NCBI GenBank assembly: GCA_003225315.1
Contig: QHZD01000031.1
Coordinates: forward strand, 1-64,000
Origin: Acidobacteriota bacterium
GTDB taxonomy: Bacteria > Acidobacteriota > Terriglobia > Acidiferrales > UBA7541
Length of the DNA: 64,000 nt
Direction of reading: 5' to 3'
The translations under genes and the position numbers were made by a program. Shown one piece after another: positions 1-64,000 of the stretch (within the stretch, counting starts at the first letter, position 1; each line of letters begins with the position of its first letter). The notes beneath the pieces are model-generated. The model saw only the letters and a program-made list of their open reading frames with translations, searched no databases and was not told the DNA's origin.

Positions 1-543
1 ACCCGACAACTTACTTCAGCCGTTTGCCATAAACTGCTCCGTTCACCTCACGCGCAGCGTCCGCCGCACGGGCGGCTTCGTTCTGACGGGCAAGCCGGAA
101 ACTATCGATTCGTCAGTCGGATTAGTACCGATAAACGCGCTTGTATTGACCCGTCTAGCCAAGGACCAAGCCCCCGCGCGTTGCCTTGAATTAGGCCGCG
201 GACCAAATGCCGCGATCAGGTCGACCCGTGCTATCCGCCTTCCTCTTCAATCACTTCCAAATCCCTTGATTCTTTTCTTCACAAGTACCGTGCACCTGTG
301 GTAATATAGTGTTTGATACCCACTCACCTGCTCCGTAGAAACACCACGCATCCGGCTAACCGCCTGTTTCCCCATCCCTTTAATACACTCCTCCCTAACT
401 CCTTTGCGCTCACAATCTTAGCCGACCCCCACCCACTAAACGCTGTTGTGTCAGTCTCTTACAAAAAACCATGGGGGAGGGGTGGGTTCTCGTGTCCCGC
501 AACCTCGCTGTTCTCCTTTATTTCCATTCAGAAAGGTCCAACC
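1..543. other. Leader region without a convincing gene
   Basis: No reading frame here has a plausible start, ribosome site or recognisable product. An open frame does run into the downstream gene from about 313, but its N-terminal part is low-quality sequence and the ATG at 544 is a better start. A possible promoter lies at 278-307. The last 100 bases are G-rich on the plus strand and probably form the 5' untranslated leader of the gene at 544. Confidence 0.5.
278..307 (+). promoter_or_regulatory. Possible promoter for the gene at 544
   Basis: TTCACA at 278-283 and TAATAT at 302-307 are separated by 18 bases. This fits a housekeeping-type promoter, with about 230 bases of leader before the start codon at 544. 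Both hexamers are imperfect, so the call is weak. Confidence 0.25.
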
Positions 544-1089
544 ATGTCACCCAAGACTAGCGTTTCAACTAGCACCACCGTCGATCTCAATTGCCAGCAC
601 ATCAGCCCAAAGGGCCGTCGTTGTCACATGCTGATCGACAAGCATCATCGTCCCGCGAACGGAGCCGGCCGTCCCACACTTTGCGCTTATCACGCTGCGC
701 GTCTCATGGCTGCTGTTCCCGTCGTGGATCCGGAGGTTCTCGCCGCCGAGCTTCTCGCCGACATTGATAGCTTTACGACCGCCGACGAGGTGAATCTTTT
801 CCTCGGCAATCTCGTCCGGCAGCTCGCGCGCAAACGCATCGCCAGACGCGACGCCATCGCCCTTGCCTATATCGCGCAGCTTATTCTGACCAGCCAGACC
901 GCCATGGCCAGGGAAGCTGCACCCGAAGCAGAAGATGACAACCTTCAGCGCTATCTTCTTGAAGGGCTCGGCCGCTCTCGCGAAGCCTTAACCCCAGAGC
1001 AGCAATTGCGGGATAGCTCCGCGGCTGCGTGTCCAGACGCGCCTAGGCCTGCGGACCACAGCGCTGATCGTGAACAGCTCGCATCTTAG
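544..1089 (+). CDS. Small Cys/His-containing conserved-looking protein of unknown function
   Basis: This 181-residue protein is not assigned to a family. Its N-terminal 65 residues contain a spaced Cys/His set (NCQH near 17-20, GRRCHM near 25-30, LCAYHA near 51-56) that could bind a metal. The rest is predicted to be helical and charged, with no signal peptide or membrane segment. The start at 544 was chosen over the longer frame from 313 because GAAAGG lies about 9 bases upstream and the extension reads like untranslated sequence. The downstream gene is 66 bases away on the same strand. A role in DNA or RNA binding is possible because of the zinc-finger-like pattern, but nothing shows it directly. 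Confidence 0.65.
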   Translation: MSPKTSVSTSTTVDLNCQHISPKGRRCHMLIDKHHRPANGAGRPTLCAYHAARLMAAVPVVDPEVLAAELLADIDSFTTADEVNLFLGNLVRQLARKRIARRDAIALAYIAQLILTSQTAMAREAAPEAEDDNLQRYLLEGLGRSREALTPEQQLRDSSAAACPDAPRPADHSADREQLAS

Positions 1090-1155
1090 ATTGGTGGCTG
1101 GACGCCGCCAATTTGACCGCTTCGGCGGGCCGGGATAGCATGCGCCGGTTCTCCA

Positions 1156-1818
1156 GTGGCGACTCCAGACACTCCCGCTGCGATTGCTCCACGGCGTTCG
1201 CCTGCCTTGCTGGTTCTGTGCGCAGTCGGTGCAAGCGGCCTGTTGCTCGCTCTCATGATTTTCTTTGGCGTGGGCCGCTGGCTGGTAGCGGAAGATCCGC
1301 TTGGGAAAGCCAAAGCGATCGTTGTGCTCAGCGGAGCGATGCCGGTGCGCGCCATCGAGGCCGCCAAGCCCTACCGCGAAGGATACGCGCCGGAAGTCTG
1401 GCTGACCCATTCCACGGAACCTGCCGAAACTTTGCAGGAGATGGGCATTCCCTTCGCCGGAGAGGATCATTACGACACTCTCGTCTTGATTCATGAAGGA
1501 GTGCCGGCGGAGGCCATTCACGTACTCGAACCGCCCATCGTGAATACCGCCGACGAAATCAAAGCCGCCTCTGCCCTTGCGCGAGCGAAAGGCGAAGCTG
1601 TGATTCTCGTCACGACAAAAGTCCACACGCGGCGCGTTCGCTTGCTGTGGCGGAGACTCGCGGCTGGCCAAGGGCAGGCCATTGTGCGCGCCGCGTCCGG
1701 TGATCCCTTCGACCCCGGGCATTGGTGGCGTAACACCAGAGATGCTTTGGACGTTGTGCGCGAAGTCCTCGGCGTCTTGAATGCGTGGGCGGGGCTTCCC
1801 CTTCATCCAGCGCAATAA
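1156..1818 (+). CDS. YdcF/DUF218-family membrane-anchored protein
   Basis: A 220-residue protein starting at GTG. Residues about 17-42 form one hydrophobic segment. The rest resembles the DUF218 (YdcF/ElyC/SanA) fold: a hydrophobic strand AIVVLSG near 54-60, an NTADE segment near residue 130, and a second strand ILVTTKVHTRR near 149-159 that matches the family's conserved TS..H..R region. Members such as ElyC and SanA affect envelope polysaccharide or peptidoglycan precursors. Such a role here is inference, but it suits the polysaccharide genes that follow. The arrangement is one anchor with the domain outside the cytoplasmic membrane. The usual family serine is replaced by a second threonine. 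Confidence 0.75.
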   Translation: MATPDTPAAIAPRRSPALLVLCAVGASGLLLALMIFFGVGRWLVAEDPLGKAKAIVVLSGAMPVRAIEAAKPYREGYAPEVWLTHSTEPAETLQEMGIPFAGEDHYDTLVLIHEGVPAEAIHVLEPPIVNTADEIKAASALARAKGEAVILVTTKVHTRRVRLLWRRLAAGQGQAIVRAASGDPFDPGHWWRNTRDALDVVREVLGVLNAWAGLPLHPAQ

Positions 1819-1844
1819 TTTTGCATTTTGGGAAGGGAGGAATT

Positions 1845-2612
1845 TCAGAAAAAGAAAAATCGCTTGCGGCGCGGCGGCAATACGTCTTCTATTTCGGGAA
1901 CGTGCGGCAACGGCCGCCCCTCGAAAGCTGCAAGGGGATTGTCGTGGAACAGCGCGCGCGCCTTCTCTTCGCCAAATTGATCGAGCACGACGTCATAGGC
2001 CGGTTGCAGACGAAGCGGACGCATCCGCGTGTTGTGCGCATCACTGGCGACGAAATGGATGAGTCCCTCGGCGATCCAGCGCATCGCGTCCTGCTGGCAA
2101 CCGGCGCCAAAGCCTCCCGTCAGCGCGCCTGAGGTCACTTGTGCGAAGCATCCCTGGCGTATCCACTTTTTCAGCCGCTCCGGCCGCGAGCGCAAAATGC
2201 CGTTGCGTTCCGGATGGGTGATCACCGGTTGCAGACCGGCAAGTTGAATCTCGTGCAACGTATGGTCCATCGAAGGCGGGATCGAATACTCATTGAACTC
2301 CACAAGCAGGAAATCGCGTTGGTTGATACAAAACTGCCGGCCATCCTTGCGCAACGCCGCGAGGTTCTCCGGGTTGAGGTGAAAATCGCAGCCGGTGGCG
2401 ATTCGCAGCCGGTCGCGAACCTTGGCCTGCAACTCGTCTCGAACGCGGCGCACCCGCGCGAAATCGAAATAGTATTCGCTGTTGGAGTGCGGCGTCGCGA
2501 CGACGTGCGTAATTCCATCGGCAATCGCCGATTCCGCCATGGCTATGGATTCTTCCATGGTGGCGGCGCCGTCATCGAGCCCCGGCAGAATGTGGCAGTG
2601 CAAATCAATCAT
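1845..2612 (-). CDS. CpsB/CapC-type PHP-domain tyrosine-protein phosphatase
   Basis: A 255-residue protein of the PHP metallophosphoesterase family, about the usual length of CpsB/YwqE. Metal-binding motifs occur in the expected order: DLHCHILPGLDDGA at residues 3-16, ATPHSN near 39-44, ITHPERN near 130-136 and ASDAHN near 188-193. Family members dephosphorylate the tyrosine kinase that controls capsule or exopolysaccharide chain synthesis; no cognate kinase is visible in the window. The C-terminus is basic and ends in several phenylalanines. The gene runs opposite to its left neighbour and ends 27 bases from it. It is 16 bases downstream of the TauE/SafE pair on the same strand, so it may belong to that transcript's far end or have its own promoter. 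Confidence 0.88.
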   Translation of the reverse strand: MIDLHCHILPGLDDGAATMEESIAMAESAIADGITHVVATPHSNSEYYFDFARVRRVRDELQAKVRDRLRIATGCDFHLNPENLAALRKDGRQFCINQRDFLLVEFNEYSIPPSMDHTLHEIQLAGLQPVITHPERNGILRSRPERLKKWIRQGCFAQVTSGALTGGFGAGCQQDAMRWIAEGLIHFVASDAHNTRMRPLRLQPAYDVVLDQFGEEKARALFHDNPLAAFEGRPLPHVPEIEDVLPPRRKRFFFF

Positions 2613-2627
2613 TTCGATGAACCGTCC

Positions 2628-3017
2628 TTAGCGCCACCACGCCTCCAGCGCCTGCCACGCACCGAGCAGCACCAGTATCCCCGCAAAAACCTGCCGCATC
2701 CTTCGCGGATTGATTTTCTTCGCCAAAATTCCTCCCGCGATGCCGCCCAAAAATACTCCTGGGATCAACAGCAACCCGGTTCTCCAGGACACGAATCCTT
2801 CCTTCGCGTATGCCATCAGCGCCAGCACTCCCGTAGGTGGTATCAGCGCCACCAGGGAGGTTCCCTGCGCGCGCTGCTGGCTGAACCCAAACAGCAGGCC
2901 CAGCAGCGGCACCAACAGTACACCGCCGCCAATGCCAAACATTCCGGACGCAATTCCACAAACGCAGGCGATCGCAAAGATGCCGGCGCTGCGGCCCATC
3001 GATTCAGGCACGAACAT
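2628..3017 (-). CDS. Half-size TauE/SafE (TSUP) permease, second half
   Basis: A 129-residue, mostly hydrophobic protein with about four predicted membrane helices. It carries the TSUP signature (GMFGIGGGVLLVP near residues 21-33). TSUP proteins export sulfite, sulfoacetate or similar anions and normally have about 250 residues in two such repeats; here only one repeat is present. The start ATG at 3015-3017 was chosen because it overlaps the 3' end of the upstream half by 14 bases, indicating translational coupling, and because the longer frame adds a hydrophilic Cys-rich stretch that duplicates coding sequence of the neighbour. It probably pairs with the upstream product to form one full transporter. 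Confidence 0.8.
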   Translation of the reverse strand: MFVPESMGRSAGIFAIACVCGIASGMFGIGGGVLLVPLLGLLFGFSQQRAQGTSLVALIPPTGVLALMAYAKEGFVSWRTGLLLIPGVFLGGIAGGILAKKINPRRMRQVFAGILVLLGAWQALEAWWR

Positions 3018-3510
3018 TCTCCTGGCCGCTACCAGCCACGCTTGTGTCGATTTGCGTCTTTCGCCAAAGCAGAAATCCAGCCAGCAGGAGGAAGCAGCCG
3101 AACAGTCCTTGCAAGTTCCGGGAGGGTATGGGTAACGCAATCAAACTCCCGGCGTAAGCGCCAAAGAGCATTCCCAGAGCGCACAAGATCCCTGCATGCC
3201 AGTCCACCTGACCCTGCTTCCAGTATTCGCGCAAGGCTCCGAGGCCGATGGGCGGTAACAATATGAAAAGCGAAGTTCCTTGCGCCAGGTGCTGGTCCAT
3301 GTGCAAAAGATAAACCATGGCCGGCACCAGAACTACGCCACCCCCGATGCCCAGAAGGCCCACCAGCACACCAACCCCAAGTCCCAGCAAGAGAATGATG
3401 AATGTCATGGTGACCGGACTGGCCTGCGCGTATCGTTCCGCATATTTCGTCTCAAACCATTCTATCTTCCTCTCTCGGGCCCCGCCAGCAATGTCCCCTT
3501 CTGCACGCAC
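3004..3510 (-). CDS. Half-size TauE/SafE (TSUP) permease, first half
   Basis: A 168-residue membrane protein. After about 34 hydrophilic residues it has four predicted helices and the TSUP motif GLLGIGGGVVLVP near residues 51-63. An internal ATG at 3406-3408 would remove the hydrophilic leader, so the start is uncertain. The gene overlaps the next TSUP half by 14 bases in a different frame. The two products resemble each other (both share the GIGGG core and an AQGTSL segment), as expected for the two repeats of a TauE/SafE transporter encoded separately. The substrate cannot be read from sequence; sulfite or another sulfur oxyanion is the family expectation. Confidence 0.8.
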   Translation of the reverse strand: MRAEGDIAGGARERKIEWFETKYAERYAQASPVTMTFIILLLGLGVGVLVGLLGIGGGVVLVPAMVYLLHMDQHLAQGTSLFILLPPIGLGALREYWKQGQVDWHAGILCALGMLFGAYAGSLIALPIPSRNLQGLFGCFLLLAGFLLWRKTQIDTSVAGSGQENVRA

Positions 3511-3706
3511 CCAATCTTGAGAAATGCACCCCTTTTTTTGTTTGCGCCGAACCTGCTATATTTGACTGTCTTTGTCACGTCGGCCTTGTGGCCTGCAGGT
3601 GGTAGCGTGGCCGCCTGCATCATGGCATCCCCAAAAACGCGAAAGCCTTGATTCCGGCCAACCCGGAGTCATAGATCCAGAAAAAAAGAGGAGTGCGACG
3701 GAACCC

Positions 3707-5062
3707 ATGCCACTCGAACGGAAACCCGAGTTCTTCAAAGGCACCCAACTCAAGGTAGGAATTATTGGCTGCGGGTACGTCGGACTGCCGCTGGCGCTGC
3801 GCTTCGCCGAAGCGGGACACAAGGTTACGGGATTTGATGTTGATCCTCACAAAGTTTCTATGCTCAACGTCGGCAAGTCCTACATCGAGCACATTCCCCA
3901 AAACAAGATTCAGCAGTTCGTGAACAGCAGGCACTTCAGCGCGACGAGCGATTTCGAGAAGCTGAAAGAAGCCGACGCCATTCTGATTTGCGTGCCCACG
4001 CCGCTCGATGAGCGCCGTGAGCCAGATCTGAGTTACGTCGAACAGACCGCCGTTTCGATTTATCCGCATCTGCAAAAGGGACAGCTGGTAGTTCTGGAAT
4101 CGACGACGTATCCGGGCACGACCGAAGAAATGGTTCTCCCCATCCTGGAGAAAAGCGGTTTGCGGTGCCCTATCGCGTCCGGCCAGGAAAACGAAAATAT
4201 CGCGTGCGATTTTTACCTGGCGTTTTCGCCGGAGCGCGAGGATCCGGGAAACAAACAATTTGGTCTGGCGCAGATTCCGAAAGTGGTTGGGGGATTGAAT
4301 CCGCCGAGCGGACGGGCGGCGCAGGCGCTGTACACGCAGGTTGTTGCCCGCGTCGTGCCGGTCAGTTCGACACGCGCCGCGGAAATGGCGAAGCTGCTCG
4401 AGAATATTTTCCGATGCGTGAACATCGCCCTGGTCAACGAACTCAAACAGCTCAGCCTGCGAATGAACATTGACATTTGGGAAGTGATCGACGCAGCGGC
4501 AACAAAACCATTCGGCTACATGCCGTTTTATCCGGGACCGGGACTGGGCGGCCATTGCATTCCGGTGGATCCTTATTATCTTTCGTGGAAGGCGCGCGAA
4601 TATGATTTCTCAACGCGCTTCATCGAGCTGGCCGGCGAAGTCAACACGGCGATGCCGTACCACGTCGTGGACGCGGTGGCGAATTCGCTGAACGATCACA
4701 AGAAGAGCCTGAAAGGCTCCAAGATTCTGGTGCTCGGCGTGGCGTACAAAAAAGACGTGGATGATTTGCGCGAATCACCGACGCTGAAGATCATGCAGCT
4801 TCTGCAACAGCGCGGCGCACACCTGGATTACAACGATCCTTACTTCCCAAAACTGCACAAAATGCGGCATTTCAATTACGAAAACATGAAGTCCGTGCCG
4901 CTGACTCCGCAGACGCTCGGAAGTTATGACGCGGTGGTTATTGCCACCGATCATTCCAGCTACGACTATGCGGCGATCGCGGATGCCGCAAAACTGGTCA
5001 TCGACACGCGCAACGCCACGCGCCGAGTGGTGCGCCACCGCGAGAAAATAGTTCTCTGCTAG
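3707..5062 (+). CDS. wbpA: UDP-N-acetylglucosamine 6-dehydrogenase-like nucleotide-sugar dehydrogenase (WbpA/TviB type)
   Basis: A 451-residue cytoplasmic enzyme that oxidises a UDP-hexose to the uronic acid with two NAD+. The N-terminal Rossmann fold has GCGYVGLPLA at residues 21-30. The segment VPTPLDERREPDLSYV near 96-111 is typical of the WbpA/TviB branch, which uses UDP-GlcNAc rather than UDP-glucose. The active-site cysteine is C284 in GGHCIPVDP, followed by the C-terminal UDP-binding domain. The start ATG at 3707 follows AGAGGAG at about 15 bases. A hairpin with nine-base arms (3594-3602 and 3611-3619, one mismatch) lies in the leader. The next gene, a sugar isomerase, begins 6 bases after the stop, so they form an operon. 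The epimerase at 12607 could act on its product. Confidence 0.88.
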   Translation: MPLERKPEFFKGTQLKVGIIGCGYVGLPLALRFAEAGHKVTGFDVDPHKVSMLNVGKSYIEHIPQNKIQQFVNSRHFSATSDFEKLKEADAILICVPTPLDERREPDLSYVEQTAVSIYPHLQKGQLVVLESTTYPGTTEEMVLPILEKSGLRCPIASGQENENIACDFYLAFSPEREDPGNKQFGLAQIPKVVGGLNPPSGRAAQALYTQVVARVVPVSSTRAAEMAKLLENIFRCVNIALVNELKQLSLRMNIDIWEVIDAAATKPFGYMPFYPGPGLGGHCIPVDPYYLSWKAREYDFSTRFIELAGEVNTAMPYHVVDAVANSLNDHKKSLKGSKILVLGVAYKKDVDDLRESPTLKIMQLLQQRGAHLDYNDPYFPKLHKMRHFNYENMKSVPLTPQTLGSYDAVVIATDHSSYDYAAIADAAKLVIDTRNATRRVVRHREKIVLC

Positions 5063-5068
5063 GCAGCG

Positions 5069-5647
5069 ATGGCCTCGCCTGCTGAAGAGATTCGCCGCCA
5101 ACTCGAGGAAAGCGCTCGCGTCAAGCAGAGTTTTTCCAACGAGCTGATCGGCCGGATCGCACAATTCGCGGAGAAATCCGCAGCGGCGCTGCGCGCAGGC
5201 GGCAAGCTCGTTTTTTTCGGGAATGGCGGGAGCGCCGCGGATGCTCTGCACCTCGCCGCCGAACTGGTCGTGCGGCTGCGAACGGAACGGCCGGGCCTGG
5301 CGGCGCTGGCGCTCACGACGAATCCTTCCGTGCTGACTGCGGCAGGCAACGACTACGGATTCGACCGTATCTTCTCCCGGCAGATTGAATCGCTGGTTGC
5401 GAAGCAAGACATTCTTGTAGCGCTCTCGACGAGCGGCAAGAGCGCTAACATTATTCGCGGAGTGGAAGCTGGCCGTGCTCGCGGCGCGTATCTCGTCGCG
5501 TTTACGGGGGAAACAGGCGGGCAGCTAGCCAGCAAGGTTGATCTCCTCTTGAACGTCCCTTCGAATGACGCGCAGCGCATCCAAGAAAGTCACATCACGA
5601 TCGGGCACATCGCGTGCAGCCTCATTGAAAAACTGGCATCTAACTGA
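5069..5647 (+). CDS. gmhA: SIS-domain sugar-phosphate isomerase, GmhA-like
   Basis: A 192-residue protein the length of sedoheptulose-7-phosphate isomerase GmhA, the first enzyme of ADP-heptose synthesis for LPS core. It shows FGNGGSAADALH at residues 50-61, the family zinc ligands H61 and E65 in HLAAEL, the phosphate-binding ALSTSGKS near 118-125, and ESHITIGHI near 173-181, which supplies the distal histidine. It begins 6 bases after the upstream dehydrogenase and is probably co-transcribed with it. A related role such as DiaA cannot be excluded, but the Zn ligands and the sugar-nucleotide neighbour favour GmhA. No other heptose genes (gmhB, hldE) are in the window. Confidence 0.87.
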   Translation: MASPAEEIRRQLEESARVKQSFSNELIGRIAQFAEKSAAALRAGGKLVFFGNGGSAADALHLAAELVVRLRTERPGLAALALTTNPSVLTAAGNDYGFDRIFSRQIESLVAKQDILVALSTSGKSANIIRGVEAGRARGAYLVAFTGETGGQLASKVDLLLNVPSNDAQRIQESHITIGHIACSLIEKLASN

Positions 5648-5699
5648 GGGATGCTGCTGCCAACGAAGAAATTTATCTCGAGTGATAACTTCCGCTTGG

Positions 5700-6152
5700 T
5701 TAATTGCGACGTTTTCTGACAGTTTCTGCCTGGGATTCGGTGTACTTTATTAGGTCAAAGATTTCCAGATGACCACCCGGATGCAAGCGCCCGACCCAAG
5801 GCGGTTCTCTCTTTTTCCAAGTGCGATCAATCTTGGCCTTGTTTTTCTCGAAGCCCGGAACCCATACGGTCAGATTGTCGTCGTTGCAGTTTGTCGTGAA
5901 AATAACGGACTGGCGATGCCGAAGCAACAAACCGCGATGCCTCAGGATCATGTTCTTGTCTGTAGTTGCTATCAACCATTTATTTGAGGCGCAAAGTGGG
6001 ATTATCTCCTCATCTTTAACGCTCTGCCGATTGCCATACTGCTCGTGGTGGCCAACAACTACAAAATGTACCTCTCTCAGCGCTTTCACCAACTCAGTGT
6101 GCCCGAAGCAATCATCCACGTAGAGGATGCACGGATCATGACGCTTGTACAC
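5700..6152 (-). CDS. VapC45-like PIN-family toxin (putative RNase)
   Basis: A 150-residue protein with a PIN-like layout. The acidic residues expected at the active site are present: D13/D14 in YVDDCFG, D47/E48 in KDEEI and D65 in TTDKN. PIN toxins cleave RNA with Mg2+. Its start overlaps the 3' end of the antitoxin gene by 17 bases, so translation is coupled and the antitoxin comes first, as in most such modules. Size, order and partner type match the VapBC45 branch (M. tuberculosis Rv2018/Rv2019), although the family match was made by eye. The gene sits between oppositely oriented gene blocks, as expected of a mobile accessory module. Confidence 0.8.
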   Translation of the reverse strand: MYKRHDPCILYVDDCFGHTELVKALREVHFVVVGHHEQYGNRQSVKDEEIIPLCASNKWLIATTDKNMILRHRGLLLRHRQSVIFTTNCNDDNLTVWVPGFEKNKAKIDRTWKKREPPWVGRLHPGGHLEIFDLIKYTESQAETVRKRRN

Positions 6153-6849
6153 TGTTCCTCGGGCGCTCGATATGGCTGAGAGCTAGATTGACTGTCTCTG
6201 CGCTCAAATCGTAGTCGTTTGCAATTCGCTGAACAGATTCCCCTGCATTTTTTCTACTAAGGAGCACTTGCACTGGAATTCGCGTCCCAGTTATCACGAG
6301 ACGGCCTGACATTATCTCTGGATCGATCGTGACGGGCGTTTCTTCGCGTTTGCCGGGAATCCAGTATCGCCAAGGATACAATTTAGTGACATCGGCTCCG
6401 ACGCCTTGGATACGAGTAGCAAAAAGGTCAACGACTTGAGGTATTGTCAGTTGGCGATGATGGCTAAGGTCTATATCTCTACGGGGCAGTTTTCCACGCG
6501 CTGGCTTGGTCAAAATTATGTGTTTGAGAAATCTCCTAACGTGCGCCGTTAAAAGTGGGTATTGAGCCCTGCTTTCTCTACGGGCCGCTGCAAGAAGTTG
6601 ACGCGCTTTGTCCATACTCAAATGAAAGTGAGTACGAATAAGTTCAACGTAATATACTTGGGCAATGTCTCGGAAAGACAAAAGGGGCACCGCATACTCA
6701 GCGCCGGAAACTTTCCAAAGTGGCTTTTCCAATATCCAGCGGTGAAGAGTTCGGCGAGACATCCCAAGGAAGAACGCTGCTTCGGGGATAGTATAGGTGG
6801 GGTAATCGCGGAGTCTTTGTCCGCGCTCTCTTGGAATGCGATAGGCCAT
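6136..6849 (-). CDS. VapB45-like antitoxin with HTH and DUF433 domains
   Basis: A 237-residue protein with a MerR/Xre-like helix-turn-helix near residues 22-41 (PEAAFFLGMSRRTLHRWI) and a C-terminal DUF433 domain near 168-228 (IDPEIMSGR, GTRIPV, a conserved IANDYDLS turn). This combination is known for VapB45-type antitoxins, which neutralise the PIN toxin and repress their own promoter. The start ATG follows GAGGA at 7 bases. A 20-base inverted repeat about 85 bases upstream is a candidate operator. Base composition of this module is less GC-rich than the flanking genes, which suggests acquisition by transfer. Confidence 0.8.
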   Translation of the reverse strand: MAYRIPRERGQRLRDYPTYTIPEAAFFLGMSRRTLHRWILEKPLWKVSGAEYAVPLLSFRDIAQVYYVELIRTHFHLSMDKARQLLAAARRESRAQYPLLTAHVRRFLKHIILTKPARGKLPRRDIDLSHHRQLTIPQVVDLFATRIQGVGADVTKLYPWRYWIPGKREETPVTIDPEIMSGRLVITGTRIPVQVLLSRKNAGESVQRIANDYDLSAETVNLALSHIERPRNSVQAS

Positions 6850-6923
6850 TTACTGTCCTCAGAAATCTGCAGCACTGCCTGTAATCGGTCCATTTCGCAT
6901 GGAGCGTTGGCCGTCAGCCTCTT

Positions 6924-6954
6924 AATATAGCTTAATACTTGTTTATCAAAGTAT
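6924..6954 (-). promoter_or_regulatory. Candidate operator/promoter of the toxin-antitoxin module
   Basis: A perfect inverted repeat (ATACTT, 8-base spacer, AAGTAT) spans 6935-6954. Just downstream on the minus strand, TATATT (6929-6924) could serve as a -10 element, which would place the repeat over the spacer and -35 region. Autorepression by the HTH antitoxin would fit. No good -35 hexamer is present. Confidence 0.4.
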
Positions 6955-7206
6955 CGAAATGGGTGAGAGAGTTCTATGTCTGCAGGCGGGGACCAGTCAC
7001 AAGCGAGCACATTTCAGGGTCGAGAAGTAAGCTATCCACTTGCGGCCTCGTCAGGCTGATTGTACGTGAAGGAATATTGAAGCGATCCCCGGGATTCGGG
7101 ACCTACAGCTAATGCTCCACGTTCTGCCCACGGTTCGGCCTTAGTCAACCCTCCTAATCTCCCGCAGGATCGAGTATCTACTGCAATCACCAATCGCGTT
7201 CCCTGA
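6955..7206. other. Intergenic stretch without a gene
   Basis: This AT-richer spacer separates the minus-strand toxin-antitoxin module from the plus-strand MarR gene. Apart from the inverted repeats annotated on either side, no gene, RNA or terminator was seen. Confidence 0.5.
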
Positions 7207-7224
7207 CTGATGCCTAGGTATCAG
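7207..7224. promoter_or_regulatory. Inverted repeat upstream of the MarR gene, candidate operator
   Basis: The 18-base sequence CTGATGCCTAGGTATCAG is palindromic with a single mismatched pair. It lies about 47 bases before the MarR start codon. MarR proteins bind 16-20 base palindromes near their own promoters, so this is a good autoregulation candidate. Confidence 0.45.
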
Positions 7225-7258
7225 GATGAATTTGTGTAACCACAGTAGATGTATATGC

Positions 7259-7270
7259 ATCTATATAGAT
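7259..7270. promoter_or_regulatory. Perfect 12-base palindrome abutting the MarR start codon
   Basis: ATCTATATAGAT is perfectly palindromic and ends one base before the ATG at 7271, where a Shine-Dalgarno sequence would normally lie. It may be a -10 region of a leaderless transcript, an operator half, or both. No SD sequence is seen for this start. Confidence 0.35.
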
Positions 7271-7720
7271 ATGAGCGAATCACCCTTGCCGACATTGCCG
7301 TGTATGTGTGGCAGCTTTCGGAGGACTTCACGGGCGCTCACCCAGATGTATGAGGGGGCGCTCCGGCCACTTAAGCTGCGAGCTACACAGCTCACCATCC
7401 TGCAAGTGCTTTCGCGTGCCGTGGAAGTGCTTCAAGGACAACTCGGCGAAATGCTGGCGATGGACAGCACAAGTTTGACTCGAACCCTCGCCATCATGGT
7501 GCGCCAAGGCTGGATCAGCGAGCGCCGTGGCAAAGACCGGCGGGAACGACGGCTACGTCTGTCCAGCGCCGGAGAGGCGCAACTCAGGCGTGCCCTACCA
7601 GTGTGGGAGAAAGTTCAATCGCGCCTGCGCCGCGAAGTGGGGGAGCAAGCTTGGAATGATCTTCTGCAGATTACACGTCAAATGACAGGTTTGATCACAA
7701 CAAAAGGAGAGTCGTTATGA
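7271..7720 (+). CDS. MarR-family transcriptional regulator
   Basis: A 149-residue protein with the MarR winged-helix layout: a dimerisation helix (RTSRALTQMYEGAL), then LKLRATQLTILQVLSRA, a recognition helix region (MDSTSLTRTLAIMVRQGWISE) and the wing with RGKDRRERRLRLSSAG. MarR proteins bind palindromic operators as dimers and release on ligand binding. The start at 7271 was chosen because the frame upstream (from 7226) adds a Cys-rich stretch overlapping probable operator DNA. It overlaps the downstream membrane-protein gene by 4 bases (ATGA), so the two are translationally coupled and it probably controls that gene. Confidence 0.85.
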   Translation: MSESPLPTLPCMCGSFRRTSRALTQMYEGALRPLKLRATQLTILQVLSRAVEVLQGQLGEMLAMDSTSLTRTLAIMVRQGWISERRGKDRRERRLRLSSAGEAQLRRALPVWEKVQSRLRREVGEQAWNDLLQITRQMTGLITTKGESL

Positions 7721-8355
7721 AAAATTACGGAAAGCTCGTTACTGGACTCATCGCTGTTTGGTTCCTCTTTGCTTTGTCCGCCTCGGCCCTGCATCTGTTT
7801 GAGAATAATTCGAATCGTATCGGGCTTGCCGTCGCGATAGCCGCAGTCACGCCGATTGTTGTGTTCTTCTTATGGCTTGCGGCGTCCGAGAGCTTTCAAC
7901 GTTTCGCATTCTCTTTGAACCCGAGGATTTTAACGTCCGCACAGGCATGGAGAATGGTCGGATTCACCTTCGTACTGTTGGAGGCCCGAGGCGCGTTGCC
8001 AGCCATCTTTGCGCTACCCGCAGGGTATGGCGACATGGCGATCGGCGCTACAGCTTCCTTCGTGGCGTGGAAGCTTGCAAATCCCACTCATCGCAACTCC
8101 TTTATCCTGTGGCAACTGCTTGGAATTACGGACCTGGTGACTGCCGTGAGCCTGGGTACAACTGCGGGCTTGATCAGTCCGCAAGGCCCGTCGATGGCCC
8201 CGATGACAACCCTGCCATTGAGTCTAATTCCCACATTCCTTGTGCCGCTGTTTGTGATTTTTCACGTTATCTGCATCGCCCAGGCAAGGTCTTGGAAGAC
8301 CGCTGCGGAAAGCGCTCATCAAACGATGCGACCAGCGCAGCATCCGGCGATCTAA
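7717..8355 (+). CDS. Polytopic membrane protein of unknown function
   Basis: A 212-residue protein with about six hydrophobic segments (near 5-26, 36-57, 75-98, 104-122, 131-155 and 170-192) and a short polar C-terminal tail. No family motif or catalytic residue was recognised. Its ATG overlaps the MarR stop codon, so its expression is tied to that regulator. MarR-membrane protein pairs often respond to small molecules or stress, but the sequence gives no substrate. It could be a DoxX- or DUF-type membrane protein. Confidence 0.7.
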   Translation: MKNYGKLVTGLIAVWFLFALSASALHLFENNSNRIGLAVAIAAVTPIVVFFLWLAASESFQRFAFSLNPRILTSAQAWRMVGFTFVLLEARGALPAIFALPAGYGDMAIGATASFVAWKLANPTHRNSFILWQLLGITDLVTAVSLGTTAGLISPQGPSMAPMTTLPLSLIPTFLVPLFVIFHVICIAQARSWKTAAESAHQTMRPAQHPAI

Positions 8356-8403
8356 AGAGTTCGGCGACCAGCAGGACAATTTGCGATGCGGGACATTCCC
8401 CTA

Positions 8404-8451
8404 TTGACATCCCACAGGAGTTTGGCCATACTCCTGTGGGTACGCCACAGG
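8404..8451 (+). promoter_or_regulatory. Promoter with triple half-site operator upstream of PadR gene
   Basis: TTGACA (8404-8409) and CATACT (8427-8432) are 17 bases apart. A perfect 11-base inverted repeat (CCCACAGGAGT at 8411-8421 and its complement at 8430-8440, 8-base loop) fills the spacer and -10. A second repeat (CCTGTGG at 8433-8439 with CCACAGG at 8445-8451) shares an arm with it and reaches the ribosome site. PadR dimers binding here would block transcription. Confidence 0.6.
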
Positions 8452-8458
8452 GGGCCGC

Positions 8459-8803
8459 ATGACTGGTGATAAATCGGAAATCTTGCAGGGCACTCTCGAT
8501 TTGATGGTCTTGAAGACCCTCGAGGCGATGGGGCCGTTACATGGTTACGGAATCGCGCGCCGCATTGAACAAATTAGCGAAGAAGCGTTGCAGATCAATC
8601 AGGGCACAATTTACGCTTCCCTGGTGCGCCTGATACAGAAGCGTTGGATCTCGGGCACCTGGGGCACATCGGACAACAACCGAAAAGCAAAATTCTATTC
8701 CATTACGAAAGCCGGGCGTAAACAGCTCCATACCGAAGCGCAGAATTGGGAACGGATTTCCACGGTGATTGGCCGCGTGCTGCGCATCGCGGAACGGGGA
8801 TAA
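8459..8803 (+). CDS. PadR-family transcriptional regulator
   Basis: A 114-residue PadR protein: EILQGTLDLMVLKTLEAMGPLHGYGIARRI, then LQINQGTIYASLVRLIQKRWI and the wing with NNRKAKFYSITKAGRKQL, all typical of the short PadR subfamily. It should bind the palindromic promoter region just upstream and repress itself and the permease gene that starts 5 bases after its stop. In Acidobacteria such PadR genes very often precede duplicated MacB/FtsX permeases. AGGGGG stands 4-9 bases before the ATG. No effector is evident. Confidence 0.9.
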   Translation: MTGDKSEILQGTLDLMVLKTLEAMGPLHGYGIARRIEQISEEALQINQGTIYASLVRLIQKRWISGTWGTSDNNRKAKFYSITKAGRKQLHTEAQNWERISTVIGRVLRIAERG

Positions 8804-8807
8804 CCGC

Positions 8808-11471
8808 GTGCTTGCCTGGGTAACGGGGCTCGCTTCGCGGACTCGCGCGTGGCTTTCAGCCCAGCGCGCGGATCAGGAGTTCGAGAATGAACTTGAGATC
8901 CATCTCGAAATGCTCACAGAGGAAAATATCCGGAGAGGCATGACTCCGGAGGAAGCCAGGCGAGCCGCGCGCATTCGCTTGGGGGGCCACACACAACTCA
9001 AAGAAACCAACCGTGAGCTCCAGGGCTTGCCAATGCTCGAAACTTTTTTGCAAGACGCGCGCTACGCCTTCCGCATGCTGCGCAAGAATCCCGGCTTCAC
9101 GGCTGTCGCCGTACTCACGCTGGCTCTCGGCATCGGCGCGAACACGGCTATTTTCAGCGTGGTGTACGCTGTGCTCTTGAAACCGCTGCCCTACGGGAAC
9201 CCAGATCAGCTCTACAATGTGTTTCAGGCGAAACCGCAAGAAGGCGTCGGAGGAACGGGCTGGTCGTATGCGAACTTCACCGAGCTGCGCGAGCAGAATC
9301 GCGTTTTCAGCGAGATGGTGGGAAGCCAGCAACACCAACTTACGCTGACGGGCCGTGGCGAGCCTGCTGTCGTCAACACCTCAGTCGTAACGCCCGAGCT
9401 ATTCTCGCTTTTCGGCGAAAAGCCACTCGCGGGCCGCGCTTTTTTTCCAGAAGACGGCAAACCCGGCGCTCCACCGGTCGTTATACTCAGCGAGAATTTG
9501 TGGCGGAGTAGCTTCGGCGCGGACCCAAACACCATCGGAACCGCGATCAACCTGGACAAGCGTTCCTTCACGGTCGTTGGAATCATGCCTGTGGCATTTC
9601 GATTTCCCCTACTCACGAAAAGTGAGCAACTCTGGATCCCGCTCGTTCAGGACCCGCTCTTCGGCGGTTGGATGGAGAGAAGAGGAGGTCATTGGCTACA
9701 AGTCACTGGCCGCGTGAAGCCGGGTGTTTCCATGACGCAAGTGCGGGCGGAACTGGATGCCTTCGCTGCAAGGTTCGCTAAGGAATTTCCGGCAGAGAAT
9801 GACGGATGGACAATCCGGATGGTGCCGCTGCAGCAGATGATCGTTGGAAGAGTAAGATCTGCGCTTCTCGTGCTGCTCGGCGCTGTCGGCCTGGTGTTGC
9901 TGATCGCCTGCGCCAATATCGCCAACTTACTTCTTACGCGAGCAACTTCCCGCGCGCGCGAGATTGCCGTCCGGACGACGCTGGGCGCGGGGCGAACCAG
10001 GATTGTTCGCCAGTTGCTGAGTGAGACCGCGGTCCTCGGCCTGCTTGGCGGAGTGACCGGGATCGTTCTCGCTTACTGGGGCGTGCAAGCCCTAGGCTCA
10101 CTCCTTCCGGAGAATTTGCCGCGAGTGAATGCCATTCGAGTTGACAGGTATGTCCTGGCTTTTGCGCTTCTCCTTTCCGCCATCGCAAGCTGCGCGTTTG
10201 GTTTGGCTCCGGCCTGGTTCGCGGCGAACTCCAATCTGCAGTCGAGCCTCCGCGAAGGCGGGGGGCGCTCCGGCGAAAGCCGCAACCGGCGGCGTGCGCG
10301 CAGTTTCCTGGCGGCAGGAGAAATTGCGCTCGCGATGGTCCTGCTCGTAGCCGCGGGTTTGCTGCTGCGCAGCTTTTCCAAACTCATGTCGGTCAGCCCG
10401 GGGTTTGAGGCTCAGCATGTTGTGAAGGCGGATATCTCGCTGCCCCGATTCCGGTATTCGACGCCGCAGCAGTGGGCCGCTTTTTCCGACGAATTTCTGA
10501 CACGAATCCAGGCGCAACCTGGATTGCAAGATTCCGCCGTGGCGGTTCCCAGGCCAATAGCGGACAGCTTCATCAACTTGGGATTCGACATTGTGGGAGA
10601 TCCTCCGTTGTCCGCGGGCACATCGAGGACCGCCAACTATGTTTCGGTCAGCGTGAATTATTTTCATGTGATGGGAATTCCACTTTTGTCCGGACGCCTG
10701 ATCGACAGACGGGACGTCTTCTCGTCACCGCGTGTCACGTTGATCAGCAAGACAATGGCGCGGCTTTATTTTCCAAATCAAGATCCCCTAGGGAAGCAAC
10801 TCTCCTTTGCTTTTCCTCCCGATAGCGGAGCGCCGCGCGAGATCGTGGGAATCGTCGGCGATGTGCGGGACGTTGCGCTAGGCCAGGATCCCGGGCCGAT
10901 GATGTACGTGCCCTACGCGCAGGCGCCTTTTTGGGGCGCGAATGTGGTCGTAAAAAGCACGCTGAGCCCACCAAGCGTGGCAGCTGCGATTCGCCAGGAA
11001 GTCCAAAAAATCGATAAGGATCTGCCGGTGACGGACGTCGCGACGATGCCGGAGCTCATCGACGCTTCGGTCGCCCAAGCAAGGTTTCGTACGATTTTGC
11101 TTGGCTTGTTTGCGGCGATGGCGATGGTGCTTGCCGCGATCGGAATTTTCGGCGTGATTTCGTATTCGGTGTCGTGCCGAACGAACGAGATCGGCATTCG
11201 CGTGGCTCTCGGTGCATCGCGCAGCTCGATTCTGCGCATGATCCTGCGCGAAACGCTGGCCCTGGCGCTCGCCGGCATGGCTCTTGGAGTCCCCTGCGCC
11301 CTCGCGGCCTCTCGGCTCGTTGGTCACATGCTCTTTGGCGTCTCTGCCAGTGACCCCGCCACGCTTGCGGCCGTTACGTTTGCGCTTGCTGCTGTGGTGA
11401 CTCTTTCGGGATACGTTCCAGCACACCGCGCTATGCGCGTGGATCCCATGGTCGCGCTGCGGCACGAATAG
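8808..11471 (+). CDS. Duplicated MacB/FtsX-type permease (ADOP family)
   Basis: An 887-residue membrane protein of the acidobacterial duplicated orphan permease type. The first 75 residues are the cytoplasmic ADOP leader (EFENELEIHLEMLTEENIRRG...EEARRAAR). Two MacB periplasmic-core plus FtsX modules follow: helix 1 near residue 100 (NPGFTAVAVLTLALGIGANTA), an FtsX block near 350-440 with REIAVRTTLGAGRTRI, a second N-helix near 510, and a final FtsX block near 765-880 with NEIGIRVALGASRSSI. No ATP-binding domain is present in it or its neighbours. The GTG start at 8808 lies 5 bases after the PadR stop with GGGGA upstream. These proteins are thought to be mechanotransmission or export permeases; the substrate is unknown. 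Confidence 0.9.
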   Translation: MLAWVTGLASRTRAWLSAQRADQEFENELEIHLEMLTEENIRRGMTPEEARRAARIRLGGHTQLKETNRELQGLPMLETFLQDARYAFRMLRKNPGFTAVAVLTLALGIGANTAIFSVVYAVLLKPLPYGNPDQLYNVFQAKPQEGVGGTGWSYANFTELREQNRVFSEMVGSQQHQLTLTGRGEPAVVNTSVVTPELFSLFGEKPLAGRAFFPEDGKPGAPPVVILSENLWRSSFGADPNTIGTAINLDKRSFTVVGIMPVAFRFPLLTKSEQLWIPLVQDPLFGGWMERRGGHWLQVTGRVKPGVSMTQVRAELDAFAARFAKEFPAENDGWTIRMVPLQQMIVGRVRSALLVLLGAVGLVLLIACANIANLLLTRATSRAREIAVRTTLGAGRTRIVRQLLSETAVLGLLGGVTGIVLAYWGVQALGSLLPENLPRVNAIRVDRYVLAFALLLSAIASCAFGLAPAWFAANSNLQSSLREGGGRSGESRNRRRARSFLAAGEIALAMVLLVAAGLLLRSFSKLMSVSPGFEAQHVVKADISLPRFRYSTPQQWAAFSDEFLTRIQAQPGLQDSAVAVPRPIADSFINLGFDIVGDPPLSAGTSRTANYVSVSVNYFHVMGIPLLSGRLIDRRDVFSSPRVTLISKTMARLYFPNQDPLGKQLSFAFPPDSGAPREIVGIVGDVRDVALGQDPGPMMYVPYAQAPFWGANVVVKSTLSPPSVAAAIRQEVQKIDKDLPVTDVATMPELIDASVAQARFRTILLGLFAAMAMVLAAIGIFGVISYSVSCRTNEIGIRVALGASRSSILRMILRETLALALAGMALGVPCALAASRLVGHMLFGVSASDPATLAAVTFALAAVVTLSGYVPAHRAMRVDPMVALRHE

Positions 11472-11520
11472 GACCGTGCCTGAGAGTTGCCCGAGAACAG
11501 ACTGGCAAAATACGAAGCGG

Positions 11521-12414
11521 CTACTTGGCTTTCAGGAGTTCGACGCGGGCGGTGGCGAAGGGCATGACCGCTTCGAGGAGAACGGGTGTTCGAGCGGCGT
11601 TATTCGCCAGATACAAGGTAAAAGAGGCGTCTTTCGTCTCCACGCCATTGTCGAACACGCGAATCCCGATTTTGGATGCGGTGTAGTCTCCTGCAGGCAC
11701 GGTCACCTTTTCGGAGGCGGCTCGGACTTTGGCGCGAACGTCATACAGCTTGTGCCCGTCGTAGACGGGGCAGCGCACTTCTGGCATTTTTGCCCAGTCG
11801 ACGTTGCGCAAGAACTGCATGAAGCCGAGCGGATCGCGAGTTCCGGGCAGGACGCGCGCCTGTGCTGCCTCCGGTGAAGCAGGCTCCCTGCCGGTGGCGG
11901 TCATACGCTGGAGGGACTCCACCTTCTGCCCGCGCTCGTTCAGGCGCATTTCATATTGCAAACTCGCCAGAGTCGCCGCGTCGCTATAAGAATCGAACTG
12001 ATCGTCCACTTCGAAAATCATGCGCAATGCATTCTGCGTGTGGGCAAAGGCCTGCAAATGCCAGACGCTCTTCCCGAGAAATGTGCCGCGGCCGGCAACC
12101 TGGAGCTTCAAACTCGCCACATTCTCGAGATTGGAGACGTTGGCGGTGTATTCGAGAACTTCGCCGGGGCGGAGAGGCAACGCGGTGTCAACGGGGGCGG
12201 CGGCTTTCTTTGAGATTGCCGGCAGGCGGGGCTTCGCCGCGGCGGCGTTCGCAGGCTTGGCCGAATCAGGGGGCGCGTCACGGAAACCTGCCGGCTCAGG
12301 CGATACAACCTCTGGGGCGGGCTTTGCCTCGCGCGCACGCAGATAATAGAAGGTACCTACCACGCAGCCCAGCACGGCCAGTATCGCAATGCCGATTGTG
12401 GTCCTGAGACTCAT
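11521..12414 (-). CDS. DUF3108-domain envelope protein
   Basis: A 297-residue protein with one N-terminal hydrophobic segment (about residues 4-24), a Pro/Ala-rich linker to about residue 80, and a C-terminal DUF3108-like beta-rich domain: RPGEVLEYTANVSN, WHLQAFAHTQNALRMIFEVDDQFDSY, then VTVPAGDYTASKIGIRVF. DUF3108 proteins are periplasmic and of unknown role. ATG at 12414 was taken as start because it sits immediately before the membrane segment; an ATG at 12462 would add 16 polar residues. It is convergent with the ADOP gene, 49 bases away, and no partner is apparent. Confidence 0.7.
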   Translation of the reverse strand: MSLRTTIGIAILAVLGCVVGTFYYLRAREAKPAPEVVSPEPAGFRDAPPDSAKPANAAAAKPRLPAISKKAAAPVDTALPLRPGEVLEYTANVSNLENVASLKLQVAGRGTFLGKSVWHLQAFAHTQNALRMIFEVDDQFDSYSDAATLASLQYEMRLNERGQKVESLQRMTATGREPASPEAAQARVLPGTRDPLGFMQFLRNVDWAKMPEVRCPVYDGHKLYDVRAKVRAASEKVTVPAGDYTASKIGIRVFDNGVETKDASFTLYLANNAARTPVLLEAVMPFATARVELLKAK

Positions 12415-12606
12415 GCTCTTTGTGTGACGCTCGCTTGATTCAGCGGTTTGCCCAGCGTCCATCCGTCGTACAATATCTCTCTGTGCGCGGAATCACCGGG
12501 TTCGCATTGCCGGTTCACCGCAAACTATGAGCGTATCAAAACGCGGGCCAGCCGTCTTTTCCGGGCTTACGTCATAAGTTGAAACAACAACGGGAGGGTT
12601 TTCTGA

Positions 12607-13566
12607 ATGCGGTACCTCGTCACGGGCGGCGCCGGCTTCATCGGCTCAAACACAGTGGACGAACTTGTCCGGCGCGGCCATAGCGTCGTAGTGCTCGACG
12701 ATCTCTCTTCCGGAAAAGAAGACAATCTGGCGGAAGTCCGCAACAAGATTACTTTCATCAAGGGCAGCATCACGGATATCGAGGTGGTGCGGAAGGCCAT
12801 GCATGAAGCGGAGTACGTGCTGCACCTCGGGGCCCGGACATCCGTGCCGCGATCGGTCAAAGACCCCATCGAAACGAACAAGATCAACATTGATGGCACG
12901 CTGAACGTCCTGGTTGCTGCAAAAGAACTGAAGGTGAAGCGCGTGGTGTTCGCGGCTTCTTCTTCGGCCTACGGGGAGACGCCGACTCTTCCTAAAGTTG
13001 AAACGATGCAGCCGCAGCCGATTTCGCCCTACGGCGTGACGAAGTTTGTAGGTGAGCTTTACGGGCAAACGTTCGGGCGTTGTTACGGACTGGAAAACGT
13101 GGCGCTGCGTTATTTCAACATTTTTGGCTCACGGCAAGATCCCAGTTCGCCGTATTCCGGCGTGCTTGCGAAGTTCTGCACGGCGTTCCTAGAAGACACG
13201 CCGCCGGTTGTTTTTGGAGATGGCGAGCAGACACGGGACTTTACGTACGTTGAGAACGCCGTCCAAGCGAACCTGCTCGCGTGTGAAGCTCCTAATGTTT
13301 CCGGGAAAGTTTTCAACGTTGGCGTAGGTGGACGTGTTTCCCTGAATGAAGTTCTGCGCGAGCTTGCAAAAATTACCGGCAAGACGCTTGAAGCGAAATA
13401 CGAACCGCCGCGCGAGGGAGACATCCGAGACTCGCAGGCAGATATTTCGCAGGCGCGCGAATTTCTTGGCTATTCGCCGCAGGTATCATTCGAGGAGGGG
13501 TTGGCGCGGACGTTCGAATGGTACCGGGAGACACAGGCGAAGGCGGCGGTGAAGACGGAGAAGTGA
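12607..13566 (+). CDS. UDP-sugar 4-epimerase (extended SDR; WbpP/TviC-like)
   Basis: A 319-residue extended short-chain dehydrogenase. The NAD-binding motif TGGAGFIGS is at residues 6-14, the catalytic region has SSS at 118-120, and the YxxxK motif is Y142-K146 (PYGVTK). RYFNIFGSRQDP and the C-terminal REGDIRDSQADIS block are typical of UDP-GlcNAc/UDP-GlcNAcA 4-epimerases (WbpP, TviC), more than of GalE. It interconverts gluco and galacto forms of nucleotide sugars for surface glycans. GGGAGG lies 9 bases before the ATG. It stands alone on its strand, 7.5 kb from the WbpA-type dehydrogenase with which it could form a Vi-antigen-like TviB-TviC pair. Confidence 0.85.
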   Translation: MRYLVTGGAGFIGSNTVDELVRRGHSVVVLDDLSSGKEDNLAEVRNKITFIKGSITDIEVVRKAMHEAEYVLHLGARTSVPRSVKDPIETNKINIDGTLNVLVAAKELKVKRVVFAASSSAYGETPTLPKVETMQPQPISPYGVTKFVGELYGQTFGRCYGLENVALRYFNIFGSRQDPSSPYSGVLAKFCTAFLEDTPPVVFGDGEQTRDFTYVENAVQANLLACEAPNVSGKVFNVGVGGRVSLNEVLRELAKITGKTLEAKYEPPREGDIRDSQADISQAREFLGYSPQVSFEEGLARTFEWYRETQAKAAVKTEK

Positions 13567-13580
13567 GTGGCGGTTCGTAA

Positions 13581-13601
13581 GGCGTCCGCCTGGCGGACGC
13601 C
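13581..13601. repeat. REP-like palindrome between convergent genes
   Basis: Two perfect 10-base arms (13581-13590 and 13592-13601, GGCGTCCGCC and its complement) are separated by one base. There is no T-tract on either side, so a classical terminator is unlikely, though the stem could still stall or protect both converging transcripts. It looks like a dispersed REP-type palindrome. Confidence 0.5.
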
Positions 13602-13631
13602 CCCACAAACGCAAATCATCAAGATTGAATG

Positions 13632-16600
13632 TCAGGGTTGAGTTGTTTTGCCGTAGTTGAGCGGGTCGCTGGCTTTCGGCGCGTCGTAGTTGTTCCAGAA
13701 CCAGAGCGGGTCCAGTTTTTTTTGCTCGGGCCATACCTGGTTCAGAGTATCTCCCTCAAACAGTTCACCATTCTTCATCACCCAGTGGATCGTATCGGTG
13801 TTGTGGATATCGTCGAGTGGATTCTTGTCCATGATTACGAGGTCCGCCAGCTTGCCGGGCTCAATCGAGCCCAGGTCCGCGGGCCTGCCGACAATTTTTG
13901 AGCCATTGACCGTGGCGCAACGGATGACCTCGAGCGGGGTCATGCCGCCGCTCGCGAGCATCCACATCTCCCAGTGATAACCGATTCCCTGCATCTCGCC
14001 GTGGCTGCCGACGCCGACGAGGCCACCGGCGCGCTCGAGCTTGGCCATCTGGGCGGCGAGTTTCGGAAACTCATACTCATCCTTGCGGAACCATCCTGGC
14101 CGCCGTTTGGTTCGCTGGTCGAGGACGCGATGCGGAACGAAGTGATTCAACTTGGCGTTGTCATGCACTTCGCTGTTTTCAAACCAGAAATCCTCGCCGA
14201 AGGGGCCGCCATAATTCACGATGAGCGTCGGTGTCTCTGCGATGCCAGACTTCGCAAACATTTGGATCATATCGTTGTAAAGGGGCGTGATCGGCAGGGT
14301 GTGTTCGTTGCCGTGGAAACCGTCTATCAAGTGGGTTAAATCAAGCTTCAGATCAAGCGCGCCTTCGGTGGTGGGCATCATCTCCAGCTCTTTTGAGGCC
14401 TGCACCATGTATTGGCGCTGCTTGCGATTGCCGACGACGTAACTCTTGATGTTGTGCGTGCCGTAATATTTCCGGTACTTGGTCAGCACACCTTTCACTT
14501 CTTCGGCGGACTGAAAGTTGTTGTCCGAAAAAACGCCCGGCCCGGTGGAGAAAGCGCGCAGCCCGAGGATGTCGCCGCTGTCCACGAGGTCCTGGTAGGC
14601 AAACATGTCGTTGGTTCCGGTCTGCACGTCGAGGCCTGCGGTGACGCCGTACGCGAGGTTTGCGAGGAACGACCAGTTTTGCGTGTCCAAGATGCCGCGC
14701 CGGATTTCGGTCCAGTGGGCGTGGGTGTCAATGAAGCCCGGCACGATCGTTTTGCCGCTCACATCGAACACTTTGGAGCCCGCCGGCGCGCTGCCCTTCG
14801 CGCCGACGCTTTTGATGCGGTTGCTCTCGACGACGATGTCGGCGTTCTTTAGAACTTCGTCGCCCTTCATTGTTACAACAGTGGCGCCTCGAAGAACGAT
14901 GGCGCCGTTCGGGGTTTTTCGCGGGACTTCCAGATTGACCGCGATTTCCTGGACGTCCTTCTCCTGTTCTTTCAGCTTCTTCTCTTCTTTTTTCTCATCC
15001 TTCTTTTGATCTTTCTTTTCGTCCTTCTTTGCATCCGCCGTTTGTGATGCGGCATCTTTCTTGTCGGCGTCCTTCTTATCAGACTCTTTAGCGTCCGCGT
15101 CTTTCTTGTCGCCTTCTTTTTTCTCGTCCTTCGGCGGTTCGAATGAGATGGCAGTTAGCGGCTCGCGAAAGAGGCTCGCGCCCACCGCCCAGGTGATCGT
15201 CTTGCCGCCATCGGCCCAGGCAAAATAGTCAGCGCCGATGTCGGTCAGCCGCTTGGCCGGAACGGCAGGAGTGGCCACGTTGACAGTTGGAGGTTCCCCG
15301 CCAACGATCGGCATGGCGATGACATAAAGTTGATTCATTACGTGCGCAAGCACCCACTGGCCATCAGGACTCGGCACAATGTCGTCCGCTGGAACTGGCT
15401 CTTCGAAGAAATAGAGTCCCTGGCCTTTGACCACGACGTGTGTCCGGCGGTCCGTGCCGTCGTAGCGCAGGGAGACGAGGCCCTGCGGCGTGTAAACGTA
15501 AATGCGGTCCTTGTCGTTGGTGAAATGAGGCCCGCCTGCTCCGCGCGCGGGCAAGATCAAGTTGGCGCCGCCGCCGTCGGAGGGAATCCAGATGAGGTCG
15601 GCGTTGCCCGTCTGCCCGCCGTCGAAGGTACTGTTTTCTCGGTCATAAGCATTGCCGCGCAGCAGAACAATTTTCGTGCCATCGGGCGACCACGCGGGAT
15701 TGCTGTACACGGCAAGCGACTTCGACAACTGCGCCGGTGTTCCGCCAGCTGCGGGAATTTTCCAGAGCTGCCCGCCGTCGCTGGACCAGGTCACATAAGC
15801 GATGGACTTGCCATCCGACGACCAAGCGGGCTGAAATTCGCGGGCGTTTCCGGTGGTGAGGCGCTGGGGCCTGCCGCCGGGCAAGTCCATGGTGAAGAGG
15901 TGCGTCATGGCGGAGAAAACGAGTGTTTTCCCGTCAGGCGATTCGGCTGGATCCATGATCAGCCGCACCTTCACCGGCCCTTGTTCGACCGTCTGCGGAA
16001 AATCCAGCTTGGGCCCCAATTCCTGGGAGACCTGGGCCGTGAAGGGAATTACTTTCTCCGAGCCGGTGACCAGATCGAGGCGTTTGATTTTGCCATCCTG
16101 GTTGTAAACGATTTCCTTGCCGCCTGGGAGAAACGCATAACCGGGGAAAACGTCGCGAGTGAAGAGCGATTCCTGATCGTCGCGGGTGACTGGATACTTC
16201 ACCCAACGGTCTTCTCCGCTTTCGAGATTGCGCAAACGCAGTCCAGACTCCGTCTCATAGCGCGTGACGTAGAGGACCTGCTTGCCATCCGGCGAGAGCA
16301 CGGGACGAAAAGCGCTCTTGATCTGGCGAATGAGGTCGTCTTCGTCGCCGGTCTTGCGGTCGCGGCGGGCGATGTGCCACGTAGGGAACTGTTGGTTGTA
16401 GTATAACGAACCTAGTTTGGCGGCGTAGTAAAGATATTTTCCATCTGGAGAAGCCACTACGCCCATGGCATTAGGGCGGCGGTTCCTTTCCAAGTTCGGT
16501 GTGGGCTTGGATTTGGTGATTTGCACGCCCGTGCCGCCGTCCACGTGGTACATCCAGACTTCGCTCGAGCCGATGCCGAATTGCGCTTTCGAAACAAAAA

Positions 16601-17141
16601 TGTATTTGCCATCGGGGGCCCAGCTCGGAGAAGTGAAGTCGTTATTCGGATCTTTCGAGACTTGCTTCACGCCAGCTCCATCGGGATGCATGATCCAAAT
16701 GTTCTCGCTGCCTTCGCGGTCGGAGAGGAAAGCGATCCACTGGCCGTCTGGGGAGAACTTCGGTTGGCTGTCGAACGACATGCCGCCATCGATCAGCTTG
16801 GCTTGGCCCCCTTCGATAGGGAGCGTGTAAATGTCGCCGACTAGTTCGAAGACGATGGTCTTGCCATCGGGCGAAATGTCGAGTGAAAGCCACGTGCCTT
16901 CATCGGTAGTGAATTCCACTTTGCGATCAGACTTCAGCGGCAGGCCTTTTTTCTCGTCCTTTTTTTCGTCTTTCTTTTCGTCCTTTTTCTCTTCCTTTCT
17001 GTCCTTCTCCTGATCGGCGGCGTCCTGCCGTCTTGGGCTGGCGCTCAACGACGCTGCGCTGCCAAAAATTACTCCGAAGACCGTTGCCAATACAACGAAC
17101 GACGCGTTCAGACCGCGCAGACTGGGCTGCTTCACGTTCAT
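13632..17141 (-). CDS. Secreted TolB-like beta-propeller and amidohydrolase fusion protein
   Basis: An 1169-residue protein. A signal peptide covers about residues 1-35. A Lys/Asp/Glu-rich low-complexity run follows (about 39-66). Then come PD40/TolB-type propeller repeats (SPDGKTIVF, SPDGQWIAF, SPDGKYLYY, SPDGKTLVF, SDGKSIAYV, SPDGTKIVL, SPDGQWVLA) to about residue 640. A second long Lys/Asp/Glu run spans about 670-727. The C-terminal amidohydrolase has a VVTMKGDEVLKNADIVV entry strand, the metal motif DTHAHW near residue 803 and the late GSIEPGKLADLVIMD block. Similar fusions in Acidobacteria and Bacteroidota are annotated as imidazolonepropionase-like or peptidase-like. GGAGG precedes the ATG. 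It is 152 bases downstream of another propeller giant on the same strand. Confidence 0.85.
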   Translation of the reverse strand: MNVKQPSLRGLNASFVVLATVFGVIFGSAASLSASPRRQDAADQEKDRKEEKKDEKKDEKKDEKKGLPLKSDRKVEFTTDEGTWLSLDISPDGKTIVFELVGDIYTLPIEGGQAKLIDGGMSFDSQPKFSPDGQWIAFLSDREGSENIWIMHPDGAGVKQVSKDPNNDFTSPSWAPDGKYIFVSKAQFGIGSSEVWMYHVDGGTGVQITKSKPTPNLERNRRPNAMGVVASPDGKYLYYAAKLGSLYYNQQFPTWHIARRDRKTGDEDDLIRQIKSAFRPVLSPDGKQVLYVTRYETESGLRLRNLESGEDRWVKYPVTRDDQESLFTRDVFPGYAFLPGGKEIVYNQDGKIKRLDLVTGSEKVIPFTAQVSQELGPKLDFPQTVEQGPVKVRLIMDPAESPDGKTLVFSAMTHLFTMDLPGGRPQRLTTGNAREFQPAWSSDGKSIAYVTWSSDGGQLWKIPAAGGTPAQLSKSLAVYSNPAWSPDGTKIVLLRGNAYDRENSTFDGGQTGNADLIWIPSDGGGANLILPARGAGGPHFTNDKDRIYVYTPQGLVSLRYDGTDRRTHVVVKGQGLYFFEEPVPADDIVPSPDGQWVLAHVMNQLYVIAMPIVGGEPPTVNVATPAVPAKRLTDIGADYFAWADGGKTITWAVGASLFREPLTAISFEPPKDEKKEGDKKDADAKESDKKDADKKDAASQTADAKKDEKKDQKKDEKKEEKKLKEQEKDVQEIAVNLEVPRKTPNGAIVLRGATVVTMKGDEVLKNADIVVESNRIKSVGAKGSAPAGSKVFDVSGKTIVPGFIDTHAHWTEIRRGILDTQNWSFLANLAYGVTAGLDVQTGTNDMFAYQDLVDSGDILGLRAFSTGPGVFSDNNFQSAEEVKGVLTKYRKYYGTHNIKSYVVGNRKQRQYMVQASKELEMMPTTEGALDLKLDLTHLIDGFHGNEHTLPITPLYNDMIQMFAKSGIAETPTLIVNYGGPFGEDFWFENSEVHDNAKLNHFVPHRVLDQRTKRRPGWFRKDEYEFPKLAAQMAKLERAGGLVGVGSHGEMQGIGYHWEMWMLASGGMTPLEVIRCATVNGSKIVGRPADLGSIEPGKLADLVIMDKNPLDDIHNTDTIHWVMKNGELFEGDTLNQVWPEQKKLDPLWFWNNYDAPKASDPLNYGKTTQP

Positions 17142-17293
17142 GATCGATTTCCTCCGTGCCGTCTTACGAAACTTTTGACCCGGGAATCACAGTTGGCGAC
17201 CGACTGGTTGCGGGCCAGCCGACGGACACACCCTTCTGCGCCCTTAGACGCAAGCAATGTGGAAGCGTTTCGGCCGCACCGACCCTGGGGCTG

Positions 17294-20200
17294 CTATTGA
17301 TCCGATTCCTCTTCGCCGCCCCGTCCACCGCGGGGTTGCGGCGGCGCGGGGACGATGTGAGGGATTCCCGCGTCATTCATCTTTTTATTCAACGCCGGCA
17401 GGTCTTCCTCTGCAATTTTCTTGACTTGGGCCGAAGCATCGTTAACCAGCGGCGTCAACTCCGCAAGCTTTTCTTTCTGATGCGCGCTTGGCGCGGCCGT
17501 AAACCCATCGAGGTCATCCAAAAGGTTCTGCACTTGATTCGGGAGCGGGTCGGGCTTCCATTCGAACGGAGGCCCTGCGTTCCCCAGCCCTTGCCGTTCA
17601 CGAATAAACTTCTCCGCGACGGCGTCTACTTTTTTCTGCAGCTCATCGGCGGCTTTCACGATGTCGTCCGGAATCTTCGCGGTGTTGGGCTTTCCCGCGT
17701 CTTTCTTCCATTCCTCTCGGGCAGCCTTCAGCGCCGTCTGGATGCCTTCGATGGTCTTGCGGTCCTTATCCGTGCTTTTGGCCATGGGATAGAGTTGATC
17801 GATCAGTTCGCGTCGCGCGGAGCGGTCCGCCGCTGAAATAACAATTCGCGTGTCTTCTTCGACCATGATTTTTTGCGTGGCTTCCTTGTCCCCGGCCTTG
17901 ATCTTGACGGTGTATTCGCCCGGCTCGACGAGCGGCCCGCGCGGCCCGAACCCGAAACCCGCGGCGATGGCTTCGAGTTGTTCGGGTGTCGGTTCTGCCG
18001 GCGCATTCGAGCGCAGATCCCAGTTCGTGCGATTGACACCCGCCGCACCGGGTCCGTCCATCTCTCGAATCACTTTTCCGTCTTTATCGAGCACGGTGAT
18101 TTTTACTTTGCCTTCCTTCTTTTCGACTGTATCCCCTTTGGCGTCGGCCCTGGGCTTCTGCTCGGCTGAGTCTTTCTTGTCCTTCTCGTCAGGACTCTTT
18201 TTGGCGGCTTCGGCGGGCACGGCTTCCTTGAGGTAGTAGGTCAAAATCGTGCCGTACGGAGGATTTTTCGCGGTGAACATTTTTTGACCGGCGCTCCAAC
18301 GCCGGTTGCGCAGGTGCCAGGTTATCGCCGGCCGGGGCGGAAAGAATGTCAGTGATGACGCCGCTGCGTTCGCATCCATCTTCTCGATCGGCGTCAAATC
18401 GTCAAGAATCCAGATGGAGCGCCCGTGCGTCGCCAGCACCAGATCGTTATCGCGGGCATGAATCTCAATGTCGTCTACAGGTACGGTTGGAAAATTGTTT
18501 TTCAACGCGGTCCAGTTTGCTCCGCGATCCCACGATGTCCACAGCCCGAACTCGGTGCCCGCGAACAAGAGGTTGGTGTTCCGCGGATGCTCGCGCACCA
18601 CGTGGACGCTTCCGGCTAAATCCGGGATCCCGTTACGGATGGCTTTCCAGTTCTCGCCGTAGTCGTTCGTCACAAAAATATAGACGTTGTTATCGCCACC
18701 TCGATGGCCGTCAAACGCCAAAAACGCCGCGCCGTCACCGGTCTTCGATGCCACTACACGGCTTACGTAGGTTCCTTTCGGCACTGCAGGCGCCTTCGAT
18801 GCGACATTTTTCCAGGTCTTGCCGCCGTCGCGCGTGACTTGCACGTTGCCATCATCGGTTCCAACCCAAAGTACATTGGGAGTCCGCGGCGATTCGCTCA
18901 GCGTGGTGATGGTCGGATACTCTTGCACGCCATCGTGGCGGGAGAGAGTGTTCTTGTCCGGCGTCTGGCCGAAAATTTGCAGTTTGTTGCGGTCAACACC
19001 GGTCGTCAAGTCTCCGCCGAGCCGGGTCCAGTTGTCTCCTCGATCCGTCGACTTGAAGAGATAATTTCCGCCGTAGTAGATCGTAGTATGTTCGTGGGCG
19101 GAAACCGCCACGGGCGAGTTCCATTGGAAGCGATAGTGCGGCTCTCCGACTTTGGCTTCCGGCCGGATCGACCGCTGCTGTCCGGTGCGCATGTCGCGGC
19201 GATCGATGTAACCGTCCTGCGATTCGGTGTAGACGATCCAAGGCTCCACGTTGTCGATGGCCGCATAAAATCCGTCACCACCGTGAATCACTTGCCAGTC
19301 TTCATTCACGATGCCGTCGCGAGTAAGCGTCTGGCTTGGCCCGCACCAACTGCCGTTGTCCTGCAGGCCGCCGCAGATGTGGTAGGGCTTTTCATTGTCG
19401 AGCGCCACTTCGTAAAACTGCCCGATGGCGATGGTGTTGACGAAGTCCCAGGTCTTCCCGGCATCGTAGCTCCAGTGAATGCCGCCATCGGACCCGGTGA
19501 GCATGTGATTCGAATCGGCTGGGTCGATCCACATCGCGTGATAGTCTCCGTGAATGCCATGGATGCGCTGCGTTGAAAACGTCTTCCCTCCATCCTCGGA
19601 AAAGAACATCGGCGCGCCAAGCTCCCAGATGCGGAGATCATTATTGGGATCAATGCGAATCTGGCTGTAATACGATGGCCTCGGATTGGTGTCGCCCATT
19701 TTCTTCCAGGTCTCGCCTTTGTCCTCGCTGCGATAGGTTCCGCCCTTCTCGTGCTGCACGATGGCGTAGACGATATTGGTGTCCTTGCGATAGACATCCA
19801 GCCCGATGCGGCCAGTGTCTCCGCCGTTTTCGTAAGGCATGCCCTTGGTCAGTTTCTTCCAATTTGCGCCACTATCCGTCGTCTTGTAGATGGCGCTGCC
19901 TGGTCCGCCTCCGTTGAACCCGAAGGGCGTCCGCCGCCGCTGGTACGCCGCGGCGTATAGAGTGTCCGGACTCTCCGGGTCTATCGCGATGTCGCTTACA
20001 CCGGTGTCGTCGTTGATCTTCAGCACTTGCGACCACGTTTTCCCGCCATCAGACGTCTTGTACACTCCGCGGTCGGGATTCGCATCCCACAAATGTCCCA
20101 GCGCCGCAACATACACGACGTCCGGATTTTTCGGATGAATCACGATGCGCCCGATATGCCGCGTCGCCTCTAGCCCCATCTTCTTCCAGGTTTTCCCGCC

Positions 20201-20611
20201 GTCGAGCGACTTGTACGCCCCATCGCCCCAGGAGGAGCTCTGCCGGTTGTTCGGCTCGCCCGTTCCGACCCACACGATGGACGGGTCCGACGGAGCAATC
20301 GCGATGTCGCCAATCGTCGATACGCCTTCCTTATCGAAGATCGGCTCCCAGGTCGTGCCGTTGTTGGTTGTTTTCCAAACGCCACCCGAGGCCGTGCCCA
20401 CGTATACGATGTTCGGATTGCTCTCCACCACGGCGAAATCATCGATGCGCCCGCCCATCGTAGCCGGGCCTATTTCGCGGAATTCGAGATTCTTGAATTT
20501 ATCTGTGGGACTTGGCTGGTCGGCGGGCGCTGCCTTCGAAGTCATCGCAAACACGCCGAGAAAGATCGCGCAAACCAGAATCGTCCGAAGTGCATTCCAC
20601 ACAAGCTTCAT
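17294..20611 (-). CDS. Secreted BNR/sortilin-like beta-propeller protein
   Basis: A 1105-residue protein with a signal peptide (about residues 1-28). At least eleven Asp-box (BNR) repeats of the S/T-x-D-x-G-x-T/N-W type run through residues about 55-700, for example NNGTTW, LDGGKTW, SDGGKTW, TDSGANW, EDKGETW, STDRGDNW and NDYGENW. This resembles the VPS10/sortilin-type ten-bladed propeller seen in 'glycosyl hydrolase' BNR proteins of Acidobacteria. The C-terminal third has a Lys/Glu-rich linker near 780-815, a small beta-sandwich-like part and a helical Lys-rich tail ending in Arg/Gly. AGGGGG supports the ATG at 20611 rather than the upstream codons. Catalytic activity is not evident; binding or chaperoning of exported substrates is equally possible. 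Confidence 0.85.
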   Translation of the reverse strand: MKLVWNALRTILVCAIFLGVFAMTSKAAPADQPSPTDKFKNLEFREIGPATMGGRIDDFAVVESNPNIVYVGTASGGVWKTTNNGTTWEPIFDKEGVSTIGDIAIAPSDPSIVWVGTGEPNNRQSSSWGDGAYKSLDGGKTWKKMGLEATRHIGRIVIHPKNPDVVYVAALGHLWDANPDRGVYKTSDGGKTWSQVLKINDDTGVSDIAIDPESPDTLYAAAYQRRRTPFGFNGGGPGSAIYKTTDSGANWKKLTKGMPYENGGDTGRIGLDVYRKDTNIVYAIVQHEKGGTYRSEDKGETWKKMGDTNPRPSYYSQIRIDPNNDLRIWELGAPMFFSEDGGKTFSTQRIHGIHGDYHAMWIDPADSNHMLTGSDGGIHWSYDAGKTWDFVNTIAIGQFYEVALDNEKPYHICGGLQDNGSWCGPSQTLTRDGIVNEDWQVIHGGDGFYAAIDNVEPWIVYTESQDGYIDRRDMRTGQQRSIRPEAKVGEPHYRFQWNSPVAVSAHEHTTIYYGGNYLFKSTDRGDNWTRLGGDLTTGVDRNKLQIFGQTPDKNTLSRHDGVQEYPTITTLSESPRTPNVLWVGTDDGNVQVTRDGGKTWKNVASKAPAVPKGTYVSRVVASKTGDGAAFLAFDGHRGGDNNVYIFVTNDYGENWKAIRNGIPDLAGSVHVVREHPRNTNLLFAGTEFGLWTSWDRGANWTALKNNFPTVPVDDIEIHARDNDLVLATHGRSIWILDDLTPIEKMDANAAASSLTFFPPRPAITWHLRNRRWSAGQKMFTAKNPPYGTILTYYLKEAVPAEAAKKSPDEKDKKDSAEQKPRADAKGDTVEKKEGKVKITVLDKDGKVIREMDGPGAAGVNRTNWDLRSNAPAEPTPEQLEAIAAGFGFGPRGPLVEPGEYTVKIKAGDKEATQKIMVEEDTRIVISAADRSARRELIDQLYPMAKSTDKDRKTIEGIQTALKAAREEWKKDAGKPNTAKIPDDIVKAADELQKKVDAVAEKFIRERQGLGNAGPPFEWKPDPLPNQVQNLLDDLDGFTAAPSAHQKEKLAELTPLVNDASAQVKKIAEEDLPALNKKMNDAGIPHIVPAPPQPRGGRGGEEESDQ

Positions 20612-20856
20612 TTCCATCCCCCTGTTTAGAAGGCCCGGCATGTTACTCCGGCTGGGCCGTTTGACGCATCAAGTGTTTTGAAAGGGCAAACCAACCCGGT
20701 GCAAAGAAAGACGCGCGATGGCGTCGCTCCGTTTCACGCGCAGGGATTCTTTCCCGATGCCATACCATGCTGTCTCTGCGTGCAACTCATGGACTTCCCT
20801 TGCCTTCAAATCCCTACGACCGCATGCTAGGCTATCCAACGGTTTTCACTGACTGC

Positions 20857-23250
20857 ATGTTCCGAGTGAATCGCTATCCTCATTCACAGTTTCCCGCCGC
20901 GCTCTGCGTTTTTCCTTTCCTGAGTGCACTGCTTCTCATACTCACAGCCACGGCGCCACGCATCGCGTCGGCGCAACAAGGCCGCTTGTCTTCCGCCAAG
21001 GGTGGAGTCGCTAATTTGGAGGCGAAAACACAGGGCCGCAAAGGCGATGTCACAACTGCCGACGGCGACGTGGACATCCATTACGGGGACACCCGCCTTC
21101 GCGCTGACCACGTCGAATACAACGGAAAAACCTACGAAGCCACGGCGACCGGGCACGTTCAGCTTGACTACGGCAACGAGCATCTCGAAGCCGACGAAGC
21201 TCACTACAACGTCAGCACGGGTCACGGCCTCTTTCACAACGTTCGGGGAACCGTAAAGATCGAGCGGCGGCCCAATCCGGTGCTCTTGATTTCCGATAAT
21301 CCGCTGTACTTCGAGGCACGGGACGTCGAGCGCTTTCCTGGAGATGTCTACCTTGTTCATCGCGCGTGGATCACTATCTGCGACCCAGAGCACCCCAAGT
21401 GGCAGTTCTACGCGCCCAACGCGCGCATTCGCCTGGATAAGACCGTCGCGCTCGTCAACGCTAACTTCCGTCTTTTCCGCGTGCCCCTGATATGGCTTCC
21501 TTACGCGACTGCTCCCGCGGGCCGCAAAGTGCGGGCAACTGGTTTCCTGATCCCCGATATCGGCCAAAGCTCGCGTAAGGGCTTTATTCTGGGTGATGCT
21601 TTTTATCTGGCTCCCAACCCGTGGATGGACGCCACGGTTGGCGCGCAATTCATGAGCCGCCGCGGCGTCCTCGAGCGCGGAACATTCCGCGCTAAACCAT
21701 TCGAGAACACTTCGATTGAGTACACCTATTTTGGCGTCGAAGACCGAGGCCTTCTCAACCCGGACGGCACGCGCAGCCCTCAGGGAGGCGAGCAGCAGCG
21801 GCTGGGAATTCAATCCCTGCTTCCTGGCGGCTGGCGCTTTGTGACAGACTACAACCATCTTTCCTCTCTTACTTTCCGTCTGGCTTTCGCCGACTCCTTC
21901 GGGGAAGCCATAAACTCCGAGGTGCGCAGCGCCACTTTCTTATCGAACAATTTCCGCGGCTTCAGCCTGAATTTCGCGGGCCTCAGCGACAAAAGCTTTC
22001 TCACCCTGCCGGTCGCCGCAACAGCGACTACCCCTGCGGTTCCCGCCACTAGCGTTACCCTTCGTAACCTTCCGGAAGCACGATTTGGGTCGGTCGAGCA
22101 GGCTCCCTTGCGCAGCCTGCCCGTCTATTTCGGCTTCGATGGGTTTGCAGGCGTCGTATTCCGAAGTGATGAAGATATTCGAACTTCAAATTTCGTCGAT
22201 CGCTACGAATTGGCGCCGCGGGTCACTGTGCCGCTGCATTTTGGACGATGGCTCGGTGTGACCACTTCCGCTGTGTTTCGCACCACGCGTTATGGCGATT
22301 CCTTTGATTCCGCAGGCCAGGTCAGTCCCGTCGCCATTTCCCGCAACACCGGCGAGTTCACTCTCGAACTTCGGCCGCCGACGCTTGAACGATTCTTCGA
22401 CCGTGCTCCCCTGAAGAAGGGCAAGACCCTGCGACGGTACAAGCACACCATCGAACCAGCGATTACTTACCGTTACGTCACCGGAGTGAATCGCTTCGCG
22501 CAGTTTGTGCGTTTCGATTCCGACACCACGCTGACGAACACCAGCGAAGTCGAATATGGCGTCACGCAACGGCTTTTCCGGAAAGATGGTGACGGGCAGC
22601 CTCAGGAGCTGGTTTCGTGGCGCATCGTCCAGAAGCACTACTTTGATCCGACGTTCGGCGGCGCCATCGTCAATGGCCAGCGCAACGTCTTCCAGGCGTT
22701 CGATTCCATCTCGCCTTTCGCCTTCGCGTTTGGGCCTCGCAACTGGTCGCCGATCGTGAGCGATTTCAAAGTCACTCCCGGCGGTCCCTACGATCTGGAG
22801 CAAATTCTGCAATACGATCCACAGATCCAGAGACTCGTTACGATTGGTACGCTGCTGAAGGTGAAGCCGTACCGGGAATTTTTTGCCACAGCCGCTTTCT
22901 TCCGCATGGATGACAATCCGACGCTCGGCGATCTTCCTCTCCAGCCTCCTCCAGTGCAGCCAATTTTTCAGCAACCGCTTTCGAACCAGGTTCGCGGGCT
23001 GGTCGGCTACGGCAGCGAGTCGCGCAGAGGCTTTAATTTGATTACCGGTCTCGGCTACGATTTCGAAAACAAGACACTGCAGAATCAGATTGTTCAGATG
23101 AGTTACAACGGGGGCTGCTGCGGACTCGCCGTCGAGTATCGGCGCATCAACCTCGGGCAGGTGCGCGCGGAAAATCAGTTCCGTCTCGCATTCATCATCG
23201 CGAACATCGGCGCCTTCGGGAATTTGCGCCATCAGGAGAAGATTTTTTAG
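20857..23250 (+). CDS. lptD: LPS-assembly outer-membrane protein LptD
   Basis: A 797-residue outer-membrane protein that inserts LPS into the outer leaflet together with LptE. A signal peptide ends near ASA-QQ (residue about 41). An OstA/LptA-like beta-jellyroll follows (TADGDVDIHYGDTRLRADHVEYN, then ATATGHVQL...LEADEAHYN). ICDPEHPKWQFYAP near 160-173 matches the conserved Cys-Asp-x-Pro-x-W region, and the long C-terminal barrel ends with GGCCGLAVEYRR, the usual final-strand cysteine motif. The ATG at 20857 was chosen for its clean signal peptide; ATGs at 20767 and 20824 are in frame, and none has a clear SD. It shows that the organism has an LPS outer membrane. It is divergent from the propeller genes. 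Confidence 0.88.
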   Translation: MFRVNRYPHSQFPAALCVFPFLSALLLILTATAPRIASAQQGRLSSAKGGVANLEAKTQGRKGDVTTADGDVDIHYGDTRLRADHVEYNGKTYEATATGHVQLDYGNEHLEADEAHYNVSTGHGLFHNVRGTVKIERRPNPVLLISDNPLYFEARDVERFPGDVYLVHRAWITICDPEHPKWQFYAPNARIRLDKTVALVNANFRLFRVPLIWLPYATAPAGRKVRATGFLIPDIGQSSRKGFILGDAFYLAPNPWMDATVGAQFMSRRGVLERGTFRAKPFENTSIEYTYFGVEDRGLLNPDGTRSPQGGEQQRLGIQSLLPGGWRFVTDYNHLSSLTFRLAFADSFGEAINSEVRSATFLSNNFRGFSLNFAGLSDKSFLTLPVAATATTPAVPATSVTLRNLPEARFGSVEQAPLRSLPVYFGFDGFAGVVFRSDEDIRTSNFVDRYELAPRVTVPLHFGRWLGVTTSAVFRTTRYGDSFDSAGQVSPVAISRNTGEFTLELRPPTLERFFDRAPLKKGKTLRRYKHTIEPAITYRYVTGVNRFAQFVRFDSDTTLTNTSEVEYGVTQRLFRKDGDGQPQELVSWRIVQKHYFDPTFGGAIVNGQRNVFQAFDSISPFAFAFGPRNWSPIVSDFKVTPGGPYDLEQILQYDPQIQRLVTIGTLLKVKPYREFFATAAFFRMDDNPTLGDLPLQPPPVQPIFQQPLSNQVRGLVGYGSESRRGFNLITGLGYDFENKTLQNQIVQMSYNGGCCGLAVEYRRINLGQVRAENQFRLAFIIANIGAFGNLRHQEKIF

Positions 23251-23316
23251 CGAGGGGCGTGTGTGCTGCCATGAGCATCAGCCCGGTATCTTCTGTTGTG
23301 ATTTAATGTGGCGCAC

Positions 23317-24738
23317 ATGAACGACACTGATCTGGCATTTGCGTCTATCGAGGAAATCGGAAGACTTTTCCGCAAGCGCAAACTTTCGCCCGTGGAAGTC
23401 ACCAAGCTTATCCTCGCCCGCATCGAGTTGGTCAATCCCAAACTCAACGCCTACATCACCGTCACCGCTGAACTTGCACTTGCGCAAGCCAAAAAAGCTG
23501 AATCGGAGTTGTTTGCGACGCACGGCCGAAAAGGACATCGTGATCGCGGCCCGCTGCATGGCATCCCTGTCTCGTTGAAGGACAACATTTACACCGCGGG
23601 CAGCCGTACCACGGCTGGTTCCAAGATTCTGAAAGATTTCATTCCAAAAGAAGACGCTGCCGTCGTCGGCCAGCTCAGGGAAGCGGGCGCGGTTTTGCTA
23701 GGCAAGGCCAACATGCACGAGTTCGCCTACGGCGTAACATCGAACAACCCGCATTATGGTCCTGTCCGCAATCCGTGGGATCTCGCGCGCATCCCTGGAG
23801 GCTCCAGCGGCGGGTCCGCAGCGGCCGTCGCCGCGGGACTTTGCTACGGAAGCATCGGAACGGACACCGGCGGCTCCATCCGTATTCCCGCGTCCCTCTG
23901 TGGCCTCTTTGGACTAAAGCCGTCTTGGGGCCGCATTTCTTGTGAAGGCATTGTCCCGCTCTCTCCTGCTCTCGATTGCGCAGGGCCGCTGGCTCGGACC
24001 GTAGGTGACGTCGCCACTCTGACGGGAATTCTGTACTCGCGCGTGGGTCGCGAGCCAAACATGGCAAAACTTTCGGCTCTGCGGACTGATGCAAGAAAGC
24101 TTTGCCTGGGAATTCCGCGTCAACTGTTCTTCGATGCTCTTTCAAATGAAGTCCGAAGTGCGTTTGACTCCGCGTTGCGCGAGCTTTCCCGCGCAGGCGT
24201 GGCCACGAAAGAAATTTCCGTCCCGCTGCTCGATGAAACGGAAGATGCGGGCAATCATATCGCCTGGACGGAAGCAACTCTCTACCACCAGCAACAGGGA
24301 TATTTCCCAGCACACGCCGCGGAATACGGCGACGACGTCCGTTCAAGGCTGGAAATGGGAAACAAAGTGCTGGCGGTTGACTATTTGCGCGCGCTGGAGA
24401 TTCAGAGACAATTCATCCAACAGTTGCATCTGGCTCTGGCAGAAGCGGATGTGGATGCCATCATTTTCCCTTCAACTGCGATTGAGGCTCTGCGATTGGA
24501 TCAGGAAACCATCCGCCTCGGGGCGCACGAGCATCCGGCTCGCGCTTTGTTGTTGCGCCACAACCGTCCGGCAAATCTCGCCGGCGTACCAGCTGTTTCC
24601 GTTCCGTGCGGATTTACGCGCTCAGGATTGCCCACCGGTTTGCAAATCATGGGCGGTGTCTCAAGCGAGGCGCTGTTGCTCCGCATCGCGAAAATCTTTG
24701 AGCGTTCCCAGCCTCAACATCGCAGGCCGCCGGTCTAG
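23317..24738 (+). CDS. Amidase-signature family hydrolase (GatA-like)
   Basis: A 473-residue amidase. The Ser-cisSer-Lys triad can be assigned to K88 (PVSLKDN), S163 (GGSSGGS) and S187 (GTDTGGSIRIP), and the C-terminal PANLAGVPAVSVPCG block is also typical. It hydrolyses an amide bond. It resembles GatA, but no gatB or gatC is nearby, so a stand-alone amidase is more likely. A GTG at 23308 is an alternative start; neither has a strong SD. It ends on a CTAG that is also the stop of the convergent PAP2 gene, so the two stop codons overlap on opposite strands. Confidence 0.85.
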   Translation: MNDTDLAFASIEEIGRLFRKRKLSPVEVTKLILARIELVNPKLNAYITVTAELALAQAKKAESELFATHGRKGHRDRGPLHGIPVSLKDNIYTAGSRTTAGSKILKDFIPKEDAAVVGQLREAGAVLLGKANMHEFAYGVTSNNPHYGPVRNPWDLARIPGGSSGGSAAAVAAGLCYGSIGTDTGGSIRIPASLCGLFGLKPSWGRISCEGIVPLSPALDCAGPLARTVGDVATLTGILYSRVGREPNMAKLSALRTDARKLCLGIPRQLFFDALSNEVRSAFDSALRELSRAGVATKEISVPLLDETEDAGNHIAWTEATLYHQQQGYFPAHAAEYGDDVRSRLEMGNKVLAVDYLRALEIQRQFIQQLHLALAEADVDAIIFPSTAIEALRLDQETIRLGAHEHPARALLLRHNRPANLAGVPAVSVPCGFTRSGLPTGLQIMGGVSSEALLLRIAKIFERSQPQHRRPPV

Positions 24739-25793
24739 CCTGCTGTCGTTGCAACGGCGCCTCGCGTCTTCATGATCCAACTGCCGATCACAAAGCCCAG
24801 CGTACCCGTCATTATTCCGCCGAAGACATCCGCCACGTAATGGTTTCGCACGTAAACTGTGGAAACGCACATACACAGGACGAACGGGAGGAATATCCAG
24901 AATAGCCACCTTTTGTGCCGCCACGCTCCCAACAGGGCAGCGACCGCTCCTGCTACGTGCTGCGAGGGAAACGCCGCGCCGCGCACTCTTCCGCACTTTT
25001 CGATCAGGCTGATGAGCGCCGTGAATGGTCCGCCCACGAGGTCGCCGTGCCACATGCCCGCAAAAGTAAACCACGGGCTTTGCACGGGAAAAAACATTGA
25101 GATCACATAGCCGAGGGCGTAGCCGACGGCGGAATACGTCATCACACACCAATAGCTTTCCCAGTCACGCCGGCAGTAGAGAATCCCGCCGAGAATGAGC
25201 AAAAAAACAAAGTAAGTAAAGTATGCAAATTCCATGAATTCGTTCAGAGCGGGGTGCGTAAAGCGCTCAAGCCACAACGGGGGATTCACCCCCGTCAGCC
25301 ATTCATCAAACGCGATCAGCTTGGCGTCCTGCCAAGCGGGCGTCACCAGGTGAACAAGTTTTCCCAGTTCCTCAAAACAAAACAGAAAAAACAGATGTGG
25401 ATACCAATGCCGCCAGAAACGCCAGAACCTTGAGGCGGCAGTTTCCCCTTGCCACTTCGCTTGCCCCCCGACTTTGGCCTCCAAGAGGCACAGCGTCAGG
25501 ATCAGCGCCGCGACCAACGCTTGGACGCCGAACAACCTCACGGGATGCGCGAGATTTTCCGCAAACACGGCGATCAGCGCGCTCGATGTAGCCAAATACG
25601 CCAGCGCCACCCATTCGAATGCTCCGCACGACTCCCAGGCCGCTACTGCTTCGCGCGTGAACAGCGAAGCGATTCCTTTCTTCCCCGCTTCAGAGCTGAC
25701 AGCGCTTCCTTCGACTTCCGTGGCAAGCGCTTCCGCACGCCAGGCGAGCGCTGCTTCGTCTCCTCTATAGCTCTGTCGCTGCGCCTCGTTCAT
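24735..25793 (-). CDS. PAP2-superfamily membrane phosphatase or inositol-phosphotransferase-like protein
   Basis: A 352-residue membrane protein. The first 50 residues are polar, then about six to eight helices follow. PAP2 motifs are FPSQHVAG (phosphatase motif 2, near 270) and STVYVRNHYVADV (motif 3, near 309-321), in which the usual Arg after Ser is Thr. The separate N-terminal motif (KxxxxxxRP) is not evident. This arrangement is closer to the PAP2_3/Aur1-like (inositol-phosphoceramide synthase type) branch than to classical phosphatidic acid phosphatases. Its start overlaps the upstream HAD gene by 4 bases (ATGA). With the CDP-alcohol phosphatidyltransferase it probably completes or remodels a phospholipid headgroup on the periplasmic side. 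Confidence 0.82.
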   Translation of the reverse strand: MNEAQRQSYRGDEAALAWRAEALATEVEGSAVSSEAGKKGIASLFTREAVAAWESCGAFEWVALAYLATSSALIAVFAENLAHPVRLFGVQALVAALILTLCLLEAKVGGQAKWQGETAASRFWRFWRHWYPHLFFLFCFEELGKLVHLVTPAWQDAKLIAFDEWLTGVNPPLWLERFTHPALNEFMEFAYFTYFVFLLILGGILYCRRDWESYWCVMTYSAVGYALGYVISMFFPVQSPWFTFAGMWHGDLVGGPFTALISLIEKCGRVRGAAFPSQHVAGAVAALLGAWRHKRWLFWIFLPFVLCMCVSTVYVRNHYVADVFGGIMTGTLGFVIGSWIMKTRGAVATTAG

Positions 25794-26671
25794 TCGGCAT
25801 TCTCCGGCCTCGCGAGTTCCATCCGGCAACCTCGGTGCGCTCTGTGCTCTTCGTCGCAAGGCGATTGATTGTTCTTTTCGTTCCAATTCAATACTGGCCA
25901 CGCGCGCGACCGCGCAATGCTCGCAAGGTCTTTCGTTGGATTCACGGCCACTGGCCTGCCGACCGCCGCCATCAGCCACCGGTCAGTTAAGTGGTCGCCA
26001 TACGCGTAGCACCGCTCCAGATCAAGCTGCATCTCTTCCGCCAGCCGCTTCGCCGCACGCGCTTTCACTTCCCCAAACATTGCTTCTCCCAAGATTCGTC
26101 CCGTCCACTTTCCGTCTTCTTCTTCCAGACGCGTGGCGCATAGGAGAATCCTTGCGGTGATTCCGCGCGCCGCAACCTCGGCTTCCATGGCCCGCGCGGC
26201 TTCCCGAGCCAACGGCTCGAGAGTGCCGCTCACCAGGACGATTTCGTGGCCCTGCTTCGCGTGCCATGCCACTCTCTCAACGGCTTGCGCAAAAAAGGCT
26301 GGGACAGGCAACCGTGGATTGCACCTCGGAGGAGCCGACGCCTGTCCCTCGGCCTGGTGGCCGCCTTTGTGCCAAGAGGAGACATGCCTGTCTCTCTCGC
26401 CACACTCGTCAAGAATATGTACACCACGGAGATATGTTTTGTTCGCCTGCAAAATTGCGTTGATTCCGCGCGGCAAAAGCCGCATCCCTTCCCTCAACCA
26501 CAGAAAATAGTTTCTTATTGGAATTTCTTTCCGGTATCTCAGAATCCGGAAAAATCTTCTCTCCAGCGACGGCAGGGGCATGAGCGTTCCATCTAAGTCA
26601 AGGAATGCCGCGATGTTTCTTTCCGACTCGTTTACTTCCTTTATCTCCTTGACGCCCTTTTGCGTTTTCAT
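25790..26671 (-). CDS. HAD-IB-type phosphatase with an unusual internal insertion
   Basis: A 293-residue HAD-superfamily protein. Motif I is FLDLDGT (D25, D27), motif II is IVLVSGT near 144-150 and motif IV is YGDHLTD near 241-247, as in the SerB/HAD-IB group. Residues about 86-123 (HILDECGERD...CNPRLPV) are Cys/His-rich and unlike the rest of the chain. They are encoded by DNA carrying two inverted repeats and look inserted between the cap helix and core. The reading frame is kept, so the protein is probably still made. Both ends overlap neighbours by ATGA. A phospholipid or phosphoalcohol substrate is inferred from the partners. Confidence 0.8.
   Translation of the reverse strand: MKTQKGVKEIKEVNESERNIAAFLDLDGTLMPLPSLERRFFRILRYRKEIPIRNYFLWLREGMRLLPRGINAILQANKTYLRGVHILDECGERDRHVSSWHKGGHQAEGQASAPPRCNPRLPVPAFFAQAVERVAWHAKQGHEIVLVSGTLEPLAREAARAMEAEVAARGITARILLCATRLEEEDGKWTGRILGEAMFGEVKARAAKRLAEEMQLDLERCYAYGDHLTDRWLMAAVGRPVAVNPTKDLASIARSRAWPVLNWNEKNNQSPCDEEHRAHRGCRMELARPENAE
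26301..26394. repeat. Palindromic element inside the HAD coding sequence
   Basis: Two structured pieces lie in the coding sequence for HAD residues about 93-124. A perfect 9-base inverted repeat (GGGACAGGC at 26301-26309, GCCTGTCCC at 26340-26348) is followed by a smaller one (GAGACA at 26379-26384, TGTCTC at 26389-26394). Both share an ACAGGC/GCCTGT core. The arrangement suggests a dispersed palindromic repeat that inserted in frame. Confidence 0.5.
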
Positions 26672-27342
26672 GCCGCCTCCTGTGCTGGACTCTTCGCGCC
26701 GCGCGCCAGCCCCGCGTTGCTGGCAAGGTATTTCCACCCCTCCGCCAAAACAGGCAGCCCACGCAGGAGGCAAAACGCAGCCGTCATCCACGTCAGGACA
26801 TGCGCCCCCACGCGAATCGTGGCGTGCGCGTCCGCAGCCAGTTCACCCACCAACGTGACCGGCCCGCGCGTAAGGGCGAGCTCCAAACCCAAGTAGCAAA
26901 AGCACAGGCACTTCATCGCCGCATACAAACCGCGGCTCCAGCGCGACGCCACGAGCGCCTGTCCCCACCACGTGCGTAACATGGCATTGGCGCCCCAGCC
27001 GGAATGCCCCCCTTTCATCGCCAGCCCACGCAGAAAATCCGTCGCTGCCCCGCGCGCAAAAAACAAAATGGGCAGCCACAGCGACACCATCCCTACAACC
27101 GCGAAATATGTGAAATAGACGTTTTCGATCATGCGGTCGCCGAGGATATCCAGTTGCGCGCCCACGGGCGTGGCCATTTTTTCCTTCCGCGCAATATGCC
27201 CATCAAGCGCATCCAGCGCGATCGCTGCTACGGTCAGCCCCAGGGCCGTAAGGTTTGCCCACGAACCGCGCCCGAACAGACACACGGCCGCAAATCCCAC
27301 GGCAACCCGCAGCAACGTCACTTTGTTTGGCGTCCATCGCAT
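26668..27342 (-). CDS. CDP-alcohol phosphatidyltransferase
   Basis: A 224-residue membrane enzyme that replaces CMP of a CDP-alcohol (CDP-diacylglycerol) with a hydroxyl acceptor. The complete family motif is present: D44-x2-D47-G48-x2-A51-R52-x8-G61-x3-D65-x3-D69. About six helices follow. Length fits the phosphatidylinositol- or phosphatidylglycerol-phosphate synthase range, and the acceptor (inositol phosphate, glycerol phosphate or other) cannot be told. The ATG at 27342 was used; an ATG at 27387 would add 15 polar residues. It is first of three ATGA-coupled genes with a HAD phosphatase and a PAP2 protein, suggesting stepwise transfer then dephosphorylation. Confidence 0.87.
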   Translation of the reverse strand: MRWTPNKVTLLRVAVGFAAVCLFGRGSWANLTALGLTVAAIALDALDGHIARKEKMATPVGAQLDILGDRMIENVYFTYFAVVGMVSLWLPILFFARGAATDFLRGLAMKGGHSGWGANAMLRTWWGQALVASRWSRGLYAAMKCLCFCYLGLELALTRGPVTLVGELAADAHATIRVGAHVLTWMTAAFCLLRGLPVLAEGWKYLASNAGLARGAKSPAQEAA

Positions 27343-27754
27343 ATTCACCTGCCGGACGTGGTTGAGCGTCCCGCCTGATGATGGCAAGCTTCATGCCACT
27401 CCTTGCTCCAGCAAGACGCATCCGTTCAATCATTTACAGACAGTCTGAGGCAGTTAGTTCCTGCTCGACGCCAGTTAAATCCGTCATCTGTCGCGTTTTG
27501 GCTCGCTCGCATGACTTGTTCCCTTTTCACCTTTTCCGCGTCTAAAGGGAGGGTAGGAATGTTCTCTCCTAAATGATCCACGCGCGCGATGGCATCCCGA
27601 ATGTCGGCGGCGCGGTTCGCCCAGCGAAAATTCCGACCCCACATTGGGGCTCTCGGCCCAGGCACGAGCGCAAGTGAGATTTGTGGGAGAATAAGGGGCG
27701 GGCTTTCGAGTCTTTCTTATTGGATGCAAAGCCTAAGGTGAGGACGAAAAACGG
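27343..27754. other. Divergent intergenic region
   Basis: This region lies between the lipid genes on the minus strand and ccdA on the plus strand, and must hold promoters for both. Neither a clear sigma-70 pair nor an inverted repeat was seen. Open frames here lack supporting features. AAGGTGAGGA near 27736-27745 is the likely ribosome site of ccdA. Confidence 0.5.
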
Positions 27755-28621
27755 ATGACCGATGTTTCTCTAGCAGGAGCTTTTCTCGCCGGGCTTGTCT
27801 CGTTTCTCTCGCCCTGTGTTTTGCCGCTTGTTCCCGGCTACATCTCCATGCTCTCCGGGATCGGCATGGAGCAGCTCCGCCAAGGCGAGGTTCCCAGCTC
27901 CGGCCTGTTTACTTCTGCTCTCACGTTTGTCGCCGGCTTCTCTGTTGTTTTTATTTCTTTTGGCGCATCCGCCAGCGCCGTCGGCTCTTTCCTTCTCCGG
28001 AACCGCTCGCTTCTCGCCCCTGTGGCCGGGGCTCTCATCCTTCTCTTCGGATTCCACCTCATCGGTGTGCTGATCAAATTGAATCTGCGAGCTGGCATAA
28101 TCCTCGGCGTCATCCTGGTCGCTCTAGGAATCGCTGCCTATCTGCACCACGGACCTCTCTTTGCCGGTTTGGGCGCTGCCCATTTTTTCTCACTTTCGCT
28201 TGTTGGCTTTTTTGGCCCTTCAATGGCTCGTTGGCTCAATCGCGACGTCCACCTTCGCACCAAAACGACGCAGCCCGGCATCTGGAGCGGTTTCCTGCTC
28301 GGCTTCGCGTTCGCTTTCGGCTGGACTCCTTGCATCGGCCCGATTCTCGCCACTGTTCTCGCGCTCGCCGCCGCCAGCGACACCATCGCACGCGGCGTCC
28401 TGCTCCTCGCCGTCTATTCCGCCGGACTGGCTATTCCCTTTCTGCTCACGGCGCTCGGTATCAGCAAATTCATGGTCTTCTACAAGAACTTTCGAAAGTA
28501 TCTCCACGCCGTCGAACTCTTTAGCGGTGCCTTGCTATTGTTCGTCGGGGGATTGGTCTTCGTGAACAAATTGACCTGGCTCTCGACTAAACTGACTTTT
28601 TTGAATCGTTTTTCACTTTAG
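27755..28621 (+). CDS. ccdA: CcdA/DsbD-type transmembrane thiol-disulfide transporter with extra segment
   Basis: A 288-residue membrane protein that carries electrons from cytoplasmic thioredoxin to periplasmic thiol proteins. The two redox cysteines are C21 (SPCVLPLVPGY) and C193 (FGWTPCIGP), in the usual pseudo-symmetric setting. CcdA is normally about 230 residues. Here an extra stretch of about 50 residues (about 113-165), rich in hydrophobic residues, lies between helix 3 and the second cysteine, apparently adding one or two membrane segments. The partner thioredoxin starts 33 bases downstream. Cytochrome c maturation is the classical role, but a wider periplasmic reductase role is possible. 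Confidence 0.87.
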   Translation: MTDVSLAGAFLAGLVSFLSPCVLPLVPGYISMLSGIGMEQLRQGEVPSSGLFTSALTFVAGFSVVFISFGASASAVGSFLLRNRSLLAPVAGALILLFGFHLIGVLIKLNLRAGIILGVILVALGIAAYLHHGPLFAGLGAAHFFSLSLVGFFGPSMARWLNRDVHLRTKTTQPGIWSGFLLGFAFAFGWTPCIGPILATVLALAAASDTIARGVLLLAVYSAGLAIPFLLTALGISKFMVFYKNFRKYLHAVELFSGALLLFVGGLVFVNKLTWLSTKLTFLNRFSL

Positions 28622-28654
28622 AGGAGTGCGCCTGACAAACTCAGGGAAACCATA

Positions 28655-29224
28655 ATGAAGAAAATAGTCCTAATCGTCTCGACTGTTCTGGTGCTCATCG
28701 TCGCGACTTATTTTGCCGACAAGGCCACGCGCGTGAAAGCCGTAAGCACGGTAAAGAACACCACGCAGCCCAACGGTGCGCCCGACGGCAAGCCCGCTCC
28801 CGAAGTCACTTTCAAAGATCTCAACGGCAAAGATGCCACGCTTGCCCAGTACAAAGGCAAAGTCGTGCTGGTCAATTTCTGGGCTACCTGGTGCGACCCC
28901 TGCTACATCGAGATTCCCTGGCTGATCGAAATGCAGCAGAAGTACGAAGCGAAGGGTTTCACCGTTCTGGGCATCTCCATGGATGAAGAAGGCAAAGCCG
29001 CCGTCGATCCTTTTCTGGCCAAGGAACGCTTCAACGTCAACGGCCAGAAACTGCCTATGAACTACCCCATCGTGATCGGCAACGACGAGGTCGCCGACAA
29101 GTTCGGCGGCCTTCTCGGCTATCCCACGAGCTTCCTCATTTCCCGCGAGGGAAAAATCGTGAAAAAGGTTCAGGGCTTGATCAGCTACGAAGAGTTCACC
29201 AAGGCCATCGAATCCCAACTCTAA
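28655..29224 (+). CDS. TlpA/ResA-like membrane-anchored thioredoxin
   Basis: A 189-residue protein with an N-terminal membrane anchor or signal (about residues 4-20) and a redoxin domain. The active site is W79-C80-D81-P82-C83 in FWATWCDPC, and the cis-proline region GYPTSFLI near 158-165 is intact. It reduces periplasmic disulfides, for example in apocytochrome c, with electrons from CcdA, the gene just upstream. The CDPC sequence differs from the CPPC or CEPC of well-studied ResA/TlpA, which may shift its redox potential. Both genes are probably one operon. Confidence 0.85.
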   Translation: MKKIVLIVSTVLVLIVATYFADKATRVKAVSTVKNTTQPNGAPDGKPAPEVTFKDLNGKDATLAQYKGKVVLVNFWATWCDPCYIEIPWLIEMQQKYEAKGFTVLGISMDEEGKAAVDPFLAKERFNVNGQKLPMNYPIVIGNDEVADKFGGLLGYPTSFLISREGKIVKKVQGLISYEEFTKAIESQL

Positions 29225-29333
29225 AATAGTGAGCTCGATTTGTAAGCCAACGGAAAGTAGCTAACAAGAGGAGTTCCTCTCCGTTGCCGATACTCGGTTC
29301 TTGCTTCCTTCCGTTTTGCTAAACTCTTCTCCC

Positions 29334-29834
29334 ATGAGCGTCATCGACGAAGTCCTCGCCGCCAATGAAGTTTACTCGCGCACCCATGAATTGCGCAGGC
29401 TCACGCCGCGGCCTGAGCGCAAGCTCGCCGTCCTCACTTGTATGGACACCCGCCTTTCAACTCGCACGCTGGGACTGAAAGAGGGAGATGCGCACATCAT
29501 CCGCAATGCCGGCGGAATCGTCACGGATGACACGCTGCGCTCTCTTGTGGTATCGCATCATTTGCTCGGGACCGAGGAATTCATGGTCATCAACCATACG
29601 GATTGCGGCCTCATGCACACCAGCGAACAAGACTTGCGCACCAGGATCCAGAATCGCACGGGAACCGCCGCCGTCGCCCCTGCCTTTTTCTACGCCTTTC
29701 AGAACGTCGAGGAAAATGTCCGCCACCAATTGCAGAAGCTCCGCACTCATCCCTGGATTCCCCGGACTGTGGCCGTTCGTGGCTTCGTCTACGACGTCAG
29801 CAACGGCCAACTCCGCGAAATCAAAGACTTCTGA
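29334..29834 (+). CDS. Beta-class carbonic anhydrase
   Basis: A 166-residue cytoplasmic enzyme interconverting CO2 and bicarbonate. The zinc ligands are C36, H88 and C91, and the Asp-Arg dyad is D38/R40 in CMDTR, all in the expected context (LTCMDTRL and INHTDCGL). It belongs to the short beta-CA branch (about 165-180 residues). ATG at 29334 was chosen over 29301 because the extension is hydrophobic and not conserved-looking. It is followed after 15 bases by the DUF2961 gene, so they may be co-transcribed, though a functional link is not obvious. Confidence 0.88.
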   Translation: MSVIDEVLAANEVYSRTHELRRLTPRPERKLAVLTCMDTRLSTRTLGLKEGDAHIIRNAGGIVTDDTLRSLVVSHHLLGTEEFMVINHTDCGLMHTSEQDLRTRIQNRTGTAAVAPAFFYAFQNVEENVRHQLQKLRTHPWIPRTVAVRGFVYDVSNGQLREIKDF

Positions 29835-29849
29835 TTTAGGAGGAACTCG

Positions 29850-30992
29850 ATGAAGCGTTCTCTCTCATCTCTGATTCTTACGCTGATCTTTGTGGCCATG
29901 CATTCGTCGGCTCTGACGCAGGATCTTACCCGCTGCCAAACCTGCCTCACGCAACCGCAAGACTACGTTCTCAAGCGAGTTTCCAGCGCCGACCCCAGCG
30001 GAGGAAACGCGGACTTCCAGCCCATCGAGCCTGGCGGAACGCTCACCGTCCTCGATGTTGACGGTCCGGCTCTGCTTACTCACCTCTGGTTCACCTTGTA
30101 CGCGCCCGCACGCCACCATCTGAAAGAACTTGTTTTGCGCATGTATTGGGACGGCGAACGCACGCCCAGCGTCGAAGCTCCCTTGGGCGATTTCTTTGGC
30201 CTCGGCCTCGGCGACTACTTTACTTGGGAATCCGAGCTGCTCTCCGTCGCCAATGACCGCGCCCTGAACTCATTTTTCCCCATGCCCTTTCAAAAACACG
30301 CTCGCATCACTGTGACCAATGAAGGAAGGGAAAAGGTTCCGTTGTTCTATTTCAATCTCGATTACCGCGCCTACTCCAAGCCGCTCCCCGCAGACACGCT
30401 CTATTTCCACGCGCAGTTTCGTCAGGCCCAGCCCAACCCCGGTTGGACCAATCAATGGCAGGTGAATTCCGACCGGCTCGTCGAAGAGAAGAAAAACCTG
30501 AATGGCCAGGGCAATTACGTCTGGATGGAAGCCACAGGCCGTGGTCACTTTCTCGGTGTCGCCATGTCCGTTCTGCAGAATCAGGACGGCTGGTGGGGCG
30601 AAGGCGACGACATGTTTTTCATCGACGGTGAGTCGCGTCCTTCCATCAACGGAACGGGTTCCGAGGATTATTTCCTCGGCGCTTTTGATTTTGGAAGAAG
30701 CTCGTTTTCTTACAGGCTTTTCGGCGCGCCCGTTAAAGGCGAGGAGCGTGCTGGCGGCCGATCATCCGTCTACCGCTTTCATTTCGATTCGCCAATTCCT
30801 TTCTCGAAGTCATTGCGCGCCACCATTGAGCATGGTCATGCCAACCACCGCTCTGACAATTATTATTCCGTCTCCTACTGGTACCAATCCGAGCCGCACG
30901 GCCCGTTTCCCCCTCTTCCTCCTGTCGACCAGCGCATTCCAAGACTTCAGCCCGTGGGCGGTCCCGGCAATTCCGTTGCCGCCCCTCATTGA
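29850..30992 (+). CDS. Secreted DUF2961 protein (GH172 family)
   Basis: A 380-residue protein with a signal peptide (about residues 1-23). The remainder resembles DUF2961, now glycoside hydrolase family 172, whose characterised members act on difructose anhydrides or arabinofuranosides. Visible family features are GGTLTVLDVDGPALLTHLW, the substrate region WDGERTPSVEAPLGDFFG, FYFNLDY, and DGESRPSINGTGSEDYF with the acidic pair typical of the active site near 255-270. The exact substrate is unknown. GGAGG lies 5 bases before the ATG, 15 bases after the carbonic anhydrase stop. The protein is Trp/Tyr-rich, as secreted glycosidases often are. Confidence 0.82.
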   Translation: MKRSLSSLILTLIFVAMHSSALTQDLTRCQTCLTQPQDYVLKRVSSADPSGGNADFQPIEPGGTLTVLDVDGPALLTHLWFTLYAPARHHLKELVLRMYWDGERTPSVEAPLGDFFGLGLGDYFTWESELLSVANDRALNSFFPMPFQKHARITVTNEGREKVPLFYFNLDYRAYSKPLPADTLYFHAQFRQAQPNPGWTNQWQVNSDRLVEEKKNLNGQGNYVWMEATGRGHFLGVAMSVLQNQDGWWGEGDDMFFIDGESRPSINGTGSEDYFLGAFDFGRSSFSYRLFGAPVKGEERAGGRSSVYRFHFDSPIPFSKSLRATIEHGHANHRSDNYYSVSYWYQSEPHGPFPPLPPVDQRIPRLQPVGGPGNSVAAPH

Positions 30993-31075
30993 TGAGCGCG
31001 TCCACCTCGTTTTTTCGCCGCACGCCACGCGATCGGGGACCGCTCGCGCCGTTCCTTGCGGGTGGTAAACTCCTC

Positions 31076-31423
31076 ATGTACGCTGAATTTATGCTCGACG
31101 AAAAAGACTTTCAACGAAAGGCCGACGCTGCCTTCGAGGACCTCAAGCGCCGCATGCTCACCGCGGGCGATGAACACGGTTTCGACGTCGAAGGTGAAGC
31201 CGGAAAACTCGAAGTTCTCTTTGAGGAACCCGAAGAGGCCAAATTTGTGATTTCACCCAACACGCCCGTGCGCGAAATCTGGGTCTCCGCGCTTTCTACC
31301 AGTTTCAAGCTCGGCTGGAGCGAATCGCGGAACGCTTTTGTCCACGAAAAAACTGGCGACGATCTTCTCGCCGTGATGAGCCGCGTCATTTCCAAGCAAC
31401 TCGGCGCCGCGGTGACTCTGTGA
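31076..31423 (+). CDS. cyaY: Frataxin-like protein (CyaY family)
   Basis: A 115-residue protein of frataxin size and composition: an acidic first helix (DEKDFQRKADAAFEDLKRRM), a strand with GKLEVLFEEPEEAKFVISPNTPVREIWVSA, and a C-terminal helix with GDDLLAVMSRVISKQL. Frataxins regulate iron-sulfur cluster assembly and bind iron on the acidic helix. An ATG at 31091 is an alternative start. The stop codon overlaps the GTG start of the next gene (GTGA), which is unexpected because that product is exported. No isc/suf genes are nearby. Confidence 0.78.
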   Translation: MYAEFMLDEKDFQRKADAAFEDLKRRMLTAGDEHGFDVEGEAGKLEVLFEEPEEAKFVISPNTPVREIWVSALSTSFKLGWSESRNAFVHEKTGDDLLAVMSRVISKQLGAAVTL

Positions 31424-31968
31424 AATCAGTCAAGAGATTTTTCTTCATTCTGGTCTTCGCGCTAAGCGCCGACCTCTTTCCCGCGTCATTCTCGCAAGTC
31501 CCTTCCGCTCGCGAAGTCGTCAAGCCGGAAATTTACGCCTCGCTCGATCCCGCCGCACGCGGAAGTTCGTTCCAAATCGCGGTGGTCATGAAGATTCGCC
31601 CGGGCTTCCACGTCAATGCGCGTGAGAAATCGGAGGACTATCTCATCGCCACCGATCTCAAGGCCGCGCTTCCCGCCGGCTTTAGCAGCGGCGAAGTTTC
31701 CTATCCCAAGGGCAAGCTCGAGAAATTCGCCTTCTCGAAAATTCCGCTGAACGTCTACCAGGACACAGTGATTCTGCGCATGCCTATCACGGCGCTCGCG
31801 AGCGCTTCTCTCGGCCAGCAACACATTCCGCTGAAGCTTCGCTACCAGGCCTGCAGCAGTGAACTCTGCCTGCCTCCCGTCACTCTCGCACTCGATGCGG
31901 CGCTGAACATCGTTGCTTCAGCATCCGCAGCCAAGCCCGCCCACACGGAGATTTTTGGCAAACAATAA
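31420..31968 (+). CDS. Free-standing DsbD N-terminal (DsbD-alpha) domain protein
   Basis: A 182-residue protein with a signal peptide (about residues 1-26) and a single domain like the periplasmic N-domain of DsbD: IRPGFHVNAREKS, VSYPKGKLEKF, VYQDTVILRMPI and the cysteine pair in YQACSSELCLPP (near 146-157). In DsbD this domain receives electrons and passes them to DsbC-like partners. Here the membrane and thioredoxin parts are separate genes 3 kb upstream (CcdA and the TlpA-like protein). The start is GTG and overlaps the frataxin stop. It is convergent with gltX, 76 bases away. Confidence 0.8.
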   Translation: MKSVKRFFFILVFALSADLFPASFSQVPSAREVVKPEIYASLDPAARGSSFQIAVVMKIRPGFHVNAREKSEDYLIATDLKAALPAGFSSGEVSYPKGKLEKFAFSKIPLNVYQDTVILRMPITALASASLGQQHIPLKLRYQACSSELCLPPVTLALDAALNIVASASAAKPAHTEIFGKQ

Positions 31969-32044
31969 CCAGCAATCTCGGTCCCGAGGATGGGTTTTCG
32001 GCAAGAACATCCGACGCTGAAATACTTGAACGCGAAACCTTGTT

Positions 32045-33553
32045 CTAGACTTTGGCAAACGCGGCGACCGCGTCGCGCAAACGGCGCACCACGCGCTGCT
32101 GCCCCAGAACGACCATGGTGTCAAAGAGCGGCGGAGCCACCGCCTGGCCCACGATCGCCACGCGCGTCGCATTGATCAGGAGTCCTGCCTTGACGTCCCC
32201 GGCTTCAGCGATAGCACGCGAAGCGTGGTCGCAGGCGTCGTGGTTCCATTCCTTCAGCTTTTCCAGCGCATCCGCGAGCTTCGCTAGAAGTTCCGGCACT
32301 TTCGGATCTTTCCAGAATTTTTCTTTTGCCGCGGGATCGCGCGTGAACTCATCACTGAAAAACGCGCGCGACCACGAAGAAAAATCCGGCAGCAGACGGA
32401 TTCTCGGCCGCAGCAAATCGACGGTTTTTGAGAACCACGCGTGATCTCTTCCGTCGGGCCCCGGAGTGGCTCCCGCCGCCCACTCAGGCTTCCACAGGCC
32501 GCCGCGCTTCAACTCGTTTTCAACCTCGGGCAGCAGCTCCTCGATCGGAAGTCTTTGCAGATACTGTGTGTTGAACCATTCAAGCTTTGGCCGGTCGAAC
32601 ACCGCATTGGTGCGGCTCACGCCCTCAAGCGAAAATTTGTCGATCAACTCTTTTGTTCGCAGAAATTCTTCGTCTCCGCCAGGAGACCAGCCCAAGAGCG
32701 CAAGAAAATTGCGAAACGCCTCCGGCAAAAACCCTTCGGTGCGGTACATATTCACATCGGTAGCGCCGTGACGTTTTGAAAGGCGCGACTTGTCCGGCCC
32801 GAGTATCAGGGGCACATGCGCAAAAACAGGAGGCTCTGCGCCCAGCGCGCCGTACAGCAGCACTTGTTTCGGAGTATTCGAAATGTGATCCGCGCCGCGA
32901 ATTACGTGCGTAATGCGCATATCGATGTCGTCGACGACGACCCCTAGCTGATACATGGACTGTCCAAATTCCTCGTCGTTTTTCCCGGAGCGTAGCAGTA
33001 CAAAGTCTTCGATTTCCTCGTTTGAAAACTCCCGCTCTCCGAACACCGCGTCAGGAAATTTCGTCGTTCCACCGACAGGAACCTTGAAACGGACCGCCGG
33101 CTTCACGCCCGGTGTCGATGGCTTGCCGTCACGGCAGGAACAGCGCGTGACTCGCCGCGGCCCGCCGCCCTTCGGCTCTTCATCCTGCCCCGGCTCGGCG
33201 TGGTCCCCACCGGCATATTTTTCCGCAGGGCAATAGCACAGGAAGGCGGCCCCATTGGCCAAACATTTTTTCGCTGCCGCAACGTACAGTTCCGTTCTTT
33301 GTGACTGGTAGAATGGTCCCTCATCCCAGTTGACGCCCAGCCACTGCAGGCCATCGAGGATTCCCTGGACCAGTTGGGGCTTGTTGCGCTCGGCGTCGGT
33401 GTCCTCGATGCGAAGGATCATCGTGCCGCCCTGGTGCCGCGCGAACAGCCAGTTAAACAGCGCCGTCCTGGCCCCTCCCACGTGCAAATAACCGGTGGGG
33501 GACGGGGCAAAACGCACTCTCACGGAAGATGGTTTTTGAACGGAATCACTCAT
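32045..33553 (-). CDS. gltX: Glutamyl-tRNA synthetase
   Basis: A 502-residue class I tRNA synthetase that charges tRNA(Glu) with glutamate. The HIGH-type site is APSPTGYLHVGG at residues 16-27 and the KMSKS site is SRLSKRHG, about halfway along. The anticodon-binding helical part occupies the C-terminal third. Compared with typical GluRS, an insertion between the two nucleotide sites carries FLCYC...CSCRDG cysteines that may bind zinc, plus an acidic/Gly-rich stretch. ATG at 33553 was chosen over 33571. It is divergent from the exporter operon. Only one gltX is in the window. Confidence 0.93.
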   Translation of the reverse strand: MSDSVQKPSSVRVRFAPSPTGYLHVGGARTALFNWLFARHQGGTMILRIEDTDAERNKPQLVQGILDGLQWLGVNWDEGPFYQSQRTELYVAAAKKCLANGAAFLCYCPAEKYAGGDHAEPGQDEEPKGGGPRRVTRCSCRDGKPSTPGVKPAVRFKVPVGGTTKFPDAVFGEREFSNEEIEDFVLLRSGKNDEEFGQSMYQLGVVVDDIDMRITHVIRGADHISNTPKQVLLYGALGAEPPVFAHVPLILGPDKSRLSKRHGATDVNMYRTEGFLPEAFRNFLALLGWSPGGDEEFLRTKELIDKFSLEGVSRTNAVFDRPKLEWFNTQYLQRLPIEELLPEVENELKRGGLWKPEWAAGATPGPDGRDHAWFSKTVDLLRPRIRLLPDFSSWSRAFFSDEFTRDPAAKEKFWKDPKVPELLAKLADALEKLKEWNHDACDHASRAIAEAGDVKAGLLINATRVAIVGQAVAPPLFDTMVVLGQQRVVRRLRDAVAAFAKV

Positions 33554-33869
33554 ATGGGCGCGTCTTTCCACTTGAATTCAATCCCTCAGTTTATCCAAAC
33601 CGTCGATTGGCGTCCAATCGGCCTGTTTCGTGATGACCCTCAGGTATTCTACTGAGGGCACAGAGTCTTCGGAGCGAATCGCGCAAGCCAAGACGGATTG
33701 TTTCAGCCAACTTCAGCATTTTCCTGAGTCGGTTTATGAGATAGAATTTCGGGGTTGTGAGATTTTCGGTTTAGCAGGATTCGAAGGACGCAACCATTTA
33801 ACCGTAGTTGAAATCCAATCGCCCAGACAGAACGTAGCGGTTAATTTTTGCCAGGGTAGCTGAGACGCC
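33554..33869. other. Divergent intergenic region between gltX and the exporter operon
   Basis: This region should contain both promoters. Two perfect inverted repeats are present: CGATTGG/CCAATCG at 33604-33620 (3-base loop) and CCCTCAG/CTGAGGG at 33637-33658 (8-base loop). They could be regulator sites or mark the gltX leader. An open frame at 33630-33863 is not supported as a gene. Confidence 0.5.
33604..33658. repeat. Pair of inverted repeats between divergent genes
   Basis: Arms 33604-33610 and 33614-33620 and arms 33637-33643 and 33652-33658 are perfectly complementary. There is no poly-T on either side, so they are unlikely to be terminators. Operators are the likelier reading, but this is inference. 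Confidence 0.35.
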
Positions 33870-35150
33870 ATGGATCAAATACCCCTATCCGGCGGAGAGT
33901 CCAGAAAAATCATCTTCCGTGCGTCTGCTTTGCTCCTTCTCGTCATGACCGTCTTCCTGTTCGCTCATTTCCGAAGCGAACGAGCGGCGACGAATGTCGA
34001 GGAATCCATCATCAAAGTGGAAAGAAAGGATTTCACGCAGACTCTGCGGCTCAACGGGACTACCCAAGCTTCGCGTTCCTTCGTTGTTCTTGCCCCAAGG
34101 CTCGAGGGAGCCCAGGTCGGCTCCATGGTCATCACCAAGCTTGCACCTGCCGGCACCCACGTGGAGAAGGGCGATGTCCTTGTCGAATTCGATCCCCAGG
34201 CGGAGGAGAGGGATTATCTCGATAAAAAAAGCACATACGAAAACCTTGTGGGGCAGGTAGCCCAGAAACAAGCGGACGAAAACATTGCGCGCGCCAAAGA
34301 CGATACTGCGATGAAGCAGGCCGAAGACGAGCTCAAGCGCGCGCAGCTCGAGCTCCAGAGAAATGAGATCGTTTCGCGCATCGATGCCGAGAAAAATCAA
34401 GAAGCGGTCGACGAAGCGCAGACCACGCTCAAGCAGCTTAAAGAGACGTACCAGTTGAAGCGCGCCGCAGCCGCCGCGGCCATTCGCATTGTGGAAATTC
34501 AGCGCGACCGCGCGCTGGAGGCCATGCGCTATTCCCAAGGAAACGCCGCGAAGATGGTGGTTCACTCGCCGATGCCGGGCGTCGTCGTCTACAACACTAT
34601 CTGGCTGGGCGGCCGAATGGGAACAGTTCAGCAGGGTGATCAGGTCAGGCCCGGCGTCCCGTTTCTGCAGGTCGTGGATCCATCCCAAATGGAGGTCCGC
34701 GTACAACTGAATCAAGTGGATCTCCTGAAAGTTCATCATGGTCAGCAGGCGCAGATGCACCTGGACGCGTATCCGGGTATGACTCTCCCCGCAATTCTTG
34801 AGGATCTCTCGCCGCTCGGACATACGGGGCAGTTCACGGAAGCAGTGCGCTCATTCACCGCGCGTTTTTCCGTTCAGGGCACGGATGCGCGGCTCTTACC
34901 CGATCTTTCTGCGGCGCTCGATCTTGATCTCGGCTCGCAAAAAAACGTTCTTGTCGTTCCCTGGCAGAGTATCGGTTTCGAAGGGGACCATTCCTTCGTT
35001 TGGCTGGAGACCAGGGGTAGTTTTGAGAAACGCACTGTGCAAATGGGTCCGCGAAATGATCTTGACGTGGTTGTGAATTCCGGGCTTTCCGAAGGAGACA
35101 TCATCCGGCGGACTGCGATCGAGGACCAGTCGGGGCAGAGCCGGCAATGA
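33870..35150 (+). CDS. HlyD-family membrane-fusion protein, first of three
   Basis: A 426-residue periplasmic adaptor anchored by one helix (about residues 15-33). A biotinyl-lipoyl-like half (GSMVITKLAPAGTHVEKGDVLVEFDP) is followed by a long alpha-helical coiled coil (about residues 115-220, rich in Lys/Glu/Gln/Ala), the second lipoyl half (VHSPMPGVVVYN), and a beta-barrel. Adaptors bridge an inner-membrane pump and a TolC channel. It overlaps the next adaptor by 4 bases (ATGA) and heads a five-gene operon. The coupled genes contain no ATPase or RND pump, only a MacB-type permease. Confidence 0.85.
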   Translation: MDQIPLSGGESRKIIFRASALLLLVMTVFLFAHFRSERAATNVEESIIKVERKDFTQTLRLNGTTQASRSFVVLAPRLEGAQVGSMVITKLAPAGTHVEKGDVLVEFDPQAEERDYLDKKSTYENLVGQVAQKQADENIARAKDDTAMKQAEDELKRAQLELQRNEIVSRIDAEKNQEAVDEAQTTLKQLKETYQLKRAAAAAAIRIVEIQRDRALEAMRYSQGNAAKMVVHSPMPGVVVYNTIWLGGRMGTVQQGDQVRPGVPFLQVVDPSQMEVRVQLNQVDLLKVHHGQQAQMHLDAYPGMTLPAILEDLSPLGHTGQFTEAVRSFTARFSVQGTDARLLPDLSAALDLDLGSQKNVLVVPWQSIGFEGDHSFVWLETRGSFEKRTVQMGPRNDLDVVVNSGLSEGDIIRRTAIEDQSGQSRQ

Positions 35151-36385
35151 ATAAGAAATGGAAATTCGGGAAAAGAACCATGTCCAGCGCCGCCGCAGTG
35201 GTGCTGGGTGGCCTTGTTTTTGGCACTCTGCGCCTCGCCAGTCCGGCGGCCAAACTCTCTACGGCCGAGGTAAAACGAAAAGAATTCGTGGATTACCTGG
35301 AAGTCAAAGGCGAGGTCAAGGCGCTTCATTCCGCGATCATCACAGCGCCCTACGGGGCGGGCGATCTCCAAATCGTAAAACTTGCGACAAACGGAGCAAA
35401 GGTAAAGAAGGGAGACCTTCTAGTCGAATTCGACAACACAACCATGAAGCAAAAACTTGCCCAGGATCAATCCACGCTCAAATCAGCGGAAGCGGAAATT
35501 CAGCAGTCACGCGCCGCCGCGCGCTTGAAGGAGGAGCAGGATCTCACTGACGTGATGAACGCCAAGTTCGCCGCCCAAAAATCGCGCTTGGACGCCAGCA
35601 AACAGGAGATTGTTTCCGTGATCGAAGGCGAGGAGGCCAAATTGAAGCTCGCGGATGCCGAGCAGAAGGTCATGGAAACCGAAGCCAAACTCAGTGCGGA
35701 CCGCTCGGCCGCGTCCGCGGATCTTGCAGCCAAGAAACAGAAGCATGATCAGGCAGCGTTTCAAGTGCAGCAGGACGACCATAGCCTGGCCTTACTCACT
35801 TTGCGAGCGCCGCTTGATGGAGTTGTCTCTCTCCAAAACCACTGGCAGCCCCAGGGTGGGCCCACTCCCTTCAAGCCGGGGGACCGGGCATGGCCAGGTG
35901 CCGCCATCGCCGAGCTTCCCGACCCGTCCACTCTAAAGATTTCGGCGCGTATCGAAGAAGCGGAGAGGGGGCAGTTGAAAGTTGGGCAGACCGGGATGGT
36001 ACGCGTCGAAGCTGTCCCCGACGGAAACTTTGAAGGGCGCATCGAAACGATTAGCCCAACGGCCAGCCTGGATTTCAACGCCGGTTGGCCCGTCCCCAGG
36101 AATTTCAGTGTTGAAGTGGCACTGTCGAACAGCGATGCCCGCCTTACCCCGGGAATGGGGGCGCTTGTCCGCGTTGCGGTAGACCGCGTCGCCAACGGCA
36201 TTGTGATTCCGTCTTCGGCGCTATTCCGGAAGGCGGGCCGCACGGTCGCCTATGTTCGGCGCGGCTCGAAGTTTGAAGAAACTGCCGTCGAGGTATTGCG
36301 CCGTAGCGGAGACGAGGCGCTCATCGGAAAGGGATTGCAGCCGGGAGAGCACCTGGCCTTGAAAGATCCAACGCTGACGGAATAG
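35147..36385 (+). CDS. HlyD-family membrane-fusion protein, second of three
   Basis: A 412-residue adaptor with an N-terminal hydrophobic segment (about 12-30). It shares the layout of its neighbours: lipoyl half (GDLQIVKLATNGAKVKKGDLLVEFD), a coiled coil with many Lys/Glu/Ala residues to about residue 215, second half (LRAPLDGVVSLQN), and a barrel ending in the GLQPGEHLALKDP turn. It was probably duplicated from the same ancestor as its neighbours. A 12-base gap separates it from the third adaptor, so the genes are tightly linked. It may form mixed rings with the other two. Confidence 0.85.
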   Translation: MNKKWKFGKRTMSSAAAVVLGGLVFGTLRLASPAAKLSTAEVKRKEFVDYLEVKGEVKALHSAIITAPYGAGDLQIVKLATNGAKVKKGDLLVEFDNTTMKQKLAQDQSTLKSAEAEIQQSRAAARLKEEQDLTDVMNAKFAAQKSRLDASKQEIVSVIEGEEAKLKLADAEQKVMETEAKLSADRSAASADLAAKKQKHDQAAFQVQQDDHSLALLTLRAPLDGVVSLQNHWQPQGGPTPFKPGDRAWPGAAIAELPDPSTLKISARIEEAERGQLKVGQTGMVRVEAVPDGNFEGRIETISPTASLDFNAGWPVPRNFSVEVALSNSDARLTPGMGALVRVAVDRVANGIVIPSSALFRKAGRTVAYVRRGSKFEETAVEVLRRSGDEALIGKGLQPGEHLALKDPTLTE

Positions 36386-36397
36386 AAAACGATCGCC

Positions 36398-37705
36398 ATG
36401 AATAGCCGTTCAAAACTATCGGCATTTTTTCTTGTCCTCGCTCTGGCGGCATGCAGCTCTGCTTGCCATCAAACGACCGTCCTGGCGACGGATTCCGAAA
36501 TTCCAACGGCTACCGTCAAAGAGGTCGACCTTCAACTCAAGGTTTCTACGACGGGAGTCTTGCGGACCAGCGAGTCGAGGACCATCTCTGCTCCAGCCAT
36601 CGGCGGCGGCACGCTGCAAATTGTCACGCTGGCCCGCTCGGGAGCACACGTCCACACCGGCGACGTAGTCCTCGAATTTGATCCCAGCCAGCAGGAATAC
36701 AATCTCGGACAGAATCGCAGCGACTTGCTGCAAGCGGAGCAGGAGATCGTAAAAGCCACGGCGGACGCCGACGTCCAGGCGGCCGAGGACCAGACCGCGC
36801 TCCTAAAGGCAAAATACGCAGTACGCCGCGCGGAGCTCGAGGTCAGCAAGAACGAACTAGTGAGCTCCATCGATGCACAGAAAAACCTGCTGGCCCTCGA
36901 TGAAGCCAAGCGCGCTTTGGCCCAGCTTCAGCAGGACATCCAATCGCACACCGCCTCCAACAAGTCGGCTCTGGCAATCAGCGAGGAGAAACGGCACAAG
37001 GCTCGGCTCTCCATGGAGCAAGCCGAGCAAAACATCAAGAATATGCACATCACCTCGCCCATCGACGGTCTTGTGGTCATCCACGGCAATAGGGATTCCA
37101 CGGGCGGTTTTTTCATGTGGGGAATGACACTCCCGGATTATCACGTCGGTGATCAGGTCAATCCGGGAAGCTCTATCGCGGAAGTGATCGACATGTCTCA
37201 CCTTGACGTTTCCGCGCAAGTCGGTGAAACCGACCGCATCAACCTCAAGGCAGGTCAATCCGTGGAAATAAAGGTCGATGCGCTTCCCGGCGAAACCTTT
37301 TGGGGCAAAGTGCAAACCGTTGGCGGGGCGACGAGCCACGAATTCTGGGACGAAAACGCCCGGCACAAGTTCGATGTGGCCGTTCAGCTCGATCGCGCCG
37401 ACCCGCGGCTGCACCCCGGCTTCGCAGTTCGCCTGAATATTCTCGGAGATAATCTTTCTCGCGCGGTTTCGATTCCTGGCGGAGCTGTCTTCGAACACGA
37501 CGGCAAAAAAGTCGTGTACTGCAAACGCAATCGCAGTTTCGAAATGCAAGAGGTTAAAGTCCGGGCGGTCAGCGAAGGCCGCGCGATTCTCAGTGGCATT
37601 TCTCCAGGAACGGTCGTCGCGCTTGTGAATCCGGAAAAACGCGCCGCCGCAAACAACAAGAGCAGTGGAACCTCGAATCCCAGCCTGGGTCCGACATCGA
37701 AATGA
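36398..37705 (+). CDS. HlyD-family lipoprotein adaptor, third of three
   Basis: A 435-residue adaptor. Unlike the other two it has a lipobox-like signal: LAAC near residues 17-20, so it is probably a lipoprotein rather than helix-anchored. The lipoyl halves are GGTLQIVTLARSGAHVHTGDVVLEFDP and ITSPIDGLVVIHGN, with a long coiled coil between (about residues 100-215). The C-terminal barrel has LPGETFWGKVQTV and LHPGFAVRLNI, and the tail is Ser/Asn-rich. The permease gene follows after 16 bases. Having two anchor types in one operon suggests non-equivalent roles. Confidence 0.85.
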   Translation: MNSRSKLSAFFLVLALAACSSACHQTTVLATDSEIPTATVKEVDLQLKVSTTGVLRTSESRTISAPAIGGGTLQIVTLARSGAHVHTGDVVLEFDPSQQEYNLGQNRSDLLQAEQEIVKATADADVQAAEDQTALLKAKYAVRRAELEVSKNELVSSIDAQKNLLALDEAKRALAQLQQDIQSHTASNKSALAISEEKRHKARLSMEQAEQNIKNMHITSPIDGLVVIHGNRDSTGGFFMWGMTLPDYHVGDQVNPGSSIAEVIDMSHLDVSAQVGETDRINLKAGQSVEIKVDALPGETFWGKVQTVGGATSHEFWDENARHKFDVAVQLDRADPRLHPGFAVRLNILGDNLSRAVSIPGGAVFEHDGKKVVYCKRNRSFEMQEVKVRAVSEGRAILSGISPGTVVALVNPEKRAAANNKSSGTSNPSLGPTSK

Positions 37706-37721
37706 GGCTCAGCGGATAATC

Positions 37722-39002
37722 ATGAATGCCGGTTCCATCGCCGAGCCTCGGTCCCTGCAACAATGGCTGCCCGATCTGGCCTTCGGCTTCGAAAACCTGA
37801 CCAGCCACAAGTTGCGTTCCCTTCTGACCATGCTGGGCATGATTTTTGGCGTCGCCGCGGTTGTGGCCATGCTCTCCATCGGAGCGGGCGCCCAGCAAAA
37901 AGTCATGGCTTTCATCGAACAGCTCGGCGTCCGCAATCTTATTGTCGAGGCCAAGGAATCTCCCAATTGGCAGGAGTTGCAGAAGGTGCGGAAAACCTCT
38001 CCTGGACTGACTCTCATTGATTACCAGGTCATCCGAAAAAATATCCCTGACATTAAGGACGGAACTCCGCGCAAGCGTTTTGCGCCGGGCAAGTTTCTCC
38101 CAAAGCCGCAACAGGACACTCCCATCGTTTACGGCGTTGAGCCAAGTTATTTGGAGATCAGCCATCTTCGCGTCACCGAAGGCCGCTTTTTCGACGGCGC
38201 GGAAAATGCCGCCGCTGCGCCGGTCTGCGTTCTTGGGGCGGCCGCTAAAGAAAGCCTGTTTGGCGCAAGCGCGGCGATCGGCGAATACGTCAAACTCAAC
38301 GAACAATGGTGCCACGTGATCGGAATCGTTGCGCCGCAGCTGGCTCCGCAGTCGGAGGTTTCCGGAGTCCGTGCCGAGGACATGAACAATCTCGTTTATG
38401 CGCCCTTGAACGCCGTTATGTATCGGCTGGAGGACTCCCAAAGCCAATTGAAGGATGAAGTCGACGGCCTCTATCTGCATCTGGCCTCGCCAGAGACGAG
38501 CATCAGCGATGCCGAAGTGGTCCGTGGCATTCTGAACTCCTCGCATCACGGCGCGGGCGACTTCAACGTCATCGTCCCCGCCGAGCTGCTCGCACAGCAA
38601 AAACGTACCGAGAAGCTTTTCAACACGGTTATGGTGGCCATTGCTTCCATCTCGCTTCTCGTCGGCGGGATTGGGATCATGAATATCATGCTGGCGGCCA
38701 TTCTCGAACGCACTCGTGAGATCGGCGTACGTCGTGCCATCGGCGCCAGGCGGCGGGACATTGTCCGCCAATTTGTCATCGAGGCCACGCTGATTTCTTT
38801 CACCGGCGGTCTGCTGGGAGTCTTCCTTGGCTTTGTGATGTCAAAGGTCATTGCATGGCTCGCTGGATGGTCCACCATCGTGACCATCAGCTCGATTCTT
38901 TTGGCATTCCTGGTTTCTATTTCGGTCGGTCTGATTTTCGGCATCTATCCCGCGGTCAAAGCGGCGCGGCTCGATCCAGTCGAAGCCATTCGCTACGAGT
39001 AG
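37722..39002 (+). CDS. MacB-type ABC permease (membrane subunit only)
   Basis: A 426-residue permease. The first helix (LRSLLTMLGMIFGVAAVVAMLSIGAGA, about residues 32-58) is followed by a periplasmic MacB core domain and a three-helix FtsX block from about residue 300 (VGGIGIMNIMLAAILERTREIGVRRAIGAR). MacB of E. coli carries its ATPase on the same chain; here there is no ATP-binding domain on this chain, in the operon or nearby. The conserved REIGVRRAIGAR coupling segment is kept, so an ATPase from elsewhere in the genome is probably used. ATG at 37722 was chosen over an in-frame ATG at 37665 lying in the adaptor's coding region. Confidence 0.88.
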   Translation: MNAGSIAEPRSLQQWLPDLAFGFENLTSHKLRSLLTMLGMIFGVAAVVAMLSIGAGAQQKVMAFIEQLGVRNLIVEAKESPNWQELQKVRKTSPGLTLIDYQVIRKNIPDIKDGTPRKRFAPGKFLPKPQQDTPIVYGVEPSYLEISHLRVTEGRFFDGAENAAAAPVCVLGAAAKESLFGASAAIGEYVKLNEQWCHVIGIVAPQLAPQSEVSGVRAEDMNNLVYAPLNAVMYRLEDSQSQLKDEVDGLYLHLASPETSISDAEVVRGILNSSHHGAGDFNVIVPAELLAQQKRTEKLFNTVMVAIASISLLVGGIGIMNIMLAAILERTREIGVRRAIGARRRDIVRQFVIEATLISFTGGLLGVFLGFVMSKVIAWLAGWSTIVTISSILLAFLVSISVGLIFGIYPAVKAARLDPVEAIRYE

Positions 39003-39037
39003 TTCAAGGCGGCGGGACAATCCTTCGGGGGTGAGCA

Positions 39038-40681
39038 ATGAGAGTAGTGGTGCATCTGTCCGTCGTTGTAGTTTTTTCCCTGCTAATTCCTGGCCTTCCC
39101 GCGCGGGCGCAAGATGCTCCACTCTTGGAAAGATGGTTGGGCATAGGCGCGCGCCAAAAACCAGCGCCTCCGCTCGCCCCGCTACAGGGCCTTCAAGACC
39201 ACGTCTCCAACGGCAAGCTCGTGCTCGCTCTTGATGACGCGATCCGCCTGGCTCTCGCGAACAACACAGACATCCGGCTTGACCATTCGCAGATCGACTC
39301 CGCGCAAAACAGTCTCCATCGCGCCCACGGACCATTCGATCCATTGGTCACATCCAGTTTTGCGGACAGCCGAAGCAAGACGCCGGCCATCACACAAACT
39401 CAGGGCGCAGCGATTCCCGACCAGCTTGTCCAAACTACGGTCCTTGGATTTGCGCAAACTTTTCAGACGGGCACGAACTTTCAAACCTCCTTCAACGCGG
39501 GCAAATTATCCGACAACAATTCCCAAGACTTGGTTAACCCCTCCATTTCCACTAGACTCCAATTCACAGTTACCCAGCCTCTTCTTCGAAACTTCGGACT
39601 CTTTCCCAACCGCGCGCCAATTCTGATCGCACAGCGCAATTTGAAGCAGGCTCGTGCTTCCTTTCAGGGCGAAGTGAATGACATCATCTTGCGAGCCGTC
39701 GGAAATTATTGGAGCGTCGTCCTCGCCCGCGAATCCCTGGTCGTCCAGCGCAAGTCTCTCGAAGAAGCCCAGAAAAGCTACGACCACGATAAAAAGGCCC
39801 TCAGCCTCGGTGCGCTTCCACCGCTCGATATTTACCGCTCGGAATCCCAGGTCGCATCGCGTCGTGTAGGCGTTATCCAGGCCGAATACTCCCTTAAACA
39901 AGCCGAAGATCAATTTCGCCAGATCATTGGCGCCGACCTTGATCTCGCTACCCGCGTCCTCGACCTCGAACTGACCGACCAGCCCGAGCCCTTCGGTAAC
40001 CTTCCGAACACGGACATCGCCACGGCGCTCGCTCACGCCATCGCCAACCGTCCCGAACTGGAGGCCGCCCGCCAGCAGTTGGCCGGCGATGAGTTGAGTA
40101 TTCGGCTCGCTCACAACAGCTTGAAACCCGACCTGGAGCTCGCCGGCTTCTACAGCGGCAATGGCGTTGCCGGCCACCAATTCGATACTGCCACTCCTCC
40201 CAACCTCATTTCGATCACGGGCATTACCGACAGCCTCGGCCAGAGTTTTCATTTTACTTACCCGGCCTACGGCGCTTCTCTTTCGCTTAGTCTGCCCGTA
40301 AAGAATCACGCCGCGGAAGCCAACCTCGCCGACGCCGTTGTGGGCCGCCGACGCGATCAATACCAGGAACGCCGCACCACTCAGAACATCACGTTGGAGG
40401 TTACCAACGCAGTGCACGCCCTTGAGGAAGCCAAACTCACGATGGAGGCTGCCAAAGTGGCCGTAAACCTCGCGCGAGAAAGTCTTCATGCGGATGAGCG
40501 CAAGTACGAATTGGGCGCGGAACCGGTATTTTTTGTTCTCGACGCGCAAACACAACTCGCCCAGGCGGAGTTAAATCTCATTCAGGCCCAAATCAGTTTT
40601 CAAATTGCGGTCGCCCAGGTGGACCACGCAACAGGAGATCTGTTGGAGCACCATCACGTGGAAATCGAGCCCACAAGATAA
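39038..40681 (+). CDS. TolC-family outer-membrane channel
   Basis: A 547-residue outer-membrane efflux protein with a signal peptide (about residues 1-24, ending at ARAQD). Two repeats of the OEP fold are seen: LALDDAIRLALANNTDIRLDHSQIDSAQ near 65-90, and TALAHAIANRPELEAARQQL near 325-345, followed by helical, Gln/Ala-rich sequence. It gives the exit pore for the three adaptors and permease upstream. GGGGG precedes the ATG at about 8 bases. It ends the operon, and no hairpin terminator was found after it. Confidence 0.88.
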   Translation: MRVVVHLSVVVVFSLLIPGLPARAQDAPLLERWLGIGARQKPAPPLAPLQGLQDHVSNGKLVLALDDAIRLALANNTDIRLDHSQIDSAQNSLHRAHGPFDPLVTSSFADSRSKTPAITQTQGAAIPDQLVQTTVLGFAQTFQTGTNFQTSFNAGKLSDNNSQDLVNPSISTRLQFTVTQPLLRNFGLFPNRAPILIAQRNLKQARASFQGEVNDIILRAVGNYWSVVLARESLVVQRKSLEEAQKSYDHDKKALSLGALPPLDIYRSESQVASRRVGVIQAEYSLKQAEDQFRQIIGADLDLATRVLDLELTDQPEPFGNLPNTDIATALAHAIANRPELEAARQQLAGDELSIRLAHNSLKPDLELAGFYSGNGVAGHQFDTATPPNLISITGITDSLGQSFHFTYPAYGASLSLSLPVKNHAAEANLADAVVGRRRDQYQERRTTQNITLEVTNAVHALEEAKLTMEAAKVAVNLARESLHADERKYELGAEPVFFVLDAQTQLAQAELNLIQAQISFQIAVAQVDHATGDLLEHHHVEIEPTR

Positions 40682-41079
40682 TTTGCTTTGTCCGGCGCAA
40701 GAGCGCTGGTCACCCTGGCCATTCAGGCAGGGTTTCGCCCTATCTCGTCAGAAGAGCAATTGAAATCATTTGGCTAGCACTCGATTCAATAATCCAGCAC
40801 CGGGGAGTATCTCCCTTTGTACTGAATCGGTTACCTTTGGGATGCTGTCTCTTTGGCCACCGGTACGCCGGTACACTTGCTTCCTGAAAATGTCGTAATC
40901 CATAATCAAGTACTTTGTCTTGTGTACGGGCGCGACCTTACTGCGTCGCTGCACGACTGTCCCCGCGTGCGCGTGCTAGAGTTGTGGGTACATAGCAGAA
41001 TACGAGGGGATTTTGTACCTTCGTGATTTTGTGTACCATCGTCGGCAATAGTGCGGGCGAAGAATCGAATGTATTCCTG
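40682..41079. other. Intergenic stretch upstream of the c-di-GMP protein
   Basis: No gene or RNA was found. A small inverted repeat ACCGG-TACG-CCGGT lies at 40859-40872. The GAGGGG near 41004-41009 could support an alternative GTG start at 41023 for the next gene. Confidence 0.5.
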
Positions 41080-44000
41080 ATGCATCAGAGTTTCATATCC
41101 CTGGCGTTGTTGATCGCCACCACTTTGGTGGCGGGCTTCTTTGCGTATGTTCACAGCATCAAGCGCCAGACGTATCTGCTGCTATGGACTGCCGGGTGGG
41201 CGGTATTCGCTCTTCATTACGTGGGGCCAACCCTGGCTCCAAATTCAGCGGCGAGCCCTGTGCAAAGCGCTCTGAATCATTGGCTCTTTGCGCTTTCCGG
41301 TGTGCTCTTCTTCCTGGGAGCGCAGCTCTATTCCCAGCGTAAGTCCTGGAAATTTCCAGCGCTGGTTGTATGCATAGTCTTCGGATTCTGGGCCGCATCA
41401 AACGCTACGAGCGCAGTTTCTGTTTCCGTGCTCATTCCCGCTTCTATGCTGTACGTAGGTGTCGCCGTCGTGTTCTGGCAGGAAAGCAGGCGCCAGGAAA
41501 CTTTGGCTGACCGGCTCCTCGGTGTTTCCTTCGCTTGCTGGGGTGTTCTGTGGATCGCTCTGCACATCATGAATGCGACACCGGAACTCCAGGGTCCGGG
41601 GATGAACGTAGTCGCCGCAGCCCCCTGCGCGTTCGTCGCCATGCTCATGGTCATGGCGCTCTATGAAGAGGAAAAACGCCGCATCGAACGCAACATGCTG
41701 GCGCTCTCGAATCTCAATCTGGCGACTTCCAGTTTTGTGGGTGGCGAAATTCAGCGCATGCTGTCGCAAGCTCTGGACCGCGTTCTGGGAGTTGTGCGTC
41801 TGCCGGCTGGTGCGCTCTTCCTGCATCACGGTGATCCGCAGGGCCCGACATCGGTTGTGGCTGTGGGATTGAGTGATGATTTTTGCCGCGCCGCACAGAG
41901 CGAAGGTCTGGATGATTATCTCGTTGGCCTGGTGGCGCGCCTAGGCGGACTGCTTGGGTTCCGCGACCTCCGCGACGACTCCCTTTCGGCGCTCGAAAAA
42001 GAAAAGTCCATCCGCCGGTTTCGCGAGCTGGCGCTTGCGCAGGGTCTTCGCAGCGTCGTAGCCATTAGCCTGCAAGCTAAAGAACAAGCGTTCGGAGTGC
42101 TCCTTCTCGGGACGCCGGATAGCCGGCGCTTTACGCCCGCCGAGCTCCGGCTTCTCCTCGCGCTCGGGCACCAGATTGGCATGGCGGTCGAAAACAGCTA
42201 CTTGATTCAGCAGACTTCGCGGCGGTCGGAAGAACTGCACGTGTTGAATGAAATCGGCCGCGCACTCAGCTCGACGCTGAACAAAGAAGACCTCACCAGG
42301 AAAGTGTGGGAGGAGCTGCGCCGCCTCTTCGACGTGGAAAACTTCTATATCGCCGAGCTTGACCCGCTGCGCGATGAAATCCAATTCGATCTCGAGGTCG
42401 TGAATGGCGAGCGATTGCCGAAGCGCGCTCGCTCCGCCGGCAATCACCTCACCGAGTACATCATACGGACGAGGCAGCCCGTGCTCATCCGCGACAATTA
42501 CGTGGGCGAGGCGAAAAAGCTGGGCGTCGAGCCTCTGCGCACAACGGGATGCTTCTGCGGCGTGCCACTCGTCGCCTACGACCACGCCATCGGCGCTATG
42601 GCCGTATATTCCGACCACGAGCGCGTTTTTGACGAAGGCCACCTGGAACTTCTCCGCGTCCTGGCCAGCGAAGCCAGTATCGCAATCGAAAACGCCCGGC
42701 TGTTCAACGACGAGCGCACCAAGGCCCGGCACCTTTCGCTGCTCAACACCATTTCCCGGAACGCCATCGCCACGCTGAATCCAGACGAGATGCTCGCAAA
42801 AATCACCGAACAGCTTGAAGCCGGCCTGACCTACGATCACATCGGCATCGGCGTGCTGGATTATGCGACGCGCGAAGTAGTGATTCAGGCTGAAGCGGGC
42901 AAACGCCGCGGAACCCTCGGCCAGCGCATACCCCTCGGCTCAGGCTTAATTGGCAACGTGGCCCGCAATGGCCAAATGGCGGCCTACCGCCCTGCGGCGC
43001 CAGCGGATGGGGCATCAAAACCGCTGTTGCCGGATTCCGTGGCGGCCATCGCATTGCCGGTTTTTTACGCCGAACAGCTCCACGGCATTCTGTTTATCGA
43101 GTCGTCCAGGCCAGTGGATTTCTCCGAGGAAGAAGTTCTCCTGCTGCGCACGCTGGCCGACCTGATTGCCGGCGCGCTTCACAATGCGCTTTCCTTCCAA
43201 AAAGCCCAGGAGCAGGCGATCACCGACGGACTCACGGGCGTCAAGACGCATCGCTTCTTCATGGAAGCGTTATCCGCGGAATGGAAACGGTCCACTCGCG
43301 CTGGCCGCGCGTTTGCGCTGGTGCTCATGGACCTCGATCGCTTCAAATTCGTTAACGATTTTTACGGGCACCTCGAAGGCGACCTTGTTCTGCAGCGCGT
43401 CGGGCAAATTCTGGAGACCAATTGCCGGCGCTCCGATGTGGTGGCTCGCTATGGAGGAGATGAGTTTGTCATTCTGATGCCGGAAACGAATATGGAGCAC
43501 GCGCGGCAACTGGCCAGCAAACTCCGCGGCTGGGTGTCCGCCGATCCTTTGCTGCGCGAAAAAAACATCAGCGCCAGCTTCGGCATCGCGTGCTATCCGC
43601 TCCACGGCTCTTCGCCGCAAGAACTGATCCAGGTGGCCGACGCTTCGATGTATCTTTCGAAGCATCAGGGCGGCAACGCCGTCTCCACCGCCGATCATTT
43701 CGATCCCAACGAAGCGAAAAAATGGAAGCGCGACGTTCTCGAAGCGTATCTTGGCGTGACGCTGAAGCGACTTTTCTCGACCGGCCCTGAGGCGTTTGAA
43801 GAAATCTACCAGCGTTTGCGCCAATTCACCGAATCACTTGCAGCCACGGAACCGACCAGCGGCAAAACGGCTGCTGCTTCGTCGCAAGGTCCGCAAGCAT
43901 TGCCGCAAGCCGTCCTGGACACGGTCACGTCGCTGGCGTTTGCGATCGACGCCAAGGATCACTACACGCAGGGCCACTCGCAGAAAGTCTCCGCATACGC

Positions 44001-44514
44001 CGCGTTGATCGCGGAAGCGATGGGGATGAAAGACTCCGAAGTGGACGAAATTCGCCTCGGCGCCTTGCTCCATGACATCGGCAAGGTTGGCATCCCAGAA
44101 AGCATTTTGAACAAAAACGGGCCGCTCAATCCCGAAGAGTGGGAGACGATGAAATCTCACGTCAGCTTTGGGGCGAAAATTCTCGATCCTCTGACGCCCC
44201 TCGCTCACATCCGCGATATGGTCCTTCACCACCACGAATTTTTCGACGGCTCCGGCTATCCGGAAGCATTGACCGGCGAGAAAATTCCTCTAGGGGCCCG
44301 CATCATTGCGGTCGCCGATGCCTACGATACGATTACCAGCGACCGCACCTATAAAAAGGCCAGGAATGCCACAGACGCGCTCGCTGAACTGGAGCGTTGC
44401 GCGAATGCGCAGTTTGACGGAGATATCGTGAAAGTTTTCGTCCGTACCATGCGGGCGCTCCCGAACCCGATTCTTGAGGTAGCGGCTGCCAGCAGCCCGA
44501 TGCGCGGTTCGTGA
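41080..44514 (+). CDS. Membrane-bound GAF-GGDEF-HD-GYP c-di-GMP turnover protein
   Basis: A 1144-residue signalling protein. Six or seven N-terminal helices run to about residue 205 (a 7TM-type sensor). Three GAF-like modules follow (about 230-385, 400-565 and 570-720). The GGDEF domain is intact, with RYGGDEFVI near 790-798, so diguanylate cyclase activity is plausible. The HD-GYP phosphodiesterase domain spans about 950-1130, with LLHDIGKVGIPE near 995-1006 and HHHEFFDGSGYP near 1046-1057, all metal ligands seeming present. One protein could thus both make and hydrolyse c-di-GMP. GTG at 41023 is an alternative start. The gene stands alone. Confidence 0.9.
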   Translation: MHQSFISLALLIATTLVAGFFAYVHSIKRQTYLLLWTAGWAVFALHYVGPTLAPNSAASPVQSALNHWLFALSGVLFFLGAQLYSQRKSWKFPALVVCIVFGFWAASNATSAVSVSVLIPASMLYVGVAVVFWQESRRQETLADRLLGVSFACWGVLWIALHIMNATPELQGPGMNVVAAAPCAFVAMLMVMALYEEEKRRIERNMLALSNLNLATSSFVGGEIQRMLSQALDRVLGVVRLPAGALFLHHGDPQGPTSVVAVGLSDDFCRAAQSEGLDDYLVGLVARLGGLLGFRDLRDDSLSALEKEKSIRRFRELALAQGLRSVVAISLQAKEQAFGVLLLGTPDSRRFTPAELRLLLALGHQIGMAVENSYLIQQTSRRSEELHVLNEIGRALSSTLNKEDLTRKVWEELRRLFDVENFYIAELDPLRDEIQFDLEVVNGERLPKRARSAGNHLTEYIIRTRQPVLIRDNYVGEAKKLGVEPLRTTGCFCGVPLVAYDHAIGAMAVYSDHERVFDEGHLELLRVLASEASIAIENARLFNDERTKARHLSLLNTISRNAIATLNPDEMLAKITEQLEAGLTYDHIGIGVLDYATREVVIQAEAGKRRGTLGQRIPLGSGLIGNVARNGQMAAYRPAAPADGASKPLLPDSVAAIALPVFYAEQLHGILFIESSRPVDFSEEEVLLLRTLADLIAGALHNALSFQKAQEQAITDGLTGVKTHRFFMEALSAEWKRSTRAGRAFALVLMDLDRFKFVNDFYGHLEGDLVLQRVGQILETNCRRSDVVARYGGDEFVILMPETNMEHARQLASKLRGWVSADPLLREKNISASFGIACYPLHGSSPQELIQVADASMYLSKHQGGNAVSTADHFDPNEAKKWKRDVLEAYLGVTLKRLFSTGPEAFEEIYQRLRQFTESLAATEPTSGKTAAASSQGPQALPQAVLDTVTSLAFAIDAKDHYTQGHSQKVSAYAALIAEAMGMKDSEVDEIRLGALLHDIGKVGIPESILNKNGPLNPEEWETMKSHVSFGAKILDPLTPLAHIRDMVLHHHEFFDGSGYPEALTGEKIPLGARIIAVADAYDTITSDRTYKKARNATDALAELERCANAQFDGDIVKVFVRTMRALPNPILEVAAASSPMRGS

Positions 44515-44907
44515 CGTGGACCTCTGCGTGAGGTTGCACGGGCCGCGATGATTTCAGACATGTTACTATCGCCCACCCGAGAAAAGGGTTTTGCCATGGA
44601 GAAATGACACGGACGGCATCCTCCTGGGCTTCAAGATCGGTCTGGGGTTCGTTCTCAGCCCTGCTGTCAGCTGGTGGATTTGTCGCAGAGTTGCCGCTTG
44701 GCGCCTCACTTTATTGTTTATGATGAAGACAGCTTGCACGTTTCAACGGGGAAACGGTGCAACGCCCACGGGATGGCTCACACGCGACGGTTTTACTGAT
44801 GACAAAAACAAAAGGTGCCGCTTTGCCGGTGTTGCTCGCAGGTTTTTTCCTCTTCCTTCGTTATCTCTGTGGATTTAAAGCACTTCTAGAATTTAACAAA
44901 ATTTCAC
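44515..44907. other. Intergenic stretch without a gene
   Basis: This lies between the c-di-GMP gene and the promoter of the HNH gene. An open frame at 44591-44878 has no recognisable product or good ribosome site and is not called. No terminator hairpin follows the upstream gene. Confidence 0.5.
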
Positions 44908-44937
44908 TTGACAAGCGAAGTACTAGTGTAGTAGACT
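44908..44937 (+). promoter_or_regulatory. Promoter with internal BlaI/MecI-like dyad
   Basis: TTGACA at 44908-44913 and TAGACT at 44932-44937 are 18 bases apart. Between them lies TACTAGTGTAGTA (44921-44933), with perfect 5-base arms. This resembles BlaI/MecI/CopY-family operators (TACTACA..TGTAGTA type), although the spacing is shorter than the classical box. Transcription would begin near 44944. Confidence 0.5.
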
Positions 44938-44956
44938 TATTCTTGTAAAGAACTGC

Positions 44957-44989
44957 GCCCCAACCGTCTGGTTGGGGCTTTTTGTTTTT
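44957..44989 (+). terminator. Strong intrinsic terminator in the leader of the HNH gene
   Basis: Nine-base arms (44957-44965 and 44970-44978, GCCCCAACC and complement) close a 4-base loop and are followed by an 11-base T-rich run. It lies only about 13 bases after the likely start of transcription and about 90 bases before the HNH start codon. A second copy of the right arm (TTGGGGC at 44988-44994) could pair with the same left arm instead. Confidence 0.7.
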
Positions 44990-45075
44990 GGGGCGACCCG
45001 CCCGGGTTCGTCTCCTTCGTGTCTCCCGGCTGTTGGCTGTCAGATTCTTTCTTATTCCCTCCCAAGGACAAAACT

Positions 45076-45789
45076 ATGAAACTCAGGCAAATCGACGCTG
45101 TCCAAGTGTGCAAAGAATTCGAAGACGTTCTCGTGCCGCGTCTCAAACTCTCGGTCCTTGAGCGCGCGATCTACTCGCATCTGTTCCGCCACACCCGCCT
45201 CGCGGGCAAGTCTCGTCTTCGCTTTTCGATTTTGTGGCTCGCCAACAATATGGGCATTAGGGGCAGAAGCGTGCGCACGGCGGTGCGCCGGCTGATCCAC
45301 AAAGGAGCTTTGCGCTTGATCGAACGGAGCAATCTCGGCCACTTGGTGGAGGTGACGTTGCCGAGTGAAGTCTGCGCGCCGCGCGTCAACCGAACCGGAA
45401 CGACGGCCCAGGCCAAGCCGCTCCTCAACCTCGACGAGATGGATTTCATGCGCACCCGCGACCTGCGCCAGGCCATCCACGCCCGCGAAGGGAGCGTGTG
45501 CTTCTACTGTTTGCGGCAGATCCCCAGCCGGGCCCACTGCCTGGATCACGTGGTGCCGCAAGCGGCGGGTGGGAGCAACTCCTACCGCAATCTGGTCTCC
45601 TGCTGCCTGGACTGCAACCCGCAAAAGAGCAATCGCCCGGCCGAAGATTTTCTGCGCGAGCTCTACCGCGAGGGTCGCTTGTCGGCCAAGGACCTCAGCG
45701 CACGCCTTCGCGCCCTCCAGGACCTGGCCGCAGGCAAGCTGCGCCCGAAACTTTCCAGCGCGGAGGATGCGGCACGCGAGCGAAGGTAA
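45076..45789 (+). CDS. Winged-helix and HNH endonuclease domain protein
   Basis: A 237-residue protein. The N-terminal part (about 1-100) has a winged-helix-like pattern (YSHLFRHTRLAGKSRLRFSILWLANNMGI, then VRTAVRRLIHKGALRLIE and a wing). The C-terminal HNH domain has zinc cysteines C142/C145 and C177/C180, the metal-binding D157-H158 (CLDHVVPQ) and N172 (YRNLV). It is likely a DNA-binding nuclease. AGGA is 8 bases before the ATG. Its leader holds a promoter with a dyad and an early terminator, so expression appears tightly conditional. It is not next to a methylase or other restriction gene; a homing-like or defence role is open. Confidence 0.78.
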   Translation: MKLRQIDAVQVCKEFEDVLVPRLKLSVLERAIYSHLFRHTRLAGKSRLRFSILWLANNMGIRGRSVRTAVRRLIHKGALRLIERSNLGHLVEVTLPSEVCAPRVNRTGTTAQAKPLLNLDEMDFMRTRDLRQAIHAREGSVCFYCLRQIPSRAHCLDHVVPQAAGGSNSYRNLVSCCLDCNPQKSNRPAEDFLRELYREGRLSAKDLSARLRALQDLAAGKLRPKLSSAEDAARERR

Positions 45790-45823
45790 GGCGCGCACCT
45801 CGTGATCCTCTGAAGATAGGTAT

Positions 45824-46312
45824 TCAGCGCGCGTCGAGATCCATGTCCTTAATCGGCAAGTCCCAGTGTGCTTCCAGGATCTCGAACCGGCGCTGCTCTT
45901 CTTTCTTGTAGCTCTCCTGGTCCGGAAAGAGCTGTTTGATCAAGGTGGAGCTGTCAAAATTGTCGTTGGCGATCGCTGCGTTCTTGAAGACGATAGTGAC
46001 CCGATAGTCCCAGCGGCCGTCTTCCGTGGTGTGATAGCGCGGAACGGTCATGCTCACCTTTAGCATCCGGCCCAATTCGATTTCTTTTTTCAAAACCGGA
46101 TAATGGTTCTTCTTGAAGAGCGCCAAAAACTCCTCGGCATGTCCCCATTTCGTCTTGTAGTAGTATTCAATCACGTAAGGTTGCTCTTTTCCCTCGGCCG
46201 CCATTGTGCTCTGTCCTGCTCGGGCTCCGGGATAGGCAACGCTCAGTAACATAATGAACGCGAAGGCCACCATCAGCGGCCAGGACAGCCTGTGTGAAGC
46301 TTGCTTTTGCAT
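45824..46312 (-). CDS. Secreted protein of unknown function, possibly dimeric alpha-beta barrel
   Basis: A 162-residue protein with a signal peptide (about residues 1-33, ending at ARA-GQS). The mature part is an alpha/beta domain: YVIEYYYKTKWGHAEEFLALFKKNHYPVLKKEIELG, then RYHTTEDGRWDYRVTIVFKN, which hints at a ferredoxin-like/EthD-like fold. No active-site motif was recognised. It is convergent with the HNH gene, 34 bases away, and 190 bases upstream of the lysyl-oxidase-like gene's stop on the same strand. It is probably a stand-alone exported protein. Confidence 0.65.
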   Translation of the reverse strand: MQKQASHRLSWPLMVAFAFIMLLSVAYPGARAGQSTMAAEGKEQPYVIEYYYKTKWGHAEEFLALFKKNHYPVLKKEIELGRMLKVSMTVPRYHTTEDGRWDYRVTIVFKNAAIANDNFDSSTLIKQLFPDQESYKKEEQRRFEILEAHWDLPIKDMDLDAR

Positions 46313-46502
46313 ATTCTTTCTCCTCTAAAAACAGCGCGTCAAACGTACTCGTTCCTCCCGGCAATGCAAGGCAAAATTTGCAGCAGGGCAAGCCGCAGCG
46401 GCGGAGAAAATCGGAGAGTACTTTGGAGAGAAAATAAGTGAGGCGTGGCGGCGAATCCGCGCGCCTCGGGAGACGACTGTAATTTACAGACTGGGCCGGA
46501 AC

Positions 46503-47312
46503 CTACGGAAGGACTTGAATCGATGGCCCGGTGTTGCCGTGTTTCGCGGTGAACTGAAACTTAATGGCGCCTGTGTTGTTCGTATAGTCGGATTCGGGAA
46601 TCAGAAGATCGGGATTCACGTGCATTTCCAGAACGTACGTGCCATCCACGAGGCCATCGATTTGTGCGAACTGGCACGGGATTTGAGGCGGATACTGATC
46701 CTCCCAACCGACCGAAAGTCCCTGCTGCGTATCGCAGTTCTGGTAAGCAGCGGGCCCAGCCGTGGAAAGGTACGGCGTGTCATCCGAGATACAGAATCCT
46801 TGCTTTCGAGTGGTCTTCAACTGTCCCTGAGACAATGCCAAGGCGATTAGCTGGGCATTGATGCCCGTGTTTGACGCGATGGTTAGATCCCTGTTGGCGA
46901 CCCACGTATTGTATCCATCAAGGCTCCAAACGCGGTAGTCCGCAAACTGCTGGAAGTGGTAGTGCTGGTGACAGTCGTCAAAAAGGAACAGGCTTCCGCA
47001 GCTGCCGGGATTTCCGATGACGAGGTCGGCCTTGCCCACGTTTGCAGTGCTCCCATTGAAGCGCAGGAGGAGATGTTTTCCGGGCGAGGTGACGCAGTTC
47101 TCTTTGACGGTACAAGTGCTGTTGCCGAACGTTTCCTCGGTAACGAACATCTGAGCGCCCAACAACGCCTGATCCACAATCAGGTCCGGCATTTTGGGGC
47201 CAATTTGCGTGGCACACGAGCCTTGCTGAGCGCCCACCGGAGAGCCGAAAGGAGGGCAGAGCACTACGGCGAGCAAGGTTAAAATAGAAATCTTTAATCC
47301 TGGAGTCTTCAT
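46503..47312 (-). CDS. Lysyl-oxidase-like copper enzyme
   Basis: A 269-residue protein with a signal peptide (about residues 1-29). The lysyl-oxidase domain shows the copper motif D112-x-C114-H115-x-H117-x-H119 (DDCHQHYHF). The cofactor-forming residues of animal LOX (Lys in GHKASFC, Tyr in CWDTY) have likely counterparts K170 (RKQGFC) and Y207 (WEDQY). The C-terminal block IDGLVDGTYVLEMHVNP...ESDYTNN matches the LOX end region very well. LOX oxidises lysine side chains to aldehydes, which crosslink proteins. Eight cysteines may form disulfides. AAGGA precedes the ATG. It shares direction with the secreted 322-residue protein upstream. Confidence 0.82.
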   Translation of the reverse strand: MKTPGLKISILTLLAVVLCPPFGSPVGAQQGSCATQIGPKMPDLIVDQALLGAQMFVTEETFGNSTCTVKENCVTSPGKHLLLRFNGSTANVGKADLVIGNPGSCGSLFLFDDCHQHYHFQQFADYRVWSLDGYNTWVANRDLTIASNTGINAQLIALALSQGQLKTTRKQGFCISDDTPYLSTAGPAAYQNCDTQQGLSVGWEDQYPPQIPCQFAQIDGLVDGTYVLEMHVNPDLLIPESDYTNNTGAIKFQFTAKHGNTGPSIQVLP

Positions 47313-47400
47313 GGTTCCTTATCCTTTTTCTTAATGGAATTTGGAATCGCAAATTCCCGAGAGTGTCCCGAAATTGCCGGCTCCTAACCTCCAAACAAAT

Positions 47401-47440
47401 GAGGGAGGCCAACCGGGCCAAAGCCCGCTTCACCTCCCTC
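47401..47440 (-). terminator. Stem-loop between two secreted-protein genes
   Basis: Outer arms GAGGGAGG (47401-47408) and CCTCCCTC (47433-47440) enclose an inner CGGGC/GCCCG hairpin (47414-47427). On the minus strand the stem is followed by ATTTGTTTGG, a weak U-run. It could terminate the 47532 gene or act as a processing or control element before the lysyl-oxidase gene. The nested structure is more elaborate than a simple terminator. Confidence 0.45.
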
Positions 47441-47531
47441 AGATGGAATTTCTCCTCTCCCAAGGGAACCCATACACGCGTCTCAGCTCGCATCGCCTCG
47501 TCGCGTCTCTGGGAGCGGAGACACAGTCCAG

Positions 47532-48500
47532 TTACTGTCCAACGGGTGCGTTCCCGAAGGTCACGTCGTGCCGCAGATCGTTAGGCTTGAAGGTCACCGT
47601 AATCTGCGTATCCACGGGGCTTTGGTTTTTGTCGTCGACGGTGTTCGCCGTCACAACGTACGTGCCGGTGCCGTCAGTCACATCCTCAACGACCGTGTAC
47701 TTGCCCGGCACCAGGTTGAACAACCCGGGGAAGCAGTCCTTTAAATGGGCAATCGTGTACATCTTGCCGTTGATCTGAGCGCCAAGCGGGTCGGTGACCG
47801 TGAATCCCCAGCCTCCATAGTGAATTTCACCCAAAGCCGGTTCACGAATGCCATTGCCATTCGCGTCGATGAACTTGAAAACGGACATGCAAGCTATGGC
47901 AACAACCGGGCCCTTCACCTTGAAATTGTCCACCTTGGAGAACGCCGGAACGAAGCCGTGAAAACAGCCGTTCCCGCAGGGATTGTCCACTTTCGTGGGG
48001 TCGCCAAGAAACTGTCCGACTGGTGTTACCCACGCTTTATACACTCCGCCGTTGTTCGGAGTGTCGTTGAACGGGCAGAGTTCAACGGTGACTCCGCCGC
48101 TGCCCCCAGTATTTGGGAAAGTCGGATGAATGGAAGCGGAGGTTATCAGCCCTCCCGAAACGGTCAACACCCGGAACTGTACAGCATCGGTGCTGAGCAG
48201 AGTCTTCCCGCTTGGGTCAGTCACTTGGAAGTAGTAATCCCCATCGGGAAGTCCAGCCGCCGTTGGAGGAGCGCTAGGCCCCGGCCCGCCGTCGAGATAC
48301 ACGCCGGAGGGACCGCACTTCGTGCTGTACTGGTTTTGGTTGACGACTCCGCCAGTAATATCAGTGGTGAAAATCGCACCCGAAAGCGGTGGGGATGCAG
48401 CATTCACCGAAAACTTAGGGATAGAAACCAACAACGCAGCAAATACTAGTGAGAAGGCTATTACTGACAGCCATTTCCTCTTCACACGAACCGTGCTCAT
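47532..48500 (-). CDS. Secreted protein with SdrD-B-like domain
   Basis: A 322-residue protein with a signal peptide after a basic start (about residues 1-33, ending NAA-SP). The N-terminal half is a beta-rich region with a cysteine-containing Gly/Pro loop. The C-terminal part from about 205 has SVFKFIDANGNGIREPALGEIHYGGWGFTV, which resembles the Ca-binding SdrD B-type (Cna-B-like) repeat of surface proteins, followed by VPGKYTVVEDV. The ATG at 48500 is supported by GGAGG at 7 bases; the longer frame is not. It lies upstream of the lysyl-oxidase gene and could be a substrate or partner, but this is conjecture. Confidence 0.72.
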   Translation of the reverse strand: MSTVRVKRKWLSVIAFSLVFAALLVSIPKFSVNAASPPLSGAIFTTDITGGVVNQNQYSTKCGPSGVYLDGGPGPSAPPTAAGLPDGDYYFQVTDPSGKTLLSTDAVQFRVLTVSGGLITSASIHPTFPNTGGSGGVTVELCPFNDTPNNGGVYKAWVTPVGQFLGDPTKVDNPCGNGCFHGFVPAFSKVDNFKVKGPVVAIACMSVFKFIDANGNGIREPALGEIHYGGWGFTVTDPLGAQINGKMYTIAHLKDCFPGLFNLVPGKYTVVEDVTDGTGTYVVTANTVDDKNQSPVDTQITVTFKPNDLRHDVTFGNAPVGQ

Positions 48501-48879
48501 GTATTTCCTCCATACGAAATTGAGATGGAACTGCGTGGCCCCCGGAATGACTGCAGAAGCAAGTGGACAGAGCTGTGCTTTTGAAACTGAAACTAAGTTA
48601 AAACCGTGCAATCCGGATGCCAAGGAAAATGAATTTCGCGTCTCTGATGCCTGTGGCCAGGTCGTGTATTATCAAGGACATAAAAAATGAATTTTTCATT
48701 CATTAGCACGCTGGTTGCAGTTCAGGCGCCGAAAGGACAAAATTGCTGCACACTACTGGCACGTAAACTCCATATTCTTACGTACGGCTCAGCAACATCG
48801 CATCGGAGTCCGGAGTAAAATCATTCGCGCAGGAGCGCGAACTTGCTCCATTTAAGGATCCCCGCTCGGAGGCGGCTGA
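48501..48879. other. Divergent intergenic region
   Basis: This region lies between the secreted-protein gene and the OsmC gene. No gene was seen. It must include both promoters, but no clear hexamer pair or operator stood out. Confidence 0.45.
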
Positions 48880-49290
48880 ATGCAATCTGGAATAATAAAG
48901 TGGGTCGGGGAACAAAAATTTGTTGCCACAAGCCCGTCTGGGCACGCGATTTCCGTCGATTCGGACCGGAGCTCAAATAAAGCACCCGGACCGATGGAAC
49001 TCGTATTGTTGGCGCTGGGCGCTTGCACCGCGACCGACGTGGTCATAATCTTGGAAAAGAAACGGCAGAGACTCGAATCGCTCGAAGTAATTTGCTCCGG
49101 CGAACGCGCGGCCGACCCGCCCACGGTTTGGACCAAGCTGGAAATCCTCTATCGCCTCCGCGGCCAACTCGACGACGCAGCCGTAAAGCACGCCATCCAG
49201 CTCAGCGAGGACAAGTATTGTTCCGTGGCTGCCATGCTCAAGAAAACGGCGGCACTTTCCTGGCGCTATGAAATTCTTCCGCCAGCCTGA
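48880..49290 (+). CDS. OsmC-family peroxide-reducing protein
   Basis: A 136-residue OsmC/Ohr-superfamily protein. The two redox cysteines are C49 (LGACTATDV) and C114 (DKYCSVAAML), as needed for reduction of organic peroxides. The central NKAPGPMELVLLALG helix is typical of the YhfA-like branch. GGAGG lies about 10 bases before the ATG. It stands upstream of fabH by 106 bases in the same direction. Substrate preference is not readable. Confidence 0.87.
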   Translation: MQSGIIKWVGEQKFVATSPSGHAISVDSDRSSNKAPGPMELVLLALGACTATDVVIILEKKRQRLESLEVICSGERAADPPTVWTKLEILYRLRGQLDDAAVKHAIQLSEDKYCSVAAMLKKTAALSWRYEILPPA

Positions 49291-49396
49291 GTTATCTCCT
49301 GCAGTTCTGAAGAAATCCGGACTGCGCCTTGTACCCCAGAAGGCTATCGAATAAAATTCATCGTCTTTGTTCAAGTTGCCATTCGCAAGGAGCATC

Positions 49397-50392
49397 ATGT
49401 CCCATCGCCTCGCGGCAAAAATTACGGGTGTAGCCGGTTACGTTCCGCCCAAGGTGATGACCAACGCGGATCTGGAGAAAATCGTCGAAACCAACGACGA
49501 ATGGATCCGCACGCGCACCGGCATCCGGGAACGCCACGTCGCGGAGAATGGCACGGCCACTTCGCAAATGGCTACGGAAGCCGCCAAGGTGTTATTGGCG
49601 CAAACCGGAACGGATCCTGCGGAAATCGACTTGATTGTGCTTGCCAGCGTTACCCCGGACATGTTTTTCCCTGCCACCGCCTGCCTGGTGCAGGAGCGCA
49701 TTCGTGCAAGAAAAGCGTGGGGCTTTGACTTGTCCGCGGCGTGCTCCGGGTTTGCCTACGCACTCACCGTCGGCGCACAGTTCGTCGGCGCGGGCACGCA
49801 CAAAAAAGTGTTGGTCATCGGAAGCGATACGATGACTTCCGTGCTCGACTATAAGGATCGCTCCACGTGTGTATTGTTCGGCGATGGCGCGGGTGCCGTG
49901 CTGCTGGAATCAGCCGGCCCGAACGAAGGCATCATCGATTTCGTTCACGATGTGGATGGCGCTGGAGGAGCGTTTCTTTACATGCCGGGCGGCGGGTCGC
50001 TCCATCCCGCCAGTCAGGAGACTGTCGCGAAACGGATGCACTATGTCCACCAGGAAGGGTCGCAAGTATTTAAATACGCGGTGCGGCGCATGTCGGAAAT
50101 GGCGGCCCATCTCCTTGAGAAGAATGGCTTCAAGAACGAGGACCTGAAACTCCTAGTGCCTCACCAGGCCAATCTTCGTATTATTCGGGCCACGCAGGAG
50201 CGGCTGGGCGTCGACGATTCCAAGGTGATGGTTAACATCGACCGCTATGGAAATACCACGGGTGGCACCATCCCGCTTGGTCTCCGCGACGCTGTGGACG
50301 AAGGCCGCCTCCACAAGGGCGACTTGGTGCTAATCGTCACTGTTGGCGCCGGCTACACCACTGGCGGCGTATTGCTGCGCTGGGCATACTAA
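49397..50392 (+). CDS. fabH: 3-oxoacyl-ACP synthase III (FabH)
   Basis: A 331-residue condensing enzyme that starts fatty-acid synthesis from acyl-CoA and malonyl-ACP. The triad is C116 (SAACSGF), H256 (PHQANLR) and N286 ([10 protein letters not shown]). In most FabH the last motif reads GNTSAAT/S, so the TGG there is a variation near the active site. Start-region motifs ([16 protein letters not shown]) are intact. AGGA is 7 bases before the ATG. No other fab genes are near. A role in specialised acyl precursor supply is possible. Confidence 0.9.
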
Positions 50393-50422
50393 GAAATTAT
50401 CGGGAGCCGATTAGGGGCTGAA

Positions 50423-50827
50423 TTAACAGGACCGCAGTGAAGCTGCGAGATCGAGATTCGCCTGAAGCCGGCGGTCAACCTGAACAGCGGCGTAGCGGGC
50501 ACAGATTACGCGTTCGCGTTCGCTCCACACGGCCAAAGAGGGAATCCTCTTGCCGAGAAAGGCGTCCAGGGCCTCGATAAACCGGTAATAAACGCGAACC
50601 GGTCCTAACCCGCTGCGATTTGGGTGCAGATCGGGAGTCAAATCATGCAGGCCCGCCAATGTTTGGAAATGCTGCGGCGTAAGACGCCCATTCTCTACCT
50701 GAGCCGCAACCAATACGCGGTCAGAAACAGGCTGAGCCGCGACGCCCGCCAGCACAGCCCGCCAGTAATAAAGCGCGAACTGTGACAGGGCTACGATGGA
50801 GATCGCAAGTAGCATGGCGCTAAACAT
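50423..50827 (-). CDS. Small membrane-anchored protein of unknown function
   Basis: A 134-residue protein with one N-terminal hydrophobic segment (about 2-24) and a helical, Arg/Leu-rich rest. No family was recognised. GAGGA is directly before the ATG, which supports translation. It is convergent with fabH, 30 bases away. The gene may be lineage-specific. Confidence 0.5.
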   Translation of the reverse strand: MFSAMLLAISIVALSQFALYYWRAVLAGVAAQPVSDRVLVAAQVENGRLTPQHFQTLAGLHDLTPDLHPNRSGLGPVRVYYRFIEALDAFLGKRIPSLAVWSERERVICARYAAVQVDRRLQANLDLAASLRSC

Positions 50828-51031
50828 TCCTCAGCCTCTAAAGGGATTGTGGCAGCCAGCAAAATAGATGCCAATAGTCCTGAAGTACCAGTGGAGTGGA
50901 ACTAACAACTGTAACCAATTGGGAACATTTCTGACTCACCTTTGTGAAATGGACTTGGGAATGGAAGTTTGCATTGCCGCGCATTTTCCAGTAACCTACC
51001 AGGAATCAATAACTTACAGAGGTATCCAGCC

Positions 51032-51520
51032 ATGGGAAAATCCTTTCAATTCCTGCTGATCGCAGGCTCTTTTCTATGCCTTAGCGCCCTGCTGGCGCAG
51101 GGGCGGCCTTTGCCTCACGCGGCTGGCGAGCACGCAACGGACCGCGAAGCCATTGGCGCAGTCCTCCAGGCTCAGCAATCCGCGTGGAATCGGGCCGACG
51201 TTGGCGCCTTCCTGCAAGGCTACTGGCATTCTCCGGAACTGACATTCTCGGGGAGTAGTGGCGTCGCCCGCGGCTGGGATGGTGTGCTGGCGCGGTACAA
51301 GAAAAACTATCCAGATCGCGCCGCGATGGGCCAGCTCGATTTTTCAGACCTGGAGTTTCGTTTTCTGGGACCGGACGCCGCGCTCGTTTTGGGAAAATGG
51401 CATTTGAAGCGCGAAAAAGATGAAGTCGGCGGAGTGTTCACGCTCGTATGGCAGCACTTCCCGGAAGGATGGAAGATCATCCACGATCACACCAGCGCTG
51501 TGGTGGAGAAATCTCACTGA
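51032..51520 (+). CDS. Secreted SnoaL/DUF4440-like (NTF2-fold) protein
   Basis: A 162-residue protein with a signal peptide (about residues 1-24). The mature part resembles NTF2-like DUF4440: DREAIGAVLQAQQSAWNRADVGAFLQGYWHSPELTFSGS, then FSDLEFRFLGPDAALVLGKWHL and FTLVWQHFPEGWKIIHDHTSA. These cone-shaped domains bind small ligands or act as enzymes; none is identified here. ATG at 51032 follows AGAGG by about 10 bases and is better than the 50969 start, which has a non-signal extension. It is convergent with the metF-like gene, 40 bases away. Confidence 0.75.
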   Translation: MGKSFQFLLIAGSFLCLSALLAQGRPLPHAAGEHATDREAIGAVLQAQQSAWNRADVGAFLQGYWHSPELTFSGSSGVARGWDGVLARYKKNYPDRAAMGQLDFSDLEFRFLGPDAALVLGKWHLKREKDEVGGVFTLVWQHFPEGWKIIHDHTSAVVEKSH

Positions 51521-51560
51521 GTTTGAAACATGTAGCGCGATTTCCCACAGGAAGTAAAGG

Positions 51561-53390
51561 CTACAAAATTTCCAGAATTTCTTCGTAGCGTTTGAACGGC
51601 GGGATCAGGTACGCGCCGGCAAGCTCGGTGCGCGACCATGCCAGCATGTCGCGGGCAACTTTGAATCCGCAATCTCGCGCGGACGCTCCTGCCGCTTCCA
51701 TGAACTTCAGCAATCGCTCGGGAATGACGATCCCCGGCACTTCGTTGTTCAAGCGCAGCGCCTGCTTGTAGCTGTTCAGCGGCCAGATGCCGATGCACAC
51801 GGGGATGGATGGCTTGCCTCCGAGTTTCTTCAAGAAAGCCTGCCAGTGTTCGGGATCGAAGAGCGGCTGAGTCATGGCGAAATGCGCGCCGGCTTCAATC
51901 TTGGCATGAAAGCGCTCGATTTCGTTGTCGAGATCGTCGGCTACAGGATTGAGCGCGACTCCGATCGTAAAATTCGTCGCGCCTCCGAGAGTTTTTCCTG
52001 CCCAATCCGTGCCCTGATTCAGCCGGTGCAGCACTTTTACAAGACCGACGGAGTCGACTTCATAAACGCCGCTGGTTTCCGGGTAATCGCCAACCGACGG
52101 CGGATCGCCCGTGATCGCCAGAACATTGCGGACGCCGCCGACGGTCCACGCACCTAGTAGCGCGGCTTGCAGGCCGATGATGTTCTGATCACGCGTGGTG
52201 AGATGCGGAACGGTTTCAACGCCACGCGCTTCAAGTGCTCCGGCCACAATTAAGGCGTCCATGCCGACGCGGGCCATCGCGCCGCTATTGATGTCGATGG
52301 CGTCGACTTTCTTCGACGCCATCACTCTGTCCACTTGCTCGAAGATGCGATCAAGCGAAAGGCCTTTCGGCGGATCGATCTCCACGCAGAGGGCGAACTG
52401 CTTCGCTTGAAGCTTTTTCCAGAACTTGCTTTCCGGTTCCCGCTCGGAGACAGGAGCGGGTTTTGCCATCGTTGCGACAGAATGCGCAACGGCGTGAGTT
52501 TTTGCGGGGCGAAGCGATTTCACGGCTTCGGCCATGGCGCGGATATGAGCGGGCGTCGTCCCGCAGCAGCCGCCGAGAATGCGCACGCCGAGCCCGGCTG
52601 CTTCGCGCGCGAAGAGCGCAAAATATTCCGGAGAAGACTTTGGATAAACGATGCGGTCGCCTTCGCGCTTGGGAAATCCCGCGTTGGGCATGCCGCTGAC
52701 GCGCAGGCCGTCAACAGCGGCAAGCTCTTGCAAAATCGGCAGAAGCGCCTGCGGGCCAAGCGTGCAATTCGCGCCGATGACCTGCACGTTCTTGTCCTTC
52801 AATTGCGCGGCAGCATCGGAGGGACGGAGGTCGCCGTAGATCGTGCCTTCTTCCGCATACGTGAGCTGAGCGACGATGGGCAAGCCGGAGAACGAGCGAA
52901 TCGCGTCAATCGCAAGGAGCAACTCTTCGATATAAGAAAAAGTTTCGAGAACGTAAAGATCCACGCCGCGCTCTTCGAGAGCCAGCGCCTGCTCGTGAAA
53001 AATATCCAGAATTTCGTCATCCGCCGGGTGGCGAGACTGCACGCCAAGCCCCAGAGGGCCAATCGAACCGGCGATCAAAACTTCTCGGGCGGCCGATTCG
53101 CGCGCTTCGCGGGCGATTTTCACCCCGCGGCTGTTGAGCCGCTGGACTTCCTCGGCGAGGCCGAGAGGCGCGAGCTTGAAGCGGTTTGCGCCAAAAGTAT
53201 TCGTTTCGATGATTTGCGCGCCCGCTTCGATGTACGCTTGGTGAACGCGGAAGACCGCTTCCGGCTCGGTGGCATTCAACTCGTCGAAACAGCGCTGCGT
53301 GCCCACGGCTTCGTACAGCATCGATCCCATCGCCCCATCCGCGATGAGAATTGCATCTTTCACCCGCTCATTGAAATCAAGAATTTTCAT
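51561..53390 (-). CDS. Fused homocysteine S-methyltransferase and methylenetetrahydrofolate reductase
   Basis: A 609-residue bifunctional protein (YitJ-like). The N-terminal half (about 1-295) is a homocysteine methyltransferase with zinc cysteines C209 (GANC) and C275/C276 (GGCCGTTP). The C-terminal half (about 330-609) is a FAD-binding MTHFR: FALCVEIDPPKGLS, a TTRDQNIIGLQAALLGAWTVGGVRNVLAITGDPP block and FAMTQPLFDPE. It makes 5-methyl-THF and transfers a methyl group to homocysteine to give methionine, though these half-reactions may use different donors. It is near a cystathionine beta-synthase-type gene, consistent with homocysteine use. The gap to the upstream gene is 18 bases. Confidence 0.9.
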   Translation of the reverse strand: MKILDFNERVKDAILIADGAMGSMLYEAVGTQRCFDELNATEPEAVFRVHQAYIEAGAQIIETNTFGANRFKLAPLGLAEEVQRLNSRGVKIAREARESAAREVLIAGSIGPLGLGVQSRHPADDEILDIFHEQALALEERGVDLYVLETFSYIEELLLAIDAIRSFSGLPIVAQLTYAEEGTIYGDLRPSDAAAQLKDKNVQVIGANCTLGPQALLPILQELAAVDGLRVSGMPNAGFPKREGDRIVYPKSSPEYFALFAREAAGLGVRILGGCCGTTPAHIRAMAEAVKSLRPAKTHAVAHSVATMAKPAPVSEREPESKFWKKLQAKQFALCVEIDPPKGLSLDRIFEQVDRVMASKKVDAIDINSGAMARVGMDALIVAGALEARGVETVPHLTTRDQNIIGLQAALLGAWTVGGVRNVLAITGDPPSVGDYPETSGVYEVDSVGLVKVLHRLNQGTDWAGKTLGGATNFTIGVALNPVADDLDNEIERFHAKIEAGAHFAMTQPLFDPEHWQAFLKKLGGKPSIPVCIGIWPLNSYKQALRLNNEVPGIVIPERLLKFMEAAGASARDCGFKVARDMLAWSRTELAGAYLIPPFKRYEEILEIL

Positions 53391-53408
53391 TTGGGAAAAG
53401 ATAATCCT

Positions 53409-53840
53409 TCAACAGATCCAAAATCCACCTGGAACAACAAAAGCTGCGAATATGCCGACTGCATCTAGCACGAATGACCAAATAACACCGAGAGCTGCAT
53501 ATTTTGTATCCTTGTTACGGTCGACGAGCCCCTTGTCGAAGAAAAGATGGATCAGTAGGCACCATTCGGCAATTCGCACAGGTATAAGCAGTGCAAAAAA
53601 CAACGAAGTAGCCAAATCGCCTGTCGATTGCCTCTGAATATGCGTAACTAGCAGAATGGACGTACCGCCGAAAAGAGCACCCGCGACAAGTCCGATGCCC
53701 GTACGAACTAAACCCACTTTAAGTGTGTTGATATCAGGCGACTTGAATGCCTTTTTTAAGGCCAACGCCGCGAGCGTATAGCCAGCAAATTTCACGCCCG
53801 CAAAAGCGACAAATCCTACAGGCCCGGGGCCTGCTGGCAT
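53409..53840 (-). CDS. Small polytopic membrane protein of unknown function
   Basis: A 143-residue protein with about four hydrophobic segments. No motif was recognised. It lies between the MTHFR fusion and the cystathionine synthase gene on the same strand with 12-18 base gaps, so it is probably in their operon. It might be a transporter component for sulfur compounds, but this rests on position alone. Confidence 0.6.
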   Translation of the reverse strand: MPAGPGPVGFVAFAGVKFAGYTLAALALKKAFKSPDINTLKVGLVRTGIGLVAGALFGGTSILLVTHIQRQSTGDLATSLFFALLIPVRIAEWCLLIHLFFDKGLVDRNKDTKYAALGVIWSFVLDAVGIFAAFVVPGGFWIC

Positions 53841-53852
53841 ACATCCTCCCTG

Positions 53853-55241
53853 TTAGCGTTTCTGTTCCATGAGGCTGGCGACGGTGCTCATCAGGTCGTA
53901 CTTGGTAAGGATCTCGAAACGCGAGTCGCCCATTTCGACAAACACCGCGGGATTCTCGTGGCTGAGGATTTGTGTGACGCGCTCGACAGGCGCGGTCCGC
54001 GGCACCTGCGGCAACGGATTGCTCATCACTTCGCGAACAACGAGCTTGCGAAGATCCTTGCCCTGCAAGGCGAGGTTGAGGATTTGGTCTTCGTAAATCG
54101 TGCCGATGGGAAGGTTCTCCTCGAAAACTGGAATCTGCGAAATGTCCTGCTCCTGCATGGTCTTCAGCGCGTGAAAAACGGTCTGGTAAGGCCGCGCGAT
54201 GATAAGCTCGCGCACTTTACCAGTGGCGTGCTTGGCGTTGACGACTTCCGCCGCGGTGAGCGCCGTAGCCGCGTCCACGTAGCCGCGCTCGTGCATCCAC
54301 AGGTCGTTATAAACCTTGCTGAGATAGCGCGTGCCGGTATCCGGCAGCAACGCGACCACGAAATCATTCCGACCCAAATCCTTGGCAAGGCGAAGCGTCC
54401 CGGAAATGCAGCCGCCGCCGGAGCCGCCGGTGAAAAGACCTTCCAGCTTTGCCAGCCGCCGCGCGACGACGAAACACTCTTCGTCGTTTACCTGAATAAT
54501 GTCGTCGAGAATCTTCAAATCCATGGTCGTTGGGAAAAAATCCTCGCCGATGCCTTCCACGACGTACGTCTTGGCTTTGATGGTCTGCCCGGTCTTGACG
54601 AAATCGTAGTAGAGCGAGCCGTAGGGATCGACGCCGACAATTTTAACGTTGGGATTTTTTTCTTTCAGGAATTTTCCTACGCCGCTGATGGTGCCCCCCG
54701 TGCCGACGCCGCAGACGAAGTGCGTGATTTTTCCTTCGCTGTCCTCCCAAATTTCCGGCCCCGTAGTGCGGTAGTGCGCCTCTGGATTCATCGGGTTGTC
54801 ATACTGGTTCGGGTAATAAGAATTGGGGATTTCACGCGCGAGTTTTTTCGCAACGGAATAATAGCTGCGCGGATCTTCCGGCTCGACGGCGGTGGGACAA
54901 ACGATCACTTCGGCTCCAAGCGCTTTCAGGAGATCGACTTTTTCCTTGGATTGCTTGTCGGTCGTCGTGAAGACGCATTTGTAACCGCGGACCGCCGCGA
55001 CGAGCGCCAGACCCATGCCGGTGTTGCCCGAAGTGCCTTCAATGATGGTGCCGCCGGGCTTCAGCAGGCCCTTTTTCTCGGCATCGTCGATCATCGCAAT
55101 GCCGATGCGGTCCTTCACGGAGCCGCCTGGATTGGTGAATTCCGCTTTGATGTAAATCTGCGGCTTCAGGCCTTGGTTGATGCGGTTGAGGCGTACCAGC
55201 GGGGTGCGGCCAACCGCTTCGAGGATGTTGTTGCACTTCAT
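53853..55241 (-). CDS. Cystathionine beta-synthase-type enzyme with CBS domains
   Basis: A 462-residue PLP enzyme. The PLP lysine is K43 (GGSVKDR), phosphate loop GTSGNTGMG is near 69-77, and GVGTGGTISG near 178-187 binds the cofactor phosphate. The C-terminal part from about residue 330 has two CBS-domain repeats (VFHALKTMQEQDISQIPVFEE and the following ERVTQILSHENPAVFVE). It condenses serine (or O-acetylserine) with homocysteine or sulfide. Eukaryote-type length and CBS modules suggest cystathionine synthase, but cysteine synthase is possible. ATG at 55241 preferred to a TTG one codon earlier. It is divergent from the ridA gene. Confidence 0.9.
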   Translation of the reverse strand: MKCNNILEAVGRTPLVRLNRINQGLKPQIYIKAEFTNPGGSVKDRIGIAMIDDAEKKGLLKPGGTIIEGTSGNTGMGLALVAAVRGYKCVFTTTDKQSKEKVDLLKALGAEVIVCPTAVEPEDPRSYYSVAKKLAREIPNSYYPNQYDNPMNPEAHYRTTGPEIWEDSEGKITHFVCGVGTGGTISGVGKFLKEKNPNVKIVGVDPYGSLYYDFVKTGQTIKAKTYVVEGIGEDFFPTTMDLKILDDIIQVNDEECFVVARRLAKLEGLFTGGSGGGCISGTLRLAKDLGRNDFVVALLPDTGTRYLSKVYNDLWMHERGYVDAATALTAAEVVNAKHATGKVRELIIARPYQTVFHALKTMQEQDISQIPVFEENLPIGTIYEDQILNLALQGKDLRKLVVREVMSNPLPQVPRTAPVERVTQILSHENPAVFVEMGDSRFEILTKYDLMSTVASLMEQKR

Positions 55242-55389
55242 CAATGGTCTCGGTTTCTCCGCCGGATTGCATTCAGTTTAGCATTATCCCGAGGAGTTCC
55301 CCTACTGAGCCAGGCTGACGATTTTCTTACGGCCGAACAGGGAGAGAGTAGATTATTCTTTCTATGATTTCGTTACATGGGAGACCAGG

Positions 55390-55776
55390 ATGATGCGACA
55401 GAATATTTCGAGCGGTACGCAGTGGGAGCCAATTGTGGGCTACTCGCGCGCGGTGAGGATCGGCAACGTGGTTACGGTTTCGGGAACGACCGCGACCGGA
55501 CCGGACGGAAAGATTGTGGGCGTGGGCGATTTGCGCGCGCAAACGGTGCAGACGATCAAGAACATCGAGGCGGCGCTCGCCAAAGCCGGCGCGACGCTGA
55601 AAGACGTCGTGCGGACGCGTATCTTCGTGACCAACATCGCGGAATGGGAGAAAGCGGGACGAGCCCACGGAGAATTCTTTGGGGAGATTCGGCCCGCCAC
55701 GAGCATGGTGGAAGTGAGCAAACTGATTGCGCCGGAAATGCTGGTGGAGATCGAGGCGGACGCCGTGGTCGAATGA
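55390..55776 (+). CDS. RidA-family reactive enamine/imine deaminase
   Basis: A 128-residue RidA-like protein. [20 protein letters not shown], the [17 protein letters not shown] segment that normally carries the catalytic arginine (R near 79-81), and the [26 protein letters not shown] end are typical. Family members hydrolyse 2-aminoacrylate formed by PLP enzymes. The neighbouring PLP enzyme (cystathionine synthase) can release such intermediates, which gives the position a rationale. GGGAG is about 9 bases before the ATG. A second ATG follows immediately. Confidence 0.87.
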
Positions 55777-55961
55777 GGTAAAGGAGATTAATGAAGTAAA
55801 AGAAGTAAAGGAGACAGAGAAGGTAGCGGCCTCGTCTCGCAGCCCCGTTGAGTTCCTTTCCCGCAAGGCCGGAACTTTCGGTCGCTTCGCTCAGCGGCCA
55901 TGTTAGCTTCGTCCGCACCGTGCAACGTCCGTGAGGAAACAAATTCAGGGTAGAACGGTCC

Positions 55962-56747
55962 ATGAGTGACTCTCTCTACGATTCTTTCATCGCGGATTAT
56001 TACGACGAATCGCCGATTGTTAAGGGGCGAGTGCAGGATGTGGCCTTCTACCGCAACGCCGCGCGCGACTTTGGCGATCCCATCCTAGAGCTGGGTTGCG
56101 GGACAGGACGAATCACCATGGCGCTGGCGGAAGCAGGAAAGCGGATTACCGGGCTTGATCTTTCCGGGCGCATGTTGGAGCGCGCGGTGAAAAAACGGGC
56201 GGCGCTCCGCGTAGAAGCGCGGGAACGTGTTCACTTTGTGCAAGGGGACATGGCGCGGTTCGACCTCGGCGAAAAATTCCGGCTGGTTATCATTCCTTTT
56301 CGGCCATTCCAGCACCTGCTGGAAGTGCGGCAGCAGATGGATTGCCTGGAGTGCGTTCGCAAACATCTTGCGCCCGGCGGACGGTTGATCCTAGATGTGT
56401 TCCAGACGGACGCCGAGCGCATGCACGATCCCGTGCACATGCGGGAAGTGCCGCTGACTGAATATGAGACGGCGGACGGAAGGCGCGTGCGCATTAGCGA
56501 GAGAGTGACGGCGTTCCACCGCGCGGAGCAGCGGAATGACGTGGAGATGATTTTCTCCATCAAGCACCGGGACGGGCGCCAAGAGAGGCTGGTGTTCGCC
56601 TGGCCGCTACGGTATTTCTTCCGGTATGAAGTCGAGCACCTGCTGGCTCGCTGCGGATTCAAGGTTGCGGCACTGTATGGAGATTTCGACCGGTCGCCGA
56701 TCCGGGACGACTCGCCGGAGATGATCTTTGTGACGGAGACCCGGTAG
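55962..56747 (+). CDS. Class I SAM-dependent methyltransferase
   Basis: A 261-residue methyltransferase. Motif I is ILELGCGTGRITMALAEAG near residues 41-59, with acidic GLDLSGRML downstream, and FVQGDMARFDL near 87-97 is motif II. The rest resembles the methyltransferase-25 group (LLEVRQQMDCLECVRKHLAPGGRLILDVF). The acceptor is unknown. It stands alone 185 bases from ridA, and 34 bases before a repeat region. No partner gene suggests a pathway. Confidence 0.85.
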   Translation: MSDSLYDSFIADYYDESPIVKGRVQDVAFYRNAARDFGDPILELGCGTGRITMALAEAGKRITGLDLSGRMLERAVKKRAALRVEARERVHFVQGDMARFDLGEKFRLVIIPFRPFQHLLEVRQQMDCLECVRKHLAPGGRLILDVFQTDAERMHDPVHMREVPLTEYETADGRRVRISERVTAFHRAEQRNDVEMIFSIKHRDGRQERLVFAWPLRYFFRYEVEHLLARCGFKVAALYGDFDRSPIRDDSPEMIFVTETR

Positions 56748-56780
56748 AGGACGACACGGAGACCCCCACCGTTTTTTGTA

Positions 56781-56873
56781 AGTGTTGCATCTAAAAGACT
56801 TAAATATTGCGTAAGTCCTGTGTTTGCAACACATCACGAGGGGAGCTCAGAAGTGTTGCATCTAAAGGATTTA
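56781..56873. repeat. Direct repeat with embedded cruciform
   Basis: A 22-base unit beginning AGTGTTGCATCTAAA occurs at 56781-56802 and again at 56852-56873 with two differences. The first copy also pairs with a downstream segment: GTGTTGCA (56782-56789) with TGCAACAC (56825-56832), and GACTTA (56797-56802) with TAAGTC (56812-56817). This gives a 51-base interrupted stem. It may be a dispersed repeat or a regulatory array. Confidence 0.5.
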
Positions 56874-57054
56874 GCGATTAACAAAACTGCGGAAACGGGG
56901 TTGGGTTCTTTTGCAAACTGCCGAGGCTAATGACGCCTCGGGCGATCACGAAAAGGGACGGAAAAGCGACAGCGAGCTGCCGCACTCCAACTAACGCCAA
57001 CCAAATAGCGGCAACCGGCCGGGCTAGATGGGGCGTGGCATGCAGTGCCCCTAC

Positions 57055-57082
57055 AAAGAAAAAACGGCAGCCGAGGCTGCCG
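57055..57082 (-). terminator. Intrinsic terminator of the DUF4139 gene
   Basis: On the minus strand the 8-base stem CGGCAGCC/GGCTGCCG (57082-57065, 2-base loop) is followed by TTTTTTCTTT. This is a well-formed Rho-independent terminator, about 90 bases after the stop codon at 57172. Confidence 0.75.
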
Positions 57083-57171
57083 CTCTTTGCAACAGGTCAT
57101 ACTTTGACCTGAAGGCATTATACCACACCACGTGAACTGAGCTGGTCCTACTACTTCGGTGAACTATCGAG

Positions 57172-58683
57172 CTACCACTTTGCCCGGATGCGGTACTTCA
57201 GGACGGAAGTGCCGTCCTTGGCGACGGGCAGGATGAATTGCGCCGCGAACGCCGCGGTCTTCGTGTACTTATAAGTGGAAGAAAGCATCTCCCAATCGCC
57301 GCCGATGGGTTCATTCACCTGGACGGTGAGGGGCGCGTCTTTGTGGTTGCGCAGGGTGACTTCAAATTCCATTTCCCAAGTGTGGGTGTCAATGCGCTTG
57401 TAGTCGGTCTGCTTGTGTTCGGCGACGACATCGAAAGCGTTGCCGATGTGAATGTTTACAAACTCGTCTTTGGGTGTGTGGTCGATGCGGTCTTCACCGG
57501 CAAAAAGAATGCCGCCCTTGGAGTCCTTCTGATAAACGCGGACGTTGCCGGCGGGGAGAGGAATGCCGAGCCCGGCTTTTTCTTCATTTTTGAATTTGTA
57601 GTAGACCATGACGGGATCTTTCAGCGGGGCGCCGGGATTCTGCGGGTTGCGGTAGTAGTAGCTCTGGCCATTGACCATGAATATTTTTTCGACGGGAACA
57701 CCGGAACCCTGGAGCAGGCTGATCTGTTTGGTTTCTTTGTCCTCGACGGAAGTTTTGCGGCCGAGCGAGTAGAGATGATATTCGCTAAAAGCTTCCTGCT
57801 GGAACTGCTCCTTAGCCTTGGCAGGAGCGCTCATGGCCATATCCATAGCGCGAATGCGGCTCTCCGTCGGAACGCGATTCAGTTCACCGGCAACGAGCTG
57901 GAGACGCGCATTATGAAACGCCGTGCCGCTGTTGTTGACGACGGTAACCCAACCGTCGAGGTCGGCGTTCTTGTCGTCGCGCGCGACGGTAAGAACGTAG
58001 TCGGCATTCCAGGATAAATTGTTCGCGAGATAGGAAGCTTCGACCTGCTGCTTTTTCGCGCCGGAATTTTCAAGCGACATCAACAGCGTGGGGCGCTCGT
58101 AAAGATTGGCAGGGACTTCAGGAAAGCGATAGCTCTCGGCATACACGCCGGTGACAATGTCGTTGCCGATTTTCCATACGGTGCCATTGTTATCGGAAAG
58201 CAGCGTGGCTTTGATTTCTTCGCGTTTCGTCGTGCCGCTCTCCTGGTACGAACGCACCAGTGTGACTTCCTTGCCGACATATTTGTGAAGGAGCTTCGCC
58301 GGCTCGAGCAGATCGTATTCATAGTTTTGTTCGATGACGCCGAGCTTATCGGGCTCGTTCAGCGAACGAAAGTGAACCGTCGCGGGATTCACCGTGGCGG
58401 CGATATCCATGAATTTCAGGCGGAACGTGCCGCTGGGAAGCGCGAGATTGCGGACGTCGCGAATCAAGGCAATGTTGGAGTTGTAGACGGTCAGGTTCAG
58501 GTCGGTCTGATCGTTGAGGGTGGTGGTCTGGTCGGCGGTTGCGCGCGGGGCTTCCTTTTCCTGTGACGCGTAAACTTTGTTGCCGCGGGCCGCCGGATAC
58601 AGCATAGCGACGGCAGCGAGAAGGGCCACCATCGAAGTCAGCCCGACCCAGCGAAACTTTGCGATATTCCCGGGGATTTTCAT
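57172..58683 (-). CDS. Secreted DUF4139-domain protein
   Basis: A 503-residue exported protein. A basic/hydrophobic signal segment covers about residues 1-33. From about 60 there is a beta-rich domain (LTVYNSNIALIRDVRNLALPSG), and the C-terminal half matches DUF4139 (PTLLMSLENSGAKKQQVEASYLANNLSWNADYVLTV and DLDGWVTVVNNSGTAFHNARLQLVAGELN). The role of the family is unknown. AGGAG is before the ATG at a good distance. It is 89 bases downstream of the anti-sigma gene on the same strand, so it may be part of that regulon, and it ends at an intrinsic terminator. Confidence 0.82.
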   Translation of the reverse strand: MKIPGNIAKFRWVGLTSMVALLAAVAMLYPAARGNKVYASQEKEAPRATADQTTTLNDQTDLNLTVYNSNIALIRDVRNLALPSGTFRLKFMDIAATVNPATVHFRSLNEPDKLGVIEQNYEYDLLEPAKLLHKYVGKEVTLVRSYQESGTTKREEIKATLLSDNNGTVWKIGNDIVTGVYAESYRFPEVPANLYERPTLLMSLENSGAKKQQVEASYLANNLSWNADYVLTVARDDKNADLDGWVTVVNNSGTAFHNARLQLVAGELNRVPTESRIRAMDMAMSAPAKAKEQFQQEAFSEYHLYSLGRKTSVEDKETKQISLLQGSGVPVEKIFMVNGQSYYYRNPQNPGAPLKDPVMVYYKFKNEEKAGLGIPLPAGNVRVYQKDSKGGILFAGEDRIDHTPKDEFVNIHIGNAFDVVAEHKQTDYKRIDTHTWEMEFEVTLRNHKDAPLTVQVNEPIGGDWEMLSSTYKYTKTAAFAAQFILPVAKDGTSVLKYRIRAKW

Positions 58684-58772
58684 CACTTTCTCCTGGACCG
58701 AAATTTGCGTTCTCTCTTAGAACGATGCGGATGGAATTTCTTGCACGACGTGGAGTGGATGGGTGGAGGCGA

Positions 58773-60203
58773 TCAGGGGCTCGGAACGGGGAGCCACGTC
58801 AGCCCGCCGTCGCTGGTTTGAAAGCTCTTTGTCGATCGAGCGTTCCAAATCGTGGTGTGGAGCGCATCGGAGGCGCGGACTCCGCCGAGATCCTCCGCAA
58901 GAGGGGACTGCACGACTTTCCAATGCGCGCCGCCATCGGTGGTTAGAAGAATGGCGCCGGCGCGGCCAACGATCCAGCACACTTGATCGGAGGGGGCGGA
59001 GCCGGTGAGCAGGTCGACGAGGACGCCGCTGACCTGGCGCGACCAGGTGGAGCCGCCATCCTTGGAGAACTCGATCATGCCAGAGCGGCCCGCCCGCCAA
59101 ACGACGTTCGAGCCGGGCGGCGAGATCACACGGGGATTGGTAAATGCCCGCGCGACTTGCAGGGAATCGTTATAGCTGGAAGCAATTCCGCCAGCAACTC
59201 CCGGTTGTGGCGAGGGAACAGTAGGGGCCGCTGGAGCCTTCATTTTCTTCGCTTCTATCTGGCCGAGTGCAGCAGGTCCAGGCGCCTTTGCAGCATTGGC
59301 ATTGGATTGGTTTTGCAATTGAGCGTTGGAGGCCTGCGTTTGCAATTGGACTTCGGCGCTTTCCTGTCTTGCGTTGTCCGCTGTTTTGGCGTCGCGATCC
59401 AATTGTTCCTGGGCGCGAAGCAAATCAACAGAGGAGGTGCGACCGCCATCTTTTCGCAATTCGCGCTCTTTGTCGGCGAGTGGTCTAGAAGGCGAAGCCT
59501 GTGCCAGATATTCCTGCTTGGTGTCCGTTTTCGCAGCGCCGGTAGCGCTTCTTGGCCGTGCACTGGGAAATTCATTGGCTGCGGATTGCGGCTTTGCTCT
59601 GCCAGCGTTTGACGGCGGCGATGTTTCTTGAGCCAGCCCTGAAACTGACGGCGGAGGCGGAGGGGGCGCCTGCTTCGTGGCGATCTGGATTTCCTTCAGA
59701 TTTGGGGGAGCAGGCGGCTGCTTCTCGTGCAACGCGATCCAAACGAGCAGACTGGCGGCGAGAGCTCCCGCTGGAGCGAGCCATTGCCAACGGGCGCCTC
59801 GCAAGATTCGTGCGCGGCGGGATTGCTTGGGAAGAATTGCAGGAACGGCAGGCTGGCGCTGGCTGGAGGCAGCCACCTGATGCGCGGATTCCTGCTGAGC
59901 CAAGACTCTCGCTGCATCCGTGGTTTGCAAGGGAATTGCGTCCGTCGCTTCCAGGTGGGAGAGAATCGTCTGGCAATTGGCACACCCGACGATGTGCTCC
60001 TTCCAGGAATTCATTTCGTCTGGAAGCAAAGAACGCTCGTGATAGGCCGCGAGGGTTTCCGGACCGGGACATTCTCCGGCGGCTCCAAAACCGCGCGAAG
60101 GCGAATTTGCAGAGTCCTGCAAAGAACTCTCGGCACGCAGATGACGGGCGAGCGCTTTGTCAAAACTCCGATCGCGTTCGTCAGGCGCCATAGGCTTCTC
60201 CAT
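58773..60203 (-). CDS. Membrane anti-sigma factor with periplasmic YCF48-like propeller
   Basis: A 476-residue protein. The cytoplasmic N-terminus has the zinc-type anti-sigma pattern C45...H70-x3-C74-x2-C77. One membrane helix lies at about 141-158. A long Ala/Gln/Pro-rich linker follows (about 160-350), and the periplasmic C-terminus (about 355-476) carries Asp-box/YCF48-like repeats (SKDGGSTW, TTDGGAHW, TSDGGLTW). It should bind the ECF sigma factor encoded 51 bases upstream and release it on an envelope signal. ATG at 60191 is an alternative start. Its beta-propeller sensor is the same type of repeat as in the large 17294-20611 protein. Confidence 0.85.
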   Translation of the reverse strand: MEKPMAPDERDRSFDKALARHLRAESSLQDSANSPSRGFGAAGECPGPETLAAYHERSLLPDEMNSWKEHIVGCANCQTILSHLEATDAIPLQTTDAARVLAQQESAHQVAASSQRQPAVPAILPKQSRRARILRGARWQWLAPAGALAASLLVWIALHEKQPPAPPNLKEIQIATKQAPPPPPPSVSGLAQETSPPSNAGRAKPQSAANEFPSARPRSATGAAKTDTKQEYLAQASPSRPLADKERELRKDGGRTSSVDLLRAQEQLDRDAKTADNARQESAEVQLQTQASNAQLQNQSNANAAKAPGPAALGQIEAKKMKAPAAPTVPSPQPGVAGGIASSYNDSLQVARAFTNPRVISPPGSNVVWRAGRSGMIEFSKDGGSTWSRQVSGVLVDLLTGSAPSDQVCWIVGRAGAILLTTDGGAHWKVVQSPLAEDLGGVRASDALHTTIWNARSTKSFQTSDGGLTWLPVPSP

Positions 60204-60254
60204 GGTTAGAACGGCCCATTGCCGCTTTCTTGCACTTGGTTTCGCGTTTGGCCG

Positions 60255-61250
60255 TCACGGCGTCGGCTTTCCGGCCGCGGGGCCCGGGGATTTTGTGCGG
60301 GGCAGCAATTTGTCCAAATCGATGGGGGTTTGCCCCGCGCTGTATTCGAAACAGAGAGCGATTTCCGCATCGCTAAGACCAGGTTGAAGCGCGGAACCAT
60401 TCGCCGCCCCAATACCTTGGCGAAGAATGTCTTCGACGGCCTGGCGCAAATCACGGCGCACGCGATCCAGATGCCGCGAAACGCTAGACTCGTGCTCTCC
60501 GAGCAGCCTTCCAATTTCCGCGAGCGTTTTTTCTTCTGCGTAATAGAGGCGAAGCCTTTGCTTCTCCTGTGGTTCGAGGCGTTCGAGCGCCATTTGCAAG
60601 GCGCTGGTGAATGAGGCTACGTAACGATCGCGATGCGGATCGACCGGCTGCAACTGGCTTCCGAGTGGAGTTTTGGCCTGTCCGTCGCCGGATTCGTCTT
60701 CGCCAAGATCCTCAAAGCGGCGGCCCCCCCGGATGGTGTCAATGTGCCGCTGGGCAAGAACGGCGCGGAGCCAGGTTTTCAGCGTGCTGCGACCATGGAA
60801 GTAGCGGAAGAGCGAACGCTCCGAGCCTTTGCCATCCGCTAAACCGTACAACTCCGAAAAAAGCGAATCCGCGAGATCGCAGGCTTCGGCGGAACCTGCG
60901 CTGCAACGAAGAATCGCGGCAGCGGCAGAGCGCAGGTAAGCGCGATAGGTGGCGAAAAAATGTTCCCAGGCGGCCTCGTTCCCATCGGCGCACGCAGTGG
61001 TCAGGGCGAGATCTTCAAGATGCAAAGCGCCCAGATATTCCTGGAGCTTTTGCGGCGTTACCGTTCCTGCGGACAACGCTTTCTTTGTGCTGCGCTCGAG
61101 CACGGCAGCGAATCGTTCGCGCGAAATTTCCCAGCGGCCAGCCTGTGATTGAGCGTACAACCACTCCAGTAGAGAGGTTTGGCCATCGAACGGGCGCGAG
61201 AGATCCACGCACTGATTCTCATTGCCGCGCTTTGGGAGATCCTCAATCAT
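60255..61250 (-). CDS. ECF-family RNA polymerase sigma factor with N-terminal extension
   Basis: A 331-residue sigma factor, longer than usual (about 180-220). Residues 1-100 are an extension without clear match. Region 2 spans about 100-175 (DLADSLFSELYG, STLKTWLRAVLAQRHIDTIRGGRR) and region 4 about 220-275 (LERLEPQEKQRLRLYYAEEKTLAEIGRLLGEHESSVSRHLDRVRRDLR). The C-terminal tail (about 285-331) has an LSDAEIALCFEYSAGQTPIDL segment. The anti-sigma gene follows on the same strand. Self-activation is expected but no promoter motif was identified. Confidence 0.85.
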   Translation of the reverse strand: MIEDLPKRGNENQCVDLSRPFDGQTSLLEWLYAQSQAGRWEISRERFAAVLERSTKKALSAGTVTPQKLQEYLGALHLEDLALTTACADGNEAAWEHFFATYRAYLRSAAAAILRCSAGSAEACDLADSLFSELYGLADGKGSERSLFRYFHGRSTLKTWLRAVLAQRHIDTIRGGRRFEDLGEDESGDGQAKTPLGSQLQPVDPHRDRYVASFTSALQMALERLEPQEKQRLRLYYAEEKTLAEIGRLLGEHESSVSRHLDRVRRDLRQAVEDILRQGIGAANGSALQPGLSDAEIALCFEYSAGQTPIDLDKLLPRTKSPGPAAGKPTP

Positions 61251-61641
61251 TGACCTGCCGGGCTAGACGGGTAAAGCCCTGATGGACGCGCACTGGCACG
61301 GGGGCTACCTTTCATCCTAGAGCATAAGCCCAGCGGCTGGAAAGTAGTGTTCAAAACTGAAACAACCCAGGTGGGAATTGCGGTATCCTATCAAGTGTTG
61401 CGTCCCCAGACTCGCAACTGAAAGTGCCTCGCCGGGTTGAAATAAGGTGTGCGATGATGCGCTCGCGGGAGCATTAGCGACTTCGCGACGCTAGTACGAA
61501 AGTCCTATTCGGACAGCCTCAGCCTCGTCGGTACTGTGGTACTGCTAAAGCGCATTCTCTACGCTGCAAATGGACTTGGGATCGCCTGAAAGCCCAAGAC
61601 ATTCCACTTTGCAGACCGGAAATTCACGAGGCGGCACGCGG
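61251..61641. other. Divergent intergenic region between sigma factor and TonB-like gene
   Basis: No gene was identified; an ATG at 61570 extends the TonB-like frame but is less likely as start. The region holds promoters for both directions. No RNA or hairpin terminator was seen. Confidence 0.45.
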
Positions 61642-62808
61642 ATGACAACCATGCTTGCAGATCCACCACGTAAGACGACGATGGGCGTCGGTTTTGAGGC
61701 AAACCGCGGCCGTTCCGGCGATCCCCAGGCGTGGAAGAAGGCCATCGGCACAAAACCGGTTGCGGCACGCCTTGCTCTGCTGCCTGATTCGAAACCGCGA
61801 TGGGACCGCATCGGCCTGAGCGCCGTCGGACAGCTTGCAATCGTGGGATTCCTGCTCATGCTTCCTCTGCTCTTCCCGGACCAGATGAGAACGGTATTGA
61901 ATCTTCGGCCAACGGAATTGATGCAGCCGGTTACGCTAATCCCGGTCGCTCCGGAGCCACCGCCACCACCGAAGGTGAAGGCCAAGGTTCCGGAACCAAA
62001 ACCGGCTCCCGAGCCGGTGAAGCTGAACCCAAAGCAGACACACGTTTTTCTGACGCCAAAAGCGGAGCCACCCAAGATAAGGACTCTCGAAGCGAAGCCC
62101 GTGGAACTCAACCCAGTTTTCGAGCAGGTGAAAATTGAAGGGCCGAAGAATCAACCGAGGCGTCCGAAAGATGAAGTGAAAGTCGGCAATCTTAGTTCAG
62201 GCAGCGCAGCGACGCCAACGGTCGTGGCCCCGTTGAACAAAGTACAGACCGGTGGTTTTGGCGATCCCAACGGAATCCCCGGCAAGGGTGATCCGAACAA
62301 AACAACGAACGTGAATCGTCTTGGCTCGCCGGCATTGCCAGGTGGACCGGGATATGGAAACGGAACAGGCGGCGACAAAGGAATCCACGGCACGGTCGCA
62401 AGCACGGGATTCGGAAACGGCGTCGCGAATCCTCCTCCAAGCAGCCCCAAGCGCGGCGCGCTGCAAACCACCGGGTTCGCGGATCAGACGGTCGCAACCG
62501 AAGCGCCGAAGAAGAGGGCGGCAAACAGTGAAAGCCCCACGACGCCTGTTGACATCCTGGACAAACCGCGTCCGGAGTACACCGCAGAAGGGCGTAGGCT
62601 AAGGATTGAAGGCGACGTCGTCCTCGAGATGATATTTCTGGCAAACGGCAGTATTCAGGTGAACCGAGTGGTAAGCGGTCTGGGCCATGGTCTCGATGAA
62701 GCGGCGACTCGCGCAGCGCAGCAGATTAAATTCAAGCCGGCAAAACGTGAAGGCCAGCCAGTGGATTTTCCGGCGCGCGTGCGAATAGAATTTCGCCTGG
62801 CATACTGA
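61642..62808 (+). CDS. TonB-like energy transducer
   Basis: A 388-residue protein. About 55 cytoplasmic residues precede one helix (about 57-78). A Pro/Lys/Glu-rich linker follows (PEPPPPPKVKAKVPEPKPAPEPV near 98-120), then a Gly/Pro/Asn-rich segment to about 290, and a C-terminal TonB-type domain (about 310-388: RPEYTAEGRRLRIEGDVVLEMIFLANG and AQQIKFKPAKREGQPVD). It would transmit proton-motive force to outer-membrane transporters. No ExbB/ExbD or TonB-dependent receptor is nearby. ATG at 61642 follows GAGG at 10-12 bases. The peptidase gene starts 13 bases later. Confidence 0.82.
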   Translation: MTTMLADPPRKTTMGVGFEANRGRSGDPQAWKKAIGTKPVAARLALLPDSKPRWDRIGLSAVGQLAIVGFLLMLPLLFPDQMRTVLNLRPTELMQPVTLIPVAPEPPPPPKVKAKVPEPKPAPEPVKLNPKQTHVFLTPKAEPPKIRTLEAKPVELNPVFEQVKIEGPKNQPRRPKDEVKVGNLSSGSAATPTVVAPLNKVQTGGFGDPNGIPGKGDPNKTTNVNRLGSPALPGGPGYGNGTGGDKGIHGTVASTGFGNGVANPPPSSPKRGALQTTGFADQTVATEAPKKRAANSESPTTPVDILDKPRPEYTAEGRRLRIEGDVVLEMIFLANGSIQVNRVVSGLGHGLDEAATRAAQQIKFKPAKREGQPVDFPARVRIEFRLAY

Positions 62809-62821
62809 GGGGAGAGAGAAA

Positions 62822-64000
62822 ATGCGTAAGGTAGCGACACTTTTGTCCATTGTGGTTTTGTGCGAGCTAGGGACCGTTTCCGCAAAGGGATCCCCCAGGC
62901 CAGCCGATCAGCCGCGGACCATGGACGAAGTCATTGACCGCGTAATCACCAACGAAAACCGGGCCAACCAACAGATCAAGCAGTATTCGCCGCTTGTGGA
63001 AACGTACATTCAGAACCTGAAGCCGGACAAGGAACTCGGCTACACGCCCGCCGGCGACAAATATTTCCTGGGGCGCGCCGACTTCTCCAAGGGCGTCGCG
63101 CTGGTTTCCTTGACGGACAACAACAGCAAGGGAAAGAAGATTTTCGGCTCCGTCGGCAACTTCTTCTCCTTCGCGATGCAGTTCCTGCCGGACGGCTTTC
63201 TGCAGATGATCTTCATCGACACGAATGGATTCGACAAGCAGCACTACCATTTCGATTACGTGCGCCGGGAATTTCTGGGCGAAGTGCGCTGCCTAGTGTT
63301 TGACGTCACGCCCGTGGATAAGACTGGTAAGGGCCGGTTCCTTGGGCGCATCTGGGTGGAAGATCAGGACTTCAACATTGTGCGGTTTAACGGCGCCTAC
63401 GGTGGTGGCGGGCACTCCAGTTGGTATTTCCACTTCGATAGCTGGCGCACCAACGTGCAGCCGGGAATTTGGATGCCGTCGTTCGTGTATAGCGAAGAGA
63501 AGGATTTGCACTATTCGCTGGCGAAGAAATTAGACTTCAAAGCGCAGACAAGGCTGTGGGGCTACAACCTGGGCCATGCGAGCCAGGAACAGGAATTAAG
63601 CAAGATCCTGGTGGAAACGCCGGTACAGGACGACACCAAGACGGCGAATGACCTCTCCCCGATTCAGGCGCAACGCTCCTGGGACCGCCAAGCGGAAGAT
63701 AACGTGATCGACCGGCTGGAGCGCATCGGGCTGATCGCGCCGAAGGGCGAAGTCGACAAAGCGCTCGAGACGGTAGTCAACAATCTCGAGGTCACCAACA
63801 ACATCGACATAGAACCCGATGTGCGCTGCCGAGTGATGACGACGACGACATTGGAATCCTATACTGTCGGCCACACAATTGTTCTGAGCCGCGGGTTGAT
63901 CGACGTGCTTCCCGATGAAGCCAGTTTGGCCACCATCATTGCACACGAACTTAGCCATGCCATTCTTGGCCATCGTCTCGATTCCAGCCTGGCTTTCTTC
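62822..64000 (+). CDS. M48-family metallopeptidase (3' end outside window)
   Basis: The first 393 codons of an exported protein. A signal peptide covers about residues 1-22 (MRKVATLLSIVVLCELGTVSA). The middle (about 100-270) is a beta-rich domain of the kind seen in outer-membrane lipoprotein-sorting-like proteins. Near residue 375 the zinc-binding motif H-E-L-S-H appears in IIAHELSHAILGH, typical of M48 (BepA/HtpX-like) peptidases. The reading frame is open at the window end, so the C-terminus is missing. GGGGAGAGAG precedes the ATG. It is probably co-transcribed with the TonB-like gene. Confidence 0.82.
   Translation, partial: MRKVATLLSIVVLCELGTVSAKGSPRPADQPRTMDEVIDRVITNENRANQQIKQYSPLVETYIQNLKPDKELGYTPAGDKYFLGRADFSKGVALVSLTDNNSKGKKIFGSVGNFFSFAMQFLPDGFLQMIFIDTNGFDKQHYHFDYVRREFLGEVRCLVFDVTPVDKTGKGRFLGRIWVEDQDFNIVRFNGAYGGGGHSSWYFHFDSWRTNVQPGIWMPSFVYSEEKDLHYSLAKKLDFKAQTRLWGYNLGHASQEQELSKILVETPVQDDTKTANDLSPIQAQRSWDRQAEDNVIDRLERIGLIAPKGEVDKALETVVNNLEVTNNIDIEPDVRCRVMTTTTLESYTVGHTIVLSRGLIDVLPDEASLATIIAHELSHAILGHRLDSSLAFF

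Follow-up and report, generated by a model that had tools for sequence, protein, structure and literature searches.

A compact three-gene cassette, conserved across uncultured Acidobacteriota, resembles a small assembly line: it would build a phosphate-linked lipid headgroup, probably of glycerol type rather than inositol type, and pass it to a second membrane lipid. In the specific form that we favor, at a probability of about 0.45, the cassette makes a phosphoglycerol-type headgroup, dephosphorylates it, and hands it to a non-ceramide lipid; here we infer activity, headgroup, and acceptor alike. The cassette lies on the minus strand of the window, which is the whole stretch of 64,000 nucleotides analysed, and runs from position 27342 to 24735. 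It begins with a CDP-alcohol phosphatidyltransferase (CDP-AP; gene 1, P0001, 224 aa, 26668..27342, PF01066), followed by a HAD-IB phosphatase (gene 2, P0002, 293 aa, 25790..26671, TIGR01490) and an Aur1-like membrane protein of the PAP2_3 family (gene 3, P0003, 352 aa, 24735..25793, PF14378). As the preliminary description of this DNA had claimed, the genes are coupled by ATGA start/stop overlaps, and both junctions, at 26668..26671 (gene 1 to gene 2) and 25790..25793 (gene 2 to gene 3) on the same strand, were checked in the sequence.

A conserved and coupled cassette

Since a TGA stop and the base before it readily yield a start codon, a single four-base overlap has little meaning, and coupling was assessed across 37 Acidobacteriota loci. 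The HAD gene comes next in 35 of these and the PAP2 gene is present in 34, those without one or the other being cut by contig ends. An in-frame NTGA overlap joins CDP-AP and HAD in 32 of 35 testable loci; among the three others, two (L089 and L090) carry genes 1 and 2 as a fusion and one has a different junction. The HAD/PAP2 junction overlaps in the same way in 25 of 34 loci. The coupling of the trio thus exceeds chance. In addition, the trio is a selected unit, with dN/dS of 0.07-0.33 across its genes (pairwise, against four relatives: CDP-AP 0.07-0.10, HAD 0.24-0.33, PAP2 0.13-0.19).

The three genes also come and go together. Five genomes of the same genus without a PAP2 match (G001, G002, G003, G006, and G012; 74-94% complete) have no match to gene 2 either, and match gene 1 at paralogue level only. 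In six trio-free genomes (G002, G039, G040, G045, G046, and G047), the amidase and ccdA genes that flank the trio elsewhere are adjacent, with about 110-200 bases between them. Moreover, three genomes of another class carry the trio, with no match to amidase, lptD, or ccdA in the 16-18 kb around it. Around other PAP2_3 homologues of the phylum (29 loci, 1.5-kb flanks), the trio was found at L173 only. Joint gain and loss, conserved coupling, CDP-AP/HAD fusions, and recurrence in a second class bear out the earlier proposal that the trio serves one pathway, for which co-occurrence in related genomes had been set beforehand as one test; such co-occurrence is present. The neighbor genes at the trio are found in 28 of 30 loci examined in same-genus carriers, and because ccdA, tlpA, amidase, and lptD also occur together without the trio, these flanks are uninformative about its substrate.

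Gene 1 is nearest to phosphatidylglycerophosphate synthases

Gene 1 matches PF01066 with 56.8 bits (cut-off 22) and is the fifth CDP-AP family member in its genome, besides four other copies. Its complete D-x2-DG-x2-AR-x8-G-x3-D-x3-D motif, already seen in the preliminary description, spans residues 44-69. With D-x2-DG-x2-AR-x(7,8)-G-x3-D-x3-D used for family membership, the strict motif is present in 34 of 37 loci and missed in two with V for A and in L122, which has a broken N-terminus. In a midpoint-rooted tree, the trio clade (support 97/98) groups with PgsA/ClsA-like enzymes at moderate support (91/81), so that the comparison with phosphatidylinositol phosphate (PIP) synthases proposed earlier puts gene 1 on the phosphatidylglycerophosphate (PGP)/cardiolipin side. 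The predicted fold agrees: its best match is PGP-bound Staphylococcus aureus PGP synthase (7drj, Z 17.9; 7drk, 17.6), whereas the best PIP synthase, 5d92, reaches Z 14.7 and the others at most 12.5. Gene 1 is therefore nearest to PGP synthases and CDP-AP cardiolipin synthases, not to PIP synthases, and the 7drj match suggests that it may use glycerol-3-phosphate.

Although gene 1 shares its fold and tree neighborhood with bacterial PgsA, both that of S. aureus and the genome's own (L001), it forms a separate clade and scores half the curated TIGR00560 (pgsA) cut-off (52.6 against 109.1 bits). An archaetidylinositol-phosphate synthase model is its second-best NCBIfam match and nearly equal to PgsA at 48.1 bits, while the PIP synthase model NF045883 gives 31.1 bits, under its cut-off of 170. 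L001, in contrast, is a canonical PgsA with 150.1 bits to TIGR00560. Directly after the final motif Asp, L001 has Lys, whereas gene 1 has Arg, as does the genome's own PIP-synthase-like copy.

Gene 2 is a HAD-IB phosphatase and gene 3 resembles Aur1

Gene 2 scores 114.4 bits against TIGR01490 (HAD-IB; cut-off 98.3), and the FxDxDGTL nucleophile motif is present in 35/35 loci. P0002 has no match to the PgpC model TIGR01545 (curated cut-off 259.25) at E up to 1, and its orthologue in L080 scores 21.1 bits. If the acceptor of gene 1 is phosphorylated, a phosphate is left for gene 2 to remove, and gene 2 likely takes off the terminal phosphate of the headgroup. An inserted element in the HAD gene was considered and rejected, as the alignment shows a stretch variable in both length and sequence.

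Gene 3 matches PF14378 with 73.9 bits (cut-off 27). PAP2_3 is a broad family whose members need not be transferases. The best matches of the predicted fold of gene 3 are Aur1 (9ivc, Z 16.5 over 216 residues) and inositol phosphorylceramide synthase (9vj4, Z 16.2 over 251 residues); the phosphatase LpxE lies 1.5 Z under Aur1 (Z 15.0 over 160 residues), PgpB follows at Z 12.9, and Foldseek E-values are weak, the best being 4.3e-3. KX6RP and SRx5Hx3D are marks of PAP2 phosphatases, in contrast to Aur1-like proteins. Across 34 loci, FPSxH is found in 34, SRx5Hx3D in 0, and KX6RP in one, where it falls in the C-terminal tail. With Aur1 and inositol phosphorylceramide synthase, gene 3 has in common the fold, PSxH, STxYx3HYx2D, and a P-x-x-x-P-W-like motif, but sequence identity is 17-18% in the structural alignments and the sequence profile gives E 0.4-0.5 only. 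Against NF052609, the phosphoinositol dihydroceramide synthase model of BT_1522 type, P0003 scores 18.0 bits, under the cut-off of 480. Family, fold, and motifs thus uphold the earlier view that the PAP2 protein looks Aur1-like and set it apart from PgpB, and we propose gene 3 as a candidate headgroup transferase.

Proposed pathway and its precedents

In the pathway that we propose, gene 1 would couple CDP-diacylglycerol to a polyol phosphate (most likely glycerol-3-phosphate or something closely analogous) and so form a lipid resembling PGP that faces the cytosol, and gene 2 would remove the terminal phosphate to give a phosphatidylglycerol (PG)-like lipid. Gene 3 would then act on the outer face of the inner membrane and move the phospho-polyol headgroup from this PG-like lipid to a hydroxyl of a second, non-ceramide lipid, and diacylglycerol would be released. 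This order of transfer, dephosphorylation, and transfer, suggested by the preliminary description, has a precedent: in the published account of Bacteroides thetaiotaomicron, BT_1523, BT_1525, and BT_1522 act in that order, with knock-out support (PMC9246714). As described there, BT_1522-1526 likewise co-encodes a CDP-AP enzyme, a headgroup phosphatase, and an AUR1-like protein, but has a PIP synthase, a PgpA-like phosphatase, inositol-phosphate synthase (MIPS) in the cluster, and ceramide as acceptor (PMC9246714). In contrast, the Acidobacteriota trio has a PgsA-side CDP-AP, a HAD-IB phosphatase, MIPS elsewhere, and no serine palmitoyltransferase (Spt) over the cut-off used.

An alternative cluster of Bacteroides vulgatus and Prevotella also sets a CDP-AP near a HAD hydrolase, and the CDP-AP/HAD fusion of P. 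veroralis resembles those of L089 and L090 (PMC9246714). It differs in that an NTP transferase and MIPS adjoin and no PAP2 protein is named in the description of the cluster; its gene functions are putative, and the authors suggest that the HAD protein may itself be the headgroup transferase (PMC9246714). Among the titles and beginnings of abstracts listed in a literature search, no description of a CDP-AP/HAD/PAP2 trio was found, and the matches listed for sphingolipids, inositol lipids, and lipids of Acidobacteria likewise contained nothing on it.

Alternative explanations

One may argue that the cassette is an accessory PG route, in which gene 1 makes PGP and a PgpC-like gene 2 and a PgpB-like gene 3 are both phosphatases, without any second lipid. 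In Escherichia coli, the HAD-type PgpC and the PAP2-type PgpB both dephosphorylate PGP. Gene 1 is PgsA-like by tree and fold, gene 3 has the phosphatase LpxE among its close fold matches, and the PDB titles of 8bm3 and 5jki, also among the structure matches of gene 3, name PAP2 PGP phosphatases. Nevertheless, gene 3 lacks the canonical phosphatase motifs and is nearer Aur1 than PgpB, gene 2 has no PgpC match, and a canonical PgsA in the genome would make a second plain PG route redundant, so we hold this route to be unlikely, if a serious contender. That the three enzymes act in separate pathways and are neighbors through shared regulation only would fit the synteny that lptD, amidase, ccdA, and tlpA also show among named relatives, but is hard to reconcile with fusions, joint presence and absence, and recurrence without these flanks in a second class; we give it very little credence.

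The preliminary description left a choice between an unusual inositol and an unusual glycerol lipid, and the glycerol option fits better. A Bacteroides-type inositol pathway, with gene 1 making PIP, gene 2 PI, and gene 3 transferring phosphoinositol, has in its favor the same enzyme order, the CDP-AP/HAD pairs and fusion of the alternative cluster (PMC9246714), the archaetidylinositol-phosphate synthase match, and the presence of MIPS in the genome, where it had been suggested to look for it. MIPS shows no association with the trio. In this genome it lies on contig C1, not beside the trio, and inspection by eye suggests isocitrate and malate dehydrogenase genes among its neighboring ORFs; across genomes, MIPS is found in 31/34 carriers against 42/47 non-carriers, but not in the well-completed carriers G010 (98%) and G030 (97%). 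In addition, contig C22 has a separate full-length PIP-synthase-like gene (164.9, 132.8, and 129.4 bits, all under the cut-offs, including NF045883, 132.8 against 170). Together with the tree and fold of gene 1, these results led us to set the inositol headgroup aside as improbable. A ceramide acceptor made by an unrecognized Spt, which the Aur1-like gene 3 would suit, seems slightly less probable still. Over the NF047599 cut-off, Spt was found in none of 61 genomes (0/49 and 0/12) against 2/14 controls. Among 19 PF00155 matches in the trio's own genome, two were typed, neither being Spt by cut-off, and the one strong match in the Spt search is Kbl/BioF-like; of the carriers from the other class, G311 lacks any match while G577 and G578 reach at most 25.7 bits, and the oxoamine synthase next to L187 was typed as Kbl rather than Spt. 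A caveat comes from the carrier G034, of the same genus, whose apparent three-gene lipid operon (L252) likewise contains a PAP2_3 protein, but a paralogue linked to sphingoid-base genes (Spt-like and GNAT) and not to CDP-AP or HAD. As this Spt-like protein ranks NF047600 first with 437.7 bits against a cut-off of 640, the cut-offs may be over-strict for the phylum and real cases can be missed. We thus infer a non-ceramide acceptor, with ceramide a possibility in G034.

Implications

The hosts are Acidobacteriota of Candidatus Acidiferrum/Acidoferrales type, represented in the searches made by draft metagenome genomes only. Such bacteria are common in soil, and to our knowledge little is known of their lipids. 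It is conceivable, though we suggest it tentatively, that these Acidobacteriota have a lipid class peculiar to them, formed when an enzyme of the Aur1 family transfers phosphoglycerol, or some related phospho-polyol, to a non-sphingoid membrane lipid, with a PG-like lipid produced by the cassette itself as donor. Such a headgroup-transfer pathway is directly testable, given a compact cassette whose coupling is conserved, which is partly fused in some loci, and whose sites are cleanly empty in other genomes. If true, it would extend Aur1-type headgroup transfer beyond inositol and ceramide.

Conservation of the three-gene unit

The three genes lie on the minus strand of the window, in a genome of 57 contigs and 4.98 Mb: gene 1 encodes a CDP-alcohol phosphatidyltransferase (27342-26668, 224 aa), gene 2 a HAD-IB protein (26671-25790, 293 aa), and gene 3 a PAP2_3 protein (25793-24735, 352 aa). 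As the preliminary description stated, ATGA is present at both junctions and the CDP-alcohol phosphatidyltransferase motif of gene 1 is complete. At 24735-24738, the 3' ends of gene 3 and of a convergent amidase gene share 4 bases.

A scan of named genomes, which reduced an alignment of gene 1 to two short peptide patterns and may miss more distant relatives, found 37 gene 1 loci. All 37 come from draft metagenome-derived genomes whose titles name Acidobacteria, Acidobacteriota, Terriglobia or Acidoferrales; Candidatus Acidiferrum typicum accounts for two of them, and gp2 AAxx is a frequent designation. A HAD gene follows gene 1 in 35/37 loci and a PAP2 gene is found in 34/37, the incomplete loci (L107, L121 and L093) being cut by contig ends; thus, the relatives display co-occurrence rather than the lack of it that had been proposed as counter-evidence. 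An NTGA overlap joins genes 1 and 2 in 32/35 cases (the other three are two fusions and one different junction) and genes 2 and 3 in 25/34. The fusions, L089 and L090, are single open frames of 497-498 codons. Purifying selection acts on each of the three genes. At L023:32-655 (G018), the gene 1 homolog lacks, in frame, 18 residues of a transmembrane stretch, and may be an inactive copy.

A PAP2 match at E ≤1e-70 is present in 34 of 81 whole relative genomes, and all three genes are present in 28 of the 30 examined loci of such genomes. The two incomplete loci, L009 (G027) and L015 (G005), end at contig edges; G027 has genes 1 and 2 together at the end of another contig, and G005 has a fragment of gene 1 at a contig end, with gene 2 not found in that genome. 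The trio also occurs in other genera (G036, G037 and G048). Five same-genus genomes lacking the PAP2 match (G001, G002, G003, G006 and G012), two of them only 74% and 82% complete, have no HAD match and only weak, paralogue-level CDP-alcohol phosphatidyltransferase matches.

Genomic context and distribution

In a test of 14 genomes, including G010 as a trio carrier and measuring between match ends, the amidase gene that ends next to gene 3 and the ccdA gene that starts past gene 1 are separated by ~110-200 bases, and the trio is absent, in G002, of the same genus, and in G039, G040, G045, G046 and G047, of other genera in the same family; in the window, where the trio lies between them, the distance is 3.0 kb. 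This adjacency is compatible with gain and loss of the trio alike. The gap is ~1.1 kb in G044; no ccdA was seen within the available stretch of G012 and G041, and the site was not located in G001, G003 and G038, which lack a close amidase. In G006, a different insert (L204:3140-5855), with a DUF3352 match just below its cut-off, occupies the site, which elsewhere holds the trio or nothing.

Across the phylum, 72/396 genomes have a PAP2 profile match, with at most five candidates scored per genome, and only 1/29 examined PAP2 loci besides the window's own carries the trio (L173, G311). In the class of G311, a close gene 1 is found in 3/162 genomes (G311, G577 and G578), all of one family, with the three genes in the same order and gene 1 identity of 42-44%. 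No amidase, lptD or ccdA match occurs in the 16-18 kb around these trios; at locus L202, three weak tlpA-like matches lie at least ~4.5 kb from the trio.

Properties of the three proteins

The genome encodes five CDP-alcohol phosphatidyltransferases including gene 1: a PgsA (150.1 bits, above cut-off) and, all below cut-offs, a ClsA-like copy (107.1), a PIP/archaetidylinositol-phosphate-synthase-like copy (164.9, 132.8 and 129.4) and a Pss-like copy (103.5). Gene 1 fits no type (pgsA 52.6, archaetidylinositol-phosphate synthase 48.1, PIP synthase 31.1). In a 42-row tree, midpoint-rooted and with E. coli PgsA as a long branch, the trio proteins cluster together (97/98) and fall with the PgsA/ClsA-like enzymes (91/81), separate from the PIP-synthase-like and the Pss-like rows. 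The gene 1 model (pLDDT 80.4) scores Z 17.9 against S. aureus PGP synthase (2.8 Å, 170 residues) and Z 14.7 or less against PIP synthases. Phylogeny and fold thus both speak against inositol, one of the two headgroups first suggested.

Gene 2 changes fastest of the three, with its HAD-IB nucleophile motif kept in 35/35 orthologues and Asn replacing the first Asp of motif IV in some. The sequence GCCTGTCCC occurs three times at 26301-26348 and 26957-26965 (expected 0.58; as many in 1/100 shuffles), two copies forming an inverted pair within the variable region of gene 2 and the third lying in gene 1.

The gene 3 model (pLDDT 78.6) is closest to Aur1-Kei1 (Z 16.5, 3.6 Å, 216 residues) and inositol phosphorylceramide synthase (Z 16.2, 4.5 Å, 251 residues), followed by LpxE (Z 15.0, 2.9 Å, 160 residues), human glucose-6-phosphatase (Z 13.5) and PgpB (Z 12.9); Foldseek alone gave no match at E 0.001. 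By sequence profile, a B. subtilis PAP2 phosphatase matches at E 0.033 and Aur1 only at E 0.4-0.5, in an alignment that spans PSxH and HYxxD. FPSxH is found in 34/34 proteins and an STxYx3HYx2D-like motif in 29/34 (A for S in the other five); canonical SRx5Hx3D is found in 0/34, and KX6RP in one, in its C-terminal tail. The fold and motif results support the Aur1-like assignment made initially. Active sites of PAP2 enzymes face outward, and E. coli has both PgpB and PgpC.

Headgroup, acceptor and proposed route

An inositol-phosphate synthase (MIPS) gene is present in 73/81 genomes, namely 31/34 trio carriers (not found in G010, G029 and G030) and 42/47 non-carriers, and therefore shows no association with the trio; it does occur elsewhere in the genome, as the preliminary description had proposed checking. 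The genome's own MIPS gene (L040:7345-8658) and PIP-synthase-like gene (L042:8244-8861) lie on separate contigs, the former on a contig other than the trio's, which suggests that inositol lipids are made by a route separate from the trio.

As for ceramide, no serine palmitoyltransferase scored above the NF047599 cut-off in 49 genomes and 12 different ones, with 2/14 controls above it. The genome's one strong match to the serine palmitoyltransferase models is typed Kbl/BioF-like (of 19 PF00155 matches, two were typed, as Kbl/BioF-like and HisC), and matches in trio carriers of the other class reach at most 25.7 bits. Yet G034, a carrier of the same genus, has an apparent operon (L252:374-3928) of a second PAP2_3 paralogue, a GNAT protein and an Spt-like oxoamine synthase for which NF047600 ranks first at 437.7 bits, below the cut-off of 640; this looks like a sphingolipid operon. 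Taken together, these results make ceramide an unlikely acceptor in general.

The trio pattern fits a three-step route in which CDP-diacylglycerol would be joined to a phosphorylated polyol, the product dephosphorylated, and the phospho-polyol moved to a second lipid. In B. thetaiotaomicron, the same step order is backed by knock-outs, with inositol as the headgroup (PMC9246714). The same study describes an alternative cluster of CDP-alcohol phosphatidyltransferase/HAD pairs of unproven function, fused once as in L089 and L090, whose HAD protein, its authors suggest, may itself be a transferase (PMC9246714). The proposed order of transfer, dephosphorylation and transfer thus has a precedent. 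Here the evidence points to a headgroup of glycerol type, away from inositol, and a non-ceramide acceptor. In summary, the trio is a genuine lipid cassette, conserved and present in two classes, and its mechanism is likely, in outline, the one described here.
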